Positions 1-64,000 of a DNA stretch of 64,000 bases are shown piece by piece. Source of the stretch: Thalassolituus oleivorans MIL-1 (lineage in GTDB: Bacteria > Pseudomonadota > Gammaproteobacteria > Pseudomonadales > Oceanobacteraceae); contig NC_020888.1 in assembly GCF_000355675.1 (NCBI RefSeq), forward strand, positions 62,001-126,000, read 5' to 3'. The position numbers and the translations under genes are program-made. A model generated the notes under the pieces. That model made no database searches. It was not told where the DNA came from and saw only the letters and a program-made list of their open reading frames with translations. The stretch's first letter is position 1, and every line of letters starts with the position of its first letter.

Positions 1-1626
1 AGTGGACAATGACGTCGTAGAACCTTCGCGATAGTCGACTAAATAATAGTTAGCGACGCCGCCGCTGACGAACTCTGCCATGATGCTAATATCACGACCA
101 TAAAGTTCGGTGCCTTTAATATCGGCAGGATCATTTGGGTTGCTAGCTGCTGTGCTAGAAACTAACTGAGATAGAGTCGTCGCCGCGTCGCCATCGGTTT
201 CGTAGTTGCCGTCACCGGTGCGCAGGAAGACGTTATTACACCAAGTATCCGTTGGCGAGAATGGGCCTGTAGCGTTGCCAGAGCCACCCCAGCATTCAGA
301 TACCGTTGCAACGTTATCGTTGAAAATAACGTGAATAGCCGAGTCACGAACAAAGCTTAAACGATATCCAGTAGCGCCCTCGCTAAAGGTTTCGGCAGGG
401 TCGAGTACGTATTCATAACGTTCGTCGTCGGCGAAGCTGGCGATGCGCTTGCCGGTTAAATCGACTGAAATACCGGTAATGACTTCCTTAGAGGCACCAA
501 GACCACCGCGCTTAACAATAACGCTATCGCCCGATACCGTAATGGTTTCAGAGCTATCCGAGACACAATTCCAAGCACCGCTATCCAAAATACAATCTTG
601 GTAGGTATCAGCATTGTCTTCTGAGTCAGCATCCCAAGATTCGGTTGAGCTGTTGTAAATGGAGCGCGTGATGGTGACGTTATTGCTGCTATCGGCGCTC
701 ACGGTGCCGTAAAAGAAATCAACAACGCCTTGGTCGTACTCATCACTTTCAAAAAAGTGCAGGCTGTCACCGGAAGTTAATACTTCGGCAATGCTTACAT
801 CGGTCGCACTGCGTTTTGCTTCGCGTTCGGCAAGATCGTCGTTAATGGTTGCGGTATCAACGTTGGCGCCGTCAACGCCACCCGAGGAAACAACATCATC
901 AGGATCAAAGCTTTCACCTGCGGCATCCACTTGTGCTGAAATAGTGTCAAGTGCAGCGACAACTTGTTTAACGATGAGTGACAGTAGGTCTTCAAACGCA
1001 ACACCAGTGCCGTCAGTGAGCTGTTTGACGGTTTCGATGTTATTTTGCATTACCACACGGGTAACCTGAGCCACCTTGTGCAGGCGCGCAAATTCAGCGC
1101 CATTGGTTTCATCACTACTACCGGCAACATAGTCGTCGGCAAGATCAATTTCGGTACCGAGTTTCGTTTGTACGCTAGCTTTGGCTTCGTCAGGAGTTAA
1201 ACCACTTTCACGCACCTCGTTCTGTACCATGGTGGTGAGAGGGCTAACGAAGTTATAACCCGCAGGTGCGGTTAAGGTGTAGGTTCGATCAATGGCAACG
1301 CCAGGGTTATCTTCGTCAATGGTTTCACCGACGACAATTTCTACCAGAATCGCAGTACTGGCTAGTTGCTCTGCGGTTACGCCTTCGAGGGTGTAGGCAC
1401 CGCCAGAGGTGGAAGTCGTTGATGGTTCGTCGGCATCACATTCTTGGTTGTCATTCAGATCTAAGCAGACGGTGGCTCCGGCTAAGTAACCGTCAGCGAC
1501 TTTACCCGATAATGATTCGCTGCCGGTTTCTGTCGAGGCAGAGGCGTTATCGTTATTGGTATTAGAGCAACCGACCAGTGCACTTGATACGCACATGGCT
1601 GCTAGCAATGGGGTAATTCGATTCAT
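1..1626 (-). CDS. Secreted lipoprotein, function unknown (3' end beyond window)
   Basis: The reading frame is open from ATG at 1626 to the left edge, giving about 542 residues without a stop, so the C-terminus lies outside the window. The N-terminus is a short hydrophobic signal ending in a lipobox (SALVGC), which predicts lipid anchoring. A low-complexity Asn/Ser/Ala linker follows, then a segment with VADGYLAGATVCLDLN followed by an acidic Asp/Asn-rich stretch (about residues 40-60). I associate this arrangement with large surface lipoproteins of marine gammaproteobacteria carrying a carboxypeptidase-regulatory-like fold. The rest is Asp/Ser/Thr-rich with scattered cysteines. No catalytic motif is visible. 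It is oriented like the next two genes but 265 bp from them. Confidence 0.75.
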   Translation of the reverse strand, partial: MNRITPLLAAMCVSSALVGCSNTNNDNASASTETGSESLSGKVADGYLAGATVCLDLNDNQECDADEPSTTSTSGGAYTLEGVTAEQLASTAILVEIVVGETIDEDNPGVAIDRTYTLTAPAGYNFVSPLTTMVQNEVRESGLTPDEAKASVQTKLGTEIDLADDYVAGSSDETNGAEFARLHKVAQVTRVVMQNNIETVKQLTDGTGVAFEDLLSLIVKQVVAALDTISAQVDAAGESFDPDDVVSSGGVDGANVDTATINDDLAEREAKRSATDVSIAEVLTSGDSLHFFESDEYDQGVVDFFYGTVSADSSNNVTITRSIYNSSTESWDADSEDNADTYQDCILDSGAWNCVSDSSETITVSGDSVIVKRGGLGASKEVITGISVDLTGKRIASFADDERYEYVLDPAETFSEGATGYRLSFVRDSAIHVIFNDNVATVSECWGGSGNATGPFSPTDTWCNNVFLRTGDGNYETDGDAATTLSQLVSSTAASNPNDPADIKGTELYGRDISIMAEFVSGGVANYYLVDYREGSTTSLST

Positions 1627-1891
1627 GCTGTAACTCCTAACTAATGACGTGACCTTCGGTCGATGCACTGAGTTAAGCAGTTATTTGGCGAGTGTTTTGA
1701 AAAATACACCTACAAAATGTAGTTATTTATCGTTAAGAAATGTTGCTGAATTGTGCAGGTCGCTCAGGTTCTGGGCTGCAGAAGTTTAGATACTGTTATT
1801 CTTGTTATTTAGCAGGAAGTGGCTGACAGGAATGTCCGCCACTTATTAAAAACCTAGGGATTTACTCGGTTTTAATTCAGTAATGGCAGTG

Positions 1892-2797
1892 CTACTTATG
1901 TAGCCAAACCTTATTACTGATTCCCGCAAGTTCTTGATCGACAATGACACTAGCGGCATCAAGAGCGACATCATGCACAGCGCCATTGGCGATTACTTCA
2001 TAGGAGATGGTCGTTTTTTCTCCTGCACCAAGGCTCTCTAGCGTGTGTTCCCATAACAAACGCTGATCATTGACTTCACCCTGATAGAGTGTAAAGCCTT
2101 CTCCTTCGCCGGAAAAATCACGCGGATCTAGGCTGTCTTTAATAATTAAGCCTTTCGCCGTTTCTTTGCCGACGTTGGTTAGGGTGAGCGACACGGTCAC
2201 AGGCCCTTCTTTAATCGGATTAGGTGTTAGGGTTTTGTGAATGCGTACATTCACTGGCGCCATGGTATAGAGCATGGTCAGAGGCGATGTGTATTGCCCG
2301 CGAGAAAACAAAATATACGACGGTACAGCTCCTTCGTTCTCGATTAGCGGCGGTGTGGCTTTCATCAATGGGCTGCCACCCTCTGGCAGAGATACGGCAA
2401 CGTTCACCGATTCAACGGCGTTTTGGGGTAGGTCACCATCCATTAAAATGGTTAAATCAATCGCCGCCTTTTGAATATGACCGCGTTCGCCGCGGTATTG
2501 CACATCCGGTGCTACCGCTATGGTCGCTGTATTGCCACGCGTTAAAGTAATCGGTTGGCTATCACCGCCACGAAATCCGATTGTGCCGGTGAAGTTCTTT
2601 TCGGAGCTATTGGTAATGGTCAGCTTGATATCTGTCGTCGGTGCGGCACCATCTTGTAACGCTATCTTGCCTTCCATATGGGTGATAATAATACCTGCAG
2701 GTCCGACGTCCATCGTCGATATTTTTTGCTCAACAGCAAGGGTGCTAGCACTGACAATAACGCCAACCAAGCAGCCCATCATACGTAACCAATTCAT
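1892..2797 (-). CDS. Exported DUF11-like beta-sandwich protein
   Basis: About 301 residues with an N-terminal signal peptide (hydrophobic stretch ending near STLA). The C-terminal half (about residues 180-285) fits a DUF11/conserved-repeat beta sandwich: a KTLTPNPIKEGPVTVSLTLTN-type opening, a central LTNVGKETAKGLIIKD segment and a closing Ser/Gly strand. Such domains usually act as surface spacers or adhesin modules. Two ATGs lie six bases apart. The one at 2797 is preferred because GAGGA then sits six bases upstream, whereas it directly abuts the ATG at 2803. The gene starts 23 bp after the transglutaminase-like lipoprotein ends, so the two are probably co-transcribed and may act together at the cell surface. 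Exact role unknown. Confidence 0.72.
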   Translation of the reverse strand: MNWLRMMGCLVGVIVSASTLAVEQKISTMDVGPAGIIITHMEGKIALQDGAAPTTDIKLTITNSSEKNFTGTIGFRGGDSQPITLTRGNTATIAVAPDVQYRGERGHIQKAAIDLTILMDGDLPQNAVESVNVAVSLPEGGSPLMKATPPLIENEGAVPSYILFSRGQYTSPLTMLYTMAPVNVRIHKTLTPNPIKEGPVTVSLTLTNVGKETAKGLIIKDSLDPRDFSGEGEGFTLYQGEVNDQRLLWEHTLESLGAGEKTTISYEVIANGAVHDVALDAASVIVDQELAGISNKVWLHK

Positions 2798-2820
2798 GTT
2801 CATTCCTCTTTAATCTGGGC

Positions 2821-3888
2821 TTATGGCGCGACGTCTTCGTAGTAACCTTGGTAGCTCCAGGTATTGCCGTTGCTACGTCCGCCAGGATAATTATGCGTAT
2901 TATCTTTTAAATAATCGTGATTCAGGTCAGCGGTTCCACGCGGGCCATGCTCTTCATTCCATCCGTAATAGCTTTGGTGGGCATCCCAAGTATGGGTTTC
3001 TAGCCAGCGGTCGATGGTGCCGTAATCCATTAAGCGAAAGGCGCCTTGGTAAAGTACGACGTTATATTCGTGGCTCACTGGATTATCAATTACATCCCAG
3101 ATTGCCCACGGCGCGAAGCCTAACGCTCGCAAGAGGGCAGCGCGTAAAATCGCATGGTCTTCGCAGTCGCCCATAAAATCATCCGATGAACTGACGTTAT
3201 TTAAGTCGCCGGAGATGGTTAAGGTCAAATCGGCCGGTTGTGGAAAGTCCCATCCCGGAGAGTAGGATTCGTAGCCATTGTCAGCAAAGACTTGGCGGTT
3301 GAGTTCGTCCGAGCGCCAGCTCATATGCTGAGAAACATAGCGCGCAACCGCTTCCACCATATGATCGGCGGTGGCTAATACCTGAGTAGTTGTTAAGCCT
3401 CGGGCGTTGGCGTATTCAATAACGGCATTCTGTGCATGGGTGCGAACAACGGCTTTATCTAACCGATAAAGATTCGGCCCTGTTTGCTCGGCAGTGCTAT
3501 TGGGGTAACCATTGTTACTGCCTGATGCAACTGTGTAGCGGTAATGGCCTTTCGGGTTAGCGATGTAAAGTGAGCCTGTGTTGGTTTTTACACCATAGTT
3601 CGAATGCGCATAGACTTTATACGGCAGCATCATATTGCTAAATATGGGATAGGGGCCGCCGGTATATTCTAACGACGAGGCACTGGTGGAGGCGACGATG
3701 CTACCACCGACTTCTAGCTCAAGTAGGCTGACATTACCTTTCACCCCGCCTTTGCTGGCACTAAAAACAATGCTCTTATCAGCATCGGGGTGAATTAAAT
3801 TCGTTTGTACGCTGGGGCTACATCCTAAGAGTAGTGAAACGCCACCCAGTAGCATGCCGATAAGACTCGCCGTCGGCTTTAAGTTCAT
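2821..3888 (-). CDS. Transglutaminase-like lipoprotein
   Basis: 355 residues from ATG 3888, chosen because AAGGAGA lies upstream at good spacing; an in-frame ATG at 3927 has no ribosome site. The N-terminus is a lipoprotein signal with lipobox LLLGC. Residues about 235-290 resemble a transglutaminase-like cysteine protease core: GDCEDHAILRAALLRALG (Cys nucleophile), then SHEYNVV (candidate His) and MDYGTIDRW (candidate Asp). Such domains cleave or crosslink peptides, or act as inactive scaffolds. The gene precedes the DUF11-like gene by 23 bp, which suggests a lipoprotein enzyme plus an exported partner. Substrate unknown. The triad assignment rests on motif spacing only. Confidence 0.72.
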   Translation of the reverse strand: MNLKPTASLIGMLLGGVSLLLGCSPSVQTNLIHPDADKSIVFSASKGGVKGNVSLLELEVGGSIVASTSASSLEYTGGPYPIFSNMMLPYKVYAHSNYGVKTNTGSLYIANPKGHYRYTVASGSNNGYPNSTAEQTGPNLYRLDKAVVRTHAQNAVIEYANARGLTTTQVLATADHMVEAVARYVSQHMSWRSDELNRQVFADNGYESYSPGWDFPQPADLTLTISGDLNNVSSSDDFMGDCEDHAILRAALLRALGFAPWAIWDVIDNPVSHEYNVVLYQGAFRLMDYGTIDRWLETHTWDAHQSYYGWNEEHGPRGTADLNHDYLKDNTHNYPGGRSNGNTWSYQGYYEDVAP

Positions 3889-4107
3889 GGCAACTTTCTC
3901 CTTGGCAGCATTCATGCTGCAATCCATTTGATCATGGGCTGCGATACATCCGTTATCTAGTCATTCGCCGCTCAGCACAGGAGTGTGCAGGGTTTGGGGG
4001 CGCGTAGGCAAGTAAGATTGAGCATAACTTGACGTTAAACTCAGCAAATTAGACAGAAACTTGCCGCCATCGGAGGGATGTGGCCGAACTAGGCTTGGTA
4101 ATAGACG

Positions 4108-4779
4108 TCAGTGTTGTTCAAGCCAGCGTCTTTCTTCTTCTGGCGTTAAGCGCTCAGCACCGAAAGTGACATCGTTAGACGATGCGGGTTGGTAGTCGGC
4201 GGTATCGTTGTCGAGTGTTGTAATTTCCCACCCATGATTGTGCCAGCAGCCGATTATAGTGTTGGAGCCTTCAGCGCGATGCAGCATTAATTCGCGACAG
4301 ATTTCACCGTTACTTGTCCGCCAACTCTGCACTAACTCGGCACGAGAATCATCATAGCTGCGTATTTCACCGCTGCTCAGTTCTGACAACAAAACTTGCT
4401 CTTGTGCATAGGGTGAGGTGACTGAGACAGTACGCCATAGAGCACCGACTGCAAACAGAACACTGGCGGCGACGGCTAAGCTAGTAATGCGAGTTAACAA
4501 AGGCTTCTTCGTTGGCAGGGTAACGACCTTGTTCATGGTGGACGTTGCCAAGTCCATTGATGGTGCCGAGTTGATTAAGTCTATTAAGGCACCGTTGTCA
4601 GCTTGCTCATCGACACGTTTAAAATAGTCTCGGGCGATTTCGTCAGCGGCTCGCAAGGCATCCACACGTCGTTGCAGTTCTGCGTTGGCGGCGATGTCCT
4701 CGGCGCACTGTTGGTATTCGCTCGGTGATAGTTCGTTATCTAAAAATGCAGATAATTGTTCATCGCTGTAATTAGTCAT
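4108..4779 (-). CDS. Anti-sigma factor, single-pass membrane
   Basis: 223 residues from ATG 4779, preceded by AAGGGGAG; an in-frame upstream start would overlap the sigma gene and lacks support. The N-terminus (DEQLSAFLDNELSP) is the typical cytoplasmic sigma-binding helix of anti-sigma factors. No HxxxCxxC zinc motif is present, so this is a non-ZAS type. One transmembrane segment lies near residues 98-115 (SLAVAASVLFAVGALW), followed by a periplasmic domain of about 100 residues containing two cysteines. It begins 10 bp after the sigma reading frame ends. By family analogy it holds the sigma factor at the membrane until a periplasmic signal releases it. Confidence 0.85.
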   Translation of the reverse strand: MTNYSDEQLSAFLDNELSPSEYQQCAEDIAANAELQRRVDALRAADEIARDYFKRVDEQADNGALIDLINSAPSMDLATSTMNKVVTLPTKKPLLTRITSLAVAASVLFAVGALWRTVSVTSPYAQEQVLLSELSSGEIRSYDDSRAELVQSWRTSNGEICRELMLHRAEGSNTIIGCWHNHGWEITTLDNDTADYQPASSNDVTFGAERLTPEEERRWLEQH

Positions 4780-4789
4780 TGCTCTCCCC

Positions 4790-5304
4790 TTAAATATCGC
4801 CAACGCTGCGGCTGAGTTGCTGACGTGCGCGGGTTAAACGGCTCATTACCGTGCCGATCGGTACGTTAAGAATATCGGCTGCTTCTTGATAGCTGCGGCC
4901 TTCTACAGCCACTAAGTAGAGCACGGAGCGCATTGCCTCATTCAATTTTTGCATGTGAGATTGAACCTTGTTTAAGGCGGCGCTGGCGCTGTAAACCTGT
5001 TCGGTCGATAGCGTTTGCTGCTCATAATCATGTTCTTCGTCCCACGTTTCGCTGGGCTTCTGTTTACGCATGGTATCGATCCAATAGTTTCGACATAAAC
5101 GGTACAACCAGCGATCAAAATGGCTATCGACTTGGTATTGTTGCCATCGACTGAGTGCGCGTTCAACCGATGCCTGCAATAGATCCTCCGCATTTTGCGG
5201 ATGTGATGTTAGGGCGTAGCAATAGCGCCGCAATGCTGGCAATGCTGGCAATGCGGCAATGCGGCAATCAGTTGTTGGCGAAAGGCCGATTCGGTTGTAT
5301 CCAT
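4790..5304 (-). CDS. ECF sigma factor, apparently frameshifted near its N-terminus
   Basis: The protein read in the downstream frame has sigma-70 region 2 (SHPQNAEDLLQASVERALSR, then FDRWLYRLCRNYWIDTMRKQ) and region 4 (AMRSVLYLVAVEGRSYQEAADIL with an HTH), so it is an ECF sigma factor. The natural start appears to be ATG 5304, which encodes MDTTESAFRQQLIAALP, a good ECF N-terminus. That frame reaches a stop after 31 codons because the 8/9-bp repeat tract at 5231-5268 puts the two halves out of register. Removing one 8-bp unit or adding one base would restore a protein of about 170 residues. In the frame actually open, upstream ATGs (5341, 5440) have no ribosome site and give an atypical N-terminus. 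Likely regulates the divergent subtilase gene and/or itself. Confidence 0.75.
5231..5268. repeat. 8/9-bp tandem repeat in sigma-factor gene
   Basis: Two copies of CAATGCTGG (5231-5248) are followed by two copies of CAATGCGG (5249-5264) and a partial CAAT. Read on the minus strand this is GCATTGCC with or without an extra A, encoding a Leu-Pro-Ala run. The nine-base units keep frame and the eight-base units shift it, so copy number decides whether the sigma factor is readable. Confidence 0.85.
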
Positions 5305-5365
5305 ACCTGTAACAACGCCCGTTAATGGGCTTTATTCCCATGTTGTGAAATAAAAATGCAAAATC

Positions 5366-5382
5366 TTCGTTATAGTGACGAA
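5366..5382. promoter_or_regulatory. Small dyad between divergent sigma and protease genes
   Basis: TTCGT-7 bp-ACGAA is a perfect 5-bp inverted repeat in the 106-bp gap between the presumed sigma start (5304) and the subtilase start (5411). It could be an operator or part of divergent promoters. It is short enough to be chance. Confidence 0.25.
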
Positions 5383-5410
5383 AGCTGCCAAGTTTGTACC
5401 GAGGAACTTC

Positions 5411-6778
5411 ATGAAACGCAACACCGCCAGTTGGCGCCATTTTGTTATTTCGACCTGCCTGCTCGTCGCTGTGGGCTGTGTGTGGGCGGATGACGATGCA
5501 GAAGAAGCGTTAGAACAATCGATGACGGCAGAGATAGAAAGCGAGGATGAAGATGAGGCCTTTGAACGCGCCGAGCACGACATTGAGAATTCGCTTGAAG
5601 AGCAATTTGAGGGAGCCGAAGAATTAGAAGATGAACTCGAAGAGCGCTTAGAACGTATGTTTGAGGCTCGCAGTCATGGTGATGATGATTTCATCACCCA
5701 AGGCATTGAGGATCATATTCATCAACTTTGGCAACTCGAAGAGATGCTCGATGAAAGTGGTTTTCCTGCGCTACCTGAACAAACCATCGCTTTGCTAACC
5801 GAGCAAGAATTAAACGATGCCAAAGCGAGTGGTGCAGATATTATCGCCACCGAAGTCATGACAGAATTAGGTGGAATTTTAGTTACCTTCGGCGATTCGC
5901 GTGTAGTACCACCAAAAGACTCAGATAGTAATCATTTATATGGGCTGGACGGGACAACGACGCCATCTTCAATATCGACTCCTGTGCCGACGTTGGCAAA
6001 GATGATGGGCATATCGGCTCCGATATCTTTACCCGTTAAGATCGGTTTGATGGACTCTCATATTCAGGAGGACCATCCTTGTTTAACCGGTGTACACATT
6101 AATCAAGCGGCTTATTACCCGCCCGAGGCAACGAATGACGATGCTCACGGGACTGCGATGGCATCAATATTCGCAGGTCGAGCGGATTGTGCGGCGCCAG
6201 GCATATTAGCGCAGGCGGAGTTAGACAATGCTGTGGTATTTGCTCGCACAGATCATGGCTTAGTGGTGGCGACCGCAGCTGATTTAGTCGCTGGCTTGAA
6301 TTGGTTACTAGCGCAACAGGTTAATGTGATTAATCTTTCTTTGTCTGGGCCCCCGAATCGAGTGCTAGAAGAAGCATTAAATCGTGTTCATGATCGCGGC
6401 GTGGTCATCGTCGCCTCGGCTGGCAATGATGGCCCGGCTGCCTTTCCTCGTTATCCTGCCGCGTATTCTAGTGTGGTGGCCGTGACAGCAATTGATGCCG
6501 CGCTGAATATTTATTCGCGAGCTTGCCAAGGGGACCACATCGCCTTCTCTGCCCCTGGTGTTGGGGTTCGAGTTGCGGATGCAAGCACAGGACGCGAACA
6601 AACAATGGACGGCACCTCGGTTGCTGCGGTATTTGTTGCCACTGCATTGGCGTTAGAACAGAGTGACGGCGCAAATAAAGTAGAGCGTATGGAAGTTCAG
6701 GCCAAAGATTTAGGCGCTCGCGGCAAGGACACTGTTTTTGGTTACGGGCTTCCACAACTGCGAGCAGCTTCTAACTGA
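5411..6778 (+). CDS. Secreted subtilisin-like (S8) serine protease
   Basis: 455 residues from ATG 5411, which has GAGGA six bases upstream; the longer in-frame start at 5375 lacks one. A signal peptide (ending near GCVWA) is followed by a very acidic segment of about 80 residues rich in Asp/Glu, possibly a propeptide or metal-binding spacer. The catalytic domain shows the S8 triad: Asp215 in IGLMDSHI, His246 in AHGTAMASIFAG, Ser403 in DGTSVAAVF. It should cleave proteins outside the cytoplasm. It is divergent from an ECF sigma/anti-sigma pair and 30 bp upstream of an outer-membrane barrel gene, so the four genes probably form one regulated envelope system. The substrate could be the anti-sigma factor, the barrel's client or environmental protein; this is inference. 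Confidence 0.88.
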   Translation: MKRNTASWRHFVISTCLLVAVGCVWADDDAEEALEQSMTAEIESEDEDEAFERAEHDIENSLEEQFEGAEELEDELEERLERMFEARSHGDDDFITQGIEDHIHQLWQLEEMLDESGFPALPEQTIALLTEQELNDAKASGADIIATEVMTELGGILVTFGDSRVVPPKDSDSNHLYGLDGTTTPSSISTPVPTLAKMMGISAPISLPVKIGLMDSHIQEDHPCLTGVHINQAAYYPPEATNDDAHGTAMASIFAGRADCAAPGILAQAELDNAVVFARTDHGLVVATAADLVAGLNWLLAQQVNVINLSLSGPPNRVLEEALNRVHDRGVVIVASAGNDGPAAFPRYPAAYSSVVAVTAIDAALNIYSRACQGDHIAFSAPGVGVRVADASTGREQTMDGTSVAAVFVATALALEQSDGANKVERMEVQAKDLGARGKDTVFGYGLPQLRAASN

Positions 6779-6808
6779 ATGGAATTACCGCAAAGAAGGA
6801 TTTAAATC

Positions 6809-7711
6809 TTGTATGTGAAAACGTTATTGGGACCAGTGCAAACCGCCTTCATGTTGGCGGTTTTTGCCGTTTCGGCGCAGGCGGAATTCAGCGCCGAATT
6901 GGCTGCAGGCTTGGAGTACGACAGCAATGTGGCCGTAGACTCTATTGATAGCACTTCAGGTCTTGGTGATTGGTCGAGAAATCTTAATGTTGCGCTTGGA
7001 GCTAGCGGCCGGTGGTCGGCCAATTGGGAATGGAATGGCCGCTACCAAGGTTACGACAGTCAGTGGCAAAACTACTCGCAATACGATACCCAAATGCACA
7101 CCGGCCTGGGCAAAGTAACGTACAAATCCTCACATTTTATTAACGAGTTAGCGGGCGTTTATGCGCAAGCAGATGTGAATGGTCAGGCGTTTTTAACCAT
7201 GCGGCGTATTAGCCCCGCGACGGGTTCTTTTATTGGTCAGCAGTGGTATTGGCGTGCGCAATATGACCGCACGCAAAAGCAGTTTGTCGATTACCCATTA
7301 CGCGATAGTGATGGTGACGCAGTGGGTTTATATCTCTATCGCTTTCTCGATAAAACCCGCCATTTTATCAGTGCTAATGTGCAATTGAAGCGCGAACAAA
7401 CCCCGGATGATATTTATCAATATCAAGGCGGTATCGTACGCCTCGGGTGGAAACGGGCTTGGCAAGTTGGAGCTGATACTGTGAGCACACAGATAAAGGC
7501 TCGTTATGAAGTGCGCCAATACGATGGCATTCGCAGCGATATTCTCGCCGCGCGCCACGATGACAAAATCCGTTTAAGCGCCGATCTTGATTGCAAATGA
7601 CACCGCGTTGGAGCGCCCAGTTCGAGTTGATTCGCGACTGGAATGAATCGAACCTCCAAGCCGCGGATTACAAGCAATTCCGTATTGATAGCAGAATACG
7701 CTGGCGCTACT

Positions 7712-7713
<2 letters not shown>
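6809..7713 (+). pseudogene. Outer-membrane beta-barrel protein, C-terminus frameshifted
   Basis: Starts with TTG 6809, eight bases after AAGGA. A signal peptide (MLAVFAVSAQA) is followed by alternating aromatic/polar beta strands (for example WEWNGRYQGYDSQW and FISANVQLKREQ), typical of an outer-membrane barrel. The open frame stops at 7600 after 263 residues. The next frame continues without a gap as TPRWSAQFELIRDWN and ends RIDSRIRWRY at 7711, a classic barrel C-terminus with a terminal aromatic. One missing T near 7591-7592 explains the break; the intact protein would be about 300 residues. The last stop codon overlaps the start of the glmS remnant. Either a real inactivation or a sequence error. 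Its partner is probably the subtilase upstream. Confidence 0.78.
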
Positions 7714-7912
<199 letters not shown>

Positions 7913-7919
7913 TTGTTCG

Positions 7920-8075
7920 ATGGCCTTAGGGAATGAAAAAGAAGGTGTTCTAGCCAAAGATCTCAAAGAGCTGAAAGTTGGAGTGGCTTATCCGTTTCTA
8001 TTGGAGCTGTATCATGATTACCAGCAGGGGATATTGGAGCGTTATGATAGGTTGGTGCCGGAAGTATTGAACCAA
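7920..8075 (+). pseudogene. Fragment resembling DUF262 (GmrSD-type restriction) protein
   Basis: This short plus-strand stretch encodes [18 protein letters not shown] followed by KVGVAYPFLLELYHDYQQG. I recognise the latter as the conserved helical segment of DUF262 proteins, which form the nuclease/ATPase part of GmrSD-type type IV restriction enzymes. Neither the N-terminal DUF262 motif nor the C-terminal DUF1524 nuclease is present, so only about 45 codons survive. It directly follows the glmS remnant. The assignment is from memory of the family pattern; a chance match is possible. Confidence 0.45.
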
Positions 8076-8107
8076 AATAAGTGGCACCATGTTAGCTTAA
8101 TGTATGT

Positions 8108-9118
8108 TCAAATTTTTATACGATGAGCTGAGGCGTAGAATATAGCCATGCCAGGACATACCAAAAAATCATGATTCGGGTTTACGAGTAATGTGTCACT
8201 TTTTACCGCGATGAGTGTGGCGTTGAACTTTTTCTTTAAATCGACCATTAAAGATAAATAGTCCGTTTTGTCGAAATCATCACCAAGATTTGTGCGATAT
8301 AGGTTTTCACCATCTAGCGTTGAGATTAACTGCTGAATAACATCGCTGGATTCACGATCCTGAAGTTCTTGAGCCATAAGATAAACATTGGATGGTAATA
8401 GCACTTGATTCAAGCAGCCTTGGTCGACGGGTAAACCCAATATTTTGGTCCGATGAGATTCGTTATTTAAATAACAGACCATATGCGCATGTGTATTAAT
8501 TGAGCGAAACACATAGGCCGCAAAGAAGGTTTGATTGTCATCTTCCCCATGGATAATGACATTGGCAGCGTCGCTGGCACAGGATCGTTGCAGTACATCC
8601 TCAGAAGATAATTCGCCCTGAACAAAACCGATATTCGTATCTGGAAGAGGATGGGTTACTTGTGATTCAGAACATATGACGATGTGCTCGTCCGGATTAT
8701 TTGCCAGTAATTCAGTGATTACTTGCTCGGTGCTTCCTTTGCGGTATCCCATAAGAATAGTGTGATCAGTCAGGTTCATATAACCAAGTCCCTTCATTCG
8801 TTTTTGTGATAAATCCAATATAAATTCTGATAACTTACCAATAATAAGACCAATCGCACCTATTCCAAGAATCATAATGAAACCTGCGATGGTTTGACCG
8901 GAGTTTGTTTTGGGTGAAAAATCACCATAACCTACCGTCGTAATGGTAACGATAAACCACCAAGAGTAGTGCGCTAAAATCTGAGTTTCATCTGACAGCC
9001 ACATGCCGACATAACCTAAGGTATACAGGCCAGTGATGATGATAGACAGCGTCAACCAAGCGTTGGAATACATCCTAAAGGATAGGCGCCTGAGATATTT
9101 ACTTAACAAAATTTGCAT
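8108..9118 (-). CDS. Two-TM potassium channel with RCK domain
   Basis: 336 residues. Two transmembrane helices (about 20-40 and 70-95) flank a pore loop with the selectivity filter TVGYGD at residues 61-66. An RCK/TrkA-N nucleotide-binding domain follows (HTILMGYRKGSTEQVITEL, then HIVICSES and later VIIHGEDDNQTFFAAYVFR). It should pass K+ across the inner membrane and be gated by a cytosolic ligand. The RCK glycine pattern is GYRKGS rather than GxGxxG, so nucleotide preference is unclear. It lies 139 bp downstream of the spermidine-synthase homologue in the same direction, either as last gene of the island operon or with its own promoter. Polyamines block many K+ channels, so linkage to a polyamine enzyme may be functional; this is inference. 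Confidence 0.85.
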   Translation of the reverse strand: MQILLSKYLRRLSFRMYSNAWLTLSIIITGLYTLGYVGMWLSDETQILAHYSWWFIVTITTVGYGDFSPKTNSGQTIAGFIMILGIGAIGLIIGKLSEFILDLSQKRMKGLGYMNLTDHTILMGYRKGSTEQVITELLANNPDEHIVICSESQVTHPLPDTNIGFVQGELSSEDVLQRSCASDAANVIIHGEDDNQTFFAAYVFRSINTHAHMVCYLNNESHRTKILGLPVDQGCLNQVLLPSNVYLMAQELQDRESSDVIQQLISTLDGENLYRTNLGDDFDKTDYLSLMVDLKKKFNATLIAVKSDTLLVNPNHDFLVCPGMAIFYASAHRIKI

Positions 9119-9257
9119 GATTTAAAAGATCCTAGCTTTTAGCATTGTTCTTATTCCTGAACTTAACATGCGCACTTTAATATGCGGAAATTAGACATTG
9201 AGTCTTTTAATAAATGTGTTTAAGAGAGAACATGATTTTAAATGATATTGCAGCCTA

Positions 9258-10922
9258 CTATTCAACTAACCAGCTTTGGCGGGTATAAGCCTGAAGCAAA
9301 CAGGGTTTCATCATTGTATTGATACATATTTCTTTTGCATCTAACTCACCTTTACCGAACGCTAATGAGGCAACCAATAACTCTGGCGTAATGAATTGAG
9401 TCTCGACATCAAATTCGCTGATGTTTTTAATTTGTGAACGTACGTTGTTTGGTGTCGTGTCCGAGTACCAAGCGAGATAAAACCCCCAGTCACCGAACGA
9501 TGGGATGTTTTGTCGGTATGGCAGTACGGTAAAACCAGACGCCGATAACGTCGCCCCGATTGCCAAATACGCAGGCTTTGCATGAAACGGAGAGGTAGAC
9601 TGAATGGCAACAAATCCGCCGGGAGTTAAGTGCCGACGTAAACTTTTATAAAACTGTTTGCTGTAAAGTTTAGAGAGTTCGACCGATGACGGGTCCGGTA
9701 GGTCAATAATGATGACATCAAAGGTCACATCTTTAACATTTCTAAGAAAATGCTCGGCATCAAGGTTATAAACAGAGATAGACGCCACTTTTTCTGGGCT
9801 CTCGCCCGAACCGGATCTTTGATATACGGCTTGCTTAAACCCTTCGTTGTGGAGATCTGGTTGGGTTAGGCTAACTTTCGCATTAGCAAACGCATTGTTA
9901 TTCAGCTTGACCAGCGACGAGTTGGTAGACGCAATCTTAATCATCTCTGGATCAAGATCGACGAGCGTAATCGATTGAATGTCTTTATATTTGTTGAGCT
10001 CTCTAAGGGCCAGTCCATCACCGCCACCAAGAACCAGTATGTTTGATCGACGCGGTGAAAGTGACATCGCAGGGTGTACCAAAAAATCATGATAACGAAC
10101 TTCATCCAGTGATGAAAATTGGGTATTGCCATTGATGTAAAGTCGTGTGTCGTCCGTTTTTTTGTTTTCAGTGATGACGATATGTTGGTATTTAGAGGTT
10201 GTTTTAAAAACAATCGGGTCATCGTAAAATCGTTGTTCCAATAAATTGTTGAGCTCTCGATTGTTAAAATACCCCGCAATAAGAACACAAGCTGTGGAGA
10301 TGATAATAAGCAAGATAATGACTGGAGATTGAATAATTCGTTGCTTAAGAAAATAAAGAATGGCAATGGCTGCAATAAAAAAATTAAAGCCCGCAACAAT
10401 AAAACTAATTTCTGTTAACGGGAAGTTTAACAGTAGAAACTTCACCCAGATAATTGCCCCAACAAACGCGCCTATGTAATCCATAGCGTAGACAATGGTT
10501 AAGTTGGTTTTCAACTGAATATTTTGTGCGTCAATAATCCTCATCACCAGAGGAATCTCAAAGCCTATAAGAAAACCGATAGAGAGAATGAAAAAAAACA
10601 GCACCAGCGTGAAGTGTTCGTTCATGTAACCAAAGGCGGCATAAATGGCGAGGGGGGCAAAAGCTCCCAGTAGCGCCATTAAGACTTCGACGCCGATAAA
10701 TTTTTGTAATAAAAAGCGGTCAGACATTTTACTCTGGACAAACCCAGAGACGCCCATCATTAACATCATTGATGCAATAACAATCGAAAACTGCTCAATT
10801 GAGTTGCCTAGGATATACGTTGTAATGGTTGCTAAAACGTATTCATTAACCAAGCCGCTCGCGCCCGTAGAAAACATACAGAACGCGAGAAGCAATGGTA
10901 AGAAGCGAGGCGTGTGACTCAT
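9258..10922 (-). CDS. Membrane-bound spermidine synthase-like aminopropyltransferase
   Basis: 554 residues from ATG 10922, which shares one base with the stop of the preceding DUF350 gene, indicating translational coupling; a longer start at 10967 would run inside that gene. The N-terminal half has about seven hydrophobic helices. The C-terminal half is the Rossmann-type aminopropyltransferase domain: LVLGGGDGLALRELNKY (decarboxy-AdoMet site), VDLDPEMI, and DVIIIDLPDPSS with the catalytic Asp region. Family members transfer an aminopropyl group to putrescine or another amine. The membrane-fused form is commonly found beside DUF350 and DUF4178 genes. No AdoMet decarboxylase gene is nearby, so its aminopropyl donor must come from elsewhere. 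The amine substrate is unknown. Confidence 0.85.
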   Translation of the reverse strand: MSHTPRFLPLLLAFCMFSTGASGLVNEYVLATITTYILGNSIEQFSIVIASMMLMMGVSGFVQSKMSDRFLLQKFIGVEVLMALLGAFAPLAIYAAFGYMNEHFTLVLFFFILSIGFLIGFEIPLVMRIIDAQNIQLKTNLTIVYAMDYIGAFVGAIIWVKFLLLNFPLTEISFIVAGFNFFIAAIAILYFLKQRIIQSPVIILLIIISTACVLIAGYFNNRELNNLLEQRFYDDPIVFKTTSKYQHIVITENKKTDDTRLYINGNTQFSSLDEVRYHDFLVHPAMSLSPRRSNILVLGGGDGLALRELNKYKDIQSITLVDLDPEMIKIASTNSSLVKLNNNAFANAKVSLTQPDLHNEGFKQAVYQRSGSGESPEKVASISVYNLDAEHFLRNVKDVTFDVIIIDLPDPSSVELSKLYSKQFYKSLRRHLTPGGFVAIQSTSPFHAKPAYLAIGATLSASGFTVLPYRQNIPSFGDWGFYLAWYSDTTPNNVRSQIKNISEFDVETQFITPELLVASLAFGKGELDAKEICINTMMKPCLLQAYTRQSWLVE

Positions 10923-11773
10923 TAAAGAATGCCCGCACTCAAAATAAGGGCAATACCCACCTTGCACGCTGAGAGTTGCAGCGATTGTACGATTTTATTG
11001 TCGGATAGAATTTCAGTGACGGTCGTTGAAGTAATAATGAACTTATCGAGCAACAACTCAAACATATAGAGAAATAGCATGCCGACAAACGCAAAGGTTA
11101 AAAACTCCATGGCTTTATCTGTAACGGTTATTGCGTGAGTTTCGCCGATAATAGCGCTCTTCAATATAAGAGAATAAGCAATCAGCTTACCTGAAAGATA
11201 AATACCCGATGCAATTTCTCCTGCTGCAATTGCAGGAATAAAAGCGACTTTTCGTGTTACCACTTTCTCAAAAACTAAGGTGAGTAAAATTAAAATAGCT
11301 TGTCCTGCCGCAAAGTGAACAACCGACGATAGTACGCCACCTTGTTCACCAAGAATGCTGGCGTAGGCAATAATCCCAGTGGCGATTAGCATGCCAAACT
11401 CAACGATGCCAACAGCAATGTTGTTGTTTTTTAATTCTTCTAAGTTGCGTACGCCGGGCAGTACTGCACGATCCGCAATGTATAAGGTACTAAGAATAAA
11501 GCCGATGGCCAGCGCTCCGTATCCCGCCGTCAATAATAAATCGGATACTAATGTCTCGGCCGAGCTGCCCGAAAGCGCACCCAGTAACGCAATAGCTAAA
11601 CCGAGCTGAGCGCCACTACGACGAAGCCCAACGGCAATGTTGCCCCCAGAGAGTTCTGCTTCCGCAGAGTACACCTTGTTTGCACGGAAATTGAGTAGGT
11701 ATTTAAGAATAACCATGAGCAAAAAGCACAAGGCTGCGTAACTAAAATAGATGCCATACTGTTGAAGAATCAT
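10922..11773 (-). CDS. DUF350 integral membrane protein (YjfL-like, duplicated)
   Basis: 283 residues from ATG 11773, with GGAG about nine bases upstream; an upstream in-frame start inside the neighbouring gene is rejected. It is almost entirely hydrophobic, with about eight helices forming two similar halves. Each half has a glycine-rich helix: NIAVGLRRSGAQLGLAIALL in the first and NIAVGIVEFGMLIATGIIAY in the second. This is the DUF350 repeat seen in E. coli YjfL. The function of the family is not established. It sits between the 551-residue unknown and the aminopropyltransferase with coupled or short junctions, implying one membrane complex or pathway. Confidence 0.85.
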   Translation of the reverse strand: MILQQYGIYFSYAALCFLLMVILKYLLNFRANKVYSAEAELSGGNIAVGLRRSGAQLGLAIALLGALSGSSAETLVSDLLLTAGYGALAIGFILSTLYIADRAVLPGVRNLEELKNNNIAVGIVEFGMLIATGIIAYASILGEQGGVLSSVVHFAAGQAILILLTLVFEKVVTRKVAFIPAIAAGEIASGIYLSGKLIAYSLILKSAIIGETHAITVTDKAMEFLTFAFVGMLFLYMFELLLDKFIITSTTVTEILSDNKIVQSLQLSACKVGIALILSAGIL

Positions 11774-11795
11774 GATATTAACTCCGATAATTAAA

Positions 11796-13451
11796 TTATT
11801 TTCCGCCCGCGCCAGGGCCTTTGCCGCGGTTTGAGCTTCCAGCACCACGAACAGACGATGCGGTCTTGTCGGTGTTACCGGTTAGAATGCTTTTGGATAT
11901 ATTCGGGTTGCTTCTATAAAAGGCCCCGTTCTGTCTGGTCGAATACGTTTGACTACCAAACGTACCAAATTCATTGTTCCTACCATAATAAGCACTGGCT
12001 CGATTTCTATTTTGATAGCTGCTGTAGCTCGAAGGTGAATGATGATAACCGCCGCCTAATAGGTCAGAAAAAAATCTGTATTGTGCGTAGTAAATCCAGA
12101 ATGATTGCCCATTAGAATGCTGCCACTGGCCATATTGATTAGCTCCCGTGGCGACGCCATTTTCAACCGTAGGAGGTGCAACAAGTGCCATGCCAATCGG
12201 TTCTGGTGCATTTAATGATTCGGATTCATAGTAACCGTAGGGTTTTGTGACCAGCGCCATTCCTAGGTTGTCATAATTATCCCAAAACTCAGTATCAGAT
12301 ACTTTTTGCATACCGAGTGTCTTAATCTGCTCATTTTCAATAATGGTGTAGGAGTGATAGCCTTTTATCTCTGTCTTGGCTATCCAATATTCCGCGTAGT
12401 TTTCGGAAGATGGCATCCGAGCTCTATAATTAATATTAAGCTCATTCCAGCGAGACTGTGGAATTGCCAATGTGAGGCTGGAACGAAAGGCGCCACCATA
12501 AGAGGCAATAGAGTCCTGAGTTAGGTTGTCAAAATATTCGAAGGTTTCTTCGTCGACGGATATAGGCGGGTAGTTGTAATAAGTACCTTCGCCGCAAAAG
12601 TCTACTTCACACCAACTTTGTCGTCCCACGGTGATCAAATACGTTACTTTTTGATCCGCTAGAATTTTTACATAGCTGCGATCAAGCTCTTTCAATAGCG
12701 TTAAAGTATCTGTTGTGTAGATGGCAGTCAGATTAGTTTGCTTGGTAAGCAGGTTGTAGGTGTCGATGAAAACGGCGTAATCGGGCGAATCCGATGTGTA
12801 CTCTGTTGTTATCGTATCAAACATTTTTTCTGCTTCAGCAAGAAGATCTGCCCCTGCATCTATCTTACTTTGTATGTCTTCTGCTTTATTTAGATGTTTT
12901 TCTGCATAGGTTTTTGCGCTAGACCTCAGTTCCGAAATTCTATTTCTTGCGCCTTCGATTGCAGTCTCACTGCGTTGGTAATAAAGAGTGCTGTTATTGC
13001 GAATATCTAGCAGCTCGTTGGGGCGTTTTTCAATAAATGCTGAAGCTTCGAGCGCATTTTTATTAAGCGTTTTAATTTCTATTATTAATTTTTTGAGTTT
13101 TTCTTCATCTCGATTATGGTTGGTATCGAGAATCGGAATCACAGCGCTACTGTACTTTTCTGAGGCTGAATCAATCAGCGTGTTGGATTCCTGTATCGGA
13201 CTAGACCAGTTTTCTCGCTCAGCGTAAGGCGCTAGAAATTCCCAGTCTTCGCTGCGCTCTAGGTTTTTTATCTCTGATGTTGTTTTGTTAATTATTTTGC
13301 GAGAACTAACAAGACCGTAGTTAAGTGTGGTTGCTTGTTTTATTAAGACGTCGGGCAGTCGATTCATTTCTTTATAGATCAGCCACCCTCCTGCGGCTAA
13401 GAGAAAAACAACAATCGCAGCAAAGATCATATTCGCTTTTGGATTTTGCAT
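11796..13451 (-). CDS. Membrane-anchored coiled-coil protein with Gly/Ser/Tyr-rich tail, unknown
   Basis: 551 residues from ATG 13451 (AAGGAG five bases upstream), overlapping the DUF4178 stop by one base. One transmembrane segment lies near residues 9-26. A long helical region (about 30-230) rich in Lys/Glu/Ser looks coiled-coil. A mixed alpha/beta region (about 250-420) contains two cysteines in WCEVDFCGEGTYYNYPP. The final 100 residues are low-complexity (HHSPSSYSSYQNRNRAS and similar) and end GSSNRGKGPGAGGK. The tail recalls E. coli YjfM (DUF1190), which is also encoded beside a DUF350 gene, but I cannot show homology. No known catalytic motif. It is the least characterised member of the island operon. 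Confidence 0.7.
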   Translation of the reverse strand: MQNPKANMIFAAIVVFLLAAGGWLIYKEMNRLPDVLIKQATTLNYGLVSSRKIINKTTSEIKNLERSEDWEFLAPYAERENWSSPIQESNTLIDSASEKYSSAVIPILDTNHNRDEEKLKKLIIEIKTLNKNALEASAFIEKRPNELLDIRNNSTLYYQRSETAIEGARNRISELRSSAKTYAEKHLNKAEDIQSKIDAGADLLAEAEKMFDTITTEYTSDSPDYAVFIDTYNLLTKQTNLTAIYTTDTLTLLKELDRSYVKILADQKVTYLITVGRQSWCEVDFCGEGTYYNYPPISVDEETFEYFDNLTQDSIASYGGAFRSSLTLAIPQSRWNELNINYRARMPSSENYAEYWIAKTEIKGYHSYTIIENEQIKTLGMQKVSDTEFWDNYDNLGMALVTKPYGYYESESLNAPEPIGMALVAPPTVENGVATGANQYGQWQHSNGQSFWIYYAQYRFFSDLLGGGYHHSPSSYSSYQNRNRASAYYGRNNEFGTFGSQTYSTRQNGAFYRSNPNISKSILTGNTDKTASSVRGAGSSNRGKGPGAGGK

Positions 13452-14086
13452 CACTGCTCCTTATTTATATAAGGTTTCTTTTGCACTACCTGAATCGATG
13501 AGCTTGAGAGTGGTTTGCTTAAAAATGCCTCTCTATCCGGTCGATCATCTTCATTATCCCAAGCTTCAATCGTCAGGTATTGATTGTCAGCCGAGGTGAA
13601 TTCAAACATTCGGACGGCTGCGGGTTCGCTTTCTTCCGTTTTGTAATACAGAGCAGCCCAAGCATCATCTTCGACGTAGTCGTAAGTCTTCCCTTGATAG
13701 GTCACTTGTCCGGATTCGTTCTCCGCAATCTCGGCAAGTGCAGAGAGCGTGATAGTCTGGCCTTTATGTGAGATCTCACGAAGTGCTATTCGAGCAAGGG
13801 TCTCGGTGATTTCTAGCTCGTCGTCGTACTCCCATTCAATCCAGCGGACTTCGGATGTCATCAAGTCCACCAATTGAAGTTCATAAACCCAATAATCATT
13901 TTTCCGTTTTTTAAAGTTATTCCACTTTACGTCCAGGTAGCGCGAGACAGTTACCAGATGGTAATAGGCACCGCCAAATTCAATGTAACCGCCAGCCGAC
14001 AGTTCTGTGATTGAGGTTCCCTGTGGTGCATATGCATTTGGATGAATGCCTCGAATCAATTCAAGCTGATGTTGGGTGTTATACAC
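13451..14086 (-). CDS. DUF4178 domain protein
   Basis: 211 residues, soluble, with no signal or membrane segment. It is rich in aromatic and acidic residues in beta-strand patterns (GGYIEFGGAYYHLVTVSRY, KNDYWVYELQLVD, WIEWEYDDELEI, GQVTYQGKTYDYVED). This fits the DUF4178 family, small beta-rich proteins commonly encoded beside DUF350 and membrane spermidine-synthase genes. The start overlaps the end of the TelA-like gene by 8 bp and the stop overlaps the next start by 1 bp. The biochemical role is unknown; an adaptor for the membrane partners is a guess. Confidence 0.75.
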   Translation of the reverse strand: MYNTQHQLELIRGIHPNAYAPQGTSITELSAGGYIEFGGAYYHLVTVSRYLDVKWNNFKKRKNDYWVYELQLVDLMTSEVRWIEWEYDDELEITETLARIALREISHKGQTITLSALAEIAENESGQVTYQGKTYDYVEDDAWAALYYKTEESEPAAVRMFEFTSADNQYLTIEAWDNEDDRPDREAFLSKPLSSSSIQVVQKKPYINKEQ

Positions 14087-15248
14087 TAGGACCTCCTGAT
14101 TTATTTTCAGGGGTATCTAGTTTTAGCGTCATGTCATCTTCGGTTATGGACATTGACGTCTTCAGATTTCTAGCTTGTTCTGTGCCTTCGACAACAGGTG
14201 CAAGCTCGGCGGTCATCTCTGCTAAGCGCGAACTGGATTCTCGAGCTTTATCTGTGCTGATTCGCATCGTTTCATTGGCGTTGTTAACCGCTTGCATAAG
14301 CTGATCAAATCCTTCTTCTAATTTCTGAAGGCTGATAACCGGGTTGTTGTAAAGATCGCCAATTTCTTGAGTGGCTTGATTGACCGCTTTCGCATTTTGA
14401 GTCATTAAATCGCCGAGACCCGTTTGGAATTCATTCACGGCATCTTTAATCGCTTTTTGCTGGCTGAGTGCGGCCTGAATTCGAAGTGCATTTGTTAATA
14501 CCATTGGACCCACGGACAAGGCGCTTTCAATTTGCTCGCCCAATAGTGAGTTGTTTTCAATCGTTTGATTAATGCTGATAAAAAATTGCATCGCCGCTTG
14601 TTCTTTGGTGCGTAATTCGCGAATACGACGCGCTGCTTTATTTTTGATCGTAGCAAGTTTTTGCACTTCCACCAGATCACTTTGATCGACATCGGCTTCA
14701 AGTTGATCAACTTGAACTAAAAATAATTCACCAATATATACTTCCGATTCGATGTCGCGTTTAGCGTCCATCACTGAGTTGTATTGATTTTCTAAAATAA
14801 TATTACTTTCAATCAGTTGGTCTTTGCCGTTACGAAGGCCGTCAAATATCGCAGTCAGGTGATTGCGCATAGGCTCATAGCGGCGAATAAAACGAGTGAC
14901 TGCTTTGCGTTTAATGCTGGTCGGCACCCAAGAAAACCACCAAGTATTACTCAGTGAATGAGGGTTTAACTCATCCATTGTCGATCTCAGCTCAAGTAGT
15001 TTATTGGCTGTAGGAGAATCACCGTCGACATCTTTTAACAGACTGCTGATGCTCTGTTCCATAATGTCATTTGCTGCGGCCATGCTTTTTTGTGATTGCA
15101 GGCCTAAGGTATCGATAACGCGATTAAGGGCCGGACCTGATTTTTCTTTGGTCGCTACAATTAATGATTTGGCTTTATCGGTTAGCGTTCCAAGTTGCTC
15201 TTCTGAGGCCCACTTTGGCGCTTTTACGGGAGTTTGTGAGTCGGTCAT
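14079..15248 (-). CDS. TelA-like toxic-anion-resistance family protein
   Basis: 389 residues, all-helical and highly charged, without a membrane segment. The middle (residues about 95-330) matches the TelA/KlaA pattern: FIRRYEPMRNHLTAIFDGLR, then a long helical bundle and SVGPMVLTNALRIQAALSQQ, with a helical C-terminus. TelA proteins were linked to tellurite and other envelope stress; their molecular role is unsettled, and they often travel with PspA- or Ter-type membrane-stress genes. ATG overlaps the preceding stop (TAATG). A role in sensing or scaffolding membrane damage with the DUF350/DUF4178 proteins is inferred from context. Confidence 0.82.
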   Translation of the reverse strand: MTDSQTPVKAPKWASEEQLGTLTDKAKSLIVATKEKSGPALNRVIDTLGLQSQKSMAAANDIMEQSISSLLKDVDGDSPTANKLLELRSTMDELNPHSLSNTWWFSWVPTSIKRKAVTRFIRRYEPMRNHLTAIFDGLRNGKDQLIESNIILENQYNSVMDAKRDIESEVYIGELFLVQVDQLEADVDQSDLVEVQKLATIKNKAARRIRELRTKEQAAMQFFISINQTIENNSLLGEQIESALSVGPMVLTNALRIQAALSQQKAIKDAVNEFQTGLGDLMTQNAKAVNQATQEIGDLYNNPVISLQKLEEGFDQLMQAVNNANETMRISTDKARESSSRLAEMTAELAPVVEGTEQARNLKTSMSITEDDMTLKLDTPENKSGGPSV

Positions 15249-15793
15249 TAGGCTTCTCCATCAGTCATGAAACGTTGGTTGAGAAATTCGGCTTTTGATT
15301 TGAATGACTGAACGTCTTTTTTAGCGATCAGCTCATCGATATTTGTTATTTCGGTTTTCAGTTTGCTGAGACTTTGATTCAGACTTGATATGTTTTCTTC
15401 GCTGTCACGCTGTGCTTGGCTCAAGCGGATATATGGATATACGCATTTGTTTGGCAAGTATTCGGACGCGATGCGGCGCACTGTCCAGCTCAACTCGCCA
15501 TCCAGAGTGTCTTGTTCTTCAATGCGAGGGAGTAGGTTGATGAGTGAATCAATAATGTCTTCACAGACAAGCATCGTCTTCTCTGTAATACCACTGATTC
15601 TAATGTCGATATTTAATTTGAGCAGTGTTTCAACGACTAAGTCTGTACGCGCTTTTTTGGGGTCGGTCGTCTCAGCGTTTTGCTTGTCTGTGGATGCGGT
15701 TGTCGATTTTTTATTGGTTTTATTTAGGATGATCCATGCCGCGATGGTGATGGCCAGTATAATAGCTAGGGCGATTAATATTCCTATAGTCAT
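15248..15793 (-). CDS. N-terminally anchored helical protein, first gene of island operon
   Basis: 181 residues. A single N-terminal transmembrane helix (residues 3-23, very Ile/Ala-rich) is followed by a Lys/Thr linker and a cytosolic helical domain with a conserved-looking core (LLKLNIDIRISGITEKTML, WTVRRIASEYLPN). No family recognised. It is encoded immediately before the TelA-like gene with a TAATG overlap, so it probably anchors or partners that protein. The 157 bp upstream of its start (15794-15950) must contain the operon promoter; no sure -35/-10 pair was identified. Confidence 0.7.
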   Translation of the reverse strand: MTIGILIALAIILAITIAAWIILNKTNKKSTTASTDKQNAETTDPKKARTDLVVETLLKLNIDIRISGITEKTMLVCEDIIDSLINLLPRIEEQDTLDGELSWTVRRIASEYLPNKCVYPYIRLSQAQRDSEENISSLNQSLSKLKTEITNIDELIAKKDVQSFKSKAEFLNQRFMTDGEA

Positions 15794-15950
15794 ATTTCTT
15801 CCTTAAGGTCGATGCCTCACCTGCGCAATAATATTTAAGGTGGGGGCGGTATTATGCATGATTTATGCACCGGATTTATATTTTTGGGTGTGAAATCTTC
15901 CCGATGCGTCTTCATTTAATGTGTTAACAATTGCTCAGGAATCTGAGGTG

Positions 15951-16255
15951 GAGTTACTCCACCGTCACACTCTTGGCCAAATTACGCGGCTGGTCTACAT
16001 CCGTCCCTTTGATCACGGCTACGTGGTAGCTAAGCAACTGCAGCGGCAGGGTGTAAACAATCGGCGCGATGATGGCGTCGCAATGCGGTACTTCCATGAC
16101 CTTCATATTGCGTTCTGGGCGAATATAAGCGGCTTCATCTGCGAATACGAAGAGCTCACCGCCACGGGCGCGCACTTCTTCAATATTCGATTTTAACTTT
16201 TCGACCAAGTCGTTATGCGGTGCCACGACAACAATCGGCATTTCGGCGTCGATCA
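15951..16255. repeat. Intact copy of duplicated glmS 3' end
   Basis: This segment is the source-like copy of the diverged fragment at 7712-7912, in the same orientation. The match starts at the same base just outside the glmS stop codon in both copies, which marks the junction. Confidence 0.85.
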
Positions 16256-17777
16256 AAGCCAGTGGCCCATGTTTTAACTCACCGGCGGCGTAGGCTTCAG
16301 CATGTATGTAGCTGATTTCTTTTAGCTTTAGCGCGCCTTCCATCGCAATCGGATATTGATCGCCACGGCCTAAGAAGAGGGCGTGGTTTTTCTCGGCGAA
16401 GTGTTCTGCCAGTTGTTCGATTGCTGGGTCCATGGTGAGGGCTTTTTCGATTAAACCCGGCAGTAAGGTCAGCGCATTGGCGACGTTCTGTTCAGCGGCA
16501 GCTGTTAAGCCGCGGCCACGACCTAGTGCGACGGTTAACAGTAGCAGGGCAACGAGTTGAGTGGTGAAGGCTTTGGTTGAGGCAACACCAATTTCGGTAC
16601 CCGCACGAGTCAGTAGCGCCATATCGGATTCGCGTACTAGTGAAGAACCCGGTACGTTGCAGATGGTGAGCGAACGAGTAAAACCGAGTTCTTTGGCTAA
16701 GCGCAGGGCGGCAAGGGTGTCAGCCGTTTCGCCACTTTGTGAAATCGTTACTAACAGGCTATTTGGGCGTACAACTGACTTGCGATAACGAAATTCTGAG
16801 GCGATTTCGATATTGCAGGCAATGCCGGCCAGTTCTTCAATCCAGTAACGGGCCGTCATACCGGCGTGATAGCTAGTGCCGCAGGCAATGATTTGCACTT
16901 GGTCGATATCGCTTAAATCACCGAGTGCTTCCAGATTGAGTTTCCCGCCCACTAAGCGACCTTCGAGGGTATTGGTAATAGCGGTTGGCTGCTCGTAGAT
17001 TTCCTTCAGCATGTAGTGGCGGAATTCGCCTTTGTCACCGGCGTCGTGCTCAACCGTCGTTTCGGAGGCTGTGCGTTCTGTTGGTTCATTACCGGCGTCG
17101 AAGATACGCACGTCCGAACGGGTAATTTCTGCGACGTCGCCTTCTTCGAGGTAAGCAAATTTGCGTGTTACGGGGAGTAAGGCTAATAAGTCGGAGGCAA
17201 CAAAGTTTTCACCAATGCCATAGCCAATCACGAGTGGGCTACCTGAGCGCGCTACGATCATGCGCTCTGGATCATTGCGGTCGATGACGACCATGCCGTA
17301 AGCGCCTTCAAGCAAGGTGCGTGCTGCCATCACCGCTGCCAGCAAACGATTGTCACCGCTGGCATCGCGCAATTCGCGTTCAACGAGGTGAGCGATGACT
17401 TCAGTATCGGTTTGTGAGCTAAATACATAGCCTTGGCTTTGCAGCTCGCGACGCAGGTGTTCGTGATTTTCGATAATGCCATTGTGTACTACAGCAATGT
17501 CACCAGAGACATGTGGGTGAGCGTTGACTTCGGAAGGTTCGCCATGAGTTGCCCAGCGCGTATGCGCAATACCAGTGCCACCAGGAACGGGTTCGGCATC
17601 AATGGCCTCTGCCAGCGATTGAACTTTGCCCATGCGGCGCACGCGCACTAGCGCTTGGGCTGGGTTGATTACTGCGACACCGGCGGAGTCATATCCGCGA
17701 TACTCTAGGCGACGTAGGCCTTCCAATAGGATTTGAACCACATCGCGTTGGGCGACTGCTCCGACGATTCCACACAT
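15954..17777 (-). CDS. glmS: Glutamine-fructose-6-phosphate aminotransferase (isomerizing)
   Basis: 607 residues from ATG 17777. Met is followed by Cys2-Gly-Ile-Val-Gly, the N-terminal nucleophile of the glutaminase domain. This domain (to about residue 240) is followed by two SIS sugar-isomerase domains ([13 protein letters not shown] and [15 protein letters not shown] mark the first; [19 protein letters not shown] the second) and the conserved end [13 protein letters not shown]. It makes glucosamine-6-phosphate from fructose-6-phosphate and glutamine for peptidoglycan and LPS. It starts one base after the DeoR-type regulator stops, a common glmS arrangement. The last 300 bp have a second, decayed copy 8.2 kb away. 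Confidence 0.97.
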
Positions 17778-17778
17778 A

Positions 17779-18579
17779 TTATTGTTCTCCGGTTTTATTC
17801 TGGGTTGCAGAGATGTCGGCAATAATGACCTCGACACCGTGCTGCTCAATTTGAGTTTTGGCGCTTGTGCTTAAGCGCTTATCTGTGACCAAAACGTCAA
17901 TCTGACGCCATGGAATTTCTAAATTTGGAATACGGCGGCCTACCTTGTCGGCCTCGGCCATTACGATAATCTGCTTTGCTGATTCGGCCATCACCCGGCT
18001 TAAACCGAGTAATTCGTTAAAGGTGCTGGTTCCTCGCTCTAAATCAATGCCATCGCAGCCAATAAAAAGCTGGTCGAAGTCGTATGAGCGTAATACTTGT
18101 TCGGCAATTTGCCCTTGGAAAGAGTGCGTTTGGGCATCCCAAGTTCCGCCTGTCATTAACAAGGTCGGCGCTGAGGTTAACGCCAGTACGGCATTGGCGG
18201 TGCGCATCGAGTTGGTCATGACGACCAGCTGGCTATAGCGACTGAGATGAGGAATCAGAGTCGTCGTTGTGCTGCCAAAATCGATAAGGATACGAGTGTC
18301 ATCACGGATCAGGCGAGAAGCGGCAGCTCCTATTGCTATCTTTCGATTCGAAACTTCAGTGTCGGTTCCATCGTTTGTTGTATCGGCAGCAAAAGATGGA
18401 ACTGCCCCTCCGTATCGTCGCACTAGCTTTCCCGCTTCTTCTAATGCGGTAAGGTCTTTGCGAATGGTAACTTCAGAGGTATTCAGCAGGTGTGATAGCT
18501 CGTCGACCTGAACGCGGCCACATTCGGCCAAGCGTTGTAAAATTTGCTCACGGCGAGCAAGGGTGGGTCGACGAGTCAT
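17779..18579 (-). CDS. DeoR/GlpR-family transcriptional regulator
   Basis: 266 residues. An N-terminal winged HTH ([20 protein letters not shown], then [26 protein letters not shown]) is followed by the DeoR sugar-phosphate sensor domain ([51 protein letters not shown]). It directly precedes glmS with one base between them, so it probably adjusts amino-sugar synthesis in response to a phosphorylated sugar. This is inferred from context and from similar regulator-glmS pairs in Pseudomonas relatives. Confidence 0.9.
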
Positions 18580-18652
18580 TAATAAGGTTTCGTTTCGAAA
18601 TTTAGCTGAGCAAAATAATCAAAACGAAACTAAATGGCAAGTGTTGTCTTCA

Positions 18653-20302
18653 CTAACCGCGCTGACATTGGTTGCGGCCTTCTGCTTTTGCTTTGTAGAG
18701 TGCCTTGTCGGCACGCTCAAATACCGTTTCAACGGCTTCAAGCGTACGAAATTCACTGATGCCAAACGACATAGTGATGACGACGCGTTCACTGCGAAAG
18801 TTGAATGGGCAAGCTTCTATTTTGCTGCGCAGTTTTTCCGCGACGCCCATCGCTTCTTCGGCGCTGGTTTCGGGCAGTAAGATGACAAACTCTTCACCGC
18901 CGTAGCGGGCAATGAAATCCATAGTGCGTAGATTTTTCCGCAAAGTGGAGGCGATGAGTTGCAATACTTTGTCGCCGGCTAGATGGCCATAACCATCATT
19001 GATGCGTTTAAAGTGATCGACGTCGGCAATAATAATAGATAGTGCACCGCCGCCCCGAGAGCGGCGCGACAATTCTTCGTCTAGGCGCACTTGGTAAGCG
19101 CCACGATTGGGTAAGCCGGTGAGGTGATCTTGGGTTGCGCGTGCTTTTTGGTCTTCAATGATCTGACGCGCTTGTGAGGCTTCGCTCTCCATTTCATTGA
19201 GGCGAGCCTGCATTATTTGTAACTGCTCGGCCAAACGTTGCTCGCGCGCGACTTCGCATTCTTGGTAATGCTCCATTGCCTGAACGATAAGGGTAAGGTG
19301 GTCTCGAACACTTGACCCCAATTCCCCTAAATCGCCGAGCCCGTTAACGACTGATCGTATATCTGCAATTTGTTCGCGCACCATACTTTCTAAATCGTGA
19401 CGAGCTTTTTCGCGGTCGCTTTGGCCTGTGTTGGCGTCCGATACCATCAACTGGATGGCTTGTAGGCGTTGATCGAGACTTTGTAAGAAGCGCTCAAATT
19501 CTTCTTGGCCGCTACCAAGGCAGTCGAGTAAAAATTGTGATGTATCTTCTAACAGAGGAACGAGTTCATACCAATTGAGGCCTCCATTAAGGCGCTCTTG
19601 CAAGGTAGTTACTCGAGTTTCGAGACGCTCTGGAATAACAAGGCGAGATAGTAAATTGCCTAAGGTGTCTGCAACTTCTGCGGCAATATGCGAAAACCCC
19701 GGCTCTTGCTGAGGTGTGCTACTGTCTTCTTCTGCAATTTCTTCAGCAGGTTCCGGCTGTTCTGTCTTTTCTTGCGGTTTTAACCAGCGCTGCCACCATG
19801 CGGATGATTTAGCGTTTTCATCGTAACCTTCAAGAGTGGCTACGGCGGCAAGAATATCGCTCCATGCTTTTAGCTGGGTAATGTATCCAGCCCAAGTACC
19901 AAGGTCTTTGGCGGTAGACTTGCGCACTTCGCGGATCTTTTTTAGCAGTTCTTTGGGCAGTGGGCACTGTAAAAGTTTATCGGCGACCGCACTTAATTCA
20001 TCTGCTAGTAACCCAGCTTGGGTTTCATTTTGGGTTTCAAAGCGGCGCACGACTTTTTCTAACTCATCCATGCTGCGACTTACACCTAAGCTGCCGCCTT
20101 TCATGGCCTCTCTTAGATTGCCGAGCGCAGAGTCGACATTTCCGGCTTGCCCTTCTGCGAGCAGCGACACCATTAACAAACCGCGGCGTAATTGATCGCT
20201 ACGGTCGTCTGACGAAGCTTTAAGTTTTTCGTGTTCGTCGAGTAAGTTTAAGTACTTATCCCGCCAACGGCGCGCAGCATCCGCTTCCGATCCAGCAGCC
20301 AT
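18653..20302 (-). CDS. Diguanylate cyclase with long helical N-terminus
   Basis: 549 residues, cytosolic. Residues 1-370 are helical and charged with no known sensor domain (it opens with RRWRDKYLNLLDEHEKLK), including a Glu/Pro-rich linker. The C-terminal GGDEF domain (about 380-549) has the active-site variant GGEEF in ARYGGEEFVILLPE. The inhibitory site RTMD lies five residues before it, so it should make cyclic di-GMP and be product-inhibited. Gene order (cyclase, EEP protein, dsbA, cytochrome c4) matches the Pseudomonas PA5487-PA5490 region, making it the likely counterpart of PA5487 (DgcH). That correspondence is from memory of the gene order. Confidence 0.92.
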   Translation of the reverse strand: MAAGSEADAARRWRDKYLNLLDEHEKLKASSDDRSDQLRRGLLMVSLLAEGQAGNVDSALGNLREAMKGGSLGVSRSMDELEKVVRRFETQNETQAGLLADELSAVADKLLQCPLPKELLKKIREVRKSTAKDLGTWAGYITQLKAWSDILAAVATLEGYDENAKSSAWWQRWLKPQEKTEQPEPAEEIAEEDSSTPQQEPGFSHIAAEVADTLGNLLSRLVIPERLETRVTTLQERLNGGLNWYELVPLLEDTSQFLLDCLGSGQEEFERFLQSLDQRLQAIQLMVSDANTGQSDREKARHDLESMVREQIADIRSVVNGLGDLGELGSSVRDHLTLIVQAMEHYQECEVAREQRLAEQLQIMQARLNEMESEASQARQIIEDQKARATQDHLTGLPNRGAYQVRLDEELSRRSRGGGALSIIIADVDHFKRINDGYGHLAGDKVLQLIASTLRKNLRTMDFIARYGGEEFVILLPETSAEEAMGVAEKLRSKIEACPFNFRSERVVITMSFGISEFRTLEAVETVFERADKALYKAKAEGRNQCQRG

Positions 20303-20386
20303 TTAATGCCCCTAAAAAATAAAGTGTATTATTGATGCAAGTATAGATAAGAATTAATGAAGTGCTGGACGACAAGGGCAGGAAAG

Positions 20387-21175
20387 TTAAATAGTGAAGG
20401 TGATTTCTGCGGCTACCGGGAGATGATCAGAAAGCGGATGATCTATAACCGCGATGCGGCCTAGCTCTAGGTTGTTGCTGATTAAAATATGATCAATGGC
20501 GCGATTGGGACGCCAGCTGGGGTAGGTCGATAAATGTGGCGCAATCGGGTGTAAGCTCAACGTTTGCAGGGCACTGTGTTGCAGTAGCCACTCAGCTTCT
20601 TGATTGAGATCCCCCATAATGACCAAATGCTTGGCATCACTAACGGCGTCTACTAAATAAGCGATTTGATTTTGTTGTGTACGACGATCCAAGGCGAGAT
20701 GGGTGACGGCTATGACGAGTTCGTGATCGCCGGAGCCAAAACGAAAAACCATAACGCCACGACCCGGTAAAACACCCGGTAACGTGTGTTTCTCTACATG
20801 TTTGGCGGCCATGCGACTGAGTAAGCCATTGGCGTGCTGGGCTAGCTGTCCTAAATTTCTATTAACTTGATGATACCAATGAGGGAAATTAGCCTGCTGC
20901 GCGATGTATTCTACTTGGTTTTCTTTAGCGCTGCGCCAGCTACCGCCATCAGCTTCTTGTAAGGCAACAATATCGAAGTGGCTAACCAGATCGGCGATGG
21001 CATCTAGGGCTAGATGTCGAGCTTTAAAAGGAAGAAGGTGCTGCCAACTGCGGAGCAAATAATGGTGGTAGGCACGGGTTTGAATACCGACCTGCATATT
21101 GAAAGTCAGTAGTCGCAAGCTTCCCGCAGCCTTTGGGGCTGCGACAAACTCACGGAGTGTAACGCGCTCAGTCAA
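20387..21175 (-). CDS. Endonuclease/exonuclease/phosphatase (EEP) family protein
   Basis: 262 residues. The EEP catalytic motifs are present: LLTFNMQVG (Asn), IVALQEADGG (metal-binding Glu), HLVIMGDLNQEA (Asp/Asn) and LSDHLPVAAEI (Asp-His). It hydrolyses a phosphodiester or phosphomonoester; substrate unknown. No signal peptide. The reading frame starts at TTG 21175, two bases after dsbA stops, and no better ATG precedes the first motif; the start is therefore uncertain. Conserved position downstream of dsbA, as in Pseudomonas. Confidence 0.85.
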   Translation of the reverse strand: MTERVTLREFVAAPKAAGSLRLLTFNMQVGIQTRAYHHYLLRSWQHLLPFKARHLALDAIADLVSHFDIVALQEADGGSWRSAKENQVEYIAQQANFPHWYHQVNRNLGQLAQHANGLLSRMAAKHVEKHTLPGVLPGRGVMVFRFGSGDHELVIAVTHLALDRRTQQNQIAYLVDAVSDAKHLVIMGDLNQEAEWLLQHSALQTLSLHPIAPHLSTYPSWRPNRAIDHILISNNLELGRIAVIDHPLSDHLPVAAEITFTI

Positions 21176-21177
21176 CC

Positions 21178-21810
21178 TTATAGGCCGTTGCGCTCTTTGT
21201 TGATCAAGTAATCTGCGACTTCAAGCATCTCTTTTTGACCGCCGGCAGAGGTAGCATCAACAACGTATTTGCCGTTAATGACCAAGGCAGGAACACCATT
21301 AATCTGGAAAGAACGTACGCGCTTGTCGCCACGATTCATGCGGGTTTTAACTGTGAATGACTCATAGGTTTTATCAAAATCTTCGGCGCTTACACCGGCT
21401 TTTTCCATCAAGAATGCACGCTGATCTTCACGAGTAACCAAACGTACTTTTTGCAGATGGATAGCATCAAAGATGCTGGTGTGAACTTTTGGCAGTACAC
21501 CCAGTGCATCGGCGGTGTAGTACAACTGTGCATGAGATACCCAAGTACGGCCAAACATTGCAGGGACACCTTCGAACTGGACGTCAGCGGCCAGTTTGCT
21601 TTTCCAAGGCTCAAGGATAGATTCCAAATCGAAGCAATGTGGGCAACCGTACCAGAAGGCTTCTTCGACATGAATTTTACCATCCTGAACTACAGGCACT
21701 GGTTGTTCTAAAACTTTGTATTGCTTGTTGGCTTCATATTCCGCTGAGAAAGCAGAAACGCTCACCAACATAAGGGCGGCTGTAAACCAGTATTTGAACT
21801 GAGAAAGCAT
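21178..21810 (-). CDS. dsbA: Thiol:disulfide interchange protein
   Basis: 210 residues with a cleavable signal peptide (ALMLVSVSAFSA). The thioredoxin-fold active site CPHC occurs in FWYGCPHCFDLE, and the cis-proline loop is NGVPALVIN. The periplasmic oxidase introduces disulfides into exported proteins. It lies between the cytochrome c4 gene and the EEP gene, all on the same strand. The 182-bp gap after cytochrome c4 with a terminator suggests its own promoter. Confidence 0.95.
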   Translation of the reverse strand: MLSQFKYWFTAALMLVSVSAFSAEYEANKQYKVLEQPVPVVQDGKIHVEEAFWYGCPHCFDLESILEPWKSKLAADVQFEGVPAMFGRTWVSHAQLYYTADALGVLPKVHTSIFDAIHLQKVRLVTREDQRAFLMEKAGVSAEDFDKTYESFTVKTRMNRGDKRVRSFQINGVPALVINGKYVVDATSAGGQKEMLEVADYLINKERNGL

Positions 21811-21951
21811 GAGAGCTCCAATCCGTGTTAGATATGAATTATTGTTCCAGCATTCTTACACAAAAGCGTAAGTGCTGCCCACCGCCGATAGTGCAAAGGA
21901 CTGTAAAACTGTCCTAACGCAAACTCGGTCGGTTGCTTAGGGTCGGGATAT

Positions 21952-21980
21952 AAAAAAAGGCGGCCTAAGCCACCTTTTTC
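21952..21980 (-). terminator. Rho-independent terminator after cytochrome c4
   Basis: On the minus strand a nine-base stem (AAAGGTGGC / GCCGCCTTT with one wobble) and TTAG loop lead into a T run, 13 bp after the cytochrome c4 stop. Confidence 0.75.
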
Positions 21981-21992
21981 ATCAAGTGCGAA

Positions 21993-22598
21993 TTAACGCA
22001 GACCTTGAATGTACGACGATACTGCTTCAATTTCGCTGCTATGCAAACGGTAAGCAATGCTGCGCATTACTTTGCTGTCGCCATCGTTGGTACGAGTGCC
22101 TGTGCTGAAGGCATTTAGCTGAGCTTGAACATAAGCATCGTGCTGACCGGCTAAACGCGGGAAACCCGCTAAATCAACACCCTTACCATCAGGGCCGTGA
22201 CATGCCATGCATGCTGGAACGTCTTTTGCGGCAATACCTGCGCGATAAATGCGCTCGCCCAGTTCAACCAATTCTTCTTTGGCTCCGCCAGTCGTTGGAA
22301 CTTGGCTGCCAAAGTAAGCGGCAAGATCGGCAACGTCAGTGTCGCTCATACCCGTAACGAAAGGAGCCATGGCCGGAACTACACGACGACCGTCACGAAT
22401 ATCCTTGATCTGCTTAATCAAATAACGCTCGCCCTGACCGGCTAACTTAGGGAAGGTTGGGGCCATGCTGTTACCATCGGCACCATGACAGGCGGCACAG
22501 GTTGCGGATTTTGCTTTACCGGCTTCCGCGTCACCCGCATGAGCAACAGACATTAGTCCGGCAGAAACAATCAGGCTAATCAACAGGTTTTTCATCAT
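21993..22598 (-). CDS. Diheme cytochrome c4
   Basis: 201 residues with a signal peptide (LIVSAGLMSVAHA). Two class-I cytochrome c domains each carry one heme motif: CAACHGADGN near residue 34 and CMACHGPDGK near residue 130. Length and two-domain layout match cytochrome c4, a periplasmic electron donor to terminal oxidases. Neighbour order with dsbA and a small cytochrome c is conserved in Pseudomonas. Confidence 0.93.
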   Translation of the reverse strand: MMKNLLISLIVSAGLMSVAHAGDAEAGKAKSATCAACHGADGNSMAPTFPKLAGQGERYLIKQIKDIRDGRRVVPAMAPFVTGMSDTDVADLAAYFGSQVPTTGGAKEELVELGERIYRAGIAAKDVPACMACHGPDGKGVDLAGFPRLAGQHDAYVQAQLNAFSTGTRTNDGDSKVMRSIAYRLHSSEIEAVSSYIQGLR

Positions 22599-22653
22599 CA
22601 GATCCAGGTTGTAAGTGAATTCGTCTATTACAGCAGTGTAGCCGAAGGGTGAA

Positions 22654-22956
22654 TTAATTTGCCTTCGGAGTCGACATGTAATTGATCAATAATTTGTACT
22701 GATCGGCAGTACAGTCCATGCACAATCCACGAGGAGGCATGGCATTTTTACCGTTGGTGACACTGGCAACCAGTGCGTCCATTCCCGTTGCTAAACGCGG
22801 TGCCCAAGCAGCCGCATCAAATGCTTTAGGAGCACCAGCAACACCCATTGAGTGGCAAGCACCGCAGGTTTGCTTGTATTTAGCGTCAACATCGAATGCC
22901 TGAGCGTTGGCACTCATAGCGGCGACAATTGCCGCCATCACAGCGAGTTTTTTCAT
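22654..22956 (-). CDS. Small monoheme cytochrome c5-like protein
   Basis: 100 residues from ATG 22956; a longer in-frame start runs into the divergent promoter region. A signal peptide (MAAIVAAMSANAQA) is followed by one heme motif, CGACHSMGVAGAPKAFD, and the distal-side segment GKNAMPPRGLCMDC. The extra CxxC pair near the Met ligand is typical of cytochrome c5. Periplasmic electron carrier, 55 bp upstream of cytochrome c4 in the same direction. Divergent from engB; the 144 bp between them hold both promoters. Confidence 0.9.
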   Translation of the reverse strand: MKKLAVMAAIVAAMSANAQAFDVDAKYKQTCGACHSMGVAGAPKAFDAAAWAPRLATGMDALVASVTNGKNAMPPRGLCMDCTADQYKLLINYMSTPKAN

Positions 22957-23100
22957 GATAGTGAGTCTCTCTCTTGCTTGTTTTGCGTAACCGTTAAAAC
23001 AGCTTGGCCTCGAACTCATCGCCCTGTGATAGAATGGGACTGTCATCCAAGGCTACGCATTATATAACATTAATTTCCGGACGGTCATTACGTTTACCCC

Positions 23101-23778
23101 ATGATAGAACAGGTTTCATTGACATATACCAATACCTTCTTCGTTAAAAGTGCTGCGAAGTTGAGTCAGTGCCCCACAGATATCCTGCGTGAGGTGGCTT
23201 TTGCGGGCCGTTCGAATGCTGGGAAGTCGAGTGCGCTGAATACCCTGACCGAGTTAAAAAAACTTGCTCGAACCAGTAAAACACCGGGTCGAACACAGCT
23301 AATTAACTTCTTTCAGGTAGGTGAAGCACCCCTCGCATTGGTCGATTTACCCGGATATGGCTTTGCCAAGGTCCCGGTTGCCGTTAAAAATGAATGGCAA
23401 AAAGAACTCGATCATTATCTTAATAACCGCGATTCTTTGGTGGGATTAGTCCTGCTCATGGATATCCGCCACCCGCTGAAAGAGTTTGATAACGCTATGC
23501 TCGATTGGGCTGGTGAAACTGGAATGCCCGTGCATATCCTGTTAACCAAAGCCGATAAGCTTAAACGCGGCCCTGCTCAGTCGACTTTGCTTAAAGTAAA
23601 GAAAGCCGTTGCTGATTTGGGCGATCTGGTCACAATTCAGACATTTTCATCACTCACAGGTGATGGCATGAAAGAATTAAAGCGACGTTTGAACACTTGG
23701 CTGTTACCGCCTCTGTTGGCGGATGACGAGCAAGCAGATGATGACGTGGCTGACGACGATCTCAATACGACTGTGTAA
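23101..23778 (+). CDS. engB: Ribosome-biogenesis GTP-binding protein EngB (YsxC/YihA)
   Basis: 225 residues. GTPase motifs: G1 [10 protein letters not shown]3 [11 protein letters not shown]4 TKAD. EngB is needed for large-subunit assembly. The protein ends in an acidic tail ([15 protein letters not shown]) longer than in E. coli. The position beside cytochrome genes and near polA is conserved. The start is the first ATG of the frame; a weak GGACGG lies rather far upstream. Confidence 0.95.
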
Positions 23779-23795
23779 TTGCTTATCTTGAACAA

Positions 23796-23825
23796 TAAAA
23801 AACCCCGGCTAGCCGGGGTTTTTTA
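23796..23825. terminator. Bidirectional terminator between engB and lipase gene
   Basis: A near-perfect palindrome, AAAACCCCGGC/GCCGGGGTTTT with a minimal TA centre, flanked by A and T runs, lies between convergent genes. Confidence 0.9.
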
Positions 23826-23841
23826 TTGGTAGATCAAGGCG

Positions 23842-25698
23842 TTAGTTCATAATGAAACGCTTGATGAATTCTTGTTGATCACCTTGTTTCGACTTGCGAG
23901 TGAAGATTAAGTGACCCGAAGCACCGCTCAATGCTTCTGCCCAAGTGCCATCCCAAATTAAGGGAACTGTTCCCACGATTGGCTTGTAATGGCGAATACC
24001 ATATCCGTCTTCGTCATAATCGGCTTCTAAGCGCACACCGGGCATATCGTACAAAGGCTCACCAACGATAGGCAGGTCAACTAAGTTTGCTGCGGCAACG
24101 CTGCTTTGATTACCAACAATGGTATCGCCTGCGCCGGTTGTGATCATCAGTGGGCGAGCGCTTTTACCTGCTTGAGGATAACGGAAGTAGTCGATGTAGT
24201 TAATGGAATCGCCGTAATCCAATGCTTGTTGAATCGAGCTACGTAGTAAAACCGCTTCACTGCCGTTTGATTCGCTTGGTACTAGGTTGACGAACATCGC
24301 GTCCCACAAAATAGAGTCGGATAGTATGCTAGTGATGCCAACACCGGTTACGTGATACACCGCACCTTTCAAATCGGGTGAAAGTGCGCCGTATACAGAA
24401 CCCAGAACACCACCAAGCGATGTGCCTTCCATCATGACATTGGTTGCATCGATATCGGCAACGCCATCAGGGCAGTTGCTACACCATTTTGACCAGCTTG
24501 ATTTACCAACAACGTCGATATTCGCCAGGCTAGTTTGCAACGCACGATGAGCGGAAGCAAAGTCGATGGCATTTTGTTGAATCATGCCGATGGTTTTAGC
24601 TAACTGGTCTGTTGTCGCAATGCTTAATACATAGCCACCATCAGCCTCCGCACGATCACCGTGATTCGGGAAACCAACCGAGTAAGTGGCAATACCAATA
24701 TCCGCATTCATGTCGGTCACCGTACTATCTGTTTCTTTTGTTGCACCTAAACCATGAGCATAAAGGGCTACGGGCACAGGACCTTGGCGAGAAGCCTTCG
24801 GTAGAGTCAGGCGGAATTCTATCCACTGTTCAGTCGGTTCTTTGTCGAAATCAACAACCCCAGTACCGTCGTTGGTACGGTAGTTGTAGATTAAAACTTC
24901 ACCGTCAACGCGTGCAGCGATATTGGAATTGATGTAGTTGTAGGTGGTTTTGAGATTGCGAACCGGGTGCTCCATATCCCAAACGTTATCCACTAAGGTC
25001 TGCATTGGTTGCACAACTTCAGCACGATCACGCACAGTAAAACGCGTAGCGTTACGTACGTTTAGTGAGTTGATGCCCAATGATGTTAACAAGCTAGTTA
25101 GCTTATAAGTGTACGAGCGCTGTTCGCTTGTGCCGCTTAAAAGTTTGGAGACGATACCGGGTTCTAAATACTCTAAATCGAGTTTATCGGTAACGACGAC
25201 TAAGATTTCGTGGCCATATCCCCAGCGAACTTGTGGGAATACTTCGATGACATGGGTTTTTTCTGTCACTTTATCCGACTGAGCGTAATCGCTTACCTTA
25301 GTGCGAATCGCTACTTGTTCGCCTGTCGTTAAGTCGAATGCCATTACTGCTGTACCGCCATCGTATGGCAAAGTCGCAGCATCCGGGGCGCTGGTAAATT
25401 CGAACATCACCGGTGTGGCAGCAGAAAAACCACTAAAATCGTTAAAAATTCCTTCCGGCGTAAATCCATCATCCACCGGCAATTGGGCAATCACTTCGTC
25501 TCTTACTACGCCGTTTGGCACCGATAGGCGTTTGCCCGTCGGTGAATTGCTATCATCAAGGCTCCAGTAATTCGATGGAAATGGCAGGCCGCAAGTGCCG
25601 ACCGAGGTTGGATTGCAGTTTACATCTGCCTGAGAAGTGATAGCACTAGCGAGCAGTGCGGGCGCAAGCATCAAGCGCAATGAGCGTGTGATAGACAT
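23842..25698 (-). CDS. Exported lipase/esterase-like alpha/beta hydrolase
   Basis: 618 residues from ATG 25698 (CAGG eight bases upstream), with a signal peptide ending near ITSQA and a Cys-rich mature start. The N-terminal half (to about 290) resembles the bacterial virulence-factor lipase/VolA-type beta domain. The C-terminal half is an alpha/beta hydrolase: oxyanion loop YAHGLGATKE, nucleophile Ser427 in EGTSLGGVLG, and plausible Asp525 (GAGDTIVG) and His596 (SGHLIF). It should hydrolyse an ester outside the cytoplasm; substrate not evident. It lies between engB and polA, which are normally close together, and shares that insert with a GMC oxidase, so a lipid or sterol-ester substrate is possible but unproven. 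Confidence 0.8.
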   Translation of the reverse strand: MSITRSLRLMLAPALLASAITSQADVNCNPTSVGTCGLPFPSNYWSLDDSNSPTGKRLSVPNGVVRDEVIAQLPVDDGFTPEGIFNDFSGFSAATPVMFEFTSAPDAATLPYDGGTAVMAFDLTTGEQVAIRTKVSDYAQSDKVTEKTHVIEVFPQVRWGYGHEILVVVTDKLDLEYLEPGIVSKLLSGTSEQRSYTYKLTSLLTSLGINSLNVRNATRFTVRDRAEVVQPMQTLVDNVWDMEHPVRNLKTTYNYINSNIAARVDGEVLIYNYRTNDGTGVVDFDKEPTEQWIEFRLTLPKASRQGPVPVALYAHGLGATKETDSTVTDMNADIGIATYSVGFPNHGDRAEADGGYVLSIATTDQLAKTIGMIQQNAIDFASAHRALQTSLANIDVVGKSSWSKWCSNCPDGVADIDATNVMMEGTSLGGVLGSVYGALSPDLKGAVYHVTGVGITSILSDSILWDAMFVNLVPSESNGSEAVLLRSSIQQALDYGDSINYIDYFRYPQAGKSARPLMITTGAGDTIVGNQSSVAAANLVDLPIVGEPLYDMPGVRLEADYDEDGYGIRHYKPIVGTVPLIWDGTWAEALSGASGHLIFTRKSKQGDQQEFIKRFIMN

Positions 25699-26120
25699 AG
25701 TGGAACCTGTTTTTTTTATTGTAGGGTGCAACAGTGCCTTAGGAACCCTTATTGAATCTAGTGATAGATAAGGAATAACTGAATACTGGCCCGATTAAAT
25801 ACGTTCTGCGGGACGAAACACGCCATTTTGAGCCGACTAATAAGATTATTCTGTGAGTCATTACTCAAGTTAAAAGATCCGTGATGAACGCATCTTATTA
25901 TCAACGTGAGATTTGGCGGGCTCTATAGGCCATTTGGCCCTTTAGGAATAAATGTTAACTATCGTTAATCAATAATCAATACAAAATTTAAACGGAAAAT
26001 AACAGGCGAGGTTGCTGAGTGGGTCTATAGTGAAGTTGTTCCCTTTGATTGTGAGCCTAGGATTGGCTCTCCCGTCATAGGTAGTTCTTTTTCTTCGGTA
26101 CTTCCCCAACGATCCGAAGT
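25699..26120. other. Non-coding gap upstream of lipase gene
   Basis: About 420 bp without a credible gene. It must contain the lipase promoter at its left end. The remainder is AT-rich with no conserved RNA or mobile-element feature that I recognise, and runs into the tandem array. A minus-strand frame here (25969-26244) is a by-product of the array. Confidence 0.5.
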
Positions 26121-26690
26121 TGACCCAGTCGTTTGCCCCCAATGGCGACTGGGTCTTTTTTTGCGTATTTGTTGAACAATAAGTCGTTTGCCCACTCTCA
26201 AGGGCGACTGGGTCTTTTTTTGCGTATCGTTTGCCCACTCTCAAGGGCTACTGGGTCTTTTTTGCGTATCGTTTGCCCACTCTCAAGGGCTACTGGGTCT
26301 TTTTTGCGTATCGTTTGCCCACCCTCAAAGGCGACGGGGTCTTTTTGTCGAACAATAAGTCGTTTGCCCACTCTCCAGAGCGACTGGGTCTTTTTTTGCA
26401 TATTTGTCGAACAATAAGTCGTTTGCCCACTCTCCATAGCGACTGGGTCTTTTTTTGTTGAACAATAAGTCGTTTGCCCACCCTCAAGGGCGACGGGGTC
26501 TTTTTGTCGAACAATAAGTCGTTTGCCCACTTTCAAGGGCGACTGGGTCTTTTTTTGTTGAACAATAAGTCGTTTGCCCGCTCTCCAGAGCGACTGGGTC
26601 TTTTTTTGTCGAACAATAGGTCGTTTGCCCACTTTCAAGGGCGACTGGGTCTTTTTGTCGAACAATAAGTCGTTTGCTCTCTTCCCTTTC
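26121..26690. repeat. Tandem array of about 12 terminator-like units
   Basis: Eleven full units and one partial unit, beginning (GTTTGCC) near 26131, 26186, 26229, 26271, 26313, 26362, 26421, 26472, 26521, 26572, 26623 and 26672. Spacing is 42-59 bp. Each full unit has a conserved core of about 30 bp from GTTTGCC through an A/GGGC or AGAGC arm to GACTGGGTC (GACGGGGTC in two), then five to eight Ts. The linker is a short GCGTAT form or a longer form containing AACAATAAGTC. Most units can fold GCCC/GGGC or GCTC/GAGC plus AGTC/GACT stems followed by the T run, so each resembles an intrinsic terminator on the plus strand. Unit variants recur (for example the GACGGGG form twice), pointing to growth by local duplication. 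Confidence 0.9.
26122..26162 (+). terminator. First array unit: strong intrinsic-terminator structure
   Basis: GACCCAGTCG and CGACTGGGTC form a perfect ten-bp stem around a 14-base loop, followed directly by seven Ts. It is the only unit with a complete left arm and may be the ancestral terminator from which the array expanded. No plus-strand gene lies close upstream. Confidence 0.6.
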
Positions 26691-26781
26691 TGTTGCTTTT
26701 CGCGCCGATGTTTCTGTCCACCTTGACCCTTTGATTCGAGAGGCTACACACTCGGGGGCTATGTTTTAGGACGTTATAATA

Positions 26782-28341
26782 ATGAAAAAAATCAATCGTC
26801 GTAATTTTCTTAAAAGTTCGGCTGCTGCTGGGGTGGTCGCTAGCGCTGCAACGGCGTCGCCAATGGCGCAAGCTGGTTGGTTACGCAAAACAACTCGTTC
26901 AACGACTCGTGCTCTGATTATTGGATCTGGTTTCGGTGGTTCTGTAGCAACTTTACGTTTGGCTGAGGCTGGTGTTGAAACCATGCTCATCGAACGCGGT
27001 AAGCACTGGAAGTATGAAGGTGAAGACAGCTATCCGACCGTGGATGGCGACATAATGAAACTGAAGGTTGATGACCGAGTACTGTGGTCGGAGCCTAGCT
27101 CTTTGATCCCAGGTTCTGTCGGTATGATTCAGTACTACTTCGATAAATCCATCGCCGTTGGCTGTGGTGCCTGTCTCGGTGGCGGCTCGGTGGTGTATGG
27201 CGGTGTGTTATTGCAGCCAAAGCGTGAAATTTTTGAGCAGGCGTTGCCGTTTTTGTCGTACACCGATATGGATGAAATTTATTACCCGCGCGTACTTGCT
27301 CGTATTAGTGGTGGTCCGATTCCGGACGATGTTCTCAACCATCCGAACTACACGTCAAAACGTGAATTTATAAAAAGCGCTGAGGATGCTGGCTTAGAAG
27401 TTGTGCGCAGTCACGTAAGCTTTGATTGGGATGTGATTCGTGAAGAGCTAAATGGTACTCGTACGCCGTTTGCCTCCGTTGGTGAGTACGTATTTGGCTG
27501 TAACAGTGGCGCTAAAAATACCTTAGATCGAAACTACTTAGCCGATGCGGAAGCAACGGGTAATGTCACCATCAAAACCTTGCATAATGTGACTAATATC
27601 GTGCAGCAGCCGGGCAGTAACGGCTACGAGATTCATTGTGAAGTATTAAACGAAGAAGGCCGTATTACTGGCAAGCACATCATTGAGTGTGAGTATTTAT
27701 TCATGGGTGCTGGCTCGTTGAACACCACGCGGCTGTTGTTGAAAGCTCAAGCTTTGGGTGAAATTGCCGGCCTTAAGAATAACGATGGCATTGGCGCTGA
27801 ATGGGGTACGAATGGTGATGAACTTATGGGGCGTCGAAATATTGATACCTCTACGGCCCCTATCCAAGGTGGCCCGCCATCAATTGCTGCATTCGATTTG
27901 GAAAACCCATACAAGTCGACGGGCTTTATGCACTCTCCAACGTCCGCTGTGAAAGAGTTTACTCAGCTACAGATGGGTATGTGTGTGCCGGATAAAAACA
28001 GTCGCGTAACCTACAATAAGTACACGGATAAGGTGAGTTTGAACTGGGATCGCGATGCAAATGAAACGTCGCATCAGGCGATATTGCATAGCACAGAGAA
28101 AATGATCGCTACCGGTGGCGGCGAGCTGGTGGACATCAGTGCGTTTGGTACTTGGCATCCTCTTGGCGGCGCTGCGATGGGTTCTGCTTGTGATTACTCT
28201 GGCCGCGTGTACGGCGTTGAAAATCTATTCGTGATTGACGGCGCTTCAATCCCGGGTGCTGCCGGTGCTGCGAACCCAGCATTGACAGTTGCCGCCAATG
28301 CCGAGCGTATGATGGAGCAGATTATTCCTTTACTGGTGTAA
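26782..28341 (+). CDS. Tat-exported GMC oxidoreductase, cholesterol-oxidase-like
   Basis: 519 residues; ATG 26782 has AGGACG upstream. A twin-arginine signal (INRRNFLKSSAAAGV) predicts export of the folded flavoprotein. The FAD dinucleotide fold is IIGSGFGGSVATLRLAEAG near residue 50. The C-terminal active-site block is GTWHPLGGAAMGSA (His459), followed by GRVYGVENLFVIDGASIPG and NPALTVAANAER. This resembles the cholesterol-oxidase branch of GMC enzymes more than choline dehydrogenase. It likely oxidises a hydrophobic alcohol such as a sterol; the substrate is not proven. It lies in the engB-polA insert with the lipase-like gene, on the opposite strand, just downstream of the terminator-like array. 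Confidence 0.85.
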   Translation: MKKINRRNFLKSSAAAGVVASAATASPMAQAGWLRKTTRSTTRALIIGSGFGGSVATLRLAEAGVETMLIERGKHWKYEGEDSYPTVDGDIMKLKVDDRVLWSEPSSLIPGSVGMIQYYFDKSIAVGCGACLGGGSVVYGGVLLQPKREIFEQALPFLSYTDMDEIYYPRVLARISGGPIPDDVLNHPNYTSKREFIKSAEDAGLEVVRSHVSFDWDVIREELNGTRTPFASVGEYVFGCNSGAKNTLDRNYLADAEATGNVTIKTLHNVTNIVQQPGSNGYEIHCEVLNEEGRITGKHIIECEYLFMGAGSLNTTRLLLKAQALGEIAGLKNNDGIGAEWGTNGDELMGRRNIDTSTAPIQGGPPSIAAFDLENPYKSTGFMHSPTSAVKEFTQLQMGMCVPDKNSRVTYNKYTDKVSLNWDRDANETSHQAILHSTEKMIATGGGELVDISAFGTWHPLGGAAMGSACDYSGRVYGVENLFVIDGASIPGAAGAANPALTVAANAERMMEQIIPLLV

Positions 28342-28356
28342 TTCGCTCAATCTCAA

Positions 28357-28385
28357 GGGCGCATTGATTATTAATCAGTGCGCCT
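28357..28385. terminator. Possible shared terminator at convergent GMC/polA ends
   Basis: GGCGCA and TGCGCC arms enclose a second inverted repeat (TGATTA/TAATCA), giving a long hairpin that overlaps the last codons of polA. No strong T run, so moderate support. Confidence 0.4.
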
Positions 28386-31167
28386 GTTCCCAGTTATCGC
28401 CAATCCCTGCTTCTACTAATAACGGCACCTTTAATGCGGCGGCACACTGCATTTGTGTTTTCAGCTCGGTCGCTAGGGCTTCCGCTTGATCGGCGCGTAC
28501 TTCCAAAATCAATTCATCGTGCACTTGCAGCAGCATGCGCGCGTCAAAGCCACTGTCGGGCAGCCAATCGGCGACACGAATCATGGCGCGCTTGATGATG
28601 TCGGCGGCACTGCCTTGCATAGGGGCATTAATTGCAGTGCGTTCGGCATGTTGGCGTCGTGAAGCGTTACTGGCCTTGATGTCAGGTAAGTACAGGCGGC
28701 GGCCATAAATGGTTTCAACATAACCTTGGTCTTTGGCTTGCTCGCGGGTGTTGTCCATGTAGTCTTTTACCCCAGGATAGCGCTGGAAGTAGAGGTTCAC
28801 ATAGTCTTGAGCTTCACCACGGCCAATGCCTAACTGCTTAGCTAAACCGAAGGCAGACATGCCATAAATCAAACCAAAGTTAATGGCTTTGGCGCTGCGA
28901 CGCTGATTGTCGGTCACTTCTGCTTCATTGACGCCAAATACTTCGGCTGCTGTGGCGCGGTGAACGTCACGCTCTTCTGCAAAAGCGCTAAGGAGGCCTT
29001 CATCACCGGACAGATGCGCCATGATGCGCAGTTCGATTTGGCTGTAGTCGGCAGCCACCAGCTTGTAACCGGGTGCGGCGATAAAAGCTTGGCGGATGCG
29101 GCGACCTTCTTCTGAACGGATCGGAATGTTCTGCAAATTGGGATCGGTCGACGACAAACGACCGGTGGCAGCAATGGTCTGGTTGTACGATGTATGAATG
29201 CGGCCTGTTTTTGCATTCACCATCATCGGCAGTTTGTCGGTGTAAGTATTTTTTAATTTGGCTAAACCACGATGCTCGGTAATGACGCGCGGCAGTTCGT
29301 AGTCTTCGGCCAGTTCTGCCAGCACTTCTTCGGCGGTTGATGGTGCGCCTTTGGGCGTTTTCTTTAAGACCGGCAAGCCCTGCTCCTCAAACAAAATCAC
29401 GCCGAGTTGCTTGGGCGAACCAAGGTTGAAAACCTTACCGGCTAAATTGTGGGCTTCTTGTTCTAACTGTTGCAGGCGTTGCTCTATTTGCTGGCTTTGC
29501 TCGTGCAGCATATCGGCATCAATGATGGTGCCGATTTCTTCCATGGCGCACAGCACGGGCATGACGGGCATTTCGATGTCGGTGAATACCTTGGCAAGAC
29601 TAGGCTGCTGTTGCAGTTTTGCCCACAACACTTGGTGTAAGCGTAGAGTGATATCGGCATCTTCAGCGGCGTAGGGTCCTGCGACATCAATAGTGACTTC
29701 ATTGAAGCCAATCTGTTTGGCGCCTTTACCTGCGACTTCTTCATAGGTAATGGTTTTATGGCCAAGGTACTTGAGTGAGAGGCTGTCCATATCGTGCTTG
29801 GTGCCAACCGAATCCAACACATAGGACTCAAGTTGCGTATCAAACTCAACACCTTGCAATTGGATGCCATAGTTGGCGAGCACATGAGCGTCGTACTTTA
29901 TGTGTTGGCCGACTTTCTTTTGATTCTTATCTTCTAGTAACGGTTTTAACTGTGCCAATACTGCAGCGCGATCGAGTTGTTGTGGTGCGTCGTCGTAGTC
30001 ATGGGCGAGTGGCACATATGCCGCTTTGCCGATCTCAACGGCAAAAGAGACGCCGACAATTTCCGCTTCTTTATAGTTAAGCGAGGTGGTTTCGGTATCA
30101 AAGGCAAACAGTGAGCTGGCTTTTAGCTGGGCAATCCATGCATCTAAAGCGGCTTGCTCAAGGATGATTTCATATTGGCCTTCAAGCGCGTCTGGCATGA
30201 CATCGGTAATGACCTCTGCGGCTTCGGTTGGTTTGCCTTTGCTGGCACGGCTCGCCGTACTTTTTGCATTTGTTGTCGTGACATCAAGGTCTGGATCACT
30301 GCTGAGTTCGGCGATCCAAGCTTTGAATTCTAAATCACGATACAGGGCGAGCAGATCTTCTTTGTGTTCGTCGCTGTTTTTGAAATCCGGCAGCGCAAAT
30401 TCGAGTTCAACATCGCACTTAATGGTGGCCAGTTCCTTCGATAGAAAAGCTTGCTCTTTATGTTCTTCCAGCTTCGGCGCTAAGGTTTTCGCACCACGGA
30501 AATCAAGGGTCGCGACCTTATCGAGATTGGCGTAGATATCCTCTAAGCTGCCCAAACCCGCGACTAAGCCGACGGCGGTCTTTTCGCCGACTTTGGGTAC
30601 GCCGGGGATGTTATCGACTTTGTCGCCCATCAGCGCCAGATAGTCGATGATGTGTTCGGGCGGCACGCCGAACTTTGTTTTTACGCCTTCGATATCCATA
30701 AAGGTATCGGTCATGGTATTGATCAGGGCGACGTGCTCATTAACCAATTGCGCCATGTCTTTATCGCCGGTGGAGATCACGACATCTTGCTGATGTTGCA
30801 CCGCTTGGGAAGCCAGCGTACCAATCACGTCGTCGGCTTCAACGCCGTCGATAATCAACAAGGGCAAGCCCATGGCACGGATAATGTCGTGGATGGGCTG
30901 GATTTGTTCGCGCAGTTCTTCTGGCATTGGCGGGCGATGTGCTTTGTATTCGCTGTAAATATCGTTGCGGAAGGTTTTGCCTTTGGCATCGAATACCACG
31001 ATAACCTGTGACTCGGGATAATCCTTATTTAGGCGCTTGATCATACTGATCACGCCTTTAATGGCGTTGGTGTGTACACCTTTGGAGTTGGTTAGCAGGG
31101 GGATCGCGTGAAACGCACGAAATAAATACGACGATCCATCTACAAGAATCACGGGGTTTGATGACAT
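28375..31167 (-). CDS. polA: DNA polymerase I
   Basis: 930 residues with all three domains. The 5'-3' exonuclease opens with ILVDGSSYLFRAFHAIP. The 3'-5' proofreading exonuclease has FAFDTETTSLNYKEAEIVG with the metal-binding Asp and Glu. The polymerase has motif A DYSQIELRIMAHLSGDEG, motif B RRSAKAINFGLIYGMSAFGL and motif C QVHDELILEV. Length matches E. coli PolA. It repairs gaps and removes RNA primers. It is divergent from the DUF2782-thrB pair, as in Pseudomonas. Confidence 0.98.
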   Translation of the reverse strand: MSSNPVILVDGSSYLFRAFHAIPLLTNSKGVHTNAIKGVISMIKRLNKDYPESQVIVVFDAKGKTFRNDIYSEYKAHRPPMPEELREQIQPIHDIIRAMGLPLLIIDGVEADDVIGTLASQAVQHQQDVVISTGDKDMAQLVNEHVALINTMTDTFMDIEGVKTKFGVPPEHIIDYLALMGDKVDNIPGVPKVGEKTAVGLVAGLGSLEDIYANLDKVATLDFRGAKTLAPKLEEHKEQAFLSKELATIKCDVELEFALPDFKNSDEHKEDLLALYRDLEFKAWIAELSSDPDLDVTTTNAKSTASRASKGKPTEAAEVITDVMPDALEGQYEIILEQAALDAWIAQLKASSLFAFDTETTSLNYKEAEIVGVSFAVEIGKAAYVPLAHDYDDAPQQLDRAAVLAQLKPLLEDKNQKKVGQHIKYDAHVLANYGIQLQGVEFDTQLESYVLDSVGTKHDMDSLSLKYLGHKTITYEEVAGKGAKQIGFNEVTIDVAGPYAAEDADITLRLHQVLWAKLQQQPSLAKVFTDIEMPVMPVLCAMEEIGTIIDADMLHEQSQQIEQRLQQLEQEAHNLAGKVFNLGSPKQLGVILFEEQGLPVLKKTPKGAPSTAEEVLAELAEDYELPRVITEHRGLAKLKNTYTDKLPMMVNAKTGRIHTSYNQTIAATGRLSSTDPNLQNIPIRSEEGRRIRQAFIAAPGYKLVAADYSQIELRIMAHLSGDEGLLSAFAEERDVHRATAAEVFGVNEAEVTDNQRRSAKAINFGLIYGMSAFGLAKQLGIGRGEAQDYVNLYFQRYPGVKDYMDNTREQAKDQGYVETIYGRRLYLPDIKASNASRRQHAERTAINAPMQGSAADIIKRAMIRVADWLPDSGFDARMLLQVHDELILEVRADQAEALATELKTQMQCAAALKVPLLVEAGIGDNWEQAH

Positions 31168-31319
31168 GAGCAGGGGTCCTGAGCAAATCGAAAACTGACG
31201 CTGAAGTAGGGTTTGGGTACACTAACCGGACATTATTCCAATCTCAATGGTCAAAATCAGAATACGACCATTGCGAGATCAACCAAACTAGATCAACTAA
31301 AATAGAGGCGCAGTCTAAC

Positions 31320-31604
31320 ATGAAGACATCACAACTTCTGGCCGCATTAATTCTGGCTCCGGCGTTATTGTTAGGCAGCCTAGCGTACGCGGAAGAACCG
31401 GTAGGTGAGACGGTCACCATTCGCAATGATGGTGATAATACGTATTACGAATATCGAGTTAACGGACAACTTAGTGAGATTAAAGTCGTGCCTAAGGTTG
31501 GCCCTGCTTATTATCTTGTGCCATCGCAACAAGAAAGCGGTGATTTTGTGCGTAAAGACAATCCCGATATGCGCGTTCCTAAATGGGTTATTTTCCGCTG
31601 GTAA
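31320..31604 (+). CDS. DUF2782 small exported protein
   Basis: 94 residues: signal peptide (ALLLGSLAYA), then a compact domain with TVTIRNDGDNTYYEYRVNG, KVVPKVGPAYYLVP and the end VPKWVIFRW, which are characteristic of DUF2782. Function unknown. It lies six bases upstream of thrB and divergent from polA, the same place as its Pseudomonas counterpart. The 152-bp gap to polA should contain both promoters. Confidence 0.88.
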   Translation: MKTSQLLAALILAPALLLGSLAYAEEPVGETVTIRNDGDNTYYEYRVNGQLSEIKVVPKVGPAYYLVPSQQESGDFVRKDNPDMRVPKWVIFRW

Positions 31605-31610
31605 TTTTCT

Positions 31611-32564
31611 ATGGCCGTTTATACAAAGCTCGCAGACGATGTGGTCGCATCGTTTTTAACTCAGTATGCAATCGGCCCCTTAACCGCACTGCAGGGTATT
31701 AGTGACGGTATCGAAAACACCAATTATTTATTAAAGACTGTGAGTGACGAATTTGTACTGACCTTGTTCGAGCATCACAATGCAGACGAGGTTGCGAGTT
31801 TTGTGCGTCTTGCGCGCCATTTAGGGCAAGCGGGATTAGCGGTGCCCATGCCATTGGATGATATTCAGGGTGTTTGGTTACATGAACTCAGTGGTAAGCC
31901 GGCAATCTTGTGTCGACGTTTACCCGGTACGCACACCGACCAATTAACGTCAGAGCATTGCGCTGAAATTGGTCGAGGTTTAGCGCAACTGCATCTTGCT
32001 GCTCAAGATCTACCTCAGCGTCGTGTCGATGAACGCGGGTTTGATTGGTGGCTAGCGATTGCGCCAGAGTTAAAGGCTAACTTATCGCCCGCCGACCAAG
32101 CGCTTCTTGAGGCTGAGCTACAAGCTCAAAAAGATGGACGAACCTTGTGGTGTCAGCTTCCTCATGGCTGGATTCATGCGGATTTATTTCACGACAATGC
32201 TTTGTTTTTAATAAGCGAACAGGGCACCAAGTTAACAGCGATTTTAGACTTGTATAACGCCTGTGATGGTGCCTTGGCTTACGATTTAGCCATCGTTGCG
32301 AATGATTGGTGCCGCGAGAAAAATGGCATTTGGGATAAGGCTCGACTAACGTCATTATTGGTAAGTTATGAATCCGTGCGGCCCTTTACGACGGAAGAAA
32401 AAATGGCTTGGCCTTTATTGCTGCGCGGCGCGGCCTTGCGGTTTTGGTTGAGTCGTTTATTGGCGCAACGTCTGGCTACTCAGCAGGGGCGAACACTTCC
32501 AGCCGATAAAAATCCTGACGAGTATCGACGTAAATTACAGCAGCAACAACAACAACAACAGTAA
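31611..32564 (+). CDS. thrB: Homoserine kinase (APH-fold type)
   Basis: 317 residues. Aminoglycoside-phosphotransferase fold: GISDGIENTNYLLKT loop, LPHGWIHADLFHDNALFL catalytic Asp motif, and LTAILDLYNACDGALAYDLAI metal-binding segment. This matches the ThrB form used by Pseudomonas and relatives, which phosphorylates homoserine in threonine synthesis; the context after polA and DUF2782 agrees. The C-terminus ends in a run of eight glutamines encoded by a CAG/CAA repeat, beyond the folded domain. No clear ribosome site precedes ATG 31611, so it may be translationally coupled to the DUF2782 gene. Confidence 0.92.
   Translation: MAVYTKLADDVVASFLTQYAIGPLTALQGISDGIENTNYLLKTVSDEFVLTLFEHHNADEVASFVRLARHLGQAGLAVPMPLDDIQGVWLHELSGKPAILCRRLPGTHTDQLTSEHCAEIGRGLAQLHLAAQDLPQRRVDERGFDWWLAIAPELKANLSPADQALLEAELQAQKDGRTLWCQLPHGWIHADLFHDNALFLISEQGTKLTAILDLYNACDGALAYDLAIVANDWCREKNGIWDKARLTSLLVSYESVRPFTTEEKMAWPLLLRGAALRFWLSRLLAQRLATQQGRTLPADKNPDEYRRKLQQQQQQQQ
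32538..32561 (+). repeat. CAG/CAA codon repeat at end of thrB
   Basis: Eight consecutive Gln codons (CAG CAG, five CAA, CAG) immediately precede the TAA stop. Triplet slippage could lengthen or shorten the tail without changing frame. Confidence 0.95.
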
Positions 32565-32622
32565 TTGTCGTTATTTCTAGTACTCAAATTCTCAATATAT
32601 CGATCATATGGATCAATAATAG

Positions 32623-33741
32623 ATGAAACGCTTTGTATGTGATTGTGGCACCACGCAATCTTTATTTTTTGAAAGCAGTCGATGCCTTAGCTGTCAGCGT
32701 CTTAGCGGCTACTGTTATAAAGAAAACGCTATGCTGAGCTTTGATGAAACAAAAGAGTCGGGCGTATTTATGGCCCGGGGTAGCCGTTATCAGCAATGCA
32801 AAAACTACCGTCATCATCAGGTCTGTAATGGCATGATTCGGCTTGCCAATGAGGTTCAACCTAATGGCGAAGCCTTATGTTTTGCTTGTCACTTTAATAG
32901 CAATGTACCCGATTTAGATGTGCCAGAGCATTTGCCGCTTTGGCGTAAATTAGAAACGGCTAAACGCCGGTTATTATTTACTTTGCAGTCGTTAGGTTTA
33001 CCTATACGAGATCGAGAGCAAGAACCCGAAGCGGGTTTAAGTTTTAGTTTTATGGCAGATAAAACTGCGGGCGATCATTTTAATAGCCCTCTGGCAGATC
33101 AAGAGCCGGTATTTACGGGTCATGCTAACGGCAATATAACGATTAATTTAGCCGAAGCGGATGATGTTGCTCGTCATGCTGCACGAGTAGCAATGGGCGA
33201 AGGATATCGTACTTTGCTTGGGCATTTTCGTCATGAAATAGGGCATTATTATTGGGATGTATTAATTGCCCGCCACCCCGTGCTATTGGGTGAATATCGT
33301 AAAGTGTTTGGTGATGAACGAGAGTCGTACCAAGATGCGCTTGATCGTCATTATAAACGTAGTAATGACGATGATAGCTGGAAGGGCGAATTTATTAGTC
33401 GTTATGCCAGTATGCATCCCTGGGAAGACTGGGCTGAAACTTGGGCACATTATCTACATATGCTCGACACCCTAGAAACGGCACAAGCTTACGGTATTGT
33501 TACGGAAGTTGAGAATGCTGCAGTCATAGACACAAAAGAAATAACGCTACCGCAAGAAGAGCGGTATTACGGCAAAAATTCGTCGATTGAAGATATTGTT
33601 AGTAATTGGATCTATTTTTCTGTGGTTCTGAATGCGCTCAATCGCAGTATGGGCTTGCCAGATGCTTATCCGTTTGTGATCAGTGACGCGATACGTGCAA
33701 AGTTAGCCTTTGTGCATCGCACCATTCATAGCGTGGGATAA
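32623..33741 (+). CDS. Putative zinc-binding metallopeptidase with zinc ribbons
   Basis: 372 residues, cytosolic. The N-terminus has cysteine pairs forming zinc ribbons (FVCDCG, CLSCQR, CKNYRHHQVC, CFACH). The rest contains HEIGHYYWD (HExxH at residues 204-208) and downstream EDWAETWAHYLHMLDTLETA, consistent with a metallopeptidase active site with a third ligand. The layout matches the 'putative zinc-binding metallopeptidase' family, whose substrates are unknown. It follows thrB by 58 bp on the same strand. Confidence 0.87.
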   Translation: MKRFVCDCGTTQSLFFESSRCLSCQRLSGYCYKENAMLSFDETKESGVFMARGSRYQQCKNYRHHQVCNGMIRLANEVQPNGEALCFACHFNSNVPDLDVPEHLPLWRKLETAKRRLLFTLQSLGLPIRDREQEPEAGLSFSFMADKTAGDHFNSPLADQEPVFTGHANGNITINLAEADDVARHAARVAMGEGYRTLLGHFRHEIGHYYWDVLIARHPVLLGEYRKVFGDERESYQDALDRHYKRSNDDDSWKGEFISRYASMHPWEDWAETWAHYLHMLDTLETAQAYGIVTEVENAAVIDTKEITLPQEERYYGKNSSIEDIVSNWIYFSVVLNALNRSMGLPDAYPFVISDAIRAKLAFVHRTIHSVG

Positions 33742-33744
33742 CGA

Positions 33745-34221
33745 TTATTCTGTGTCGGCAACTTGGCGATATTTCGCCACGCCGGCTTCTATTTGTTCTT
33801 GGAACGATTCCACTGTAACGGTTGCTAATTGTTTAACTAACCATCGGCAATACATAGTTGTATCAGCGTTTTGAATTTTATCGAGTTTAACTCGGGTTTG
33901 CGCTTTCAGGCCTGCGTCTAGCACGGCGAGGGCTGTTTGCGACTCTTGGCGTCGTGGCTTGGCCGCTTCACGTGCGAGCATAGGAGCCATCGCTAAATCG
34001 ATTTTTTGCTCATAACGAGCGTATTCATCGCGCAGATTGTCGGAAATTTCAGGTGTGTTAGCTATGCAGTGATCAATAATTGGACGCGTCGAATCCTTTT
34101 GCGCTTGAGCAATAATTTCAAGGCTCGTTTTAGGAATACGATCTTCGGCCACAGCAAAGCCACTCAAGCTCATGGCGAGCATCAGAGTAGTGATGGTTTT
34201 GCTGTGTTTTGGCGCTTTCAT
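33745..34221 (-). CDS. Small exported helical protein, unknown
   Basis: 158 residues with a signal peptide (MLAMSLSGFAVA) and a mostly helical mature part containing two cysteines (DHCIAN and MYCRWL) that could form a disulfide. No family recognised. Convergent with the metallopeptidase gene with 3 bp between stops. Upstream lies a perfect 9-bp dyad (34268-34291). Probably periplasmic; role unknown. Confidence 0.65.
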   Translation of the reverse strand: MKAPKHSKTITTLMLAMSLSGFAVAEDRIPKTSLEIIAQAQKDSTRPIIDHCIANTPEISDNLRDEYARYEQKIDLAMAPMLAREAAKPRRQESQTALAVLDAGLKAQTRVKLDKIQNADTTMYCRWLVKQLATVTVESFQEQIEAGVAKYRQVADTE

Positions 34222-34267
34222 ATCTGCATCCTGCGATAAGACTTTGTATTAATGATTATTGGCCGGC

Positions 34268-34291
34268 CTAATTGTTTAGTCGAACAATTAG
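34268..34291. promoter_or_regulatory. Perfect 9-bp inverted repeat upstream of small exported gene
   Basis: CTAATTGTT-6 bp-AACAATTAG lies 47 bp before the start of the exported-protein gene. It has no adjacent T run, so an operator is as plausible as a hairpin. Confidence 0.4.
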
Positions 34292-34410
34292 AATAAGTTC
34301 TTAGATCATACAAACAAAATAAGATATGGGGAAATCACAGCGTAAACCTTACCCGCCAGAATGACAGGATTGGCCCGTAAGGACGCTCACCCGGTGGCGT
34401 GAAAGGTCTG

Positions 34411-34785
34411 TCATATATGTTCTTTAATACTCGTGCCTTTGTAGTGCCCTTCTAACACAAGTTCAAAACGACGGTCGTTTGGTGAGCGTCTGCCTGTTGA
34501 GCGTCGTTCTTGCGAGGTATTTAACTCTTTGTGTGGTTCGATGGTGCTGACCATAGGCGCATCGTCGCCTTCATTCGGCTGTCCTGCTGGTACGTCTTTT
34601 TCCGGTTGATCGAGCAGGAACTGATAAGCACGGCAGATATCTTGAAATAGTAGATGAGCGCTTTCACTGTGTATTTCGTTGCGATCAGGGTGATAGGCCA
34701 TAGCCAAGCGTTTGAATGCCTTTTTGATGGCTTCTTTATCGGCTCCTTCCGGCAAACCGAGAATCGTATAGTAACGTTTCAGCAT
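34411..34785 (-). CDS. J-domain protein
   Basis: 124 residues from ATG 34785 (AGGTGA upstream; a GTG two codons earlier is possible). Residues 4-66 are a DnaJ domain with YYTILGLPEGADKEAIKKAF and the HPD tripeptide in AMAYHPDRNE, needed to stimulate DnaK ATPase. The C-terminus has an Arg-rich segment (RRSTGRRSPNDRR) and a short conserved-looking end, with no zinc-finger or substrate domain. It is a type III J-protein that targets DnaK to an unknown client. Confidence 0.85.
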   Translation of the reverse strand: MLKRYYTILGLPEGADKEAIKKAFKRLAMAYHPDRNEIHSESAHLLFQDICRAYQFLLDQPEKDVPAGQPNEGDDAPMVSTIEPHKELNTSQERRSTGRRSPNDRRFELVLEGHYKGTSIKEHI

Positions 34786-34974
34786 AATCACCTGACTCAG
34801 TTGTGAAGGGTGGAATTCTGACCGCTTTAGTAAGAGGTTAGGCTTTTATTGTGACTTAAGCTGTGAGGAAGTTCGCTATTTAAGCGTCGCAAATTGCCTA
34901 TTGGAAGGTAGTGAAAGGCTGTTCAGTCATAAATGGTCGGTGATATTGGTTACACGAAGATACACTTTGGCGAC

Positions 34975-35832
34975 TTATGTATCTTTGTGTAAGTCGAGTT
35001 CGTGGAGCTGATGGGTCAGGTCTGCATCACTACTAAGATCCTGAGCACGATACCAAAGTACGGTCAGATAAGTTATCTGCCGCTTGGCAAATGACCATTC
35101 AGCTTGCGAGAACGGTGAGTCGGCTATTAGCGCATTTTCTTCATCTGTTGATAAGTGGGCATCTTGAAGTAGTGTTGCTAAATCCCACAACGGATGACCG
35201 AGACATGCGTATTCCCAATCGAGTAACACTAACTTGTCGTCAGGTGTGTGTATCCAATTTGGCTTTGTCGGGTCCATGTGGATTAAACAAAGTTCTTCGG
35301 ATGGCATGCCCGCAAGCGCTTTTTGCAGTTTGGATTTTAATGTGAGTAACTCATGATTACTGGTATTGATTATTTGCCAGTAGCGTATTGCTTTAGCGGT
35401 AATATCTAAGGTCTTTAGATGTGAATCGACAGGCAGCTGATGTAATCGCTTTAAGTACTGCGCTAAACGGACAACCATTGCAGGTTTTAGATCAGCCTCG
35501 TTCAATGGTGTGCCTTCTACATAAGGCCTCAGCCAATAGTTCGTAGATTCGGGGTTGGAGCGAAAGACCACAGGTGGCGTTAAGCCGGCGGCGGCAACAA
35601 GTTTATGGATGCAGTATTCTTGTTCGCGATCAATGTCTAACGCTCGCGAGTTTTTTCCTTCTATACGCAAAACATAATCGCCTTCAGCAAGGCGTAAGCG
35701 GTAACAGTGGTTGGTCAGTCCTCCGATGATAGGAGCAACCTGTGCCAACGACGGTCGATAGCGACAAAATGCCCAGTCTTGCCAGTCATTTAAAATCGTT
35801 TGTAGTGCCTCGTCGCCGGTGTTTCGGATCAT
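34975..35832 (-). CDS. APH/choline-kinase-like phosphotransferase, probable thiamine kinase
   Basis: 285 residues with the phosphotransferase fold: GGLTNHCYRLRLAEGDYVLRI (nucleotide loop), LCLIHMDPTKPNWI (catalytic Asp; the usual HxDxxxxN reads HMDPTKPN) and LVLLDWEYACLGHPLWDLA (metal Asp). The start codon overlaps the stop of the PnuC-family gene by one base. The operon begins with a TPP riboswitch and a TonB receptor, so the likely substrate is imported thiamine, trapped as thiamine phosphate. This resembles the choline-kinase/ThiK group. Substrate inferred from context, not from residues. Confidence 0.8.
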   Translation of the reverse strand: MIRNTGDEALQTILNDWQDWAFCRYRPSLAQVAPIIGGLTNHCYRLRLAEGDYVLRIEGKNSRALDIDREQEYCIHKLVAAAGLTPPVVFRSNPESTNYWLRPYVEGTPLNEADLKPAMVVRLAQYLKRLHQLPVDSHLKTLDITAKAIRYWQIINTSNHELLTLKSKLQKALAGMPSEELCLIHMDPTKPNWIHTPDDKLVLLDWEYACLGHPLWDLATLLQDAHLSTDEENALIADSPFSQAEWSFAKRQITYLTVLWYRAQDLSSDADLTHQLHELDLHKDT

Positions 35833-36473
35833 TAGTTTACCGTTGCTAAATTCGAGTCGTCGTTTGTTTGCTGGTTAAATTGTTTGCGCCAAATAAACCA
35901 GCCTATAGTGGCTAGCAGTAGGTACAGGGCCATTAACAATGCTGTGAGATACAATTCACGATCAATATATAACACGATAGCCGCGCCATCGATTACTAGC
36001 CAATAAAGCCAATTCTCTAGAACTTTGCGCGTCACCATCCAAGTGGTGAGTATTGCGCCCCATGTTGTGAATGAATCTAAATACGGCATGATTGCACTGG
36101 TGTTTTCACTCAATAAATAACCGCTACAGAGACTAATCGTAAGGACGGAGCCAATCGCAAGCGCATGTTGGTTCATGGTCCAGCTTTGTATCTTTAGTGA
36201 TTCATTCTCTGAATGGGCACCTTTATGCCACGCAACCCATCCATAAATCGCCATGGCAAGGTAGTACACATTTAATGCGGATTCCATCAGCAGGCTAACA
36301 TCAAAAAATAACCAGCTAAATATGGCGGTGCTGCCAAAGGCTGCATACCAACACCACTGGCTTTGTTTCATTGCCAGCAACAAATAGGCGACACCGAGGA
36401 TAACTGCGATGGTTTCCCAATGGCTCATAGTCTGCGCGTAGTTGAGTGCGCCTGCGATGATGGTGTCGAGCAT
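35832..36473 (-). CDS. PnuC-family transporter, probable thiamine permease PnuT
   Basis: 213 residues from ATG 36473, preceded by AAGGA at eight bases; an in-frame start ten codons earlier has no site. Seven or so transmembrane helices rich in Trp and Tyr (QSQWCWYAAFGSTAIFSWLF, NVYYLAMAIYGWVAWH, TWMVTRKVLENWLYWLVIDG) fit the PnuC family of facilitators. PnuC itself carries nicotinamide riboside. The PnuT branch carries thiamine and is typically TPP-riboswitch linked, as here. Coupled to a kinase that would trap the vitamin. Confidence 0.85.
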   Translation of the reverse strand: MLDTIIAGALNYAQTMSHWETIAVILGVAYLLLAMKQSQWCWYAAFGSTAIFSWLFFDVSLLMESALNVYYLAMAIYGWVAWHKGAHSENESLKIQSWTMNQHALAIGSVLTISLCSGYLLSENTSAIMPYLDSFTTWGAILTTWMVTRKVLENWLYWLVIDGAAIVLYIDRELYLTALLMALYLLLATIGWFIWRKQFNQQTNDDSNLATVN

Positions 36474-36643
36474 GTTGGTATCCTTTGGTCGGTTAGAATT
36501 CAACGTCGCATAAATACTAAGCTGAATCGGCTAGTTGATGCTCAGCGGGCATCTGCGCCATGGATGGCGCAGCTGAGCATACAGGGATGTACTTGCTGCG
36601 TTCCGTGGAGTATCAACTGGCCGGTGTCAGCTAAAAGTAAAAG

Positions 36644-36913
36644 CTATCCGTGCGGATTCAGCGCTGGATCTAAATTCACCCCAATAAACTTGCAGACAAA
36701 AATCGCTTTGCCGAACGTTTCCCAGCTTAATTTCATTTCATCGCGCAAGGTGTTCATCACTAAGTCGTGATCACCGAACACTTGTGTGCTCATAGTATTG
36801 GTAACCACGGTTAAACCGTCGATGGCGTTGAGGCGTTCGATAAAGGTTTTGATCGCAGGGATATAATCATCTGCGAGTGGGTATTTACTAATTTCTACCG
36901 ATATTTCCATCAT
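36644..36913 (-). CDS. YkoF-like thiamine-binding domain protein
   Basis: 89 residues forming one ferredoxin-like domain: ISVEISKYPLADDYIPAIK, then LNAIDGLTVVTNTMSTQVFG and a C-terminal strand. This is the pattern of the YkoF/MTH1187 superfamily, whose Bacillus member binds thiamine and its pyrimidine. No signal peptide, so it acts in the cytosol. It sits between the TonB receptor and PnuT genes in the riboswitch-controlled operon, which supports a thiamine-related role (carrier or sensor). Two adjacent ATGs are possible starts. Confidence 0.75.
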   Translation of the reverse strand: MMEISVEISKYPLADDYIPAIKTFIERLNAIDGLTVVTNTMSTQVFGDHDLVMNTLRDEMKLSWETFGKAIFVCKFIGVNLDPALNPHG

Positions 36914-36979
36914 GTGCTCCTCAATCTTTGCTAAATGTTGGGCATCGCTGCGCTTAGCCCAACTTATGGTTCGCCATTT

Positions 36980-39067
36980 TTAGAAACGATACGTACCTTC
37001 AATGCCGACTAAGCGCGGTTCGCCGTATTGCACGTAGCGATCATTGGCATAACCATTACGCGGATCATTACCAAAACCACCAAAGCCGCGAACTTCGTAA
37101 TCGCGATTGGTTAGGTTGCGGCCATAAAGGGCGACAGCGTAATTGTTGCTGTCGTAGGCAAGGCGTGCATGCCATAAAACGTAGGCTTTTGATTTCTCGT
37201 CATGACTATCCGAGAAGTAAAAAGTGTCTTTTGCTTCGCTCTCAATTCGTAGACTTAAGCCATTTAACAGTTGGGTCGTTAACGAAGTTGCTAGGCTATT
37301 TTCTGGTGCATGTGCTTGAGCACGACCATCTTTATTAACTTCGCCATCATCGGTTTGATAGTGGTAGTCAATAAACTCTGTTTTTAAGTAGCCATAGCTG
37401 ACAGCCCAATTTAATGAGGGAGTGATATTCCAATCGCTTTCGAGTTCGACCCCATAGTTGCGTCCTTCGGCGGCGTTGGCTAAATAATCTTGAAAGGTCA
37501 GACTATTGTCATCGTTTTGAATGGCATAAGAGCTTTTAACTTGTTGGTTTTTACGTTGAATATAAAAAGCCGCAATTCGAGTCGTTAACTCGTCATCTAG
37601 TAAGCTCGATTTTAAGCCCACTTCCGCTGTGTTGTTGAATTCTGTATCAAATTCTCGATTGTCTTCTGAGATATCGGGGTCAGTATTGATACCGCCGGCT
37701 TTGTAACCGCGAGCCAATGAACCGTAGAGCATTTGGCTTGGGCTTAACAAAGTTTCAATAGTGATCTTGCCACCAATTAAACCTTCGGCGGTATTGCCGT
37801 TAATACCATTGTTGTCTTGGTAATCGTTCTCCCAATGTTCAAACCGTAGGCCGCTAATAATGCGCGTGCTTACGGATACGTCTGAACTTAACTCGCCATA
37901 AAACGCGACCGCTTGGCTTTCCAGCGAACTGGTAAATGGAGCACTTAAATAGGTGTAATTGCGCTTTAGATCTTCATTGCGTTGCATGACATAGATGCCA
38001 GCCACCCAATCGCTGCTGTTATTAATAACACGCCCTGTTGGACCAGACAGCAGACGAATATCAGCCGAGGTGCGTTGATAGTTGCGCAGGTACTGGTCGA
38101 ATGAGCTGTACTCAGAATCAGGAGCAATACCGACGTAAGCCCAGTCTTCGTCGTAACTGTATTCGCTATCGTTCCAACTGCCAGTTAATTCCGCTTGCAG
38201 TTGCACGTCATTGTTTAGACGTGAGTCTACGGTTAGCGCGACCGCTTGAGTATCTTGGCTATCACGTCCGGGTTGGTCAGATAAAGTGTTGCGATTTTTA
38301 TCTAAGCTAAATGCATCGTAGCCATTGTCGATATCAGCATAGAGGTAGGTTAAACCGAGATCGGTATCGTTGTTGAGTTGATAGGCCAATTTACCGCGGG
38401 CGATGATTTCATCGAGTTTATTAGTGTCGTCTCGGTTGAGATAGGTATTGTCGAGGTAGCCGTCGGACTGGAAGCCTTGCACAGCCAGTCGGCCTTGCAG
38501 GTTATCGGCTAAGCCGCCAGATACCGCACCGCCCAAACCATAACTGTCGTAGTTCCCGGCGCGTGCCTTGATATAGCCTTCTGATTCTTTGCTTGGGTCG
38601 TTGCTACGAATATTAATCATGCCAGCGAGGGCGTTAGCACCAAAGCGCGTACCTTGGGGGCCGCGCAGCACTTCCACTTGTTGTACGTCAAACAGAGTAG
38701 CGGCAGCACCTAGGCCGGTCATATCGATACCGTCGATCATTAAACCCACAGATGGATTGACTGGATCAACGAATTGACTGCGCTCCCCAATACCGCGAAT
38801 TTGAAAATAGCGGCCACGGGATGCGCCCGAAGAGAAGTTTACGTTTGGTGCAAAGCTTAATACTTGTTCTAGATGCTCGGCAGAGCGTGCTTCTATTTGC
38901 TGGCTGCCGACAACGGTCACGGCTTCTGGAATTTGTTGTACATCGGTTTGGCGGAAATCGGCTTCCACCACGACGGTGTCTAATTGAATATCGTCTGCAT
39001 AAGTACTCGTTGTGCCAGCAATGGCTAGTATGAGTAGTGATAACTGTGCGTTCTGGCGGGTATTCAT
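36980..39067 (-). CDS. TonB-dependent outer-membrane receptor, probable thiamine receptor
   Basis: 695 residues. A signal peptide (ILAIAGTTSTYA) is followed by a TonB-box-like segment (LDTVVVEA), a plug domain (IPEAVTVVGSQQIEA, QIRGIGERSQF, VEVLRGPQGTRFGANALAGMINI) and a 22-strand-type barrel ending GIEGTYRF with a terminal Phe. It imports a ligand using TonB energy. A complete TPP riboswitch lies in its 5' leader and it heads a thiamine salvage operon, so thiamine or a derivative is the likely ligand. The barrel sequence resembles siderophore receptors, so ligand identity rests on regulation and neighbours. Confidence 0.92.
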   Translation of the reverse strand: MNTRQNAQLSLLILAIAGTTSTYADDIQLDTVVVEADFRQTDVQQIPEAVTVVGSQQIEARSAEHLEQVLSFAPNVNFSSGASRGRYFQIRGIGERSQFVDPVNPSVGLMIDGIDMTGLGAAATLFDVQQVEVLRGPQGTRFGANALAGMINIRSNDPSKESEGYIKARAGNYDSYGLGGAVSGGLADNLQGRLAVQGFQSDGYLDNTYLNRDDTNKLDEIIARGKLAYQLNNDTDLGLTYLYADIDNGYDAFSLDKNRNTLSDQPGRDSQDTQAVALTVDSRLNNDVQLQAELTGSWNDSEYSYDEDWAYVGIAPDSEYSSFDQYLRNYQRTSADIRLLSGPTGRVINNSSDWVAGIYVMQRNEDLKRNYTYLSAPFTSSLESQAVAFYGELSSDVSVSTRIISGLRFEHWENDYQDNNGINGNTAEGLIGGKITIETLLSPSQMLYGSLARGYKAGGINTDPDISEDNREFDTEFNNTAEVGLKSSLLDDELTTRIAAFYIQRKNQQVKSSYAIQNDDNSLTFQDYLANAAEGRNYGVELESDWNITPSLNWAVSYGYLKTEFIDYHYQTDDGEVNKDGRAQAHAPENSLATSLTTQLLNGLSLRIESEAKDTFYFSDSHDEKSKAYVLWHARLAYDSNNYAVALYGRNLTNRDYEVRGFGGFGNDPRNGYANDRYVQYGEPRLVGIEGTYRF

Positions 39068-39068
39068 T

Positions 39069-39101
39069 GGGTCTTTCCTTTTAATAAAACAAGGGAGACC
39101 C
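39069..39101 (-). promoter_or_regulatory. Hairpin that can hide the ribosome site of the TonB receptor
   Basis: In the mRNA, GGGTCT pairs with AGACCC and CCTT with AAGG across a short AT-rich loop; the AAGGA ribosome site lies in the 3' arm just before ATG 39067. Upstream, CCTACGC and CGCCGG (39103-39115 region) are complementary to the riboswitch 3' end, allowing an alternative fold. Suggests translational control. Confidence 0.5.
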
Positions 39102-39187
39102 GGCGTCTGCGTAGGGGCGGGCGGTGTCAGTGATTAAACTAAAGCAGCCACGCCAACAAGCGAAGTGTGAGTAAGCAAGCTTACTCC

Positions 39188-39284
39188 CCATTCCTACGCC
39201 GGTACTAACCGGATCAGGTTCTAGGGGTTCGCTAGTGCATCTCAGGCGTTGGAATCAGATTCCGCCACCACCCCCTGGGTTCGT
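39188..39284 (-). ncRNA. TPP riboswitch (THI element)
   Basis: On the minus strand the conserved THI blocks appear in order: GGGGGTG, CTGAGATGC, ACCTGATCCGGTTAGTACC and GGCGTAGG. These form the pyrimidine- and pyrophosphate-sensing helices. It lies about 120 bases upstream of the TonB receptor start and should lower expression of the operon when thiamine pyrophosphate is abundant. A short perfect hairpin (39171-39188) follows. Confidence 0.95.
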
Positions 39285-39439
39285 GCCCGCATGATACTGG
39301 ATTTAGTGCATTAAGAACACGCGCTTTCATCACGTTTTTTTACACTTTAAAAAGCTTGAATCTCGGGATAAAAACCACCATCTAAGCCATCATAGTAAAA
39401 CTGATTTTTAACTAATGTCGCATGACGGGAGAAGCAACC

Positions 39440-40327
39440 ATGTTGCGTATCGTTTTATTCTTAGCCACTAACTTAGCGGTTGTGTTTGTGGCCAGCATTA
39501 CTCTCTCGCTGTTAGGTGTGGGGAGTTATCTTAATTCCAGTGGTTCCGGCATGGACTTAGGCAATCTTTTAGCCTTCTGTCTTGTGTTCGGTATGGTTGG
39601 CTCCGTTATATCTTTGCTGCTATCTAAGGTAATGGCTAAGTGGGGAATGCGTGTCCAAATCATCGATCAACCCCACAATTCCGGCGAACAGTGGCTGGTT
39701 AGTACGGTAAAAGAACTGGCGGATAAGGCCGGTATTGGCATGCCAGAGGTTGGTATTTTTGAATCATCCGCTCCCAATGCGTTTGCTACCGGTTGGAACC
39801 GCAACAACGCCTTGGTCGCCGTGTCTACTGGCTTGCTACAGCGTATGGAAAAAGAAGAAGTGAAAGCCGTGTTGGGGCATGAAATTGGTCACGTTGCTAA
39901 TGGCGATATGATTACACTGGCTTTGATTCAAGGGGTGGTTAACGCCTTTGTGATGTTCTTCGCGCGGATTATCGGTAACTTTGTTGATAAAGCCGTATTT
40001 AAGAATGAGAACGGCCCAGGCATCGCCTTCTTTGTAACCACGATCATTGCCGAAATTGTCTTGGGTATACTGGCATCCACCATCGTTGCTTGGTTTAGTC
40101 GCCGTCGCGAATTTCGTGCCGATCAAGCCGGTGCTGAACTCGTTAGCCCGCAAGCTATGGCTGCAGCCTTGATGCGCTTGAAAGAAACCTATGAGCAGCC
40201 AAGCGAATTGAATGGCGAGCTGGTGGCTTTTGGTATTCGAGGTGAAGGCAAGTTTTCCGCACTGTTCTCAACTCATCCACCACTAGATGCACGTATCAAT
40301 GCCCTGCGTGAGCGTTATGGTCGCTGA
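39440..40327 (+). CDS. htpX: Membrane metalloprotease HtpX
   Basis: 295 residues from ATG 39440, eight bases after GGGAG; a start six codons upstream lacks a site. Two N-terminal transmembrane helices ([19 protein letters not shown] and [19 protein letters not shown]) are followed by the zinc site HEIGH at residues 147-151, two more helices, and the downstream Glu in [15 protein letters not shown]. HtpX degrades misfolded inner-membrane proteins. Length and motifs match the family. Divergent from the TPP riboswitch transcript. Confidence 0.97.
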
Positions 40328-40354
40328 TGTTTAGGTAATCAGGTGATACGAATA

Positions 40355-40379
40355 AAACCCGGCTTAGACCGGGTTTTTT
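40355..40379 (+). terminator. Terminator after htpX
   Basis: AAACCCGG-CTTAGA-CCGGGTTT followed by four more Ts, 28 bp after the htpX stop. Confidence 0.9.
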
Positions 40380-40484
40380 CATTATTAGGTGCCAGAAAGG
40401 GGATCTAAATATGGCTTAAGTACGAGGTCGCTAGATCTTCTATGGTGTCTATACTGCAAGTATAGTCATCATCGGACCTCGTAA

Positions 40485-43265
40485 ATGCAGAGGAATTTCC
40501 TTCATTTTATCCTCGCAGCAATCGGCTATTTCGTCGCTGGACGCATAGGGCTAGAGCTCGCTATCCCTCCTGGGTTTGCTTCTGCAGTATGGCCTGCGGC
40601 TGGTATAGCTTTAGCTTCTGTTATTGTTTTCAGGCGTTTACCAGCCTTGCTCGGCTTAGGTGTTGGCTCATTTGTTATTAACCTGGGCATATCCAGTGGC
40701 GGCTATGAAAATATAGTGCCTGGGACGATTCTTCCTGCGTTGTTAATTGCCTTCGGTGCCATGCTTCAAGCTGGAGTTGGATGCGTGTTGTTCTCGCGCT
40801 TTATAGGGCGAGTCGAGTTCTTAGATTCACCTACGCGCATTTTGCGTTTTGTGATCTTAGTCATCATGTTGGGATGCACGATTGCAAGTTCAATCGGTGC
40901 TATGAGTCTATTACTCGCGGGATTTATTCCCGTAGCCGCGATGTGGTTCACTTGGATAACTTGGTGGACTGGTGACTCTATTGGTGTGTTAATTGTTACA
41001 CCACTTTTACTTGTATTAGCTGATCAGGAAAGACGGTTTAATCTAGTTCGTAAACTTCAAATCGTGGTCCCTTCTTTCACTATGCTCATCATAGTGTATG
41101 CCTTATTTTTAAAATCGATCAATTATACCGATCAAGAACACAATTTGATTATTCGCTCTCACACCGATGAGTTTTCTCAACGGCTGCAAGAGCGACTTAG
41201 AATATCGGAAAACAAATTGGTCGCATATTCGGCATTTTTTAACGCGTCTAATTCTGTGTCGCGTACTGAATTTGATCAGTTTTCTGCAGTGATTCTAGAT
41301 TCAGACCAAGTTTTTTATGGATTGGGTTGGACTCCAATCATTGATCATGCCCAACGACTGGAAACGGAAATTAAATTAAAAAAAGAAGGATTTCCAGACT
41401 TCCACATTACTGAATTCTCTTCAGACGGCACATTGATTCCAGCTAAAATTAGAAATGAATATGCTCCAGTGCTTTATATTTATCCATTTCAACGCAACAA
41501 AAAGGCGTTTGGATTAGATTTATTAGCTAACTCTGCACGAAAGGAAGCATTAACAAAAGCGAAAGAACTGCGTAGAGCTGTAGCTACTGCGCCAATCATG
41601 CTAGCGCAAGAAAAAGAAAAATTAAAAGCAGTTATTTTATATTTGCCGGTATTTCTTGATGATACATCCAATCATAAATTTGCAGGATTTGTTAGTGGGA
41701 TATTGCGTCTAGATGGAATGTTAGGGAGCGTCTCATCAGATGCTGATAGTCGTAACTTGTCATTTAATATATACGATGAAACTGACCTGAATAATCCCAT
41801 TTCTCTATTTGAGTCTAGCGATAATTCTTTAGCAGGTTTTGAACCAGAGAATTATTACACCGAATTCGGTGAGCGAAGGTATCGCATTGAAATTTATGCA
41901 AATGAAAATTTCAATTTTGGCGGTCGTGATTGGAGTAGTTATGTTATTTTGACCGGTGGTTTTTTGTTAATTGCTTTATTTCAAATTTTTCTATTGTTAA
42001 TAACCGGCTCTGTCGAACATGTACAGCGGCTGGTTGATCGACGTACTCATGATCTTAAGCTTGCGATGGACGAAGCTAATGCCGCCAATAGGGCTAAGTC
42101 TGAGTTCCTATCGAATATGAGCCATGAGTTGCGCACTCCGTTGAATGCCATTATTGGCTTCGTTAACCTTTGTTTACGTACGCCGCTAAGTCCGAAGCAA
42201 CGCGACTATTTAAATAAATCTGCTCTTTCATCAACGACTCTTTTGTCACTGATTAATCAATCGTTAGATTATGCGAAAATAGAATCAGGAAAGTTGGAAA
42301 TTAATAGTGAAGATTTTTCTTTGTTAGAACTTATCAATAAATTAAATGCACTATTTTCTTTGCAAGCCTCAAATAAGAATTTGGATTTTGAATTCAGTAT
42401 TTCTGGAGAGATTCCGGGCTACTTGATCGGAGATGGTTTGCGCGTCGAGCAGATCTGTTTGAATTTGTTAAGCAATGCTTTTAAATTCACTGAGAAAGGT
42501 GGTGTTTATGTGCACCTTCAATACGATTGCTCTCACAGTATTTTAACGATTAGCGTGCGTGATACTGGCATTGGTATTCCAAAACATCAGCTTGAGCAAA
42601 TATTCGAAGTCTTTAAACAAGCAGACACTTCGACCAGCCGGCGTTTTGGAGGAACTGGGCTGGGCCTTAGTATTAGTCGCGAGTTGGCGCTTGCGATGGG
42701 TGGCGAGATTAAAGTGAGAAGTACGGCCGGAGTAGGAAGTGAATTTTTTACGCGCCTAAAATTACCAGAGGTCAAGGGTTCTCAACTCATTACTCAATCG
42801 GATGTGTTATTGGATCATGCGGAAATGTTGGGTGATCCTTCTAGTATTGACGATGTTCTAGTGGTCAGTAATGCCAATAGTGGAAACAGTACGCCGTTAA
42901 AGAATATTCGAATTTTACTTGTGGAAGATGTTGTAATAAATCAGATTCTGGCGCAGGAAATACTCCAAGAGTTTGGTGCTATTGTCAGTGTCGCTGATAA
43001 CGGTAAGGTGGCTCTGGAGATGCTCGAGCGTCACGGTGCTTTCGATGTTGTGCTGATGGACATTCAAATGCCTGTTATGGATGGCTTCGAAGCAACCGAA
43101 CGTATTCGTCAAAATCCTAAATATGCTGATATGCCAATACTTGCTATGACTGCCAATGCGTTGGATATAGATGTGGATAATTGTCTCGCTATTGGCATGC
43201 AGGGGCATATATCTAAGCCGATAGACATTATGATTTTGATGAAAGAGATTCAGAAAAACATTTAA
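40485..43265 (+). CDS. Hybrid sensor histidine kinase (MASE1-CHASE-HisKA-HATPase-REC)
   Basis: 926 residues. About seven N-terminal transmembrane helices (MASE1-like; FILAAIGYFVAGRIGLELAI, SAVWPAAGIALAS) precede a periplasmic CHASE domain (about 220-480, with SENKLVAYSAFFNASNSVSR) and another membrane helix. The kinase core has the phospho-acceptor His near residue 546 in MSHELRTPLNAIIGF and the ATPase boxes RVEQICLNLLSNAFKFTE, VRDTGIGIP and RRFGGTGLGLSIS. A C-terminal receiver has the acceptor Asp near 858 in VLMDIQMPVMDG. No HPt domain, so phosphate must pass to a separate protein. Ligand and output unknown; no response-regulator gene adjoins it. Confidence 0.93.
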   Translation: MQRNFLHFILAAIGYFVAGRIGLELAIPPGFASAVWPAAGIALASVIVFRRLPALLGLGVGSFVINLGISSGGYENIVPGTILPALLIAFGAMLQAGVGCVLFSRFIGRVEFLDSPTRILRFVILVIMLGCTIASSIGAMSLLLAGFIPVAAMWFTWITWWTGDSIGVLIVTPLLLVLADQERRFNLVRKLQIVVPSFTMLIIVYALFLKSINYTDQEHNLIIRSHTDEFSQRLQERLRISENKLVAYSAFFNASNSVSRTEFDQFSAVILDSDQVFYGLGWTPIIDHAQRLETEIKLKKEGFPDFHITEFSSDGTLIPAKIRNEYAPVLYIYPFQRNKKAFGLDLLANSARKEALTKAKELRRAVATAPIMLAQEKEKLKAVILYLPVFLDDTSNHKFAGFVSGILRLDGMLGSVSSDADSRNLSFNIYDETDLNNPISLFESSDNSLAGFEPENYYTEFGERRYRIEIYANENFNFGGRDWSSYVILTGGFLLIALFQIFLLLITGSVEHVQRLVDRRTHDLKLAMDEANAANRAKSEFLSNMSHELRTPLNAIIGFVNLCLRTPLSPKQRDYLNKSALSSTTLLSLINQSLDYAKIESGKLEINSEDFSLLELINKLNALFSLQASNKNLDFEFSISGEIPGYLIGDGLRVEQICLNLLSNAFKFTEKGGVYVHLQYDCSHSILTISVRDTGIGIPKHQLEQIFEVFKQADTSTSRRFGGTGLGLSISRELALAMGGEIKVRSTAGVGSEFFTRLKLPEVKGSQLITQSDVLLDHAEMLGDPSSIDDVLVVSNANSGNSTPLKNIRILLVEDVVINQILAQEILQEFGAIVSVADNGKVALEMLERHGAFDVVLMDIQMPVMDGFEATERIRQNPKYADMPILAMTANALDIDVDNCLAIGMQGHISKPIDIMILMKEIQKNI

Positions 43266-43580
43266 ATCGGTTCTGTAAATTAGAGACGCTTGTGAAAATT
43301 TGGTACGTTAATACCAATATAATTATCATAATATAAGTGCCTTGAATTCACTAATGAATACAAATACTTGCCTGTAAGTTAATTTTTAGACCTCGCTGGT
43401 ATGTCGTAACTAGTTGTTATTTATGACTTTTTTGAATTTCATTGCCATTGAAAGGCTCTCCGTTTGTTGCGTTGATCATAAGTGGTGTTAAAACCCGCTA
43501 GAAAATCGATGTTGGACAATCCCGAGCGTAAAGTAAAAACTGCTGGCCTAAAGCACTAAGTCGCTTATTAGGGAGCAGTC
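43266..43580. other. Non-coding gap upstream of desaturase gene
   Basis: 315 bp, AT-rich, between two plus-strand genes. It should hold the desaturase promoter; GGGAG precedes ATG 43581. No hairpin terminator, RNA motif or clear FabR/DesT-type operator was seen. Confidence 0.5.
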
Positions 43581-44699
43581 ATGATTCGCCAAGGGTATCC
43601 GTCACCTGACACTTTGTTGTCATTCGAACGCCAGTTAAATACGATCCGTGAAAATGCTATGAGTGAAGTGGGTCAGCAGGATGCGGATTACATTCGCCGT
43701 GTTATAAGAGTTCAACGAGCGAGCGCCCTCTTAGGGCGAGTGATCATGGTGTTGGGATTTTTCTCGCCTGTGTGGTGGCTATTAGGCGTTGCCTTATTAG
43801 GCTTGGCCAAGATTCTCGATAATATGGAAATTGGCCATAACGTTATGCATGGTCAATACGATTGGATGAATGACCCACACATCAATTCGCGACGCTTTGA
43901 ATGGGATATCGTCGGCGATGCTGATTCTTGGAAGCGTGTGCATAATTATGAGCATCACACTTACACCAATATTATCGGTAAAGACCGGGATTTTGGTTAC
44001 GGCGTATTGCGCTTAAGTGATGACTTGCCGTGGCGCCCTAAAAATCGTTGGCAGATATTTTCTTATGCAGCACTGAGTTTGTTATTTCAGTGGGGTGTTG
44101 CTTATCATGAAGTGGCAGGTGAACGAATTTTTGTTGGTAAGCCGAAAAAAGACAGCAAATTACCGATTTCACGCAATCAATTAAAGAACGACTTTTTTCA
44201 AAAGATTCGTAAATCGACATTTAAAGACTATGTGTTCTTTCCGTTAGTTGCAGGATTGATTGCCGGAGCACCTATGATTCTGGCTGTTTTGGCCGGTAAT
44301 GCTATTGCTAACCTAATTCGCAATATCTGGACATCGACTGTTATTTTTTGCGGTCACTTCACTGAGGATGTTCATACTTTCAATGAGGCTGACTGCGAAA
44401 ATGAAACCAGAGGACAGTGGTACTATCGTCAAATTCTAGGCTCATCAAATTTAGAAGGACCTGTCTGGTTTCATATTTTAACCGGGCATTTGAGCTGCCA
44501 GATTGAACATCACTTATTTCCTGATGTACCTGCCTACCGCTATCGGGAGATGGCTAAGCAGGTTCGCCAAGTCTGCGCAGAGCATAATATTCCTTATAAT
44601 TCTGGATCATTTCTCAGCCAATATGTGACTGTGGTGCAACGTATTTGGAAGTACTCTTTTCCAACCAAAAATACGGTTACTGAAAGTCCTGCAAACTAA
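43581..44699 (+). CDS. Fatty-acid (acyl-lipid/acyl-CoA) desaturase
   Basis: 372 residues, membrane-bound with helix pairs around residues 55-85 and 215-255. The three histidine boxes of the desaturase superfamily are present: HNVMH (86-90), HNYEHH (121-126) and QIEHH (307-311), plus FCGHFTEDVHTF. The QIEHH third box places it with front-end or linoleoyl-CoA-type desaturases. It introduces a double bond into acyl chains, using electrons from a partner not encoded nearby. Monocistronic, followed by a strong terminator. Confidence 0.93.
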   Translation: MIRQGYPSPDTLLSFERQLNTIRENAMSEVGQQDADYIRRVIRVQRASALLGRVIMVLGFFSPVWWLLGVALLGLAKILDNMEIGHNVMHGQYDWMNDPHINSRRFEWDIVGDADSWKRVHNYEHHTYTNIIGKDRDFGYGVLRLSDDLPWRPKNRWQIFSYAALSLLFQWGVAYHEVAGERIFVGKPKKDSKLPISRNQLKNDFFQKIRKSTFKDYVFFPLVAGLIAGAPMILAVLAGNAIANLIRNIWTSTVIFCGHFTEDVHTFNEADCENETRGQWYYRQILGSSNLEGPVWFHILTGHLSCQIEHHLFPDVPAYRYREMAKQVRQVCAEHNIPYNSGSFLSQYVTVVQRIWKYSFPTKNTVTESPAN

Positions 44700-44700
44700 T

Positions 44701-44743
44701 AAAAAAGCCCCCTCAGGATTCAACTGCCTGAGGGGGCTTTTCG
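44701..44743. terminator. Bidirectional terminator between desaturase and LPP20 genes
   Basis: AAAAGCCCCCTCAGG and CCTGAGGGGGCTTTT form a 15-bp stem around a nine-base loop, between convergent genes. Confidence 0.95.
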
Positions 44744-44758
44744 TTATTTTAAGCTGAA

Positions 44759-45823
44759 TTAGCGTAAACGAGTGACTAGGCTCTGTGCTAACTCGTCAGC
44801 TAATAAATCAGCCACTTTTTCTGACGCTTTTTGTAGTGCCAGTTGTTTAATCCCTGATACTCCTTTTGCTTGCTTGCTAAAGGTACTGATGACCTTTCCT
44901 TGATCGTCACGCAAGATGACGCGACTGTTAGCAAATACGTATTGGTTACCCTCTTGTTCACGAGTATCTAATTGCGCACTTACTTCAAAGGTTAAGTCAG
45001 CATCGGCACTGTCGTTTAAACGTAATCCTTGTGTGGTCAGGGCTTCTATCAAGCCGCCACGCATAATTCTTGCGCCATCATCCAAAAGTACGAGATGTAC
45101 TTGCAGTTCTTTTAAAGCATTTAAAATGGCATCGCGATAAGCGGCCAATCCAGCATTTAATGCGGGGCGACGGCGTTCGGGGCTAATCAGTGCGTACTGA
45201 TCGGCTAATTGCGCACGCATAGCAAATTCGCTGAGCGCAGGTAGCCGCTGTTGTAGTTGCTTTAATCTGCTGCCGTTGGCTAGTGGCGTTGCCGCCATGG
45301 CATTGAGTTTTACTTCAACATCACTGATTTGTTGTTTAATGCGCGCCGCTGCTGCTACGCGATCAAGCTCTGCCAGTGCGTAGGCATACTTGTCGTCGAC
45401 GTAGGTTTTTACAATCGCAACTTCATCCAACTCGGCTTTTGGAATTTGACTTTTCACCACCTGACTTAGCGTTTGCTGCACGCGACTGGATTCGCCATTT
45501 AAGCGAAATTCCGTCGTGTCGTTGGTGTTTTGGCCACTGACTGTCACCTTAAGTTGGCTAACCAAGTCGGCCCGAGCAAGCTCGCCAGCACGTTGCACCG
45601 CTTGCGTCGGATTACCGTAGATTTCCATGCTGCCGATACCATAAGCCATACCGCTACGCTGTGGTGGCTGGGTCGTCCACGCCGGTAGACTGTTGGCTTG
45701 GATATGATCTTCGGGAACAACGCTGGTGTCCGACTTATTGGTCGCGCAGCCGTTTAGCAGCAGTCCTGATACAGCTAAGGCCATGCACAATGCATGGCAT
45801 TTAACAGGATGTGGAAGCGTCAT
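44759..45823 (-). CDS. LPP20-family lipoprotein
   Basis: 354 residues with a lipoprotein signal (lipobox LLNGC). The N-terminal part of the mature protein (LPAWTTQPPQRSGMAYGIGS, AVQRAGELARADLVSQLKV) matches the LPP20 fold. A helical segment and a C-terminal domain (RIMRGGLIEALTTQGLRL) follow. Outer-membrane-associated, molecular function unknown. It is the last gene of a three-gene lipoprotein operon with LpoB and a COG3014 protein; its start is three bases after the LpoB stop. The set suggests a role in cell-wall synthase control. Confidence 0.85.
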   Translation of the reverse strand: MTLPHPVKCHALCMALAVSGLLLNGCATNKSDTSVVPEDHIQANSLPAWTTQPPQRSGMAYGIGSMEIYGNPTQAVQRAGELARADLVSQLKVTVSGQNTNDTTEFRLNGESSRVQQTLSQVVKSQIPKAELDEVAIVKTYVDDKYAYALAELDRVAAAARIKQQISDVEVKLNAMAATPLANGSRLKQLQQRLPALSEFAMRAQLADQYALISPERRRPALNAGLAAYRDAILNALKELQVHLVLLDDGARIMRGGLIEALTTQGLRLNDSADADLTFEVSAQLDTREQEGNQYVFANSRVILRDDQGKVISTFSKQAKGVSGIKQLALQKASEKVADLLADELAQSLVTRLR

Positions 45824-45826
45824 GGT

Positions 45827-46429
45827 TTAGAGTCCGAATTTCGATTTTTCCTGAAGTTTCTGGATCTTCTTCTGGCCGTTCCACACTTCGAGGTTGGATT
45901 CCATATCGATCAGTTTCATATCGACTTGATAGAAAGTGACACGCTTTTTACCCACTTCATCGACGATGGAGTTGATGCTGCCAGACAGGGCGAAATCAGC
46001 GGCTTTTTCTTGGCCTTGCTGTTTGGCATCGGCAGAGTTTAGCTCTTGATCTTTACGTTCTTCACGTAACTCTGTGCGTTCTTCACCACCGGCCACAAAG
46101 CCTGCTTTACCAGAACGAATGACGGCGCGTTTGATGTCGTTTACAAAGGTGTCGATGGCAATATGTTCAGATGATTTATTGCTAATACGCTGAATAATCA
46201 CGGTCGGACGACGGTTATTACTCATTTCAAAATCACGCGCCCACGGGAAGGCCATCATGTCGGTGATCATTTCATTGGCCACCAGTTCAGAGTCTTTGGC
46301 GTTCCAGCGATCCGACAGAGCGATCTCTTCACTGGTATCAACACGAGATACTTTAGTGGCGCAGCCACTCATAAATACTGACGCGCCGATAACGGTTGCG
46401 GCAGTAACGATTGAAAGACGTTTTAGCAT
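45827..46429 (-). CDS. lpoB: Penicillin-binding-protein activator LpoB-like lipoprotein
   Basis: 200 residues from ATG 46429, which begins four bases after the preceding stop; a longer start would lie inside that gene. The lipobox is FMSGC. The mature domain has the LpoB pattern SELVANEMITDMMAFPW, RPTVIIQRISNKSSEHI, DIKRAVIRSGKAGFV and FALSGSINSIVDE. LpoB reaches from the outer membrane to activate PBP1B. This version has a Glu/Lys-rich insertion (EERTELREERKDQELN). Assignment as a true LpoB rather than a relative is probable but not certain. Confidence 0.85.
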   Translation of the reverse strand: MLKRLSIVTAATVIGASVFMSGCATKVSRVDTSEEIALSDRWNAKDSELVANEMITDMMAFPWARDFEMSNNRRPTVIIQRISNKSSEHIAIDTFVNDIKRAVIRSGKAGFVAGGEERTELREERKDQELNSADAKQQGQEKAADFALSGSINSIVDEVGKKRVTFYQVDMKLIDMESNLEVWNGQKKIQKLQEKSKFGL

Positions 46430-46433
46430 GACA

Positions 46434-48236
46434 TTATTCCTTTGATGGCAATGATCTGGTTGGTTTCTTTTCACTCACAATAGCTTTGTCATCATTTGTT
46501 GGTGCCGGTTCAGCGGCGCCGTCTGAGACAGTTCGTTGCGGTGGTTTTGCGGTGTTTGTTTCTGGCGTTGGTACAGCCGTAGAGCCGGTACTGGCGGCCA
46601 TTGAGCGCACCTGCCAAAGTTCAATATCGCCCGGCTTTAAGGTGAAGCGTTTGCTGTCGCGATAATGTTGCCCGTTTTTGATGTCAGAATCGAGGCTAAC
46701 TTGGTGTTCTCCGGGTTCTAAAAAAACGCGGCTAACACGAATATTGGCTGGTAGTAGTAACCAGCTACGGGTCTCGGCAGCGTCGGTTAGCTGTGCCGCT
46801 AATTTCCCTGCAAACGCTAAAAACCCCGAACTATCGCCGTTGCCGATAGATGCTGCTGTAATGGCTTTCAATGCCGAACGCGCCAGCGCTAACTGAATAT
46901 CTTTGCCTGAACGTACAATTTGCTCTTGTACCGCCATTTGCTCAGGACTGGCGGCTTCTAACATGGTCCACGATGCTCCATCGCTGCTTAACCGCGTGCT
47001 ACCGAGTATCTGCGGCGGCGAATAATAGGGCACGGTAATACGCATCGAGTTGCCCACTGCTTGGGTTAAGCCAATATTCTCTGCTTCGCGGTACAAGGGA
47101 CCGAGCGCAACGGTTTTGGTAAATAAGCGCAGTTCGTTGTTACGTACTGCGTTTAGATAGGCAGTGACTAATTGGTATACGCTCTTGTCGGCATAGAGCA
47201 ACCAAAACCAGGCCAACTGATCGGCTTCATAGCCGATAAAATAGGGCCGAATATTGAGAGATTTAAGGTTTGGATTAACCGATAACTCCAAGCTCATTTC
47301 TTTGCGTTGAGACACTAAGCCTTTATGTTCGATGACAATGAGTTGCGCTTTGCCATCGAGTGTATTCAGCTCGTTCTGGCGTACTTTTGATAAGTGTTTT
47401 TTGGCGAGCTGACGCCATTCATTATCGTAACCGCCTGCGGTGCGCATCATACGCACGGTGTCGAACCAAGCCTGTTCTTCCATGCCATCCGCTAGGCGGA
47501 ATTGCTTGGCATAGCCGGTACCGTAACTCGTTGCTGCGGTTTGATAGCTAATACGTGCATCGTCGTACTCGCCATTCATTTCAAAACTCAAACCCGATAA
47601 ATAGTGCGCCAACGCATCATCACGGTAGAGAAAATCGTCGTTATTTACCCAGTTACCGAGTAGCAGTTCGAATATACGCATGAGTTGATTAAAGGTTTGT
47701 TCTTTGGCATCGCTGGCTTGCTGATACGTCCCTAAACGAGTCTTGAGGTCGTTTAAACGAATAATCAGGCGTCGCGCTTCGATGCGTGCGCCCTCAATAG
47801 CATCGAGACGTTCGTTGCGAGTAAGTGCTAACTGCGCCAAACCAAAGTAGTTCAGTGCCTTGTAGTAATTGATTAATACTTTTTCGTAGTCGGCACCGCC
47901 ATAAGGGCCCTGGCGCGGATTGGTCATTAGCGTATAAAACGAGTTAGAAACGCTGATGGTATCGAGGCTTTCGCTAATTTGTGCAGCGCGTTCAAGTAGG
48001 TCGTTACTGGCAGCATAGTCGCCTTGTAGATGCTTAAGCACCCCCAGCTCGAGGTGATACAAGAGACGATCATTACCGTCGGGAGTTAGGCTGCTAGTAA
48101 TAATGGCTTCGGAGCCAGCATAGTCGCCTTGTTCAGCCTTCGTTAATGCGCCTTGAATACCTGCACCATAGGAAGCACAGCCTGTAATGCCTAGGCTTGT
48201 TAGCAATAGTAGTGATAGTAAGGGGGCGAACTTCAC
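46434..48236 (-). CDS. COG3014-family TPR lipoprotein
   Basis: About 600 residues. GTG 48236 is preferred: GGAG lies seven bases upstream and it gives a classic lipoprotein signal (KFAPLLSLLLLTSLGITGC). An upstream ATG at 48260 has no site. The N-terminal third has tetratricopeptide-like helices (LTKAEQGDYAGSEAIIT, LELGVLKHLQGDYAASNDLLERA). A later region (RSGKDIQLALARSALKAITAA) and a C-terminal beta segment follow, then a Pro/Thr/Lys-rich tail. COG3014 proteins are commonly encoded with LpoB and LPP20 lipoproteins, as here. Probably an outer-membrane scaffold linked to peptidoglycan synthesis. Confidence 0.82.
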   Translation of the reverse strand: MKFAPLLSLLLLTSLGITGCASYGAGIQGALTKAEQGDYAGSEAIITSSLTPDGNDRLLYHLELGVLKHLQGDYAASNDLLERAAQISESLDTISVSNSFYTLMTNPRQGPYGGADYEKVLINYYKALNYFGLAQLALTRNERLDAIEGARIEARRLIIRLNDLKTRLGTYQQASDAKEQTFNQLMRIFELLLGNWVNNDDFLYRDDALAHYLSGLSFEMNGEYDDARISYQTAATSYGTGYAKQFRLADGMEEQAWFDTVRMMRTAGGYDNEWRQLAKKHLSKVRQNELNTLDGKAQLIVIEHKGLVSQRKEMSLELSVNPNLKSLNIRPYFIGYEADQLAWFWLLYADKSVYQLVTAYLNAVRNNELRLFTKTVALGPLYREAENIGLTQAVGNSMRITVPYYSPPQILGSTRLSSDGASWTMLEAASPEQMAVQEQIVRSGKDIQLALARSALKAITAASIGNGDSSGFLAFAGKLAAQLTDAAETRSWLLLPANIRVSRVFLEPGEHQVSLDSDIKNGQHYRDSKRFTLKPGDIELWQVRSMAASTGSTAVPTPETNTAKPPQRTVSDGAAEPAPTNDDKAIVSEKKPTRSLPSKE

Positions 48237-48351
48237 GAACGATCTCCATGTGAATACCATCGAGTGTATCGGCTGAATTCAATTTTCGCTATCTTGTGAG
48301 CTTAATGAATAGGTATTTATAGATCATTATTCACAACAAGGAGACATCCTC

Positions 48352-49140
48352 ATGAGTGCTTCTGGAAAGCAGCCCGTCGTGTTAGTAGCTGGTACATTTT
48401 GTTATCCCGAAGCTTGGGATGCCATGAAGGCTGAGTTGGAACAGCGCGGTTTTGACGTGTATGCGCCGCCACTGCGTTATCACGACCTACCCATATTGGA
48501 AGGCTCGCGCAAAATGGCCGAGGTTAGCTTAACGGACTACGCCGATGATTTTGTCGAGTTGATTAAGACCCTAGAGAAACCACCGATTATCATCGGTTGG
48601 TCGATGGGGGGCTTGATCGCGCAGCTTGTCGCGCAACGAGTCGAACACGCGGGCCTAGTGCTGCTCTCGCCCGCGCCCGCTGCCAGTATGTTCGCAATGT
48701 ATCCCAGCATGCTGAGAATCTTCCAACATCACTTTGCGCGTTGGGCGTTTTGGCGCAAGCCCTTGATCCCAGAGTGGGAAACCTTTGTTTGGGGTACGGG
48801 GCATTTAACCCCTAAGCCATTAATGGCTGAGATCTTTGATCAACTAAAAGCTGAATCTGGCCGCGCTTATTTTGAAATGTCGATGTGGTTTTTAGATAAA
48901 ACCAAAGCCAGCAAAGTGTATCCCGAGCGTATTAAAGGCCCGGTACTGGTGATTGCGGGTGAATCTGATCGAATTGTTAGAACCCCCATTAGCCGCCGCA
49001 CAGCAGCGCGTTACACCAATAGCGAATTTATCGGTTTAGTGAATATGGATCATATGCTTGTGGTCGGGGAAGGTTTACAGCGGGTGATGGGCAAGCTCGA
49101 CCCTTGGTTGGCTGCGCATGGATTTAATGCCGCTAACTAA
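48352..49140 (+). CDS. Alpha/beta hydrolase
   Basis: 262 residues, cytosolic; ATG 48352 follows AAGGAG. The fold shows VVLVAGTFCYPEAWD (oxyanion region), nucleophile Ser in IIGWSMGGLIAQL, Asp in IAGESDRIV and His in NMDHMLVV. It should cleave an ester, lactone or amide of a small molecule; the substrate is unknown. Followed by a terminator hairpin shared with the convergent yheV gene. Confidence 0.9.
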   Translation: MSASGKQPVVLVAGTFCYPEAWDAMKAELEQRGFDVYAPPLRYHDLPILEGSRKMAEVSLTDYADDFVELIKTLEKPPIIIGWSMGGLIAQLVAQRVEHAGLVLLSPAPAASMFAMYPSMLRIFQHHFARWAFWRKPLIPEWETFVWGTGHLTPKPLMAEIFDQLKAESGRAYFEMSMWFLDKTKASKVYPERIKGPVLVIAGESDRIVRTPISRRTAARYTNSEFIGLVNMDHMLVVGEGLQRVMGKLDPWLAAHGFNAAN

Positions 49141-49156
49141 GATTTAGCGGTTTAAC

Positions 49157-49186
49157 AATAGCGACTGAGTTTATTCAGTCGCTATT
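49157..49186. terminator. Terminator hairpin between hydrolase and yheV
   Basis: AATAGCGACTGA and TCAGTCGCTATT form a 12-bp stem with a six-base loop between convergent genes; T and A runs are short. Confidence 0.8.
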
Positions 49187-49199
49187 TGAAATTGCTTAA

Positions 49200-49463
49200 T
49201 TACTTTTTCGGATTTAATCCCAAAATCCTAAGCGGCTGCTCACCTTCATCGAGAATCGCTTTGCCATCCGGTGTTACGCGGGTAACGATCTCTTTTGCTT
49301 GATCTTCGACCGCCTGTTCACTGGTGGTTTGGCTATAACCGCAACTCACGCATTCGCGAACTTCTTCGCCCTCGTCGTTGGTAAACATCACGGTTTTATC
49401 CATTTCTGCGCATTTGGGGCACACGGCCCCAGCAATAAAGCGGCGTTTTCTTACGGTTGTCAT
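49200..49463 (-). CDS. yheV: YheV-family zinc-ribbon protein
   Basis: 87 residues. It starts with TTVRKRRFIAGAVCPKC and has a second cysteine pair in RECVSCGYS, a four-Cys zinc ribbon. The C-terminal end is PLRILGLNPKK. Matches YheV (DUF2387). Function unknown. The start codon shares a base with the stop of prlC, indicating coupling, as in many gammaproteobacteria. Confidence 0.88.
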   Translation of the reverse strand: MTTVRKRRFIAGAVCPKCAEMDKTVMFTNDEGEEVRECVSCGYSQTTSEQAVEDQAKEIVTRVTPDGKAILDEGEQPLRILGLNPKK

Positions 49464-51541
49464 TACGCTGCTTCCTCACCCAAGATACCGCAATGACGCA
49501 GTAGCGGCTCCACCGATGGTGCACGGCCACGGAAGTTTTCGAACAGTTCCGCAGCATCACGGCTACCGCCTTGGCTTAAAATTTCACGCAAGAAGCGTTC
49601 GCCGGTTTCGCGGTTAAAAATGCCTTCTTCTTCAAAACTTGAAAACGCATCGGCACTTAATACTTCGGCCCATTTATACGAGTAATAACCCGCGGCATAA
49701 CCACCGGCAAAGATATGGCTAAAGCTGTGTTGGAAACGGTTGAACTCGACCGTTGGTACAACAGTAACGCTCTTACGCACGTCGGTAATAATGGTTGCCG
49801 CATCCACTGGGTTAGCGGCGGTATGTTCGCGATGCAAGCGCATATCGAAAATCGAGAATTCGATTTGGCGCATGGTCATCATGGCGCTTTGGAAATTCTT
49901 TGCCGCAAGTAATTTATCCAATAATTCTTGTGGCAGTGGTTCGCCGGTTTGATAATGGCCAGAAATAAAGGCGAGGGCTTCTGGTTCGTAGCACCAGTTC
50001 TCCATAAATTGACTAGGCAGTTCAACCGCATCCCAAGCAACACCATTAATACCACTGACACCGGCAACGTCGATTTCGGTCATCATGTGATGTAACCCAT
50101 GACCAAATTCGTGAAAGAGCGTGGTTAATTCATCGTGAGTTAATAGTGCGGGAGTATCGCCTACCGCAGGCGAGAAATTGCAGACCAAATAGGCAACTGG
50201 GGTTTGTATGCCATCTTGGGTAGTACGACGAATACGGCAGTCGTCCATCCATGCGCCACCACGCTTTTTCGCACGGGCGTATAAATCGAGATAAAAGGCG
50301 GCGATTTTTGCGCCGTCTTTGTGTACTTCAAAGTAACGGGCGTCGGGGTGATAGGTATCGAAGTCTTTAATCTCAACAAATTCAATACCGTATAAACGGG
50401 TTACCGTTTCAAACATGCCTTTGATGACGGTATCGACCGGTAGGTAAGGGCGGATATCTTCTTGCGAGATGCTGTAGCGTTGTTGGCGCAGCTTCTCGGA
50501 GGCGAAGGTAATATCCCAAGGTTTTAATTCCGTTAAGCCCAAAGTCTCGGCGGCATAGGCAGAGAGTTCAGCAAATTCACGTTCGGCTTGCGGTTTCGCT
50601 TTGGTGGCTAAATCATCTAAGAAATCCAACACTTCTTGCGCAGAGCCTGCCATCTTCGTGGCAACTGAATATTCAGAGTAGTTTTCGAAGCCCAGCAAGG
50701 TAGCGAGTTCGTAACGTAAATCGAGAATTTCGTTCATTACCGCGCTGTTATCAAACTCACCGGCATTTGGGCCTTGCTCCGAAGCGCGCGTAACAAACGC
50801 GGTGTACAGCTCTTGGCGCAACTCGCGGTTATCGGCGTAGCTCATAATTGGCATATACGACGGGAAGTCGAGGGTGATGACATAGCCGTCAAGGTCGCGT
50901 TGTTGTGCTTGCTGCTGCAACAAACCCAACGCGCTTTCGGGTAAACCGGCCAGTTCACTGACATCAGTGATTTGCTTGCTCCACGCTTGGGTCGCGTCTA
51001 ACACGTTCTCGCCAAATTTACTGGTCAGCTCGGATAAGCGCTTTTGAATCTCGCCATAACGGGTTTTCTTGTCGCCGGATAAATCGACACCGGCCAAACG
51101 GAAATCACGCAGTTCGTGTTCAATCGAGGTTTGTTGCGCTTTCGATAGGTTGGCAAACTCTGGGCTATTACGCAGTGCTTCGAAGGCTTTAAACAACTCG
51201 GTATTTTGGCCGATTTCAGTACTATATTGGCTCCATAACGGTAAGCATGCGTTGTAAGCATCGCGTAGCTCATCGCTGTTTTTAACCCCATTTAAATGGC
51301 CAACCGGCGACCACGCTTGGCTAAGTTCGTCATTCCAGGCTTCTAACGGCAGCACCAAAGATTCCCAGGTTGGGTTAGTAAGGCCTTGCAGCAAATTATT
51401 AATGCGCTCGCGGTTGGTGTTTAGGCGTTGCTCGATGGCAGGCAGAACATGCTCCGGCTTGATCGCAGAAAACGGTGGTAGGGCGTGCTCTTGCAGTAAT
51501 GGATTGGATGACGCATGAGCACTAGAAACAGGGTTAGACAT
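49463..51541 (-). CDS. prlC: Oligopeptidase A (M3 family)
   Basis: 692 residues from ATG 51541 (GGAAG upstream); an in-frame start 15 codons earlier overlaps the divergent gene and is less likely. The zinc site HEFGHGLHHMM follows LLTHDELTTLF, with the downstream Glu near GVAWDAVELPSQFMENW. The soluble metallopeptidase degrades peptides, including signal-peptide remnants. Length matches E. coli PrlC. Co-transcribed with yheV. Confidence 0.96.
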   Translation of the reverse strand: MSNPVSSAHASSNPLLQEHALPPFSAIKPEHVLPAIEQRLNTNRERINNLLQGLTNPTWESLVLPLEAWNDELSQAWSPVGHLNGVKNSDELRDAYNACLPLWSQYSTEIGQNTELFKAFEALRNSPEFANLSKAQQTSIEHELRDFRLAGVDLSGDKKTRYGEIQKRLSELTSKFGENVLDATQAWSKQITDVSELAGLPESALGLLQQQAQQRDLDGYVITLDFPSYMPIMSYADNRELRQELYTAFVTRASEQGPNAGEFDNSAVMNEILDLRYELATLLGFENYSEYSVATKMAGSAQEVLDFLDDLATKAKPQAEREFAELSAYAAETLGLTELKPWDITFASEKLRQQRYSISQEDIRPYLPVDTVIKGMFETVTRLYGIEFVEIKDFDTYHPDARYFEVHKDGAKIAAFYLDLYARAKKRGGAWMDDCRIRRTTQDGIQTPVAYLVCNFSPAVGDTPALLTHDELTTLFHEFGHGLHHMMTEIDVAGVSGINGVAWDAVELPSQFMENWCYEPEALAFISGHYQTGEPLPQELLDKLLAAKNFQSAMMTMRQIEFSIFDMRLHREHTAANPVDAATIITDVRKSVTVVPTVEFNRFQHSFSHIFAGGYAAGYYSYKWAEVLSADAFSSFEEEGIFNRETGERFLREILSQGGSRDAAELFENFRGRAPSVEPLLRHCGILGEEAA

Positions 51542-51619
51542 GAAGAACTTCCAAAGCGGTGGCAATAGATAGAGTATTTGGGTCAAATACTAAAAATACA
51601 ACCAGAGTCGGAGCGAAAT

Positions 51620-52189
51620 ATGAGCGATCAAAGCGGCAAACTGCTCACCAGCGTGCGCACTTATCAAGGTATTAGCCCAAAACTCGGTGAACGCGTCTTT
51701 GTCGATCGCAGCTCAGTGATCATTGGTGACGTAGAATTGGGCGACGACTGCTCAGTCTGGCCGTTGGCTGTGATTCGCGGCGACATGCATCACATTCGTA
51801 TTGGCGCACGCACCAGCGTACAAGACGGCTCGGTGCTGCACATCACCCATGCTTCTGACTACAACCCCGGTGGCTATCCGCTGATTATCGGCGACGACGT
51901 CACCATCGGCCACCAAGCCATGTTGCACGGCTGCACCATCGGCAATCGCGTATTAATCGGCATGAAATCCATGATTATGGACGGTGCAATTGTCGAAGAC
52001 GAAGTCATCGTCGCCGCCGGAGCGACTGTTTCTCCGGGTAAAGTGCTCGAAAGCGGCTTTGTGTATATGGGCACCCCAGCGAAAAAAGTCCGCCCGATTA
52101 CCGAAAAAGAACGCAGTTTTTTTACCTATGGTGCAGGGAATTATGTGCGGCTGAAAGATAAGCATCTGGCTGAAGGGTATGATAGGTGA
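51620..52189 (+). CDS. Gamma-carbonic-anhydrase family protein (YrdA-like)
   Basis: 189 residues from ATG 51620, with GGAG upstream; a start 14 codons earlier overlaps prlC's leader. Left-handed beta-helix hexapeptide repeats (VIIGDVELGDDCSVWPLAVI, VTIGHQAMLHGC, VLIGMKSMIMDGA) carry the zinc histidines in LHITH and IGHQAMLHGC. Members bind zinc and may hydrate CO2, though many lack proven activity. Divergent from prlC. Confidence 0.93.
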   Translation: MSDQSGKLLTSVRTYQGISPKLGERVFVDRSSVIIGDVELGDDCSVWPLAVIRGDMHHIRIGARTSVQDGSVLHITHASDYNPGGYPLIIGDDVTIGHQAMLHGCTIGNRVLIGMKSMIMDGAIVEDEVIVAAGATVSPGKVLESGFVYMGTPAKKVRPITEKERSFFTYGAGNYVRLKDKHLAEGYDR

Positions 52190-52210
52190 GTTAAATCTGC
52201 ATGTTATAAA

Positions 52211-52238
52211 AGAAAAAAGCTCGGCGTGCAGCCGAGCT
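52211..52238 (-). terminator. Terminator of the VOC operon
   Basis: On the minus strand AGCTCGGC-TGCAC-GCCGAGCT runs into TTTTTTC, about 30 bp after the VOC gene stop. Confidence 0.85.
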
Positions 52239-52268
52239 AAATCAGGAAAATAAACCGAAAATTAAAAA

Positions 52269-52637
52269 CTACTCCGGCAAATGACACACCGCCTCAATAT
52301 TATGCCCATCCGGATCTAACACAAACGCACCGTAGTAATTCGGGTGGTAGATTTCTCGAATGCCCGGTGCGCCATTGTCTTTCGCACCGGCATCGAGTGC
52401 GGCTTGGTAAAACTGTCGCACTTGTTCGCGATTTTCGGCTTTAAAGGCAATGTGCATAGGGGCGTGAACCGCTGCGCCTTCGCCTAGCCAAAAATCGGGT
52501 TTTCCTTGTTGGCCAAAACCACCCCAGCCTTGTACTTCGAGCACGAGTTCGGCGCCGAGTGGCTTTAGTGCTTTTAGATAAAACTCTTTGCTTCGTTGGT
52601 AATTACTAACGGCAATGCCCATATGATCAATAAACAT
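52269..52637 (-). CDS. VOC/glyoxalase-family protein
   Basis: 122 residues from ATG 52637 (AGGTGA upstream). Two beta-alpha-beta-beta-beta halves: DHMGIAVSNYQRSKEFYLKAL with metal His, and MHIAFKAENREQVRQFYQAAL, ending GAFVLDPDGHNIEAVCH with the metal Glu. It is a lyase, dioxygenase or resistance-type protein; substrate not deducible. It follows the monooxygenase-like gene by nine bases. Confidence 0.9.
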   Translation of the reverse strand: MFIDHMGIAVSNYQRSKEFYLKALKPLGAELVLEVQGWGGFGQQGKPDFWLGEGAAVHAPMHIAFKAENREQVRQFYQAALDAGAKDNGAPGIREIYHPNYYGAFVLDPDGHNIEAVCHLPE

Positions 52638-52646
52638 AATTCTCAC

Positions 52647-52997
52647 CTAGTTTGTTAGATTCCAGTGTTTTATGACTTGGTAATGCGCCGGTGGTGCGGC
52701 ATTGGGGTCGTCCATTTCTTGCATCATAGCGAAGTATTTAAGGCAAAAAGGTGACTGCATAATGCTGTGACCTGCTTGGGCGGCGGCCTGCTCCGACTGC
52801 CAAAAGACCAGATCAACCCATTGGTTGTCTTTACCTTTTAGTAGTTGACGTTGCAAATAGCCGGGTTGTTGTTTGAGAAATTGGGTTTCAACGTCGGTGG
52901 CTGCCTGTATTAGATCACTTTCATCGATACCGTCTTTCAGGGTGTAGGGCGCCCATTCGATGGTGCGATTTGCGCTGGATTGTTGTTGGTTTGGCAT
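52647..52997 (-). CDS. Antibiotic-biosynthesis-monooxygenase-like (dimeric alpha/beta barrel) protein
   Basis: 116 residues. IEWAPYTLKDGIDESDLIQA, QFLKQQPGYLQRQLLKGKD and WVDLVFWQSEQAAAQAG fit the ferredoxin-like dimeric alpha/beta barrel of small monooxygenase-like proteins. Function unknown. It forms a pair with the VOC gene downstream and is divergent from a WYL-type regulator, which probably controls it. Confidence 0.75.
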   Translation of the reverse strand: MPNQQQSSANRTIEWAPYTLKDGIDESDLIQAATDVETQFLKQQPGYLQRQLLKGKDNQWVDLVFWQSEQAAAQAGHSIMQSPFCLKYFAMMQEMDDPNAAPPAHYQVIKHWNLTN

Positions 52998-53095
52998 TGG
53001 TTGCTCCTTGTTTAATCAATGTGGTTAGGAGTACTCAGTGTGGTTATAACTATGACAAGATATGGCACAGTTGATGACACTATGGAGTGATAAAT

Positions 53096-53809
53096 TTGCA
53101 TCCATCAGATCGTTTGCAGCAATTACTGGTGTTGTTGCGCACGAAAGAATCGTTCACCGCACAGCGTCTTGCTGAGGAGTTAGGCGTTAGCCTGCGTACT
53201 TTGATGCGAGACGTTGCGCGTCTGCGCGAGCAGGGCTACCCGATTGAAAGCGATACGGGGCGTGGTGGTGGACTGCGTTTACATAAGCGTTTTGGTATTG
53301 GCCGCATTAATTTAAAACCCAGCGAGATTTTAGATTTGTTGCTGGCGCTTAGTGTGATGGAGAAATTACCGTCGCCTTTGTTGTTAACCCAGTTGAGCTC
53401 GGTTAAGCATAAATTATTGGCAGCGCTGCCCGAGGCGGCTAGACCGCAACTCAGTCAATTACGCCGCCGTATTTGGGTGGGGAATCCGGCGTCAGATACG
53501 GTACAGCAAACGTATCAGGCCGATAACGCGCCGGGACGTGAGTTCTTAGAGGCGTTTTTCAATCAGAATCTGTTGTCTATTCGTTATCAACGTGAGGACG
53601 GTGAAATCAGCGAACGTTCGATTGAGCCGCATTATCTATTTTTGAACTGGCCGGTTTGGTATGTGTTTGCTTGGGATCACTTACGCCTAGATACGCGTAT
53701 TTTTCGTCTGGATCGGATGGCGGTGTTAGCTGCCAGCCGCGAGCATTTTAACTTGCGCCCAGAAACGGATTTCTGCGATTGGTTGCAGCGCTTTGGGCAG
53801 GGTATTTAA
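53096..53809 (+). CDS. HTH/WYL-domain transcriptional regulator (YafY-like)
   Basis: 237 residues from TTG 53096, eight bases after GGAG; a GTG at 53087 in the same frame is the alternative. N-terminal HTH_11 (LAEELGVSLRTLMRDVARLREQGYPIESD, then GRGGGLRLHKR) and a C-terminal WYL region (LLSIRYQREDGEISERSIEPHYLFLNWPVWYVFAWDH). WYL domains sense ligands, often nucleotides. It likely controls the divergent monooxygenase-like/VOC pair; the short shared intergenic region supports this. Confidence 0.88.
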   Translation: MHPSDRLQQLLVLLRTKESFTAQRLAEELGVSLRTLMRDVARLREQGYPIESDTGRGGGLRLHKRFGIGRINLKPSEILDLLLALSVMEKLPSPLLLTQLSSVKHKLLAALPEAARPQLSQLRRRIWVGNPASDTVQQTYQADNAPGREFLEAFFNQNLLSIRYQREDGEISERSIEPHYLFLNWPVWYVFAWDHLRLDTRIFRLDRMAVLAASREHFNLRPETDFCDWLQRFGQGI

Positions 53810-54119
53810 TATCTCAGATTTGTTGATTCAAGAATCAGTCAAAACATACTAAAATAAGATGCCAAGCACGCCATGTGTGGTTTTTGGCGTGTCATGGCTA
53901 ACAGCCTAGTGTGGCAAATATTTTTCTGTGTTCTATGTAAGTGCATGAATACCAGTCTCATTCCATGCAATCGGAACTTTGTTTACGCCAAAATGTCGTG
54001 GTGAACATTTTTTAGAGGTTGCAGCGCAATAGATATTGGTGTTTTGTGTTGGTTTATCTCGTCTGTCGTGCTGCGGTACCGCGAATACCAACCTTAACAA
54101 TCATCTAAGGGATTAGATT
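53810..54119. other. Non-coding gap before the cytochrome/P450 pair
   Basis: 310 bp. It contains an inverted repeat CACGCC/GGCGTG (about 53868-53889) with a T-rich loop and a smaller TGATT/AATCA dyad near 53822-53837, which could end the regulator transcript or be operators. AAGGGA precedes ATG 54120. No coding potential seen. Confidence 0.5.
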
Positions 54120-56258
54120 ATGGCTACTTTGTTCCAGAAGCTCTTCGCTATTATCGTTTGGTTATATAAATATAAATGGCGTCTGCTTGGTTCAGTGATC
54201 GGTTTGATGACTATCTCGCTGCTACTGGGCAAGCTTTATCAGCATTGGGATGATGATCCAGATCGCGGCGCTGTTGCGATGGCGAATGGAGCGTTTGGTG
54301 AAAGTTATTCTACGCCTGTTTATCTCGATCAAGGTTGGTCTGAATCAGAAAGCCTCTGGTTCTACAACACAACCCAAGGCTCCGGTTTACTTCCTTATGA
54401 TTTATATCTCTCGTTAGAAGAGTCTAGTTCTCAGCGCTTGCTGCGCGATAACGCGAATATGGATAAATATCGCTACTTGCCACAGAAGCCTACATTCTTT
54501 AATCCCAATGGCTTGGCTGTAGGTTTTGTTAAGGACGAATATCAAGGTAAGGATTACGTTGGTTTTACCTGTGCAGCTTGCCATACGTCTCAAGTTAATT
54601 TTAAAGGTCAGGCGATTCGCATTGACGGTGGTCCGGCCATGTCGGACATATCTGGATTTTTCGCCGAACTCGAAAAGTCGATGATGGCTACCCTCACTGA
54701 TTCAGCAAAACAGCAGCGATTTATCGCTAATGTACTGGCGTTAGAAAACAACTATAAGAATGCAGATCAAGTTGTCGCCGATTTGAAAAAGTGGTCGGGT
54801 ACGATTCATTTGTACAACACCGTTAATCATAGTCATGTGAAATATGGTTATGCACGACTGGATGCATTTGGCCGTATATATAATCGTGTATTGCAGCACA
54901 TGATTAATAAAGAGCAGTTATCTAATGCGATGAAATTGGCGGTTTCGCCAACAGGGGTTCGTATATTAACCGATGCTCAAATCACTAACGTCTTGGCTGG
55001 TGTTGGTGAAAATATTATTGTTGATAGTCAGTTCTCGAAAATTATAAACCGTCTAGCGTCTCATGATCAGGGTTACCCTGGTTTGAATCTGCGCGATCTT
55101 CTACGAGTTCGAGATCAAATCTTTAATGAAGCCGATGCGCCCGTTAGTTATCCGTTTTTATGGGATATTGGTCAGTCAGATTATGTGCAATGGAACGGCC
55201 TTGCACAAAATTATGCTTTGGGCCCGTTAGGACGCAATACCGGTGAGGTAATCGGTGTATTTGGTATTCTCGACTGGACGGCTGAAGAGCCAAGTCATTT
55301 TGATTTGTCGTCGCTACTCACAGACCAAAAAAATAAAAATAAAGTGGTTAATTTCAAATCATCAATTGATCTAACGAACCTTCAGCGCCTAGAGGCGCAA
55401 TTACAACGATTACAGTCGCCCGTTTGGCCTCAAGAAATTTTGGGAAAAATTGATACCGTGAAAGCAGAGCGAGGACAAACCTTGTTTGCTCAATACTGTC
55501 AGGCTTGCCATGTCGTTGTTGACCGCGCTAATAGTAAACGTTTGGTCGTTGCCAGCATGATTGATATTGATATCGTTGGTACGGATAAAAAGATGGCATT
55601 AAACGGTGTTCAATATGCGGGTAAATCAGGAAATTTGAAAGACACTGTGCAGGCTACGGATGTGGGCAATGTTGTGATTCGTGAGGATGCGCCGGTTGTG
55701 CAAATACTTACTTCGGCTACTAAGGGGGTGATTGCGACACCAGATGCAGATAAGTGGTTTTTACGTCGCTGGCTTGATCGCTTATACACCTTAGGCTTGT
55801 CGTTTTTTGATAACGATATTCCCAACACTGTAAAAAGTGGTAACTACAAGTCGGATACTACGTCGAACCCTTATAATTCACTATTGGCTTATAAAGGTCG
55901 GTCGTTGAATGGCATTTGGGCGACTGCTCCGTATCTACATAATGGGTCGGTGCCAACTTTATATGATTTATTATTACCGAAAAAACGTGCGGGAGATCCC
56001 GATGATGGTGAATATCGCCCAGATTCATTCGTTGTTGGCGCGCGTGAGTTTGATCCCGTCAAGGTAGGTTTTATCTCCGCGGGTTACGATGGTTTTACTT
56101 ATAACACTAGCATTGCTTTAGATCGTCCTGTGGAGGGTAATGATAATGCTGGGCATGAATATGCTGCGGGAAAAACACCTCAGTTGAATGGATCTGTGTT
56201 ACCTGCTTTGAATGAGCAACAGCGCTGGGATCTTATTGAGTATTTAAAGACCTTGTAA
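54120..56258 (+). CDS. RoxA-like diheme cytochrome c oxygenase/peroxidase
   Basis: 712 residues. One N-terminal membrane helix (residues 20-42) anchors a periplasmic enzyme. Two heme c motifs are 309 residues apart: CAACH at 151-155 (FTCAACHTSQVNFKG) and CQACH at 460-464. Near the C-terminus is SLNGIWATAPYLHNGSVPTL, a hallmark of the RoxA/diheme-peroxidase superfamily. Known members cleave polyisoprene (RoxA) or dioxygenate oleic acid (Pseudomonas 10S-dioxygenase/diol synthase type). The first motif is preceded by GKDYVG and followed by an Arg/Asp-rich DGGPAM segment. It lies 19 bp upstream of a P450 gene. Oxygenation of a lipid or isoprenoid is probable; substrate unknown. Confidence 0.82.
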   Translation: MATLFQKLFAIIVWLYKYKWRLLGSVIGLMTISLLLGKLYQHWDDDPDRGAVAMANGAFGESYSTPVYLDQGWSESESLWFYNTTQGSGLLPYDLYLSLEESSSQRLLRDNANMDKYRYLPQKPTFFNPNGLAVGFVKDEYQGKDYVGFTCAACHTSQVNFKGQAIRIDGGPAMSDISGFFAELEKSMMATLTDSAKQQRFIANVLALENNYKNADQVVADLKKWSGTIHLYNTVNHSHVKYGYARLDAFGRIYNRVLQHMINKEQLSNAMKLAVSPTGVRILTDAQITNVLAGVGENIIVDSQFSKIINRLASHDQGYPGLNLRDLLRVRDQIFNEADAPVSYPFLWDIGQSDYVQWNGLAQNYALGPLGRNTGEVIGVFGILDWTAEEPSHFDLSSLLTDQKNKNKVVNFKSSIDLTNLQRLEAQLQRLQSPVWPQEILGKIDTVKAERGQTLFAQYCQACHVVVDRANSKRLVVASMIDIDIVGTDKKMALNGVQYAGKSGNLKDTVQATDVGNVVIREDAPVVQILTSATKGVIATPDADKWFLRRWLDRLYTLGLSFFDNDIPNTVKSGNYKSDTTSNPYNSLLAYKGRSLNGIWATAPYLHNGSVPTLYDLLLPKKRAGDPDDGEYRPDSFVVGAREFDPVKVGFISAGYDGFTYNTSIALDRPVEGNDNAGHEYAAGKTPQLNGSVLPALNEQQRWDLIEYLKTL

Positions 56259-56277
56259 AGGAACAAAGACAGACGTT

Positions 56278-57612
56278 ATGACTATGGATTTTTTGGCCGA
56301 ATACGATGCTGCTCCAGATGTAGAAAAATATCCCTTGGTTCGAAAGTGGATTAAAACAAACCCACTACCATTTTTTAAGCAGTTACGAGCAGAACGCCCA
56401 ATACTTGTGACACCTGAGTGTACCTTGTTGGCAAGGTCTAGCGATGTGCGTGATTGTTTGCAAATGCCGACCATTTTTTCAGTGGATTTATACAAGTCTA
56501 AAATGGGCGTTACTGATGATAACCCAGGCTATTTAATGGCCCATGATGACGATGCCTTACATTATCGTGAAAAATCCATCATGCAGAGCATGCTGAATCG
56601 CGATGATATTCCACGTATTAAAAAGTTGATTAGTGATACGTCAAAAAAAATTCTCGACGATGCTGATGGTCAGATAGAAATCGTCAATAATTATTGCCGT
56701 ATGGTTCCTGTTATTTTGGTGCAAAAATACTTTGGTTTCGATGGCATTGAACCAGAAGCCTTATTCAAGTGGTCATATTGGAACCAATACAATACATTTT
56801 ATAATCAACCGTTCGATCTGAACCCGAAAGACAAACATGATCATATTGTACAGCGTCATGAGGAGTGTACTGCCGAGCTGACTGAATATCTTAAAGCAAT
56901 GATTCTGCGCAAGCTTTTTGCAGTGAAGGTGAAAGATCGTGTGTTGAAACCAGCGTTAAAAATTAAAAATGCTGTTCGGGGTTTAATTGGTAAAGAACCA
57001 GACGTACATGAAGACGATATTGTTACGCGTATGTTGCGTTCATCTTTTCCTGACGAAGTCGATTTCCCCCTGATACGTTTAGGTCGAAATGTTGGTGGCC
57101 TGTTAATTGGTACGGTCGAGACGACGTCGAAGGCCGCCGCTCAGGTGATTCATTTCTTCTTAGAACGCCCTGAGTTATTGGCCCAAGCAAAAGCGGCTTC
57201 ATTGCTGGAAGATACGGATGAAATCGAAAGTCTTGTCTGGGAGGCTTTGCGCTTCGTTCCCATTGGGGCCTATATGTTTAGACAAGTAGCTCAAGATTAT
57301 ATTATCGCTGAAGGAACCGAACACGAAACTAGCCTCAAAAAAGGCACCACGGTATTAGCTTTAACTCAGTCTGCGATGTTTGACGAGTGTGCCTACAAAA
57401 ACGCCGATGAATTCAATAAAGATCGAAATTGGTATAACAATTTCACCTATGGATTTGGCGCTCATGATTGCTTAGGCAAATACATTGGTATGGCGATGCT
57501 TCCCGAAATGGTACGCCAAGTCTTAGCACTAGATGGTGTACATGCTGTCTCAGCAATGGACTTTAAAGATGGTCCATTTCCAGAGCATTATGAATTAGTA
57601 TGGAATAAGTAG
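56278..57612 (+). CDS. Cytochrome P450
   Basis: 444 residues, soluble. I-helix GTVETTSKAAAQV (Glu281-Thr-Thr instead of the commoner Asp/Glu-Thr pattern after Gly), ExxR as EALR (322-325), and heme loop YGFGAHDCLGKYIG with Cys398. The segment at 60-100 is conserved in peroxide- or fatty-acid-using P450s only loosely. No ferredoxin or reductase gene is nearby, so it may use peroxide, act as an isomerase on a hydroperoxide, or borrow electrons. Coupled to the RoxA-like cytochrome gene. AAGGA lies 15 bases before the first ATG (56278); ATG 56284 is also possible. Confidence 0.9.
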   Translation: MTMDFLAEYDAAPDVEKYPLVRKWIKTNPLPFFKQLRAERPILVTPECTLLARSSDVRDCLQMPTIFSVDLYKSKMGVTDDNPGYLMAHDDDALHYREKSIMQSMLNRDDIPRIKKLISDTSKKILDDADGQIEIVNNYCRMVPVILVQKYFGFDGIEPEALFKWSYWNQYNTFYNQPFDLNPKDKHDHIVQRHEECTAELTEYLKAMILRKLFAVKVKDRVLKPALKIKNAVRGLIGKEPDVHEDDIVTRMLRSSFPDEVDFPLIRLGRNVGGLLIGTVETTSKAAAQVIHFFLERPELLAQAKAASLLEDTDEIESLVWEALRFVPIGAYMFRQVAQDYIIAEGTEHETSLKKGTTVLALTQSAMFDECAYKNADEFNKDRNWYNNFTYGFGAHDCLGKYIGMAMLPEMVRQVLALDGVHAVSAMDFKDGPFPEHYELVWNK

Positions 57613-57693
57613 AATATTTAGTGATCTAGTATGACGACCAGAAACTCTTTCAGGCCAGCTCTGTTAACTATAGATAACAGAGCAGTGGTTGAT

Positions 57694-59000
57694 TTATTTC
57701 TGGCTTTCTATTACTTCGGCGAAAATACTAACAGCGTCTTTGGTACCTGCTCTAATTTGCAATATAACCGCCCCAGCCTGTTGAGCTAAGTCTAAACCAT
57801 GAGACGCCTGAGATTTGCAAGCTGTCATGCTGGTTATTGCACTGTTAGTACCCGCTTGAATTTTGCCAATCATATCTGAAATTTCTTGAGTTGATCTGCT
57901 GTACGTCCCGCTAGTTGGCGTACTTCATCGGCAACAACAGCAAAGCCTCGACCTTGGTCTCCCGCCCTTGCAGCTTCAATGGCGGCGTTTAAAGCCAGCA
58001 GGTTGGTCTGATCGGCAATGCCACGAATGGTATTAACGATCGATGTAATTTGCTCCGATTGTTTGCCTAATTCGGCAATGATGGTTGCAGATTTATCGAC
58101 AGCCTCAGATATTTGAGACATCTCTTTTGCTGCATCTTGGACTACTTCGGTACCGTGCGCCGCGGCTTTTTCAGTTTCGACGGCTATATGGTATGCGCGT
58201 GCAGCATTTTCAGTTTCTAGCTGATTCTTTTTGATATCTTCGGTAATGTCGGTTGCATATTTGATGAAGCCAAAGAGGTTACCTTTGTTATCTATCAGCG
58301 GGTTGTATGAGGCTTCTAGCCAGACGACGTTGCCGTTTTTTCCAATTCGTTCGAAACGACTTGATATATAGCGACCACTTCTTAGCTGATCCCAAAACTT
58401 TTTATAGTCATCACTATCGGCATAACTTTTGTCACAGAAAATTCTATGATGCTTACCTATAATTTCTTGTTCTGTGTATCCCATTGCGTTTAAGAAGTTA
58501 CGGTTAGCTGAAACAACATTGCCTTTTAAGTCGAAGCGAATGACAGCGCTAGAGCGATCAACGGCTTCCATTTTAGCTCGGTTTTCATTTTCAGTTTCTA
58601 CTCGTTGCGTCACGTCGTGTGCGATTTTCAGTATCTTTATAATATTTTTATTAGCATCAATAACCGGTGCGTAAGAGGCTTCAAGCCAAAGCGTTTCTCC
58701 GTCACCTTTAACCCTCTTGTACTCACCGTTCATTGTGTTGCCATTGGCAAGATTTCGCCAAAAATCGCGATACTCTGATGAATCTACATAATCACGTTCG
58801 CATATTGTGCGGTGGTGACGGCCAATAAAGTCTTGCGCTTGATACCCTACCATCTTTAGGTATTTGTCATTGGCGAACAAAATTTCTCCAGAAGGCGAAA
58901 ACTCAGCAACAGCCATTGAGCGATATACGGCTTCAACGGTAGAGGTATCAGGCCCCTTGTCGGGGCTGGGCTTCTTACTTGAGTTGCCGAATATGTTCAT
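57694..59000 (-). pseudogene. Two-PAS chemoreceptor (MCP), frameshifted in signalling domain
   Basis: The open frame (59000-57870, 376 residues) has two PAS domains ([20 protein letters not shown] and [20 protein letters not shown], each with the PAC motif WLEASY) and the start of an MCP signalling domain ([43 protein letters not shown]). It then runs into LKKFQI and a stop. In the next frame the expected continuation [19 protein letters not shown] and a C-terminal helix ending FAEVIESQK is intact to a stop at 57694. One missing T near 57894 (GATTCAAC to GATCAAC) explains it. Intact length would be about 434 residues. No membrane segment, so an Aer-like cytosolic receptor. Confidence 0.82.
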
Positions 59001-59138
59001 TGGCCTTACCTTATGGGGAATAGGGTTGTTCGCACATTAAACCTAGATCAGTTCTATGGTGCGTCACGCGAACTGATAGTCGATTTGAAGTAACAATGAT
59101 AACTTTGCACTAAAACGACACTTGGACATCTCGCTTCT

Positions 59139-59855
59139 ATGTATAACGCTCAATCTGGCCATACAAACTCTGTTACCTTATTGCGTCAGCGCGAGCTTGC
59201 TCGATCTAGCCGCGAGTTTCTCGCGCGGGGCAGTCGTGTTAAACGCTGCACGGATTGTATGTTGGCTAAGTCACTGTGCATGTGCTCGTCACGACCAGCC
59301 CCATCGGGCGTCGTCGCTGTTTGCCTTGTTTATTATCAAGGCGAGGTATTCAAACCTAGTAATACGGGCCGATTAGTGGCTGATGTTTTGGCTGACAATC
59401 ATGCCTTTCTTTGGCATCGTACAGAGCCTGATCCTGAGATGCTGGCAATTGTTCAGCGGGAAGATTACGCGCCTTTGGTAATATTTCCATACAACTATGC
59501 AGCTCCCGAACGCCATATGAAAGACGACGAGACTTTGCAGCGCTATTTGGCAGGGCGTAAACCTTTACTGATTTTTCTCGATGGCACTTGGCGCGAGGCG
59601 CGCAAAATGTTTCGCAGTTCATGGCTGGCTAATTATCCTGTGATTGCGATTGAGCCAACACAAGCGTCGAATTATCGCTTACGCGAAGCCTTTCATGAGC
59701 ATCAGTTAGGTACAGCAGAAGTGGCAATTGATATTTTACAGCGTATGGGCGAACGCCAGTGTGCAGATAATTTATCGACCTATTTTGAGCTATTTAAAGA
59801 TCGATATTTAGCCGGGCGAGCGAATCACTTTACGACGGACGATAGCGTTAATTGA
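59139..59855 (+). CDS. DTW-domain tRNA-uridine aminocarboxypropyltransferase
   Basis: 238 residues. Cysteine-rich N-terminus (RCTDCMLAKSLCMC) and the signature LIFLDGTWREARKMF (DxTW) of the DTW family, followed by YRLREAFHEHQLGTAEVAI. E. coli homologues TapT/YfiP attach the aminocarboxypropyl group of AdoMet to tRNA uridine-47. An alternative AUG reading in another frame is not supported. No strong ribosome site precedes ATG 59139. Confidence 0.9.
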   Translation: MYNAQSGHTNSVTLLRQRELARSSREFLARGSRVKRCTDCMLAKSLCMCSSRPAPSGVVAVCLVYYQGEVFKPSNTGRLVADVLADNHAFLWHRTEPDPEMLAIVQREDYAPLVIFPYNYAAPERHMKDDETLQRYLAGRKPLLIFLDGTWREARKMFRSSWLANYPVIAIEPTQASNYRLREAFHEHQLGTAEVAIDILQRMGERQCADNLSTYFELFKDRYLAGRANHFTTDDSVN

Positions 59856-59863
59856 TAGCAAAT

Positions 59864-59899
59864 AAAAAGCGCCGTCCAATATCATAGGTGGCGCTTTTT
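59864..59899. terminator. Bidirectional terminator between DTW and PSD-like genes
   Basis: AAAAAGCGCC and GGCGCTTTTT form a 10-bp stem, with a 16-base loop, between convergent genes. Confidence 0.85.
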
Positions 59900-59915
59900 A
59901 CATTTAAATGATTAT

Positions 59916-61355
59916 TTATTCAGGTGCGTTGCCAATATCAAATAAGGTTATTTGATTGCCCATTCGTGTTTGCACCGCTCCGGTTGCTAAACCTTTCGAG
60001 AATAATAAAATATTCAACGAACCGCCGTAGAAGAAATTTCCGAGGCGAGTATAGCCACGCTTCACTTGCGCGCCCGGTACGATATCTTCATCCAACACAA
60101 CCGAGCCAATCGTATCTAGCCCAACAGGAATAGAGGCGACGTAGCCTTCAATTTCGTTACCAAAGACGTTTTTATAGGTCACTTTGATAATCACAACACC
60201 GCGTTGAAATACTTCGAATTGGCCGAAGTCAGTTCCTGCACGACCAACATTACCGTCTTGTGGCACCCAGTTTGGCCAGTCAATGTAACCGTAGGTTCCG
60301 GCTTCAATGACTTCTGCATGCACTACTTCGCCGCTAACGGGGCTGTGAAAGTGGTGATAGGTATTTGGCATTAATACGCAAGACAGCCCTGTGCCACCGA
60401 CGAATTTTTGTTTGATATCGTCTGGGGTGTGACCGAGTAGATGAATTAAATCGATGGGGATGTTTTTAACGTCGAGTACGGTATCGGCTTGTAGTGGATT
60501 GTTGATGAAGGCACGTTCACTTTCCATTGTGCCACCGAGTACTTGTACTAAAGGATTCATAATGCAGTCGGTTGGCGACGACACTACATAGTCTTTTTCT
60601 GGCATGGTGACAGGGCGGCTAGGAATAATTTCATTTTGGGTGTCAATTTTAATTTGGCGCGCAAAAAATTCATTCCAGGAGCTGTAATTGTATTCATCGC
60701 CTGCGGGTGGAATATAGTCAGTAATTTCAATACGCGGATCTTCTACCCATTCAGGCACTAGAGCCGCGGAGGCTTGAGTATTCATATAGGCCCCGCGCTG
60801 CATACTGAAATCACGAGTAAATTTAAAGCCAGTTTCTAAAGGTGTTAAGTGATCTGGCATATAACCCTGAACAAAGGCTTGTGCGGCTGGGTTTTTATAG
60901 TAATACCAAGCAAAATTTTGAATGTACTTTAGGCCATTATCTTGGTCGCCGCTGATGCTAGGTAAAAAGGTACACCAATCGCGGAAGGTGGTTAGCATAT
61001 TAACTACTAGGCCATCGACGGTGATGTTGCCTTTCCATGGGTTTTCCATTTGGTAAGAGGCGGGTAGCTCTTGCATTTGGGTATCGACGGCCTCTAACGC
61101 TTGGTAGGTTTTCTCGTCGCTGACATATCGTTGTGCTAGGTAAAATAATGAGTCGTAACAGGGAGAGTCGGTTAGGGTTGCAATGACATCAGGGGTCAAT
61201 AGAGGCTCCCCGGTTACTGGTGACATCAATTGGGGCAGAGAGTCTGCTGGGCCTTCGTGCAGCGTGCGCGGTGTGGGCCATAGGAAATAGGCAATAAGTA
61301 CAAGAATAAGCACACCAACCAATTTGGTGATAGTGCTATTGGATAGCATAGTCAT
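59916..61355 (-). CDS. Phosphatidylserine-decarboxylase-related protein, membrane anchored
   Basis: 479 residues; ATG 61355 follows GGGAG by seven bases. N-terminal membrane helix (residues 11-27), then a large unassigned region (about 50-210), then a PSD-like domain: ISPTD-type segment SSPTDCIMNPLVQVLGG, LMPNTYHHFHSPVSGEVVHAE (active-site His) and the self-cleavage site as FFYGGSLNILLF, where bona fide enzymes have LGST or GGST. The pyruvoyl Ser is therefore present. Length is well above classical Psd (about 290). It may decarboxylate phosphatidylserine or another amino acid or lipid. This looks like the PSD-related group fused to an extra domain. Confidence 0.85.
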   Translation of the reverse strand: MTMLSNSTITKLVGVLILVLIAYFLWPTPRTLHEGPADSLPQLMSPVTGEPLLTPDVIATLTDSPCYDSLFYLAQRYVSDEKTYQALEAVDTQMQELPASYQMENPWKGNITVDGLVVNMLTTFRDWCTFLPSISGDQDNGLKYIQNFAWYYYKNPAAQAFVQGYMPDHLTPLETGFKFTRDFSMQRGAYMNTQASAALVPEWVEDPRIEITDYIPPAGDEYNYSSWNEFFARQIKIDTQNEIIPSRPVTMPEKDYVVSSPTDCIMNPLVQVLGGTMESERAFINNPLQADTVLDVKNIPIDLIHLLGHTPDDIKQKFVGGTGLSCVLMPNTYHHFHSPVSGEVVHAEVIEAGTYGYIDWPNWVPQDGNVGRAGTDFGQFEVFQRGVVIIKVTYKNVFGNEIEGYVASIPVGLDTIGSVVLDEDIVPGAQVKRGYTRLGNFFYGGSLNILLFSKGLATGAVQTRMGNQITLFDIGNAPE

Positions 61356-61595
61356 GAGTCTCTCCCTGTAATGGTGGATGCGGTATCAGGCAATTTTTAC
61401 TTAGCTTGGTTAAAATTAGCATACTGGATGCAGAGCTGCGGGATAACTGGGTTAGGTCAATGTGTCGCAAGATTACTTAGTTCTTTATGCTTTAACGCAA
61501 GAAATTGCTGATGATTTCCGTGCCTGAGGCGAGACAGAATGGCCTTTGGCGGTTACAATCTGGCCCTTTCATATAGCCATTAAGAAGCAATTCCC

Positions 61596-62318
61596 ATGGG
61601 CAGAGCGTACCAGAACCGTAAAGAATCAATGGCCAAGACGGCCGGAGCAAAAACCAAGGTCTATTCCCGATATGGCCGCGAGATCTATGTGATCGCGAAA
61701 GCAGGTGGTACAGATCCTTCCGCCAACCTTTCATTGCGTAGCTTAATTGATCGCGCTAAGAAAGATCAGGTGCCTTCGCATGTGATCGAGAAAGCAATTG
61801 ATAAGGCCAAGGGCGGCATCGGTGAAGATTACGTTCCAGCGTTGTACGAAGGTATTGCGCCTGGTGGCTGCATGGTATTGATCAGCGCCCTAACGGATAA
61901 CCACAACCGTACTTTCGGTGAGATTCGCGGTGTCTTCTCTAAGTGTAAAGCTAAGCTGGGTACTCAAGGCTCGGTTTCTCACATGTTCGATCATCGCGCG
62001 ATGTTTGTATTCGCAGGCGACGACGAAGAAGTTGCATTAGAAGCACTGATGATGGCTGATGTCGATGTTTCTGACATCGATTGTGAAGACGGCATGATCA
62101 CAGTGTTAGTGCCGCCGACAGATTTCTTCAAAACCAAAACGGCATTGCAGGAGATGAATCCTGAGATCGATTTTGAAGTTGAAGAGATTACCTATTTGCC
62201 AACGATGGAACATCCAATTACTGGTGACGATGTTGCCCAGTTTGAGCGTTTTGCTGCGTTGATTAACGATCTAGAAGACGTGCAAGAAATTTATCACAAC
62301 GGTACTTTTGATAGTTGA
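61596..62318 (+). CDS. YebC/PmpR-family regulator/translation factor
   Basis: 240 residues. Opens [20 protein letters not shown] and RDxxx-type segment, with [31 protein letters not shown] and a C-terminal [16 protein letters not shown]. Members were described as DNA-binding regulators and more recently as helping ribosomes through proline-rich stretches. Length fits. ATG 61596 has a weak AAGAAG upstream. Followed by a strong terminator. Confidence 0.95.
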
Positions 62319-62332
62319 ACCCGAGTGAATTG

Positions 62333-62361
62333 AAAAGGGCGCTAACAGCGCCCTTTTTTTA
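62333..62361. terminator. Bidirectional terminator after yebC-like gene
   Basis: AAAAGGGCGC-TAACA-GCGCCCTTTT with further Ts, between convergent genes. Confidence 0.95.
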
Positions 62362-62388
62362 TTGCCTTGGTATTATTCACTGAAGTAA

Positions 62389-64000
62389 CTACAACTCCAT
62401 GATTTGGTAAACCGTTACCGAGCCACTGACTTCATTACCGATTACGATTAATGGATTACCGTTCGGGCTTTCCGTTGCACTGATGAATTTAATGCCTTCT
62501 GGGCCAAGGTCGCCTGTATTTGGCACTTGAGTACAATCCATACCTTCAGCAACGTCACATGGGTCGGCTAAATCGTCGTCCATTTCAAACGTGGTGCTAA
62601 AGTCACGGTTATTGGTATAGGCCACAAATGTCGCAGCAAATGGGTTGGTGATGTCATAAACGAAAATACCACCAACACGCTCAAGACCGATAAAGGCATA
62701 AGTGCGGCCATTAATTTCGCCAGTAGTGATGGCTTCTGGTTCTGCACCTTTGTCATCCGAACGGTTATCACCTTTATTCTCTGTATGCGCAGAGTTAAAA
62801 TTTGAGCCTAAAACACTTGCGGTAATACGACCGAAATCATCACCAGAGTCGAATACTTGGGTGCCATTTTGATCCCAGATAGAGAAGGAGCGAGCACCAA
62901 AAGCGTACAAGGCTTCGTATTCGCCATTCTCGTCAGCATCGCCCACCGCGTTGGTAACTTTTAGACGACCTAAACCGTTCTTACCGCCGTGTTGATCATA
63001 AATGACATCCATTTCAGTAGAGAGGGTTAAGTCTTTTACTCTTACTTCTTCTGAGTATGCATTCCAATCGCGCGAGTCGCCTTCGTTTGCTGTAACAACG
63101 AAAGTAGCACCATTCCATTCGTAAGCGGCAATTGAATCCGGCTGATATAAACCAAATACGTTATCCACTTTACTGAATAGCGGTACTTCGTCTTTATCTG
63201 TGTAATCAAGAGCGTATTGTGACCAGTCTTTTAAACCTAAGCCGCGGACTTTTACTTCGTTATTTTCCAGATTAAGAATAGCGATGGCATTGTTTTCTTG
63301 CAGAGTAACGTAAGCGGTTTTGCTGTCGCTTGAGATAGCAATGTATTCAGGTTCAAGATCCTGCGAAACGGTCGTGCCCGCAGGTGAAGCGAATTTTACA
63401 TCTTCAGCTTGCAGTAATGCGCGACGCTCTTCATCGGTATCGTAATCTTCAGGATCGAGTAAGGCGCTAGCGAAGATCATATCGTCAAAGTCGATAAGTG
63501 TTGCTGTATCCGATGGAACGCCTGCAGTGATGGCAATAATAGAAATCGAACCTTCAGGATCGACGACGTAATCTGTATCTGGCTCACCTTCGTTAGCAAC
63601 GACGACTTTGCTGCCGTCTGGAGTGAAGGTCACCATATCAGGTAATGAGCCCACTTTTACCGCTTTAAGCAAGGTACCTGCACCGGCGGCATCTAATGTG
63701 TAAAACAACACAGCACCCGGGTCAGTTTTGTTGGCTGACGCCATAGCAACCGCTAATAAATCGCCATAAACACTTAGGGAGTCAACCGCACCCAAAGCAA
63801 TGACTTCGTCACCCGATACGGTAACTTCCGTCGGCAAGTTAAATGGCGTTGAGCTTAGGCTGTTGTCATTAAAGGCGTTGGCTACGGCAACCGTCGGCAA
63901 GCCGGCAAGGCTAATAACGTCGATGCGATTGTCGGCGCCATTGATTGCCATTGCTGAGTTTGAATTTTTGTGGAATTGCACAATCTCGGCTGCGCTTTTG
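62389..64000 (-). CDS. Choice-of-anchor I family beta-propeller protein (N-terminus beyond window)
   Basis: At least 537 residues; the frame stays open to the right edge through AAEIVQFHKNSNSAMAIN, so the start is outside. Beta-propeller repeats: ADNRIDVISL, GSLPDMVTFTPDGSKVVVANEGEP, LEPEYIAISSDSKTAYVTLQENNAIAIL, FVVTANEGDSRDW, EPEAITTGEINGRTYAFIGLERVGGIFVYDI and a C-terminal GPEGIKFISA. This is the choice-of-anchor I pattern of secreted, calcium-rich (many Asp), alkaline-phosphatase-like propellers. Probably exported; function unknown. The end lacks a visible anchor. Confidence 0.88.
   Translation of the reverse strand, partial: KSAAEIVQFHKNSNSAMAINGADNRIDVISLAGLPTVAVANAFNDNSLSSTPFNLPTEVTVSGDEVIALGAVDSLSVYGDLLAVAMASANKTDPGAVLFYTLDAAGAGTLLKAVKVGSLPDMVTFTPDGSKVVVANEGEPDTDYVVDPEGSISIIAITAGVPSDTATLIDFDDMIFASALLDPEDYDTDEERRALLQAEDVKFASPAGTTVSQDLEPEYIAISSDSKTAYVTLQENNAIAILNLENNEVKVRGLGLKDWSQYALDYTDKDEVPLFSKVDNVFGLYQPDSIAAYEWNGATFVVTANEGDSRDWNAYSEEVRVKDLTLSTEMDVIYDQHGGKNGLGRLKVTNAVGDADENGEYEALYAFGARSFSIWDQNGTQVFDSGDDFGRITASVLGSNFNSAHTENKGDNRSDDKGAEPEAITTGEINGRTYAFIGLERVGGIFVYDITNPFAATFVAYTNNRDFSTTFEMDDDLADPCDVAEGMDCTQVPNTGDLGPEGIKFISATESPNGNPLIVIGNEVSGSVTVYQIMEL

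Follow-up and report, generated by a model that had tools for sequence, protein, structure and literature searches.

The tandem array behind a conserved small RNA (sRNA) gene of Thalassolituus oleivorans MIL-1 is, on balance, likely to be a local minisatellite that was seeded by the terminator of this sRNA and whose later units are mostly neutral spacer. Only the first unit of the array is a convincing intrinsic terminator. All coordinates refer to the window, the whole 64,000-nucleotide stretch of DNA that was analysed, and its relevant features are as follows:

23101–23778, + strand: engB (YihA/YsxC GTPase), used as a locus marker; TIGR03598 at 239.2 bits, cut-off 124.45
23842–25731: esterase-like gene; weak VolA/Pla-1 match, below the cut-off
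26026–26031, + strand: -10-like element TATAGT of a putative sRNA promoter
about 26038–26162, + strand: putative sRNA gene of the engB–polA locus; conserved part 26080–26163; 32 of 44 family genomes; fold of 26033–26162, z = -4.18
26093–26119, + strand: hairpin of the sRNA, CTTCGG/CCGAAG around a C-rich loop; almost unchanged across the 25 sequences aligned
26122–26162, + strand: intrinsic terminator of the sRNA, which is unit 1 of the array; perfect 10-bp stem, C-rich loop, T7; -21 kcal/mol, z = -6.11; both partners are changed at nine of the 11 terminator pairs among relatives
26127–26679, + strand: tandem array phased on the word AGTCGTTTGC; 11 units carrying a T run, followed by an incomplete twelfth
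26129, 26184, 26227, 26269, 26311, 26360, 26419, 26470, 26519, 26570 and 26621, + strand: starts of the box TCGTTTGCCC, with a partial copy at 26670
26163–26679, + strand: additional DNA downstream of the terminator, made up of the unit 1 flank, the ten truncated copies and the partial one; no match in 43 family relatives; RNA fold, z = 0.01
26668–26679, + strand: partial last copy AGTCGTTTGCTC, matching the array start at 26127, without a T run
26782–28341, + strand: GMC oxidoreductase with a Tat signal, behind the array; PF05199 and PF00732 above cut-off
28375–31167, - strand: polA, DNA polymerase I, used as a locus marker; PF00476, NF004397

The sRNA gene reaches well beyond this genome. 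A DNA search with 25990–26690 gave matches in seven of nine genus genomes (own included; the two without a match are 80% and 84% complete) and, with the same query and the own genome again counted, in 32 of 44 genomes across the family, representing seven of eight genera. In the relatives these matches were confined to query positions 79–189, which cover the sRNA with its terminator and no more than 15 bases of what follows, while the truncated units lay outside. Loci were fetched for 29 of the 31 matching relatives, and 24 of the 29 were aligned with the window (L020, L021, L025 and L029 were omitted as near-duplicates, and L036 because a contig end cuts the locus). Standard pairs fill 95.5% of the 425 pair cells of this alignment, and at nine of 17 pairs both partners had changed, a number reached in none of 500 shuffles (mean 4.8). 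All nine sit in the terminator helix, and hairpin 1 shows none because it varies too little. The putative sRNA has the conserved helices and compensatory changes of a structured RNA. Of 28 family loci (one further locus was skipped), 23 have a -10-like CTATA[GT]T motif 63–102 nt before the first hairpin; the start of the sRNA is placed by the -10-like element of the window, which is presumed to act as its promoter, and its expression, too, is presumed from the sequence.

Over positions 26073–26162 the sRNA is nearer to genera g8 and g3 (92–96% identity) than to own-genus genomes (81–85%), and engB (23101–23778) is also nearer to most g8 and g3 loci (L015, 81%; L017, 80%) than to L007 (74%), the one genus locus holding engB. 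Two loci, L019 (1477–1516) and L020 (1486–1516), have 15 bp of the sRNA (TTCGGTACTTTTTTC) duplicated in tandem within its 5' part, a sign that small expansions recur at this gene.

The genomic position of the sRNA is also conserved. In 24 of the 29 family loci engB lies within about 3 kb, accompanied in eight of those 24 by polA, and in the other five the esterase and GMC genes stand on either side of the sRNA, as in the window. There, the esterase-like gene, the sRNA, the array and the GMC oxidoreductase lie between engB and polA. The esterase-like and GMC genes have come between the two markers, and this pair flanks the sRNA in five genus relatives too. Among nine named relatives, the GMC gene is 75–76% identical in six, of which five bear the name Thalassolituus, Oceanobacter or Oleibacter and the sixth that of Oceanospirillaceae. 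In the window the sRNA and engB point the same way, and so they do in 21 of the 24 family loci where engB is present. The remaining three (L034, L035 and L036, of genus g7) have the sRNA facing against engB, and an inversion of the small gene on the spot seems to have taken place in them.

Rfam thresholds place the window sRNA outside both ErsA and sX13. Against the ErsA model (RF01719) the window reaches 17.3 bits, where the gathering score is 50, and a search of the own genome with this model gave no match at E 0.001. At the same E-value, 11 of 145 order genomes have a match to this model (four above the gathering score), and none of 14 control genomes has one. All four above-threshold ErsA loci lie beside polA and three of them beside engB, a polA–engB position that the window sRNA shares, with two genes inserted; the four run with polA, an orientation like that of the sRNA in L034–L036, whereas the window sRNA runs with engB. 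The sX13 model (RF02232) is absent from the matches of the window and reaches 24.3–24.7 bits in two of six relatives, against a gathering score of 50. Across the relatives Rfam gave no clear favourite, with ErsA, sX13, RgsA and a betaproteobacterial sRNA all at 17–25 bits, below gathering. Nonetheless, ErsA, Spot 42 and sX13 resemble the window sRNA in their place beside polA or engB and in having a hairpin and a terminator with C-rich loops. PMC3771888 puts sX13, with three stems and C-rich loops, downstream of polA, compares this location with that of Spot 42 and raises the question of sRNAs at the polA loci of other bacteria, while a table row in PMC3349714 marks a Pseudomonas aeruginosa sRNA at engB as Spot42. 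The excerpt of PMC5819304 says nothing on the place of ErsA and that of PMC6304351 nothing on sRNAs or GMC, and the titles and abstract openings returned by a literature search included no work on Thalassolituus sRNAs.

A covariance model built from the window sRNA (R1) extended these comparisons, with matches in 58 of 293 order genomes. Synteny was examined for the best 30 R1 loci of these 58 matching genomes: nine belong to the own family, and engB or polA is present in 19 of the other 21. L082 and L084 have neither gene and are RgsA-like (RF00628 at 34.6 and 77.2 bits, gathering score 88.4). R1 thus also matches RgsA-like sRNAs, and its matches without synteny therefore cannot be counted as the window sRNA. 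Among distant engB–polA sRNAs, L078 (1501–1580, 31.3 bits) and L071 (1489–1580, 25.4 bits) gave matches to the Rfam family anti-hemB, for which PMC3521395 has a table row; both fall below its gathering score of 49.5, and they hint at a wider relation between engB-linked sRNAs.

Unit 1 is what ends this gene. Its stem, GACCCAGTCG/CGACTGGGTC, lies in a fold of 12 pairs that includes the perfect 10-bp stem already described in the earlier note, and it has the stable G-C-rich stem directly followed by a T run that defines an intrinsic terminator. That note had further seen a short stem and a T run in each unit and had taken every unit for a terminator-like hairpin facing the + strand. Short stems can indeed be drawn in units 2–11 (e.g. 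GCCC/GGGC) and 11 units have a T run, but that every unit is a terminator is not supported, as a stable stem directly before the T run was found in none of units 2–11, whether by folding (nine of the ten) or by scoring (all ten). No strong stem adjoins these T runs because the outer 5' arm GACCC is absent from all ten units. Folded singly from six bases upstream of the box, nine of the ten gave z-scores of only -1.56 to +1.29 (unit 26269 was omitted, being identical to unit 26227). A terminator score of the d'Aubenton Carafa form, applied in a strict and a looser version, was +28.8 for unit 1 and, for the ten later units, -12.4 to -36.0 (looser) and -27.3 to -49.9 (strict). As background we used 233 other T5+ runs on both strands of the window, of which 85 had no hairpin and the remainder a median of -38; 2.6% of the 233 reach the score of unit 1, while 9–28% reach those of single later units. 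The later units are therefore well below a terminator, yet somewhat above an ordinary T run, which counts against our favoured reading. The 517-nt array shows no excess structure as RNA (49 of 100 shuffles fold as well), and a simple consensus scan, whose permitted loop is shorter than that of unit 1, gave two terminator-like sites, both inside the array; the number expected for the region was 2.3.

These results bear on the proposal that the array blocks read-through into the GMC gene. Ten weak T-run sites could act as a cumulative fail-safe, catching polymerase that leaks past unit 1 and so insulating the GMC gene from the sRNA promoter. While runs of 5–7 T are kept in units 1–11, all on the + strand, and short CCCA/TGGG-type hairpins can be drawn beside the T run in some units, the looser terminator score puts all ten later units at -12.4 to -36.0, and neither single units nor the array have excess structure. 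The invariance of the box and of GGGTC would also fit such a function, but five genus relatives with the same sRNA–GMC arrangement manage with a single terminator and no array: their terminators lie 114, 114, 149, 155 and 167 bp from the GMC gene, compared with 619 bp to the GMC start codon in the window, of which 517 are array. We keep the fail-safe as an unlikely alternative.

The favoured reading, a minisatellite grown from the terminator, draws on the anatomy of the array, which consists of imperfect head-to-tail copies at one locus. Units are 42–59 bp long and the spacing between boxes is not constant (55, 43, 42, 42, 49, 59, 51, 49, 51, 51 and 49). About 12 tandem units of this length had been reported on the + strand; their tandem arrangement stands, with the amendment that 11 of them have a T run and the twelfth is partial and lacks one. 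The sequences TCGTTTGCCC and GGGTCTTTTT, with 11 copies each, are the commonest + strand 10-mers of the window, and Tandem Repeats Finder scored the array at 302 to 591 and found one other tandem locus in the window, a minor one at 5230–5268. Units 2–11 all carry the 3' arm CGACTGGGTC, with one base changed in four of them, and the loop in all ten is four bases longer than in unit 1, so that a single altered copy was probably their common ancestor. The identity of units 26227 and 26269, together with the 98% likeness of units 26311 and 26470, fits later local copying. The box is invariant across the 11 units, and in units 2–11 variable columns number none of 15 in the box and GGGTC and eight of 16 in between, although these segments were picked after the data had been seen. 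Such uneven variation could mean constraint and, along with the T runs kept in all ten units, counts against neutrality.

The word AGTCGTTTGC occurs at 26127 and again at 26668, one copy at either end of the array, as a tandem duplication between short repeats would leave. We suggest that the founding duplication took place between two copies of this word, one in the 5' arm of the terminator and one just downstream. The duplicated segment would have comprised the inner 5' arm, the loop, the whole 3' arm, the T run and the flank, leaving the outer GACCC arm behind, and slippage together with unequal exchange may then have produced the ten truncated copies; the order of these duplications is our reconstruction from the units themselves. 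Unit 1 would still terminate the sRNA, whereas units 2–11, unable to form the full stem, would lie ahead of the GMC gene as an almost neutral spacer. Expansion of a terminator by slippage was one of three options in the earlier note and is the best supported of them, with the additions that the terminator is that of a conserved sRNA and that the copies are truncated. Most likely the array is for the most part neutral and does little.

A 3' arm kept in each unit would also suit an RNA sponge, in which array RNA with about ten such arms titrates or unfolds the sRNA, and the predicted duplex of the sRNA with one unit reaches -34.9 kcal/mol. However, such complementarity is automatic from copying, no array promoter was found, and most transcripts should already stop at unit 1, so that we consider a sponge extremely doubtful. 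Equally doubtful is a feedback version, in which the 3' arms of read-through RNA would invade the terminator stem of the sRNA and leakage would lower sRNA activity in step with copy number. Were the sponge true, it would be a slippage-prone feedback made from the 3' end of the sRNA itself.

As expected for a minisatellite, the array is local. The 570-bp array query found one place in the own genome (3,920,328 bases, one contig), and a pattern of box, gap and GGCGAC had six exact matches there, all in the array (reversed control, 0). With up to two mismatches, CGACTGGGTCTTTTT matched 19 times, 11 of them in the array (0–1 mismatches) and eight elsewhere (all with two), against 14 for the reversed control. 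Dispersal of the units genome-wide, which the earlier note had named as evidence that would speak against it, was thus looked for in the own genome and not seen, and the array does not have the many genomic places of a dispersed repeat family. Searched alone against 390 order genomes, the array matched four: the own genome, the sRNA terminators of two relatives and one unrelated terminator. When Tandem Repeats Finder was applied to L002 and to 65 loci of sRNA relatives, among which some places occur twice, such an array came up only in L002 and L059, both from the own genome. With one genome compared per species, the array is best read as species-specific.

This distribution also weighs on the idea that the array is a set of protein-binding or recombination sites, the repeated site being the box TCGTTTGCCC or the word TTGTYGAACAA. 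An invariant box in 11 units is what such sites might show, but the exact box-gap-arm matches have no dispersed copies, the spacing varies between 42 and 59 bp, and no array match was seen in the relatives searched. Finding no positive evidence for the idea, which the earlier note had also put forward, we think it very improbable.

Several other identities were considered and set aside. A stop-free frame of 155 amino acids on the - strand (26198–26665) had no NCBIfam hit at E 0.001 and is probably a by-product of the repeat. A phage or plasmid origin was rejected: the array had no match in plasmids or phages, and a pattern for one unit had no exact counterpart in viral contigs. For a known RNA family of the array, Rfam hits were far below gathering scores; for a tRNA-linked element, the window has no tRNA; and for a CRISPR, inspection showed the spacers to be copies of one another. 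The idea of a conserved GMC promoter common to the relatives was likewise dropped, as the alignment from array to GMC gene is weak (45% mean column identity).

Among known systems, the array resembles bacterial intergenic minisatellites or VNTRs, with their head-to-tail, imperfect units of tens of bp and recent local duplications, and differs from them in that its unit is a truncated sRNA terminator. Tandem intrinsic terminators of the rrn T1-T2 type stand behind a transcript; they share with the array more than one T-run element in this position, but in the array only the first has a full stem. REP/BIME elements are dispersed palindromic repeats which, like the array, are short and have inverted-repeat parts, whereas the array occupies one genomic place. 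Among the matches listed in a literature search, the titles and abstract openings held nothing on tandem terminators or terminator-derived tandem repeats.

What appeared to be a terminator array is thus reassigned to an sRNA locus, where it shows how the terminator of an sRNA can seed a minisatellite, and the number of its units might be of use in telling strains apart. Beyond the array, most genomes of this marine family have a structured sRNA, below Rfam thresholds, at the polA–engB position, a finding relevant to the question about polA loci raised in PMC3771888.
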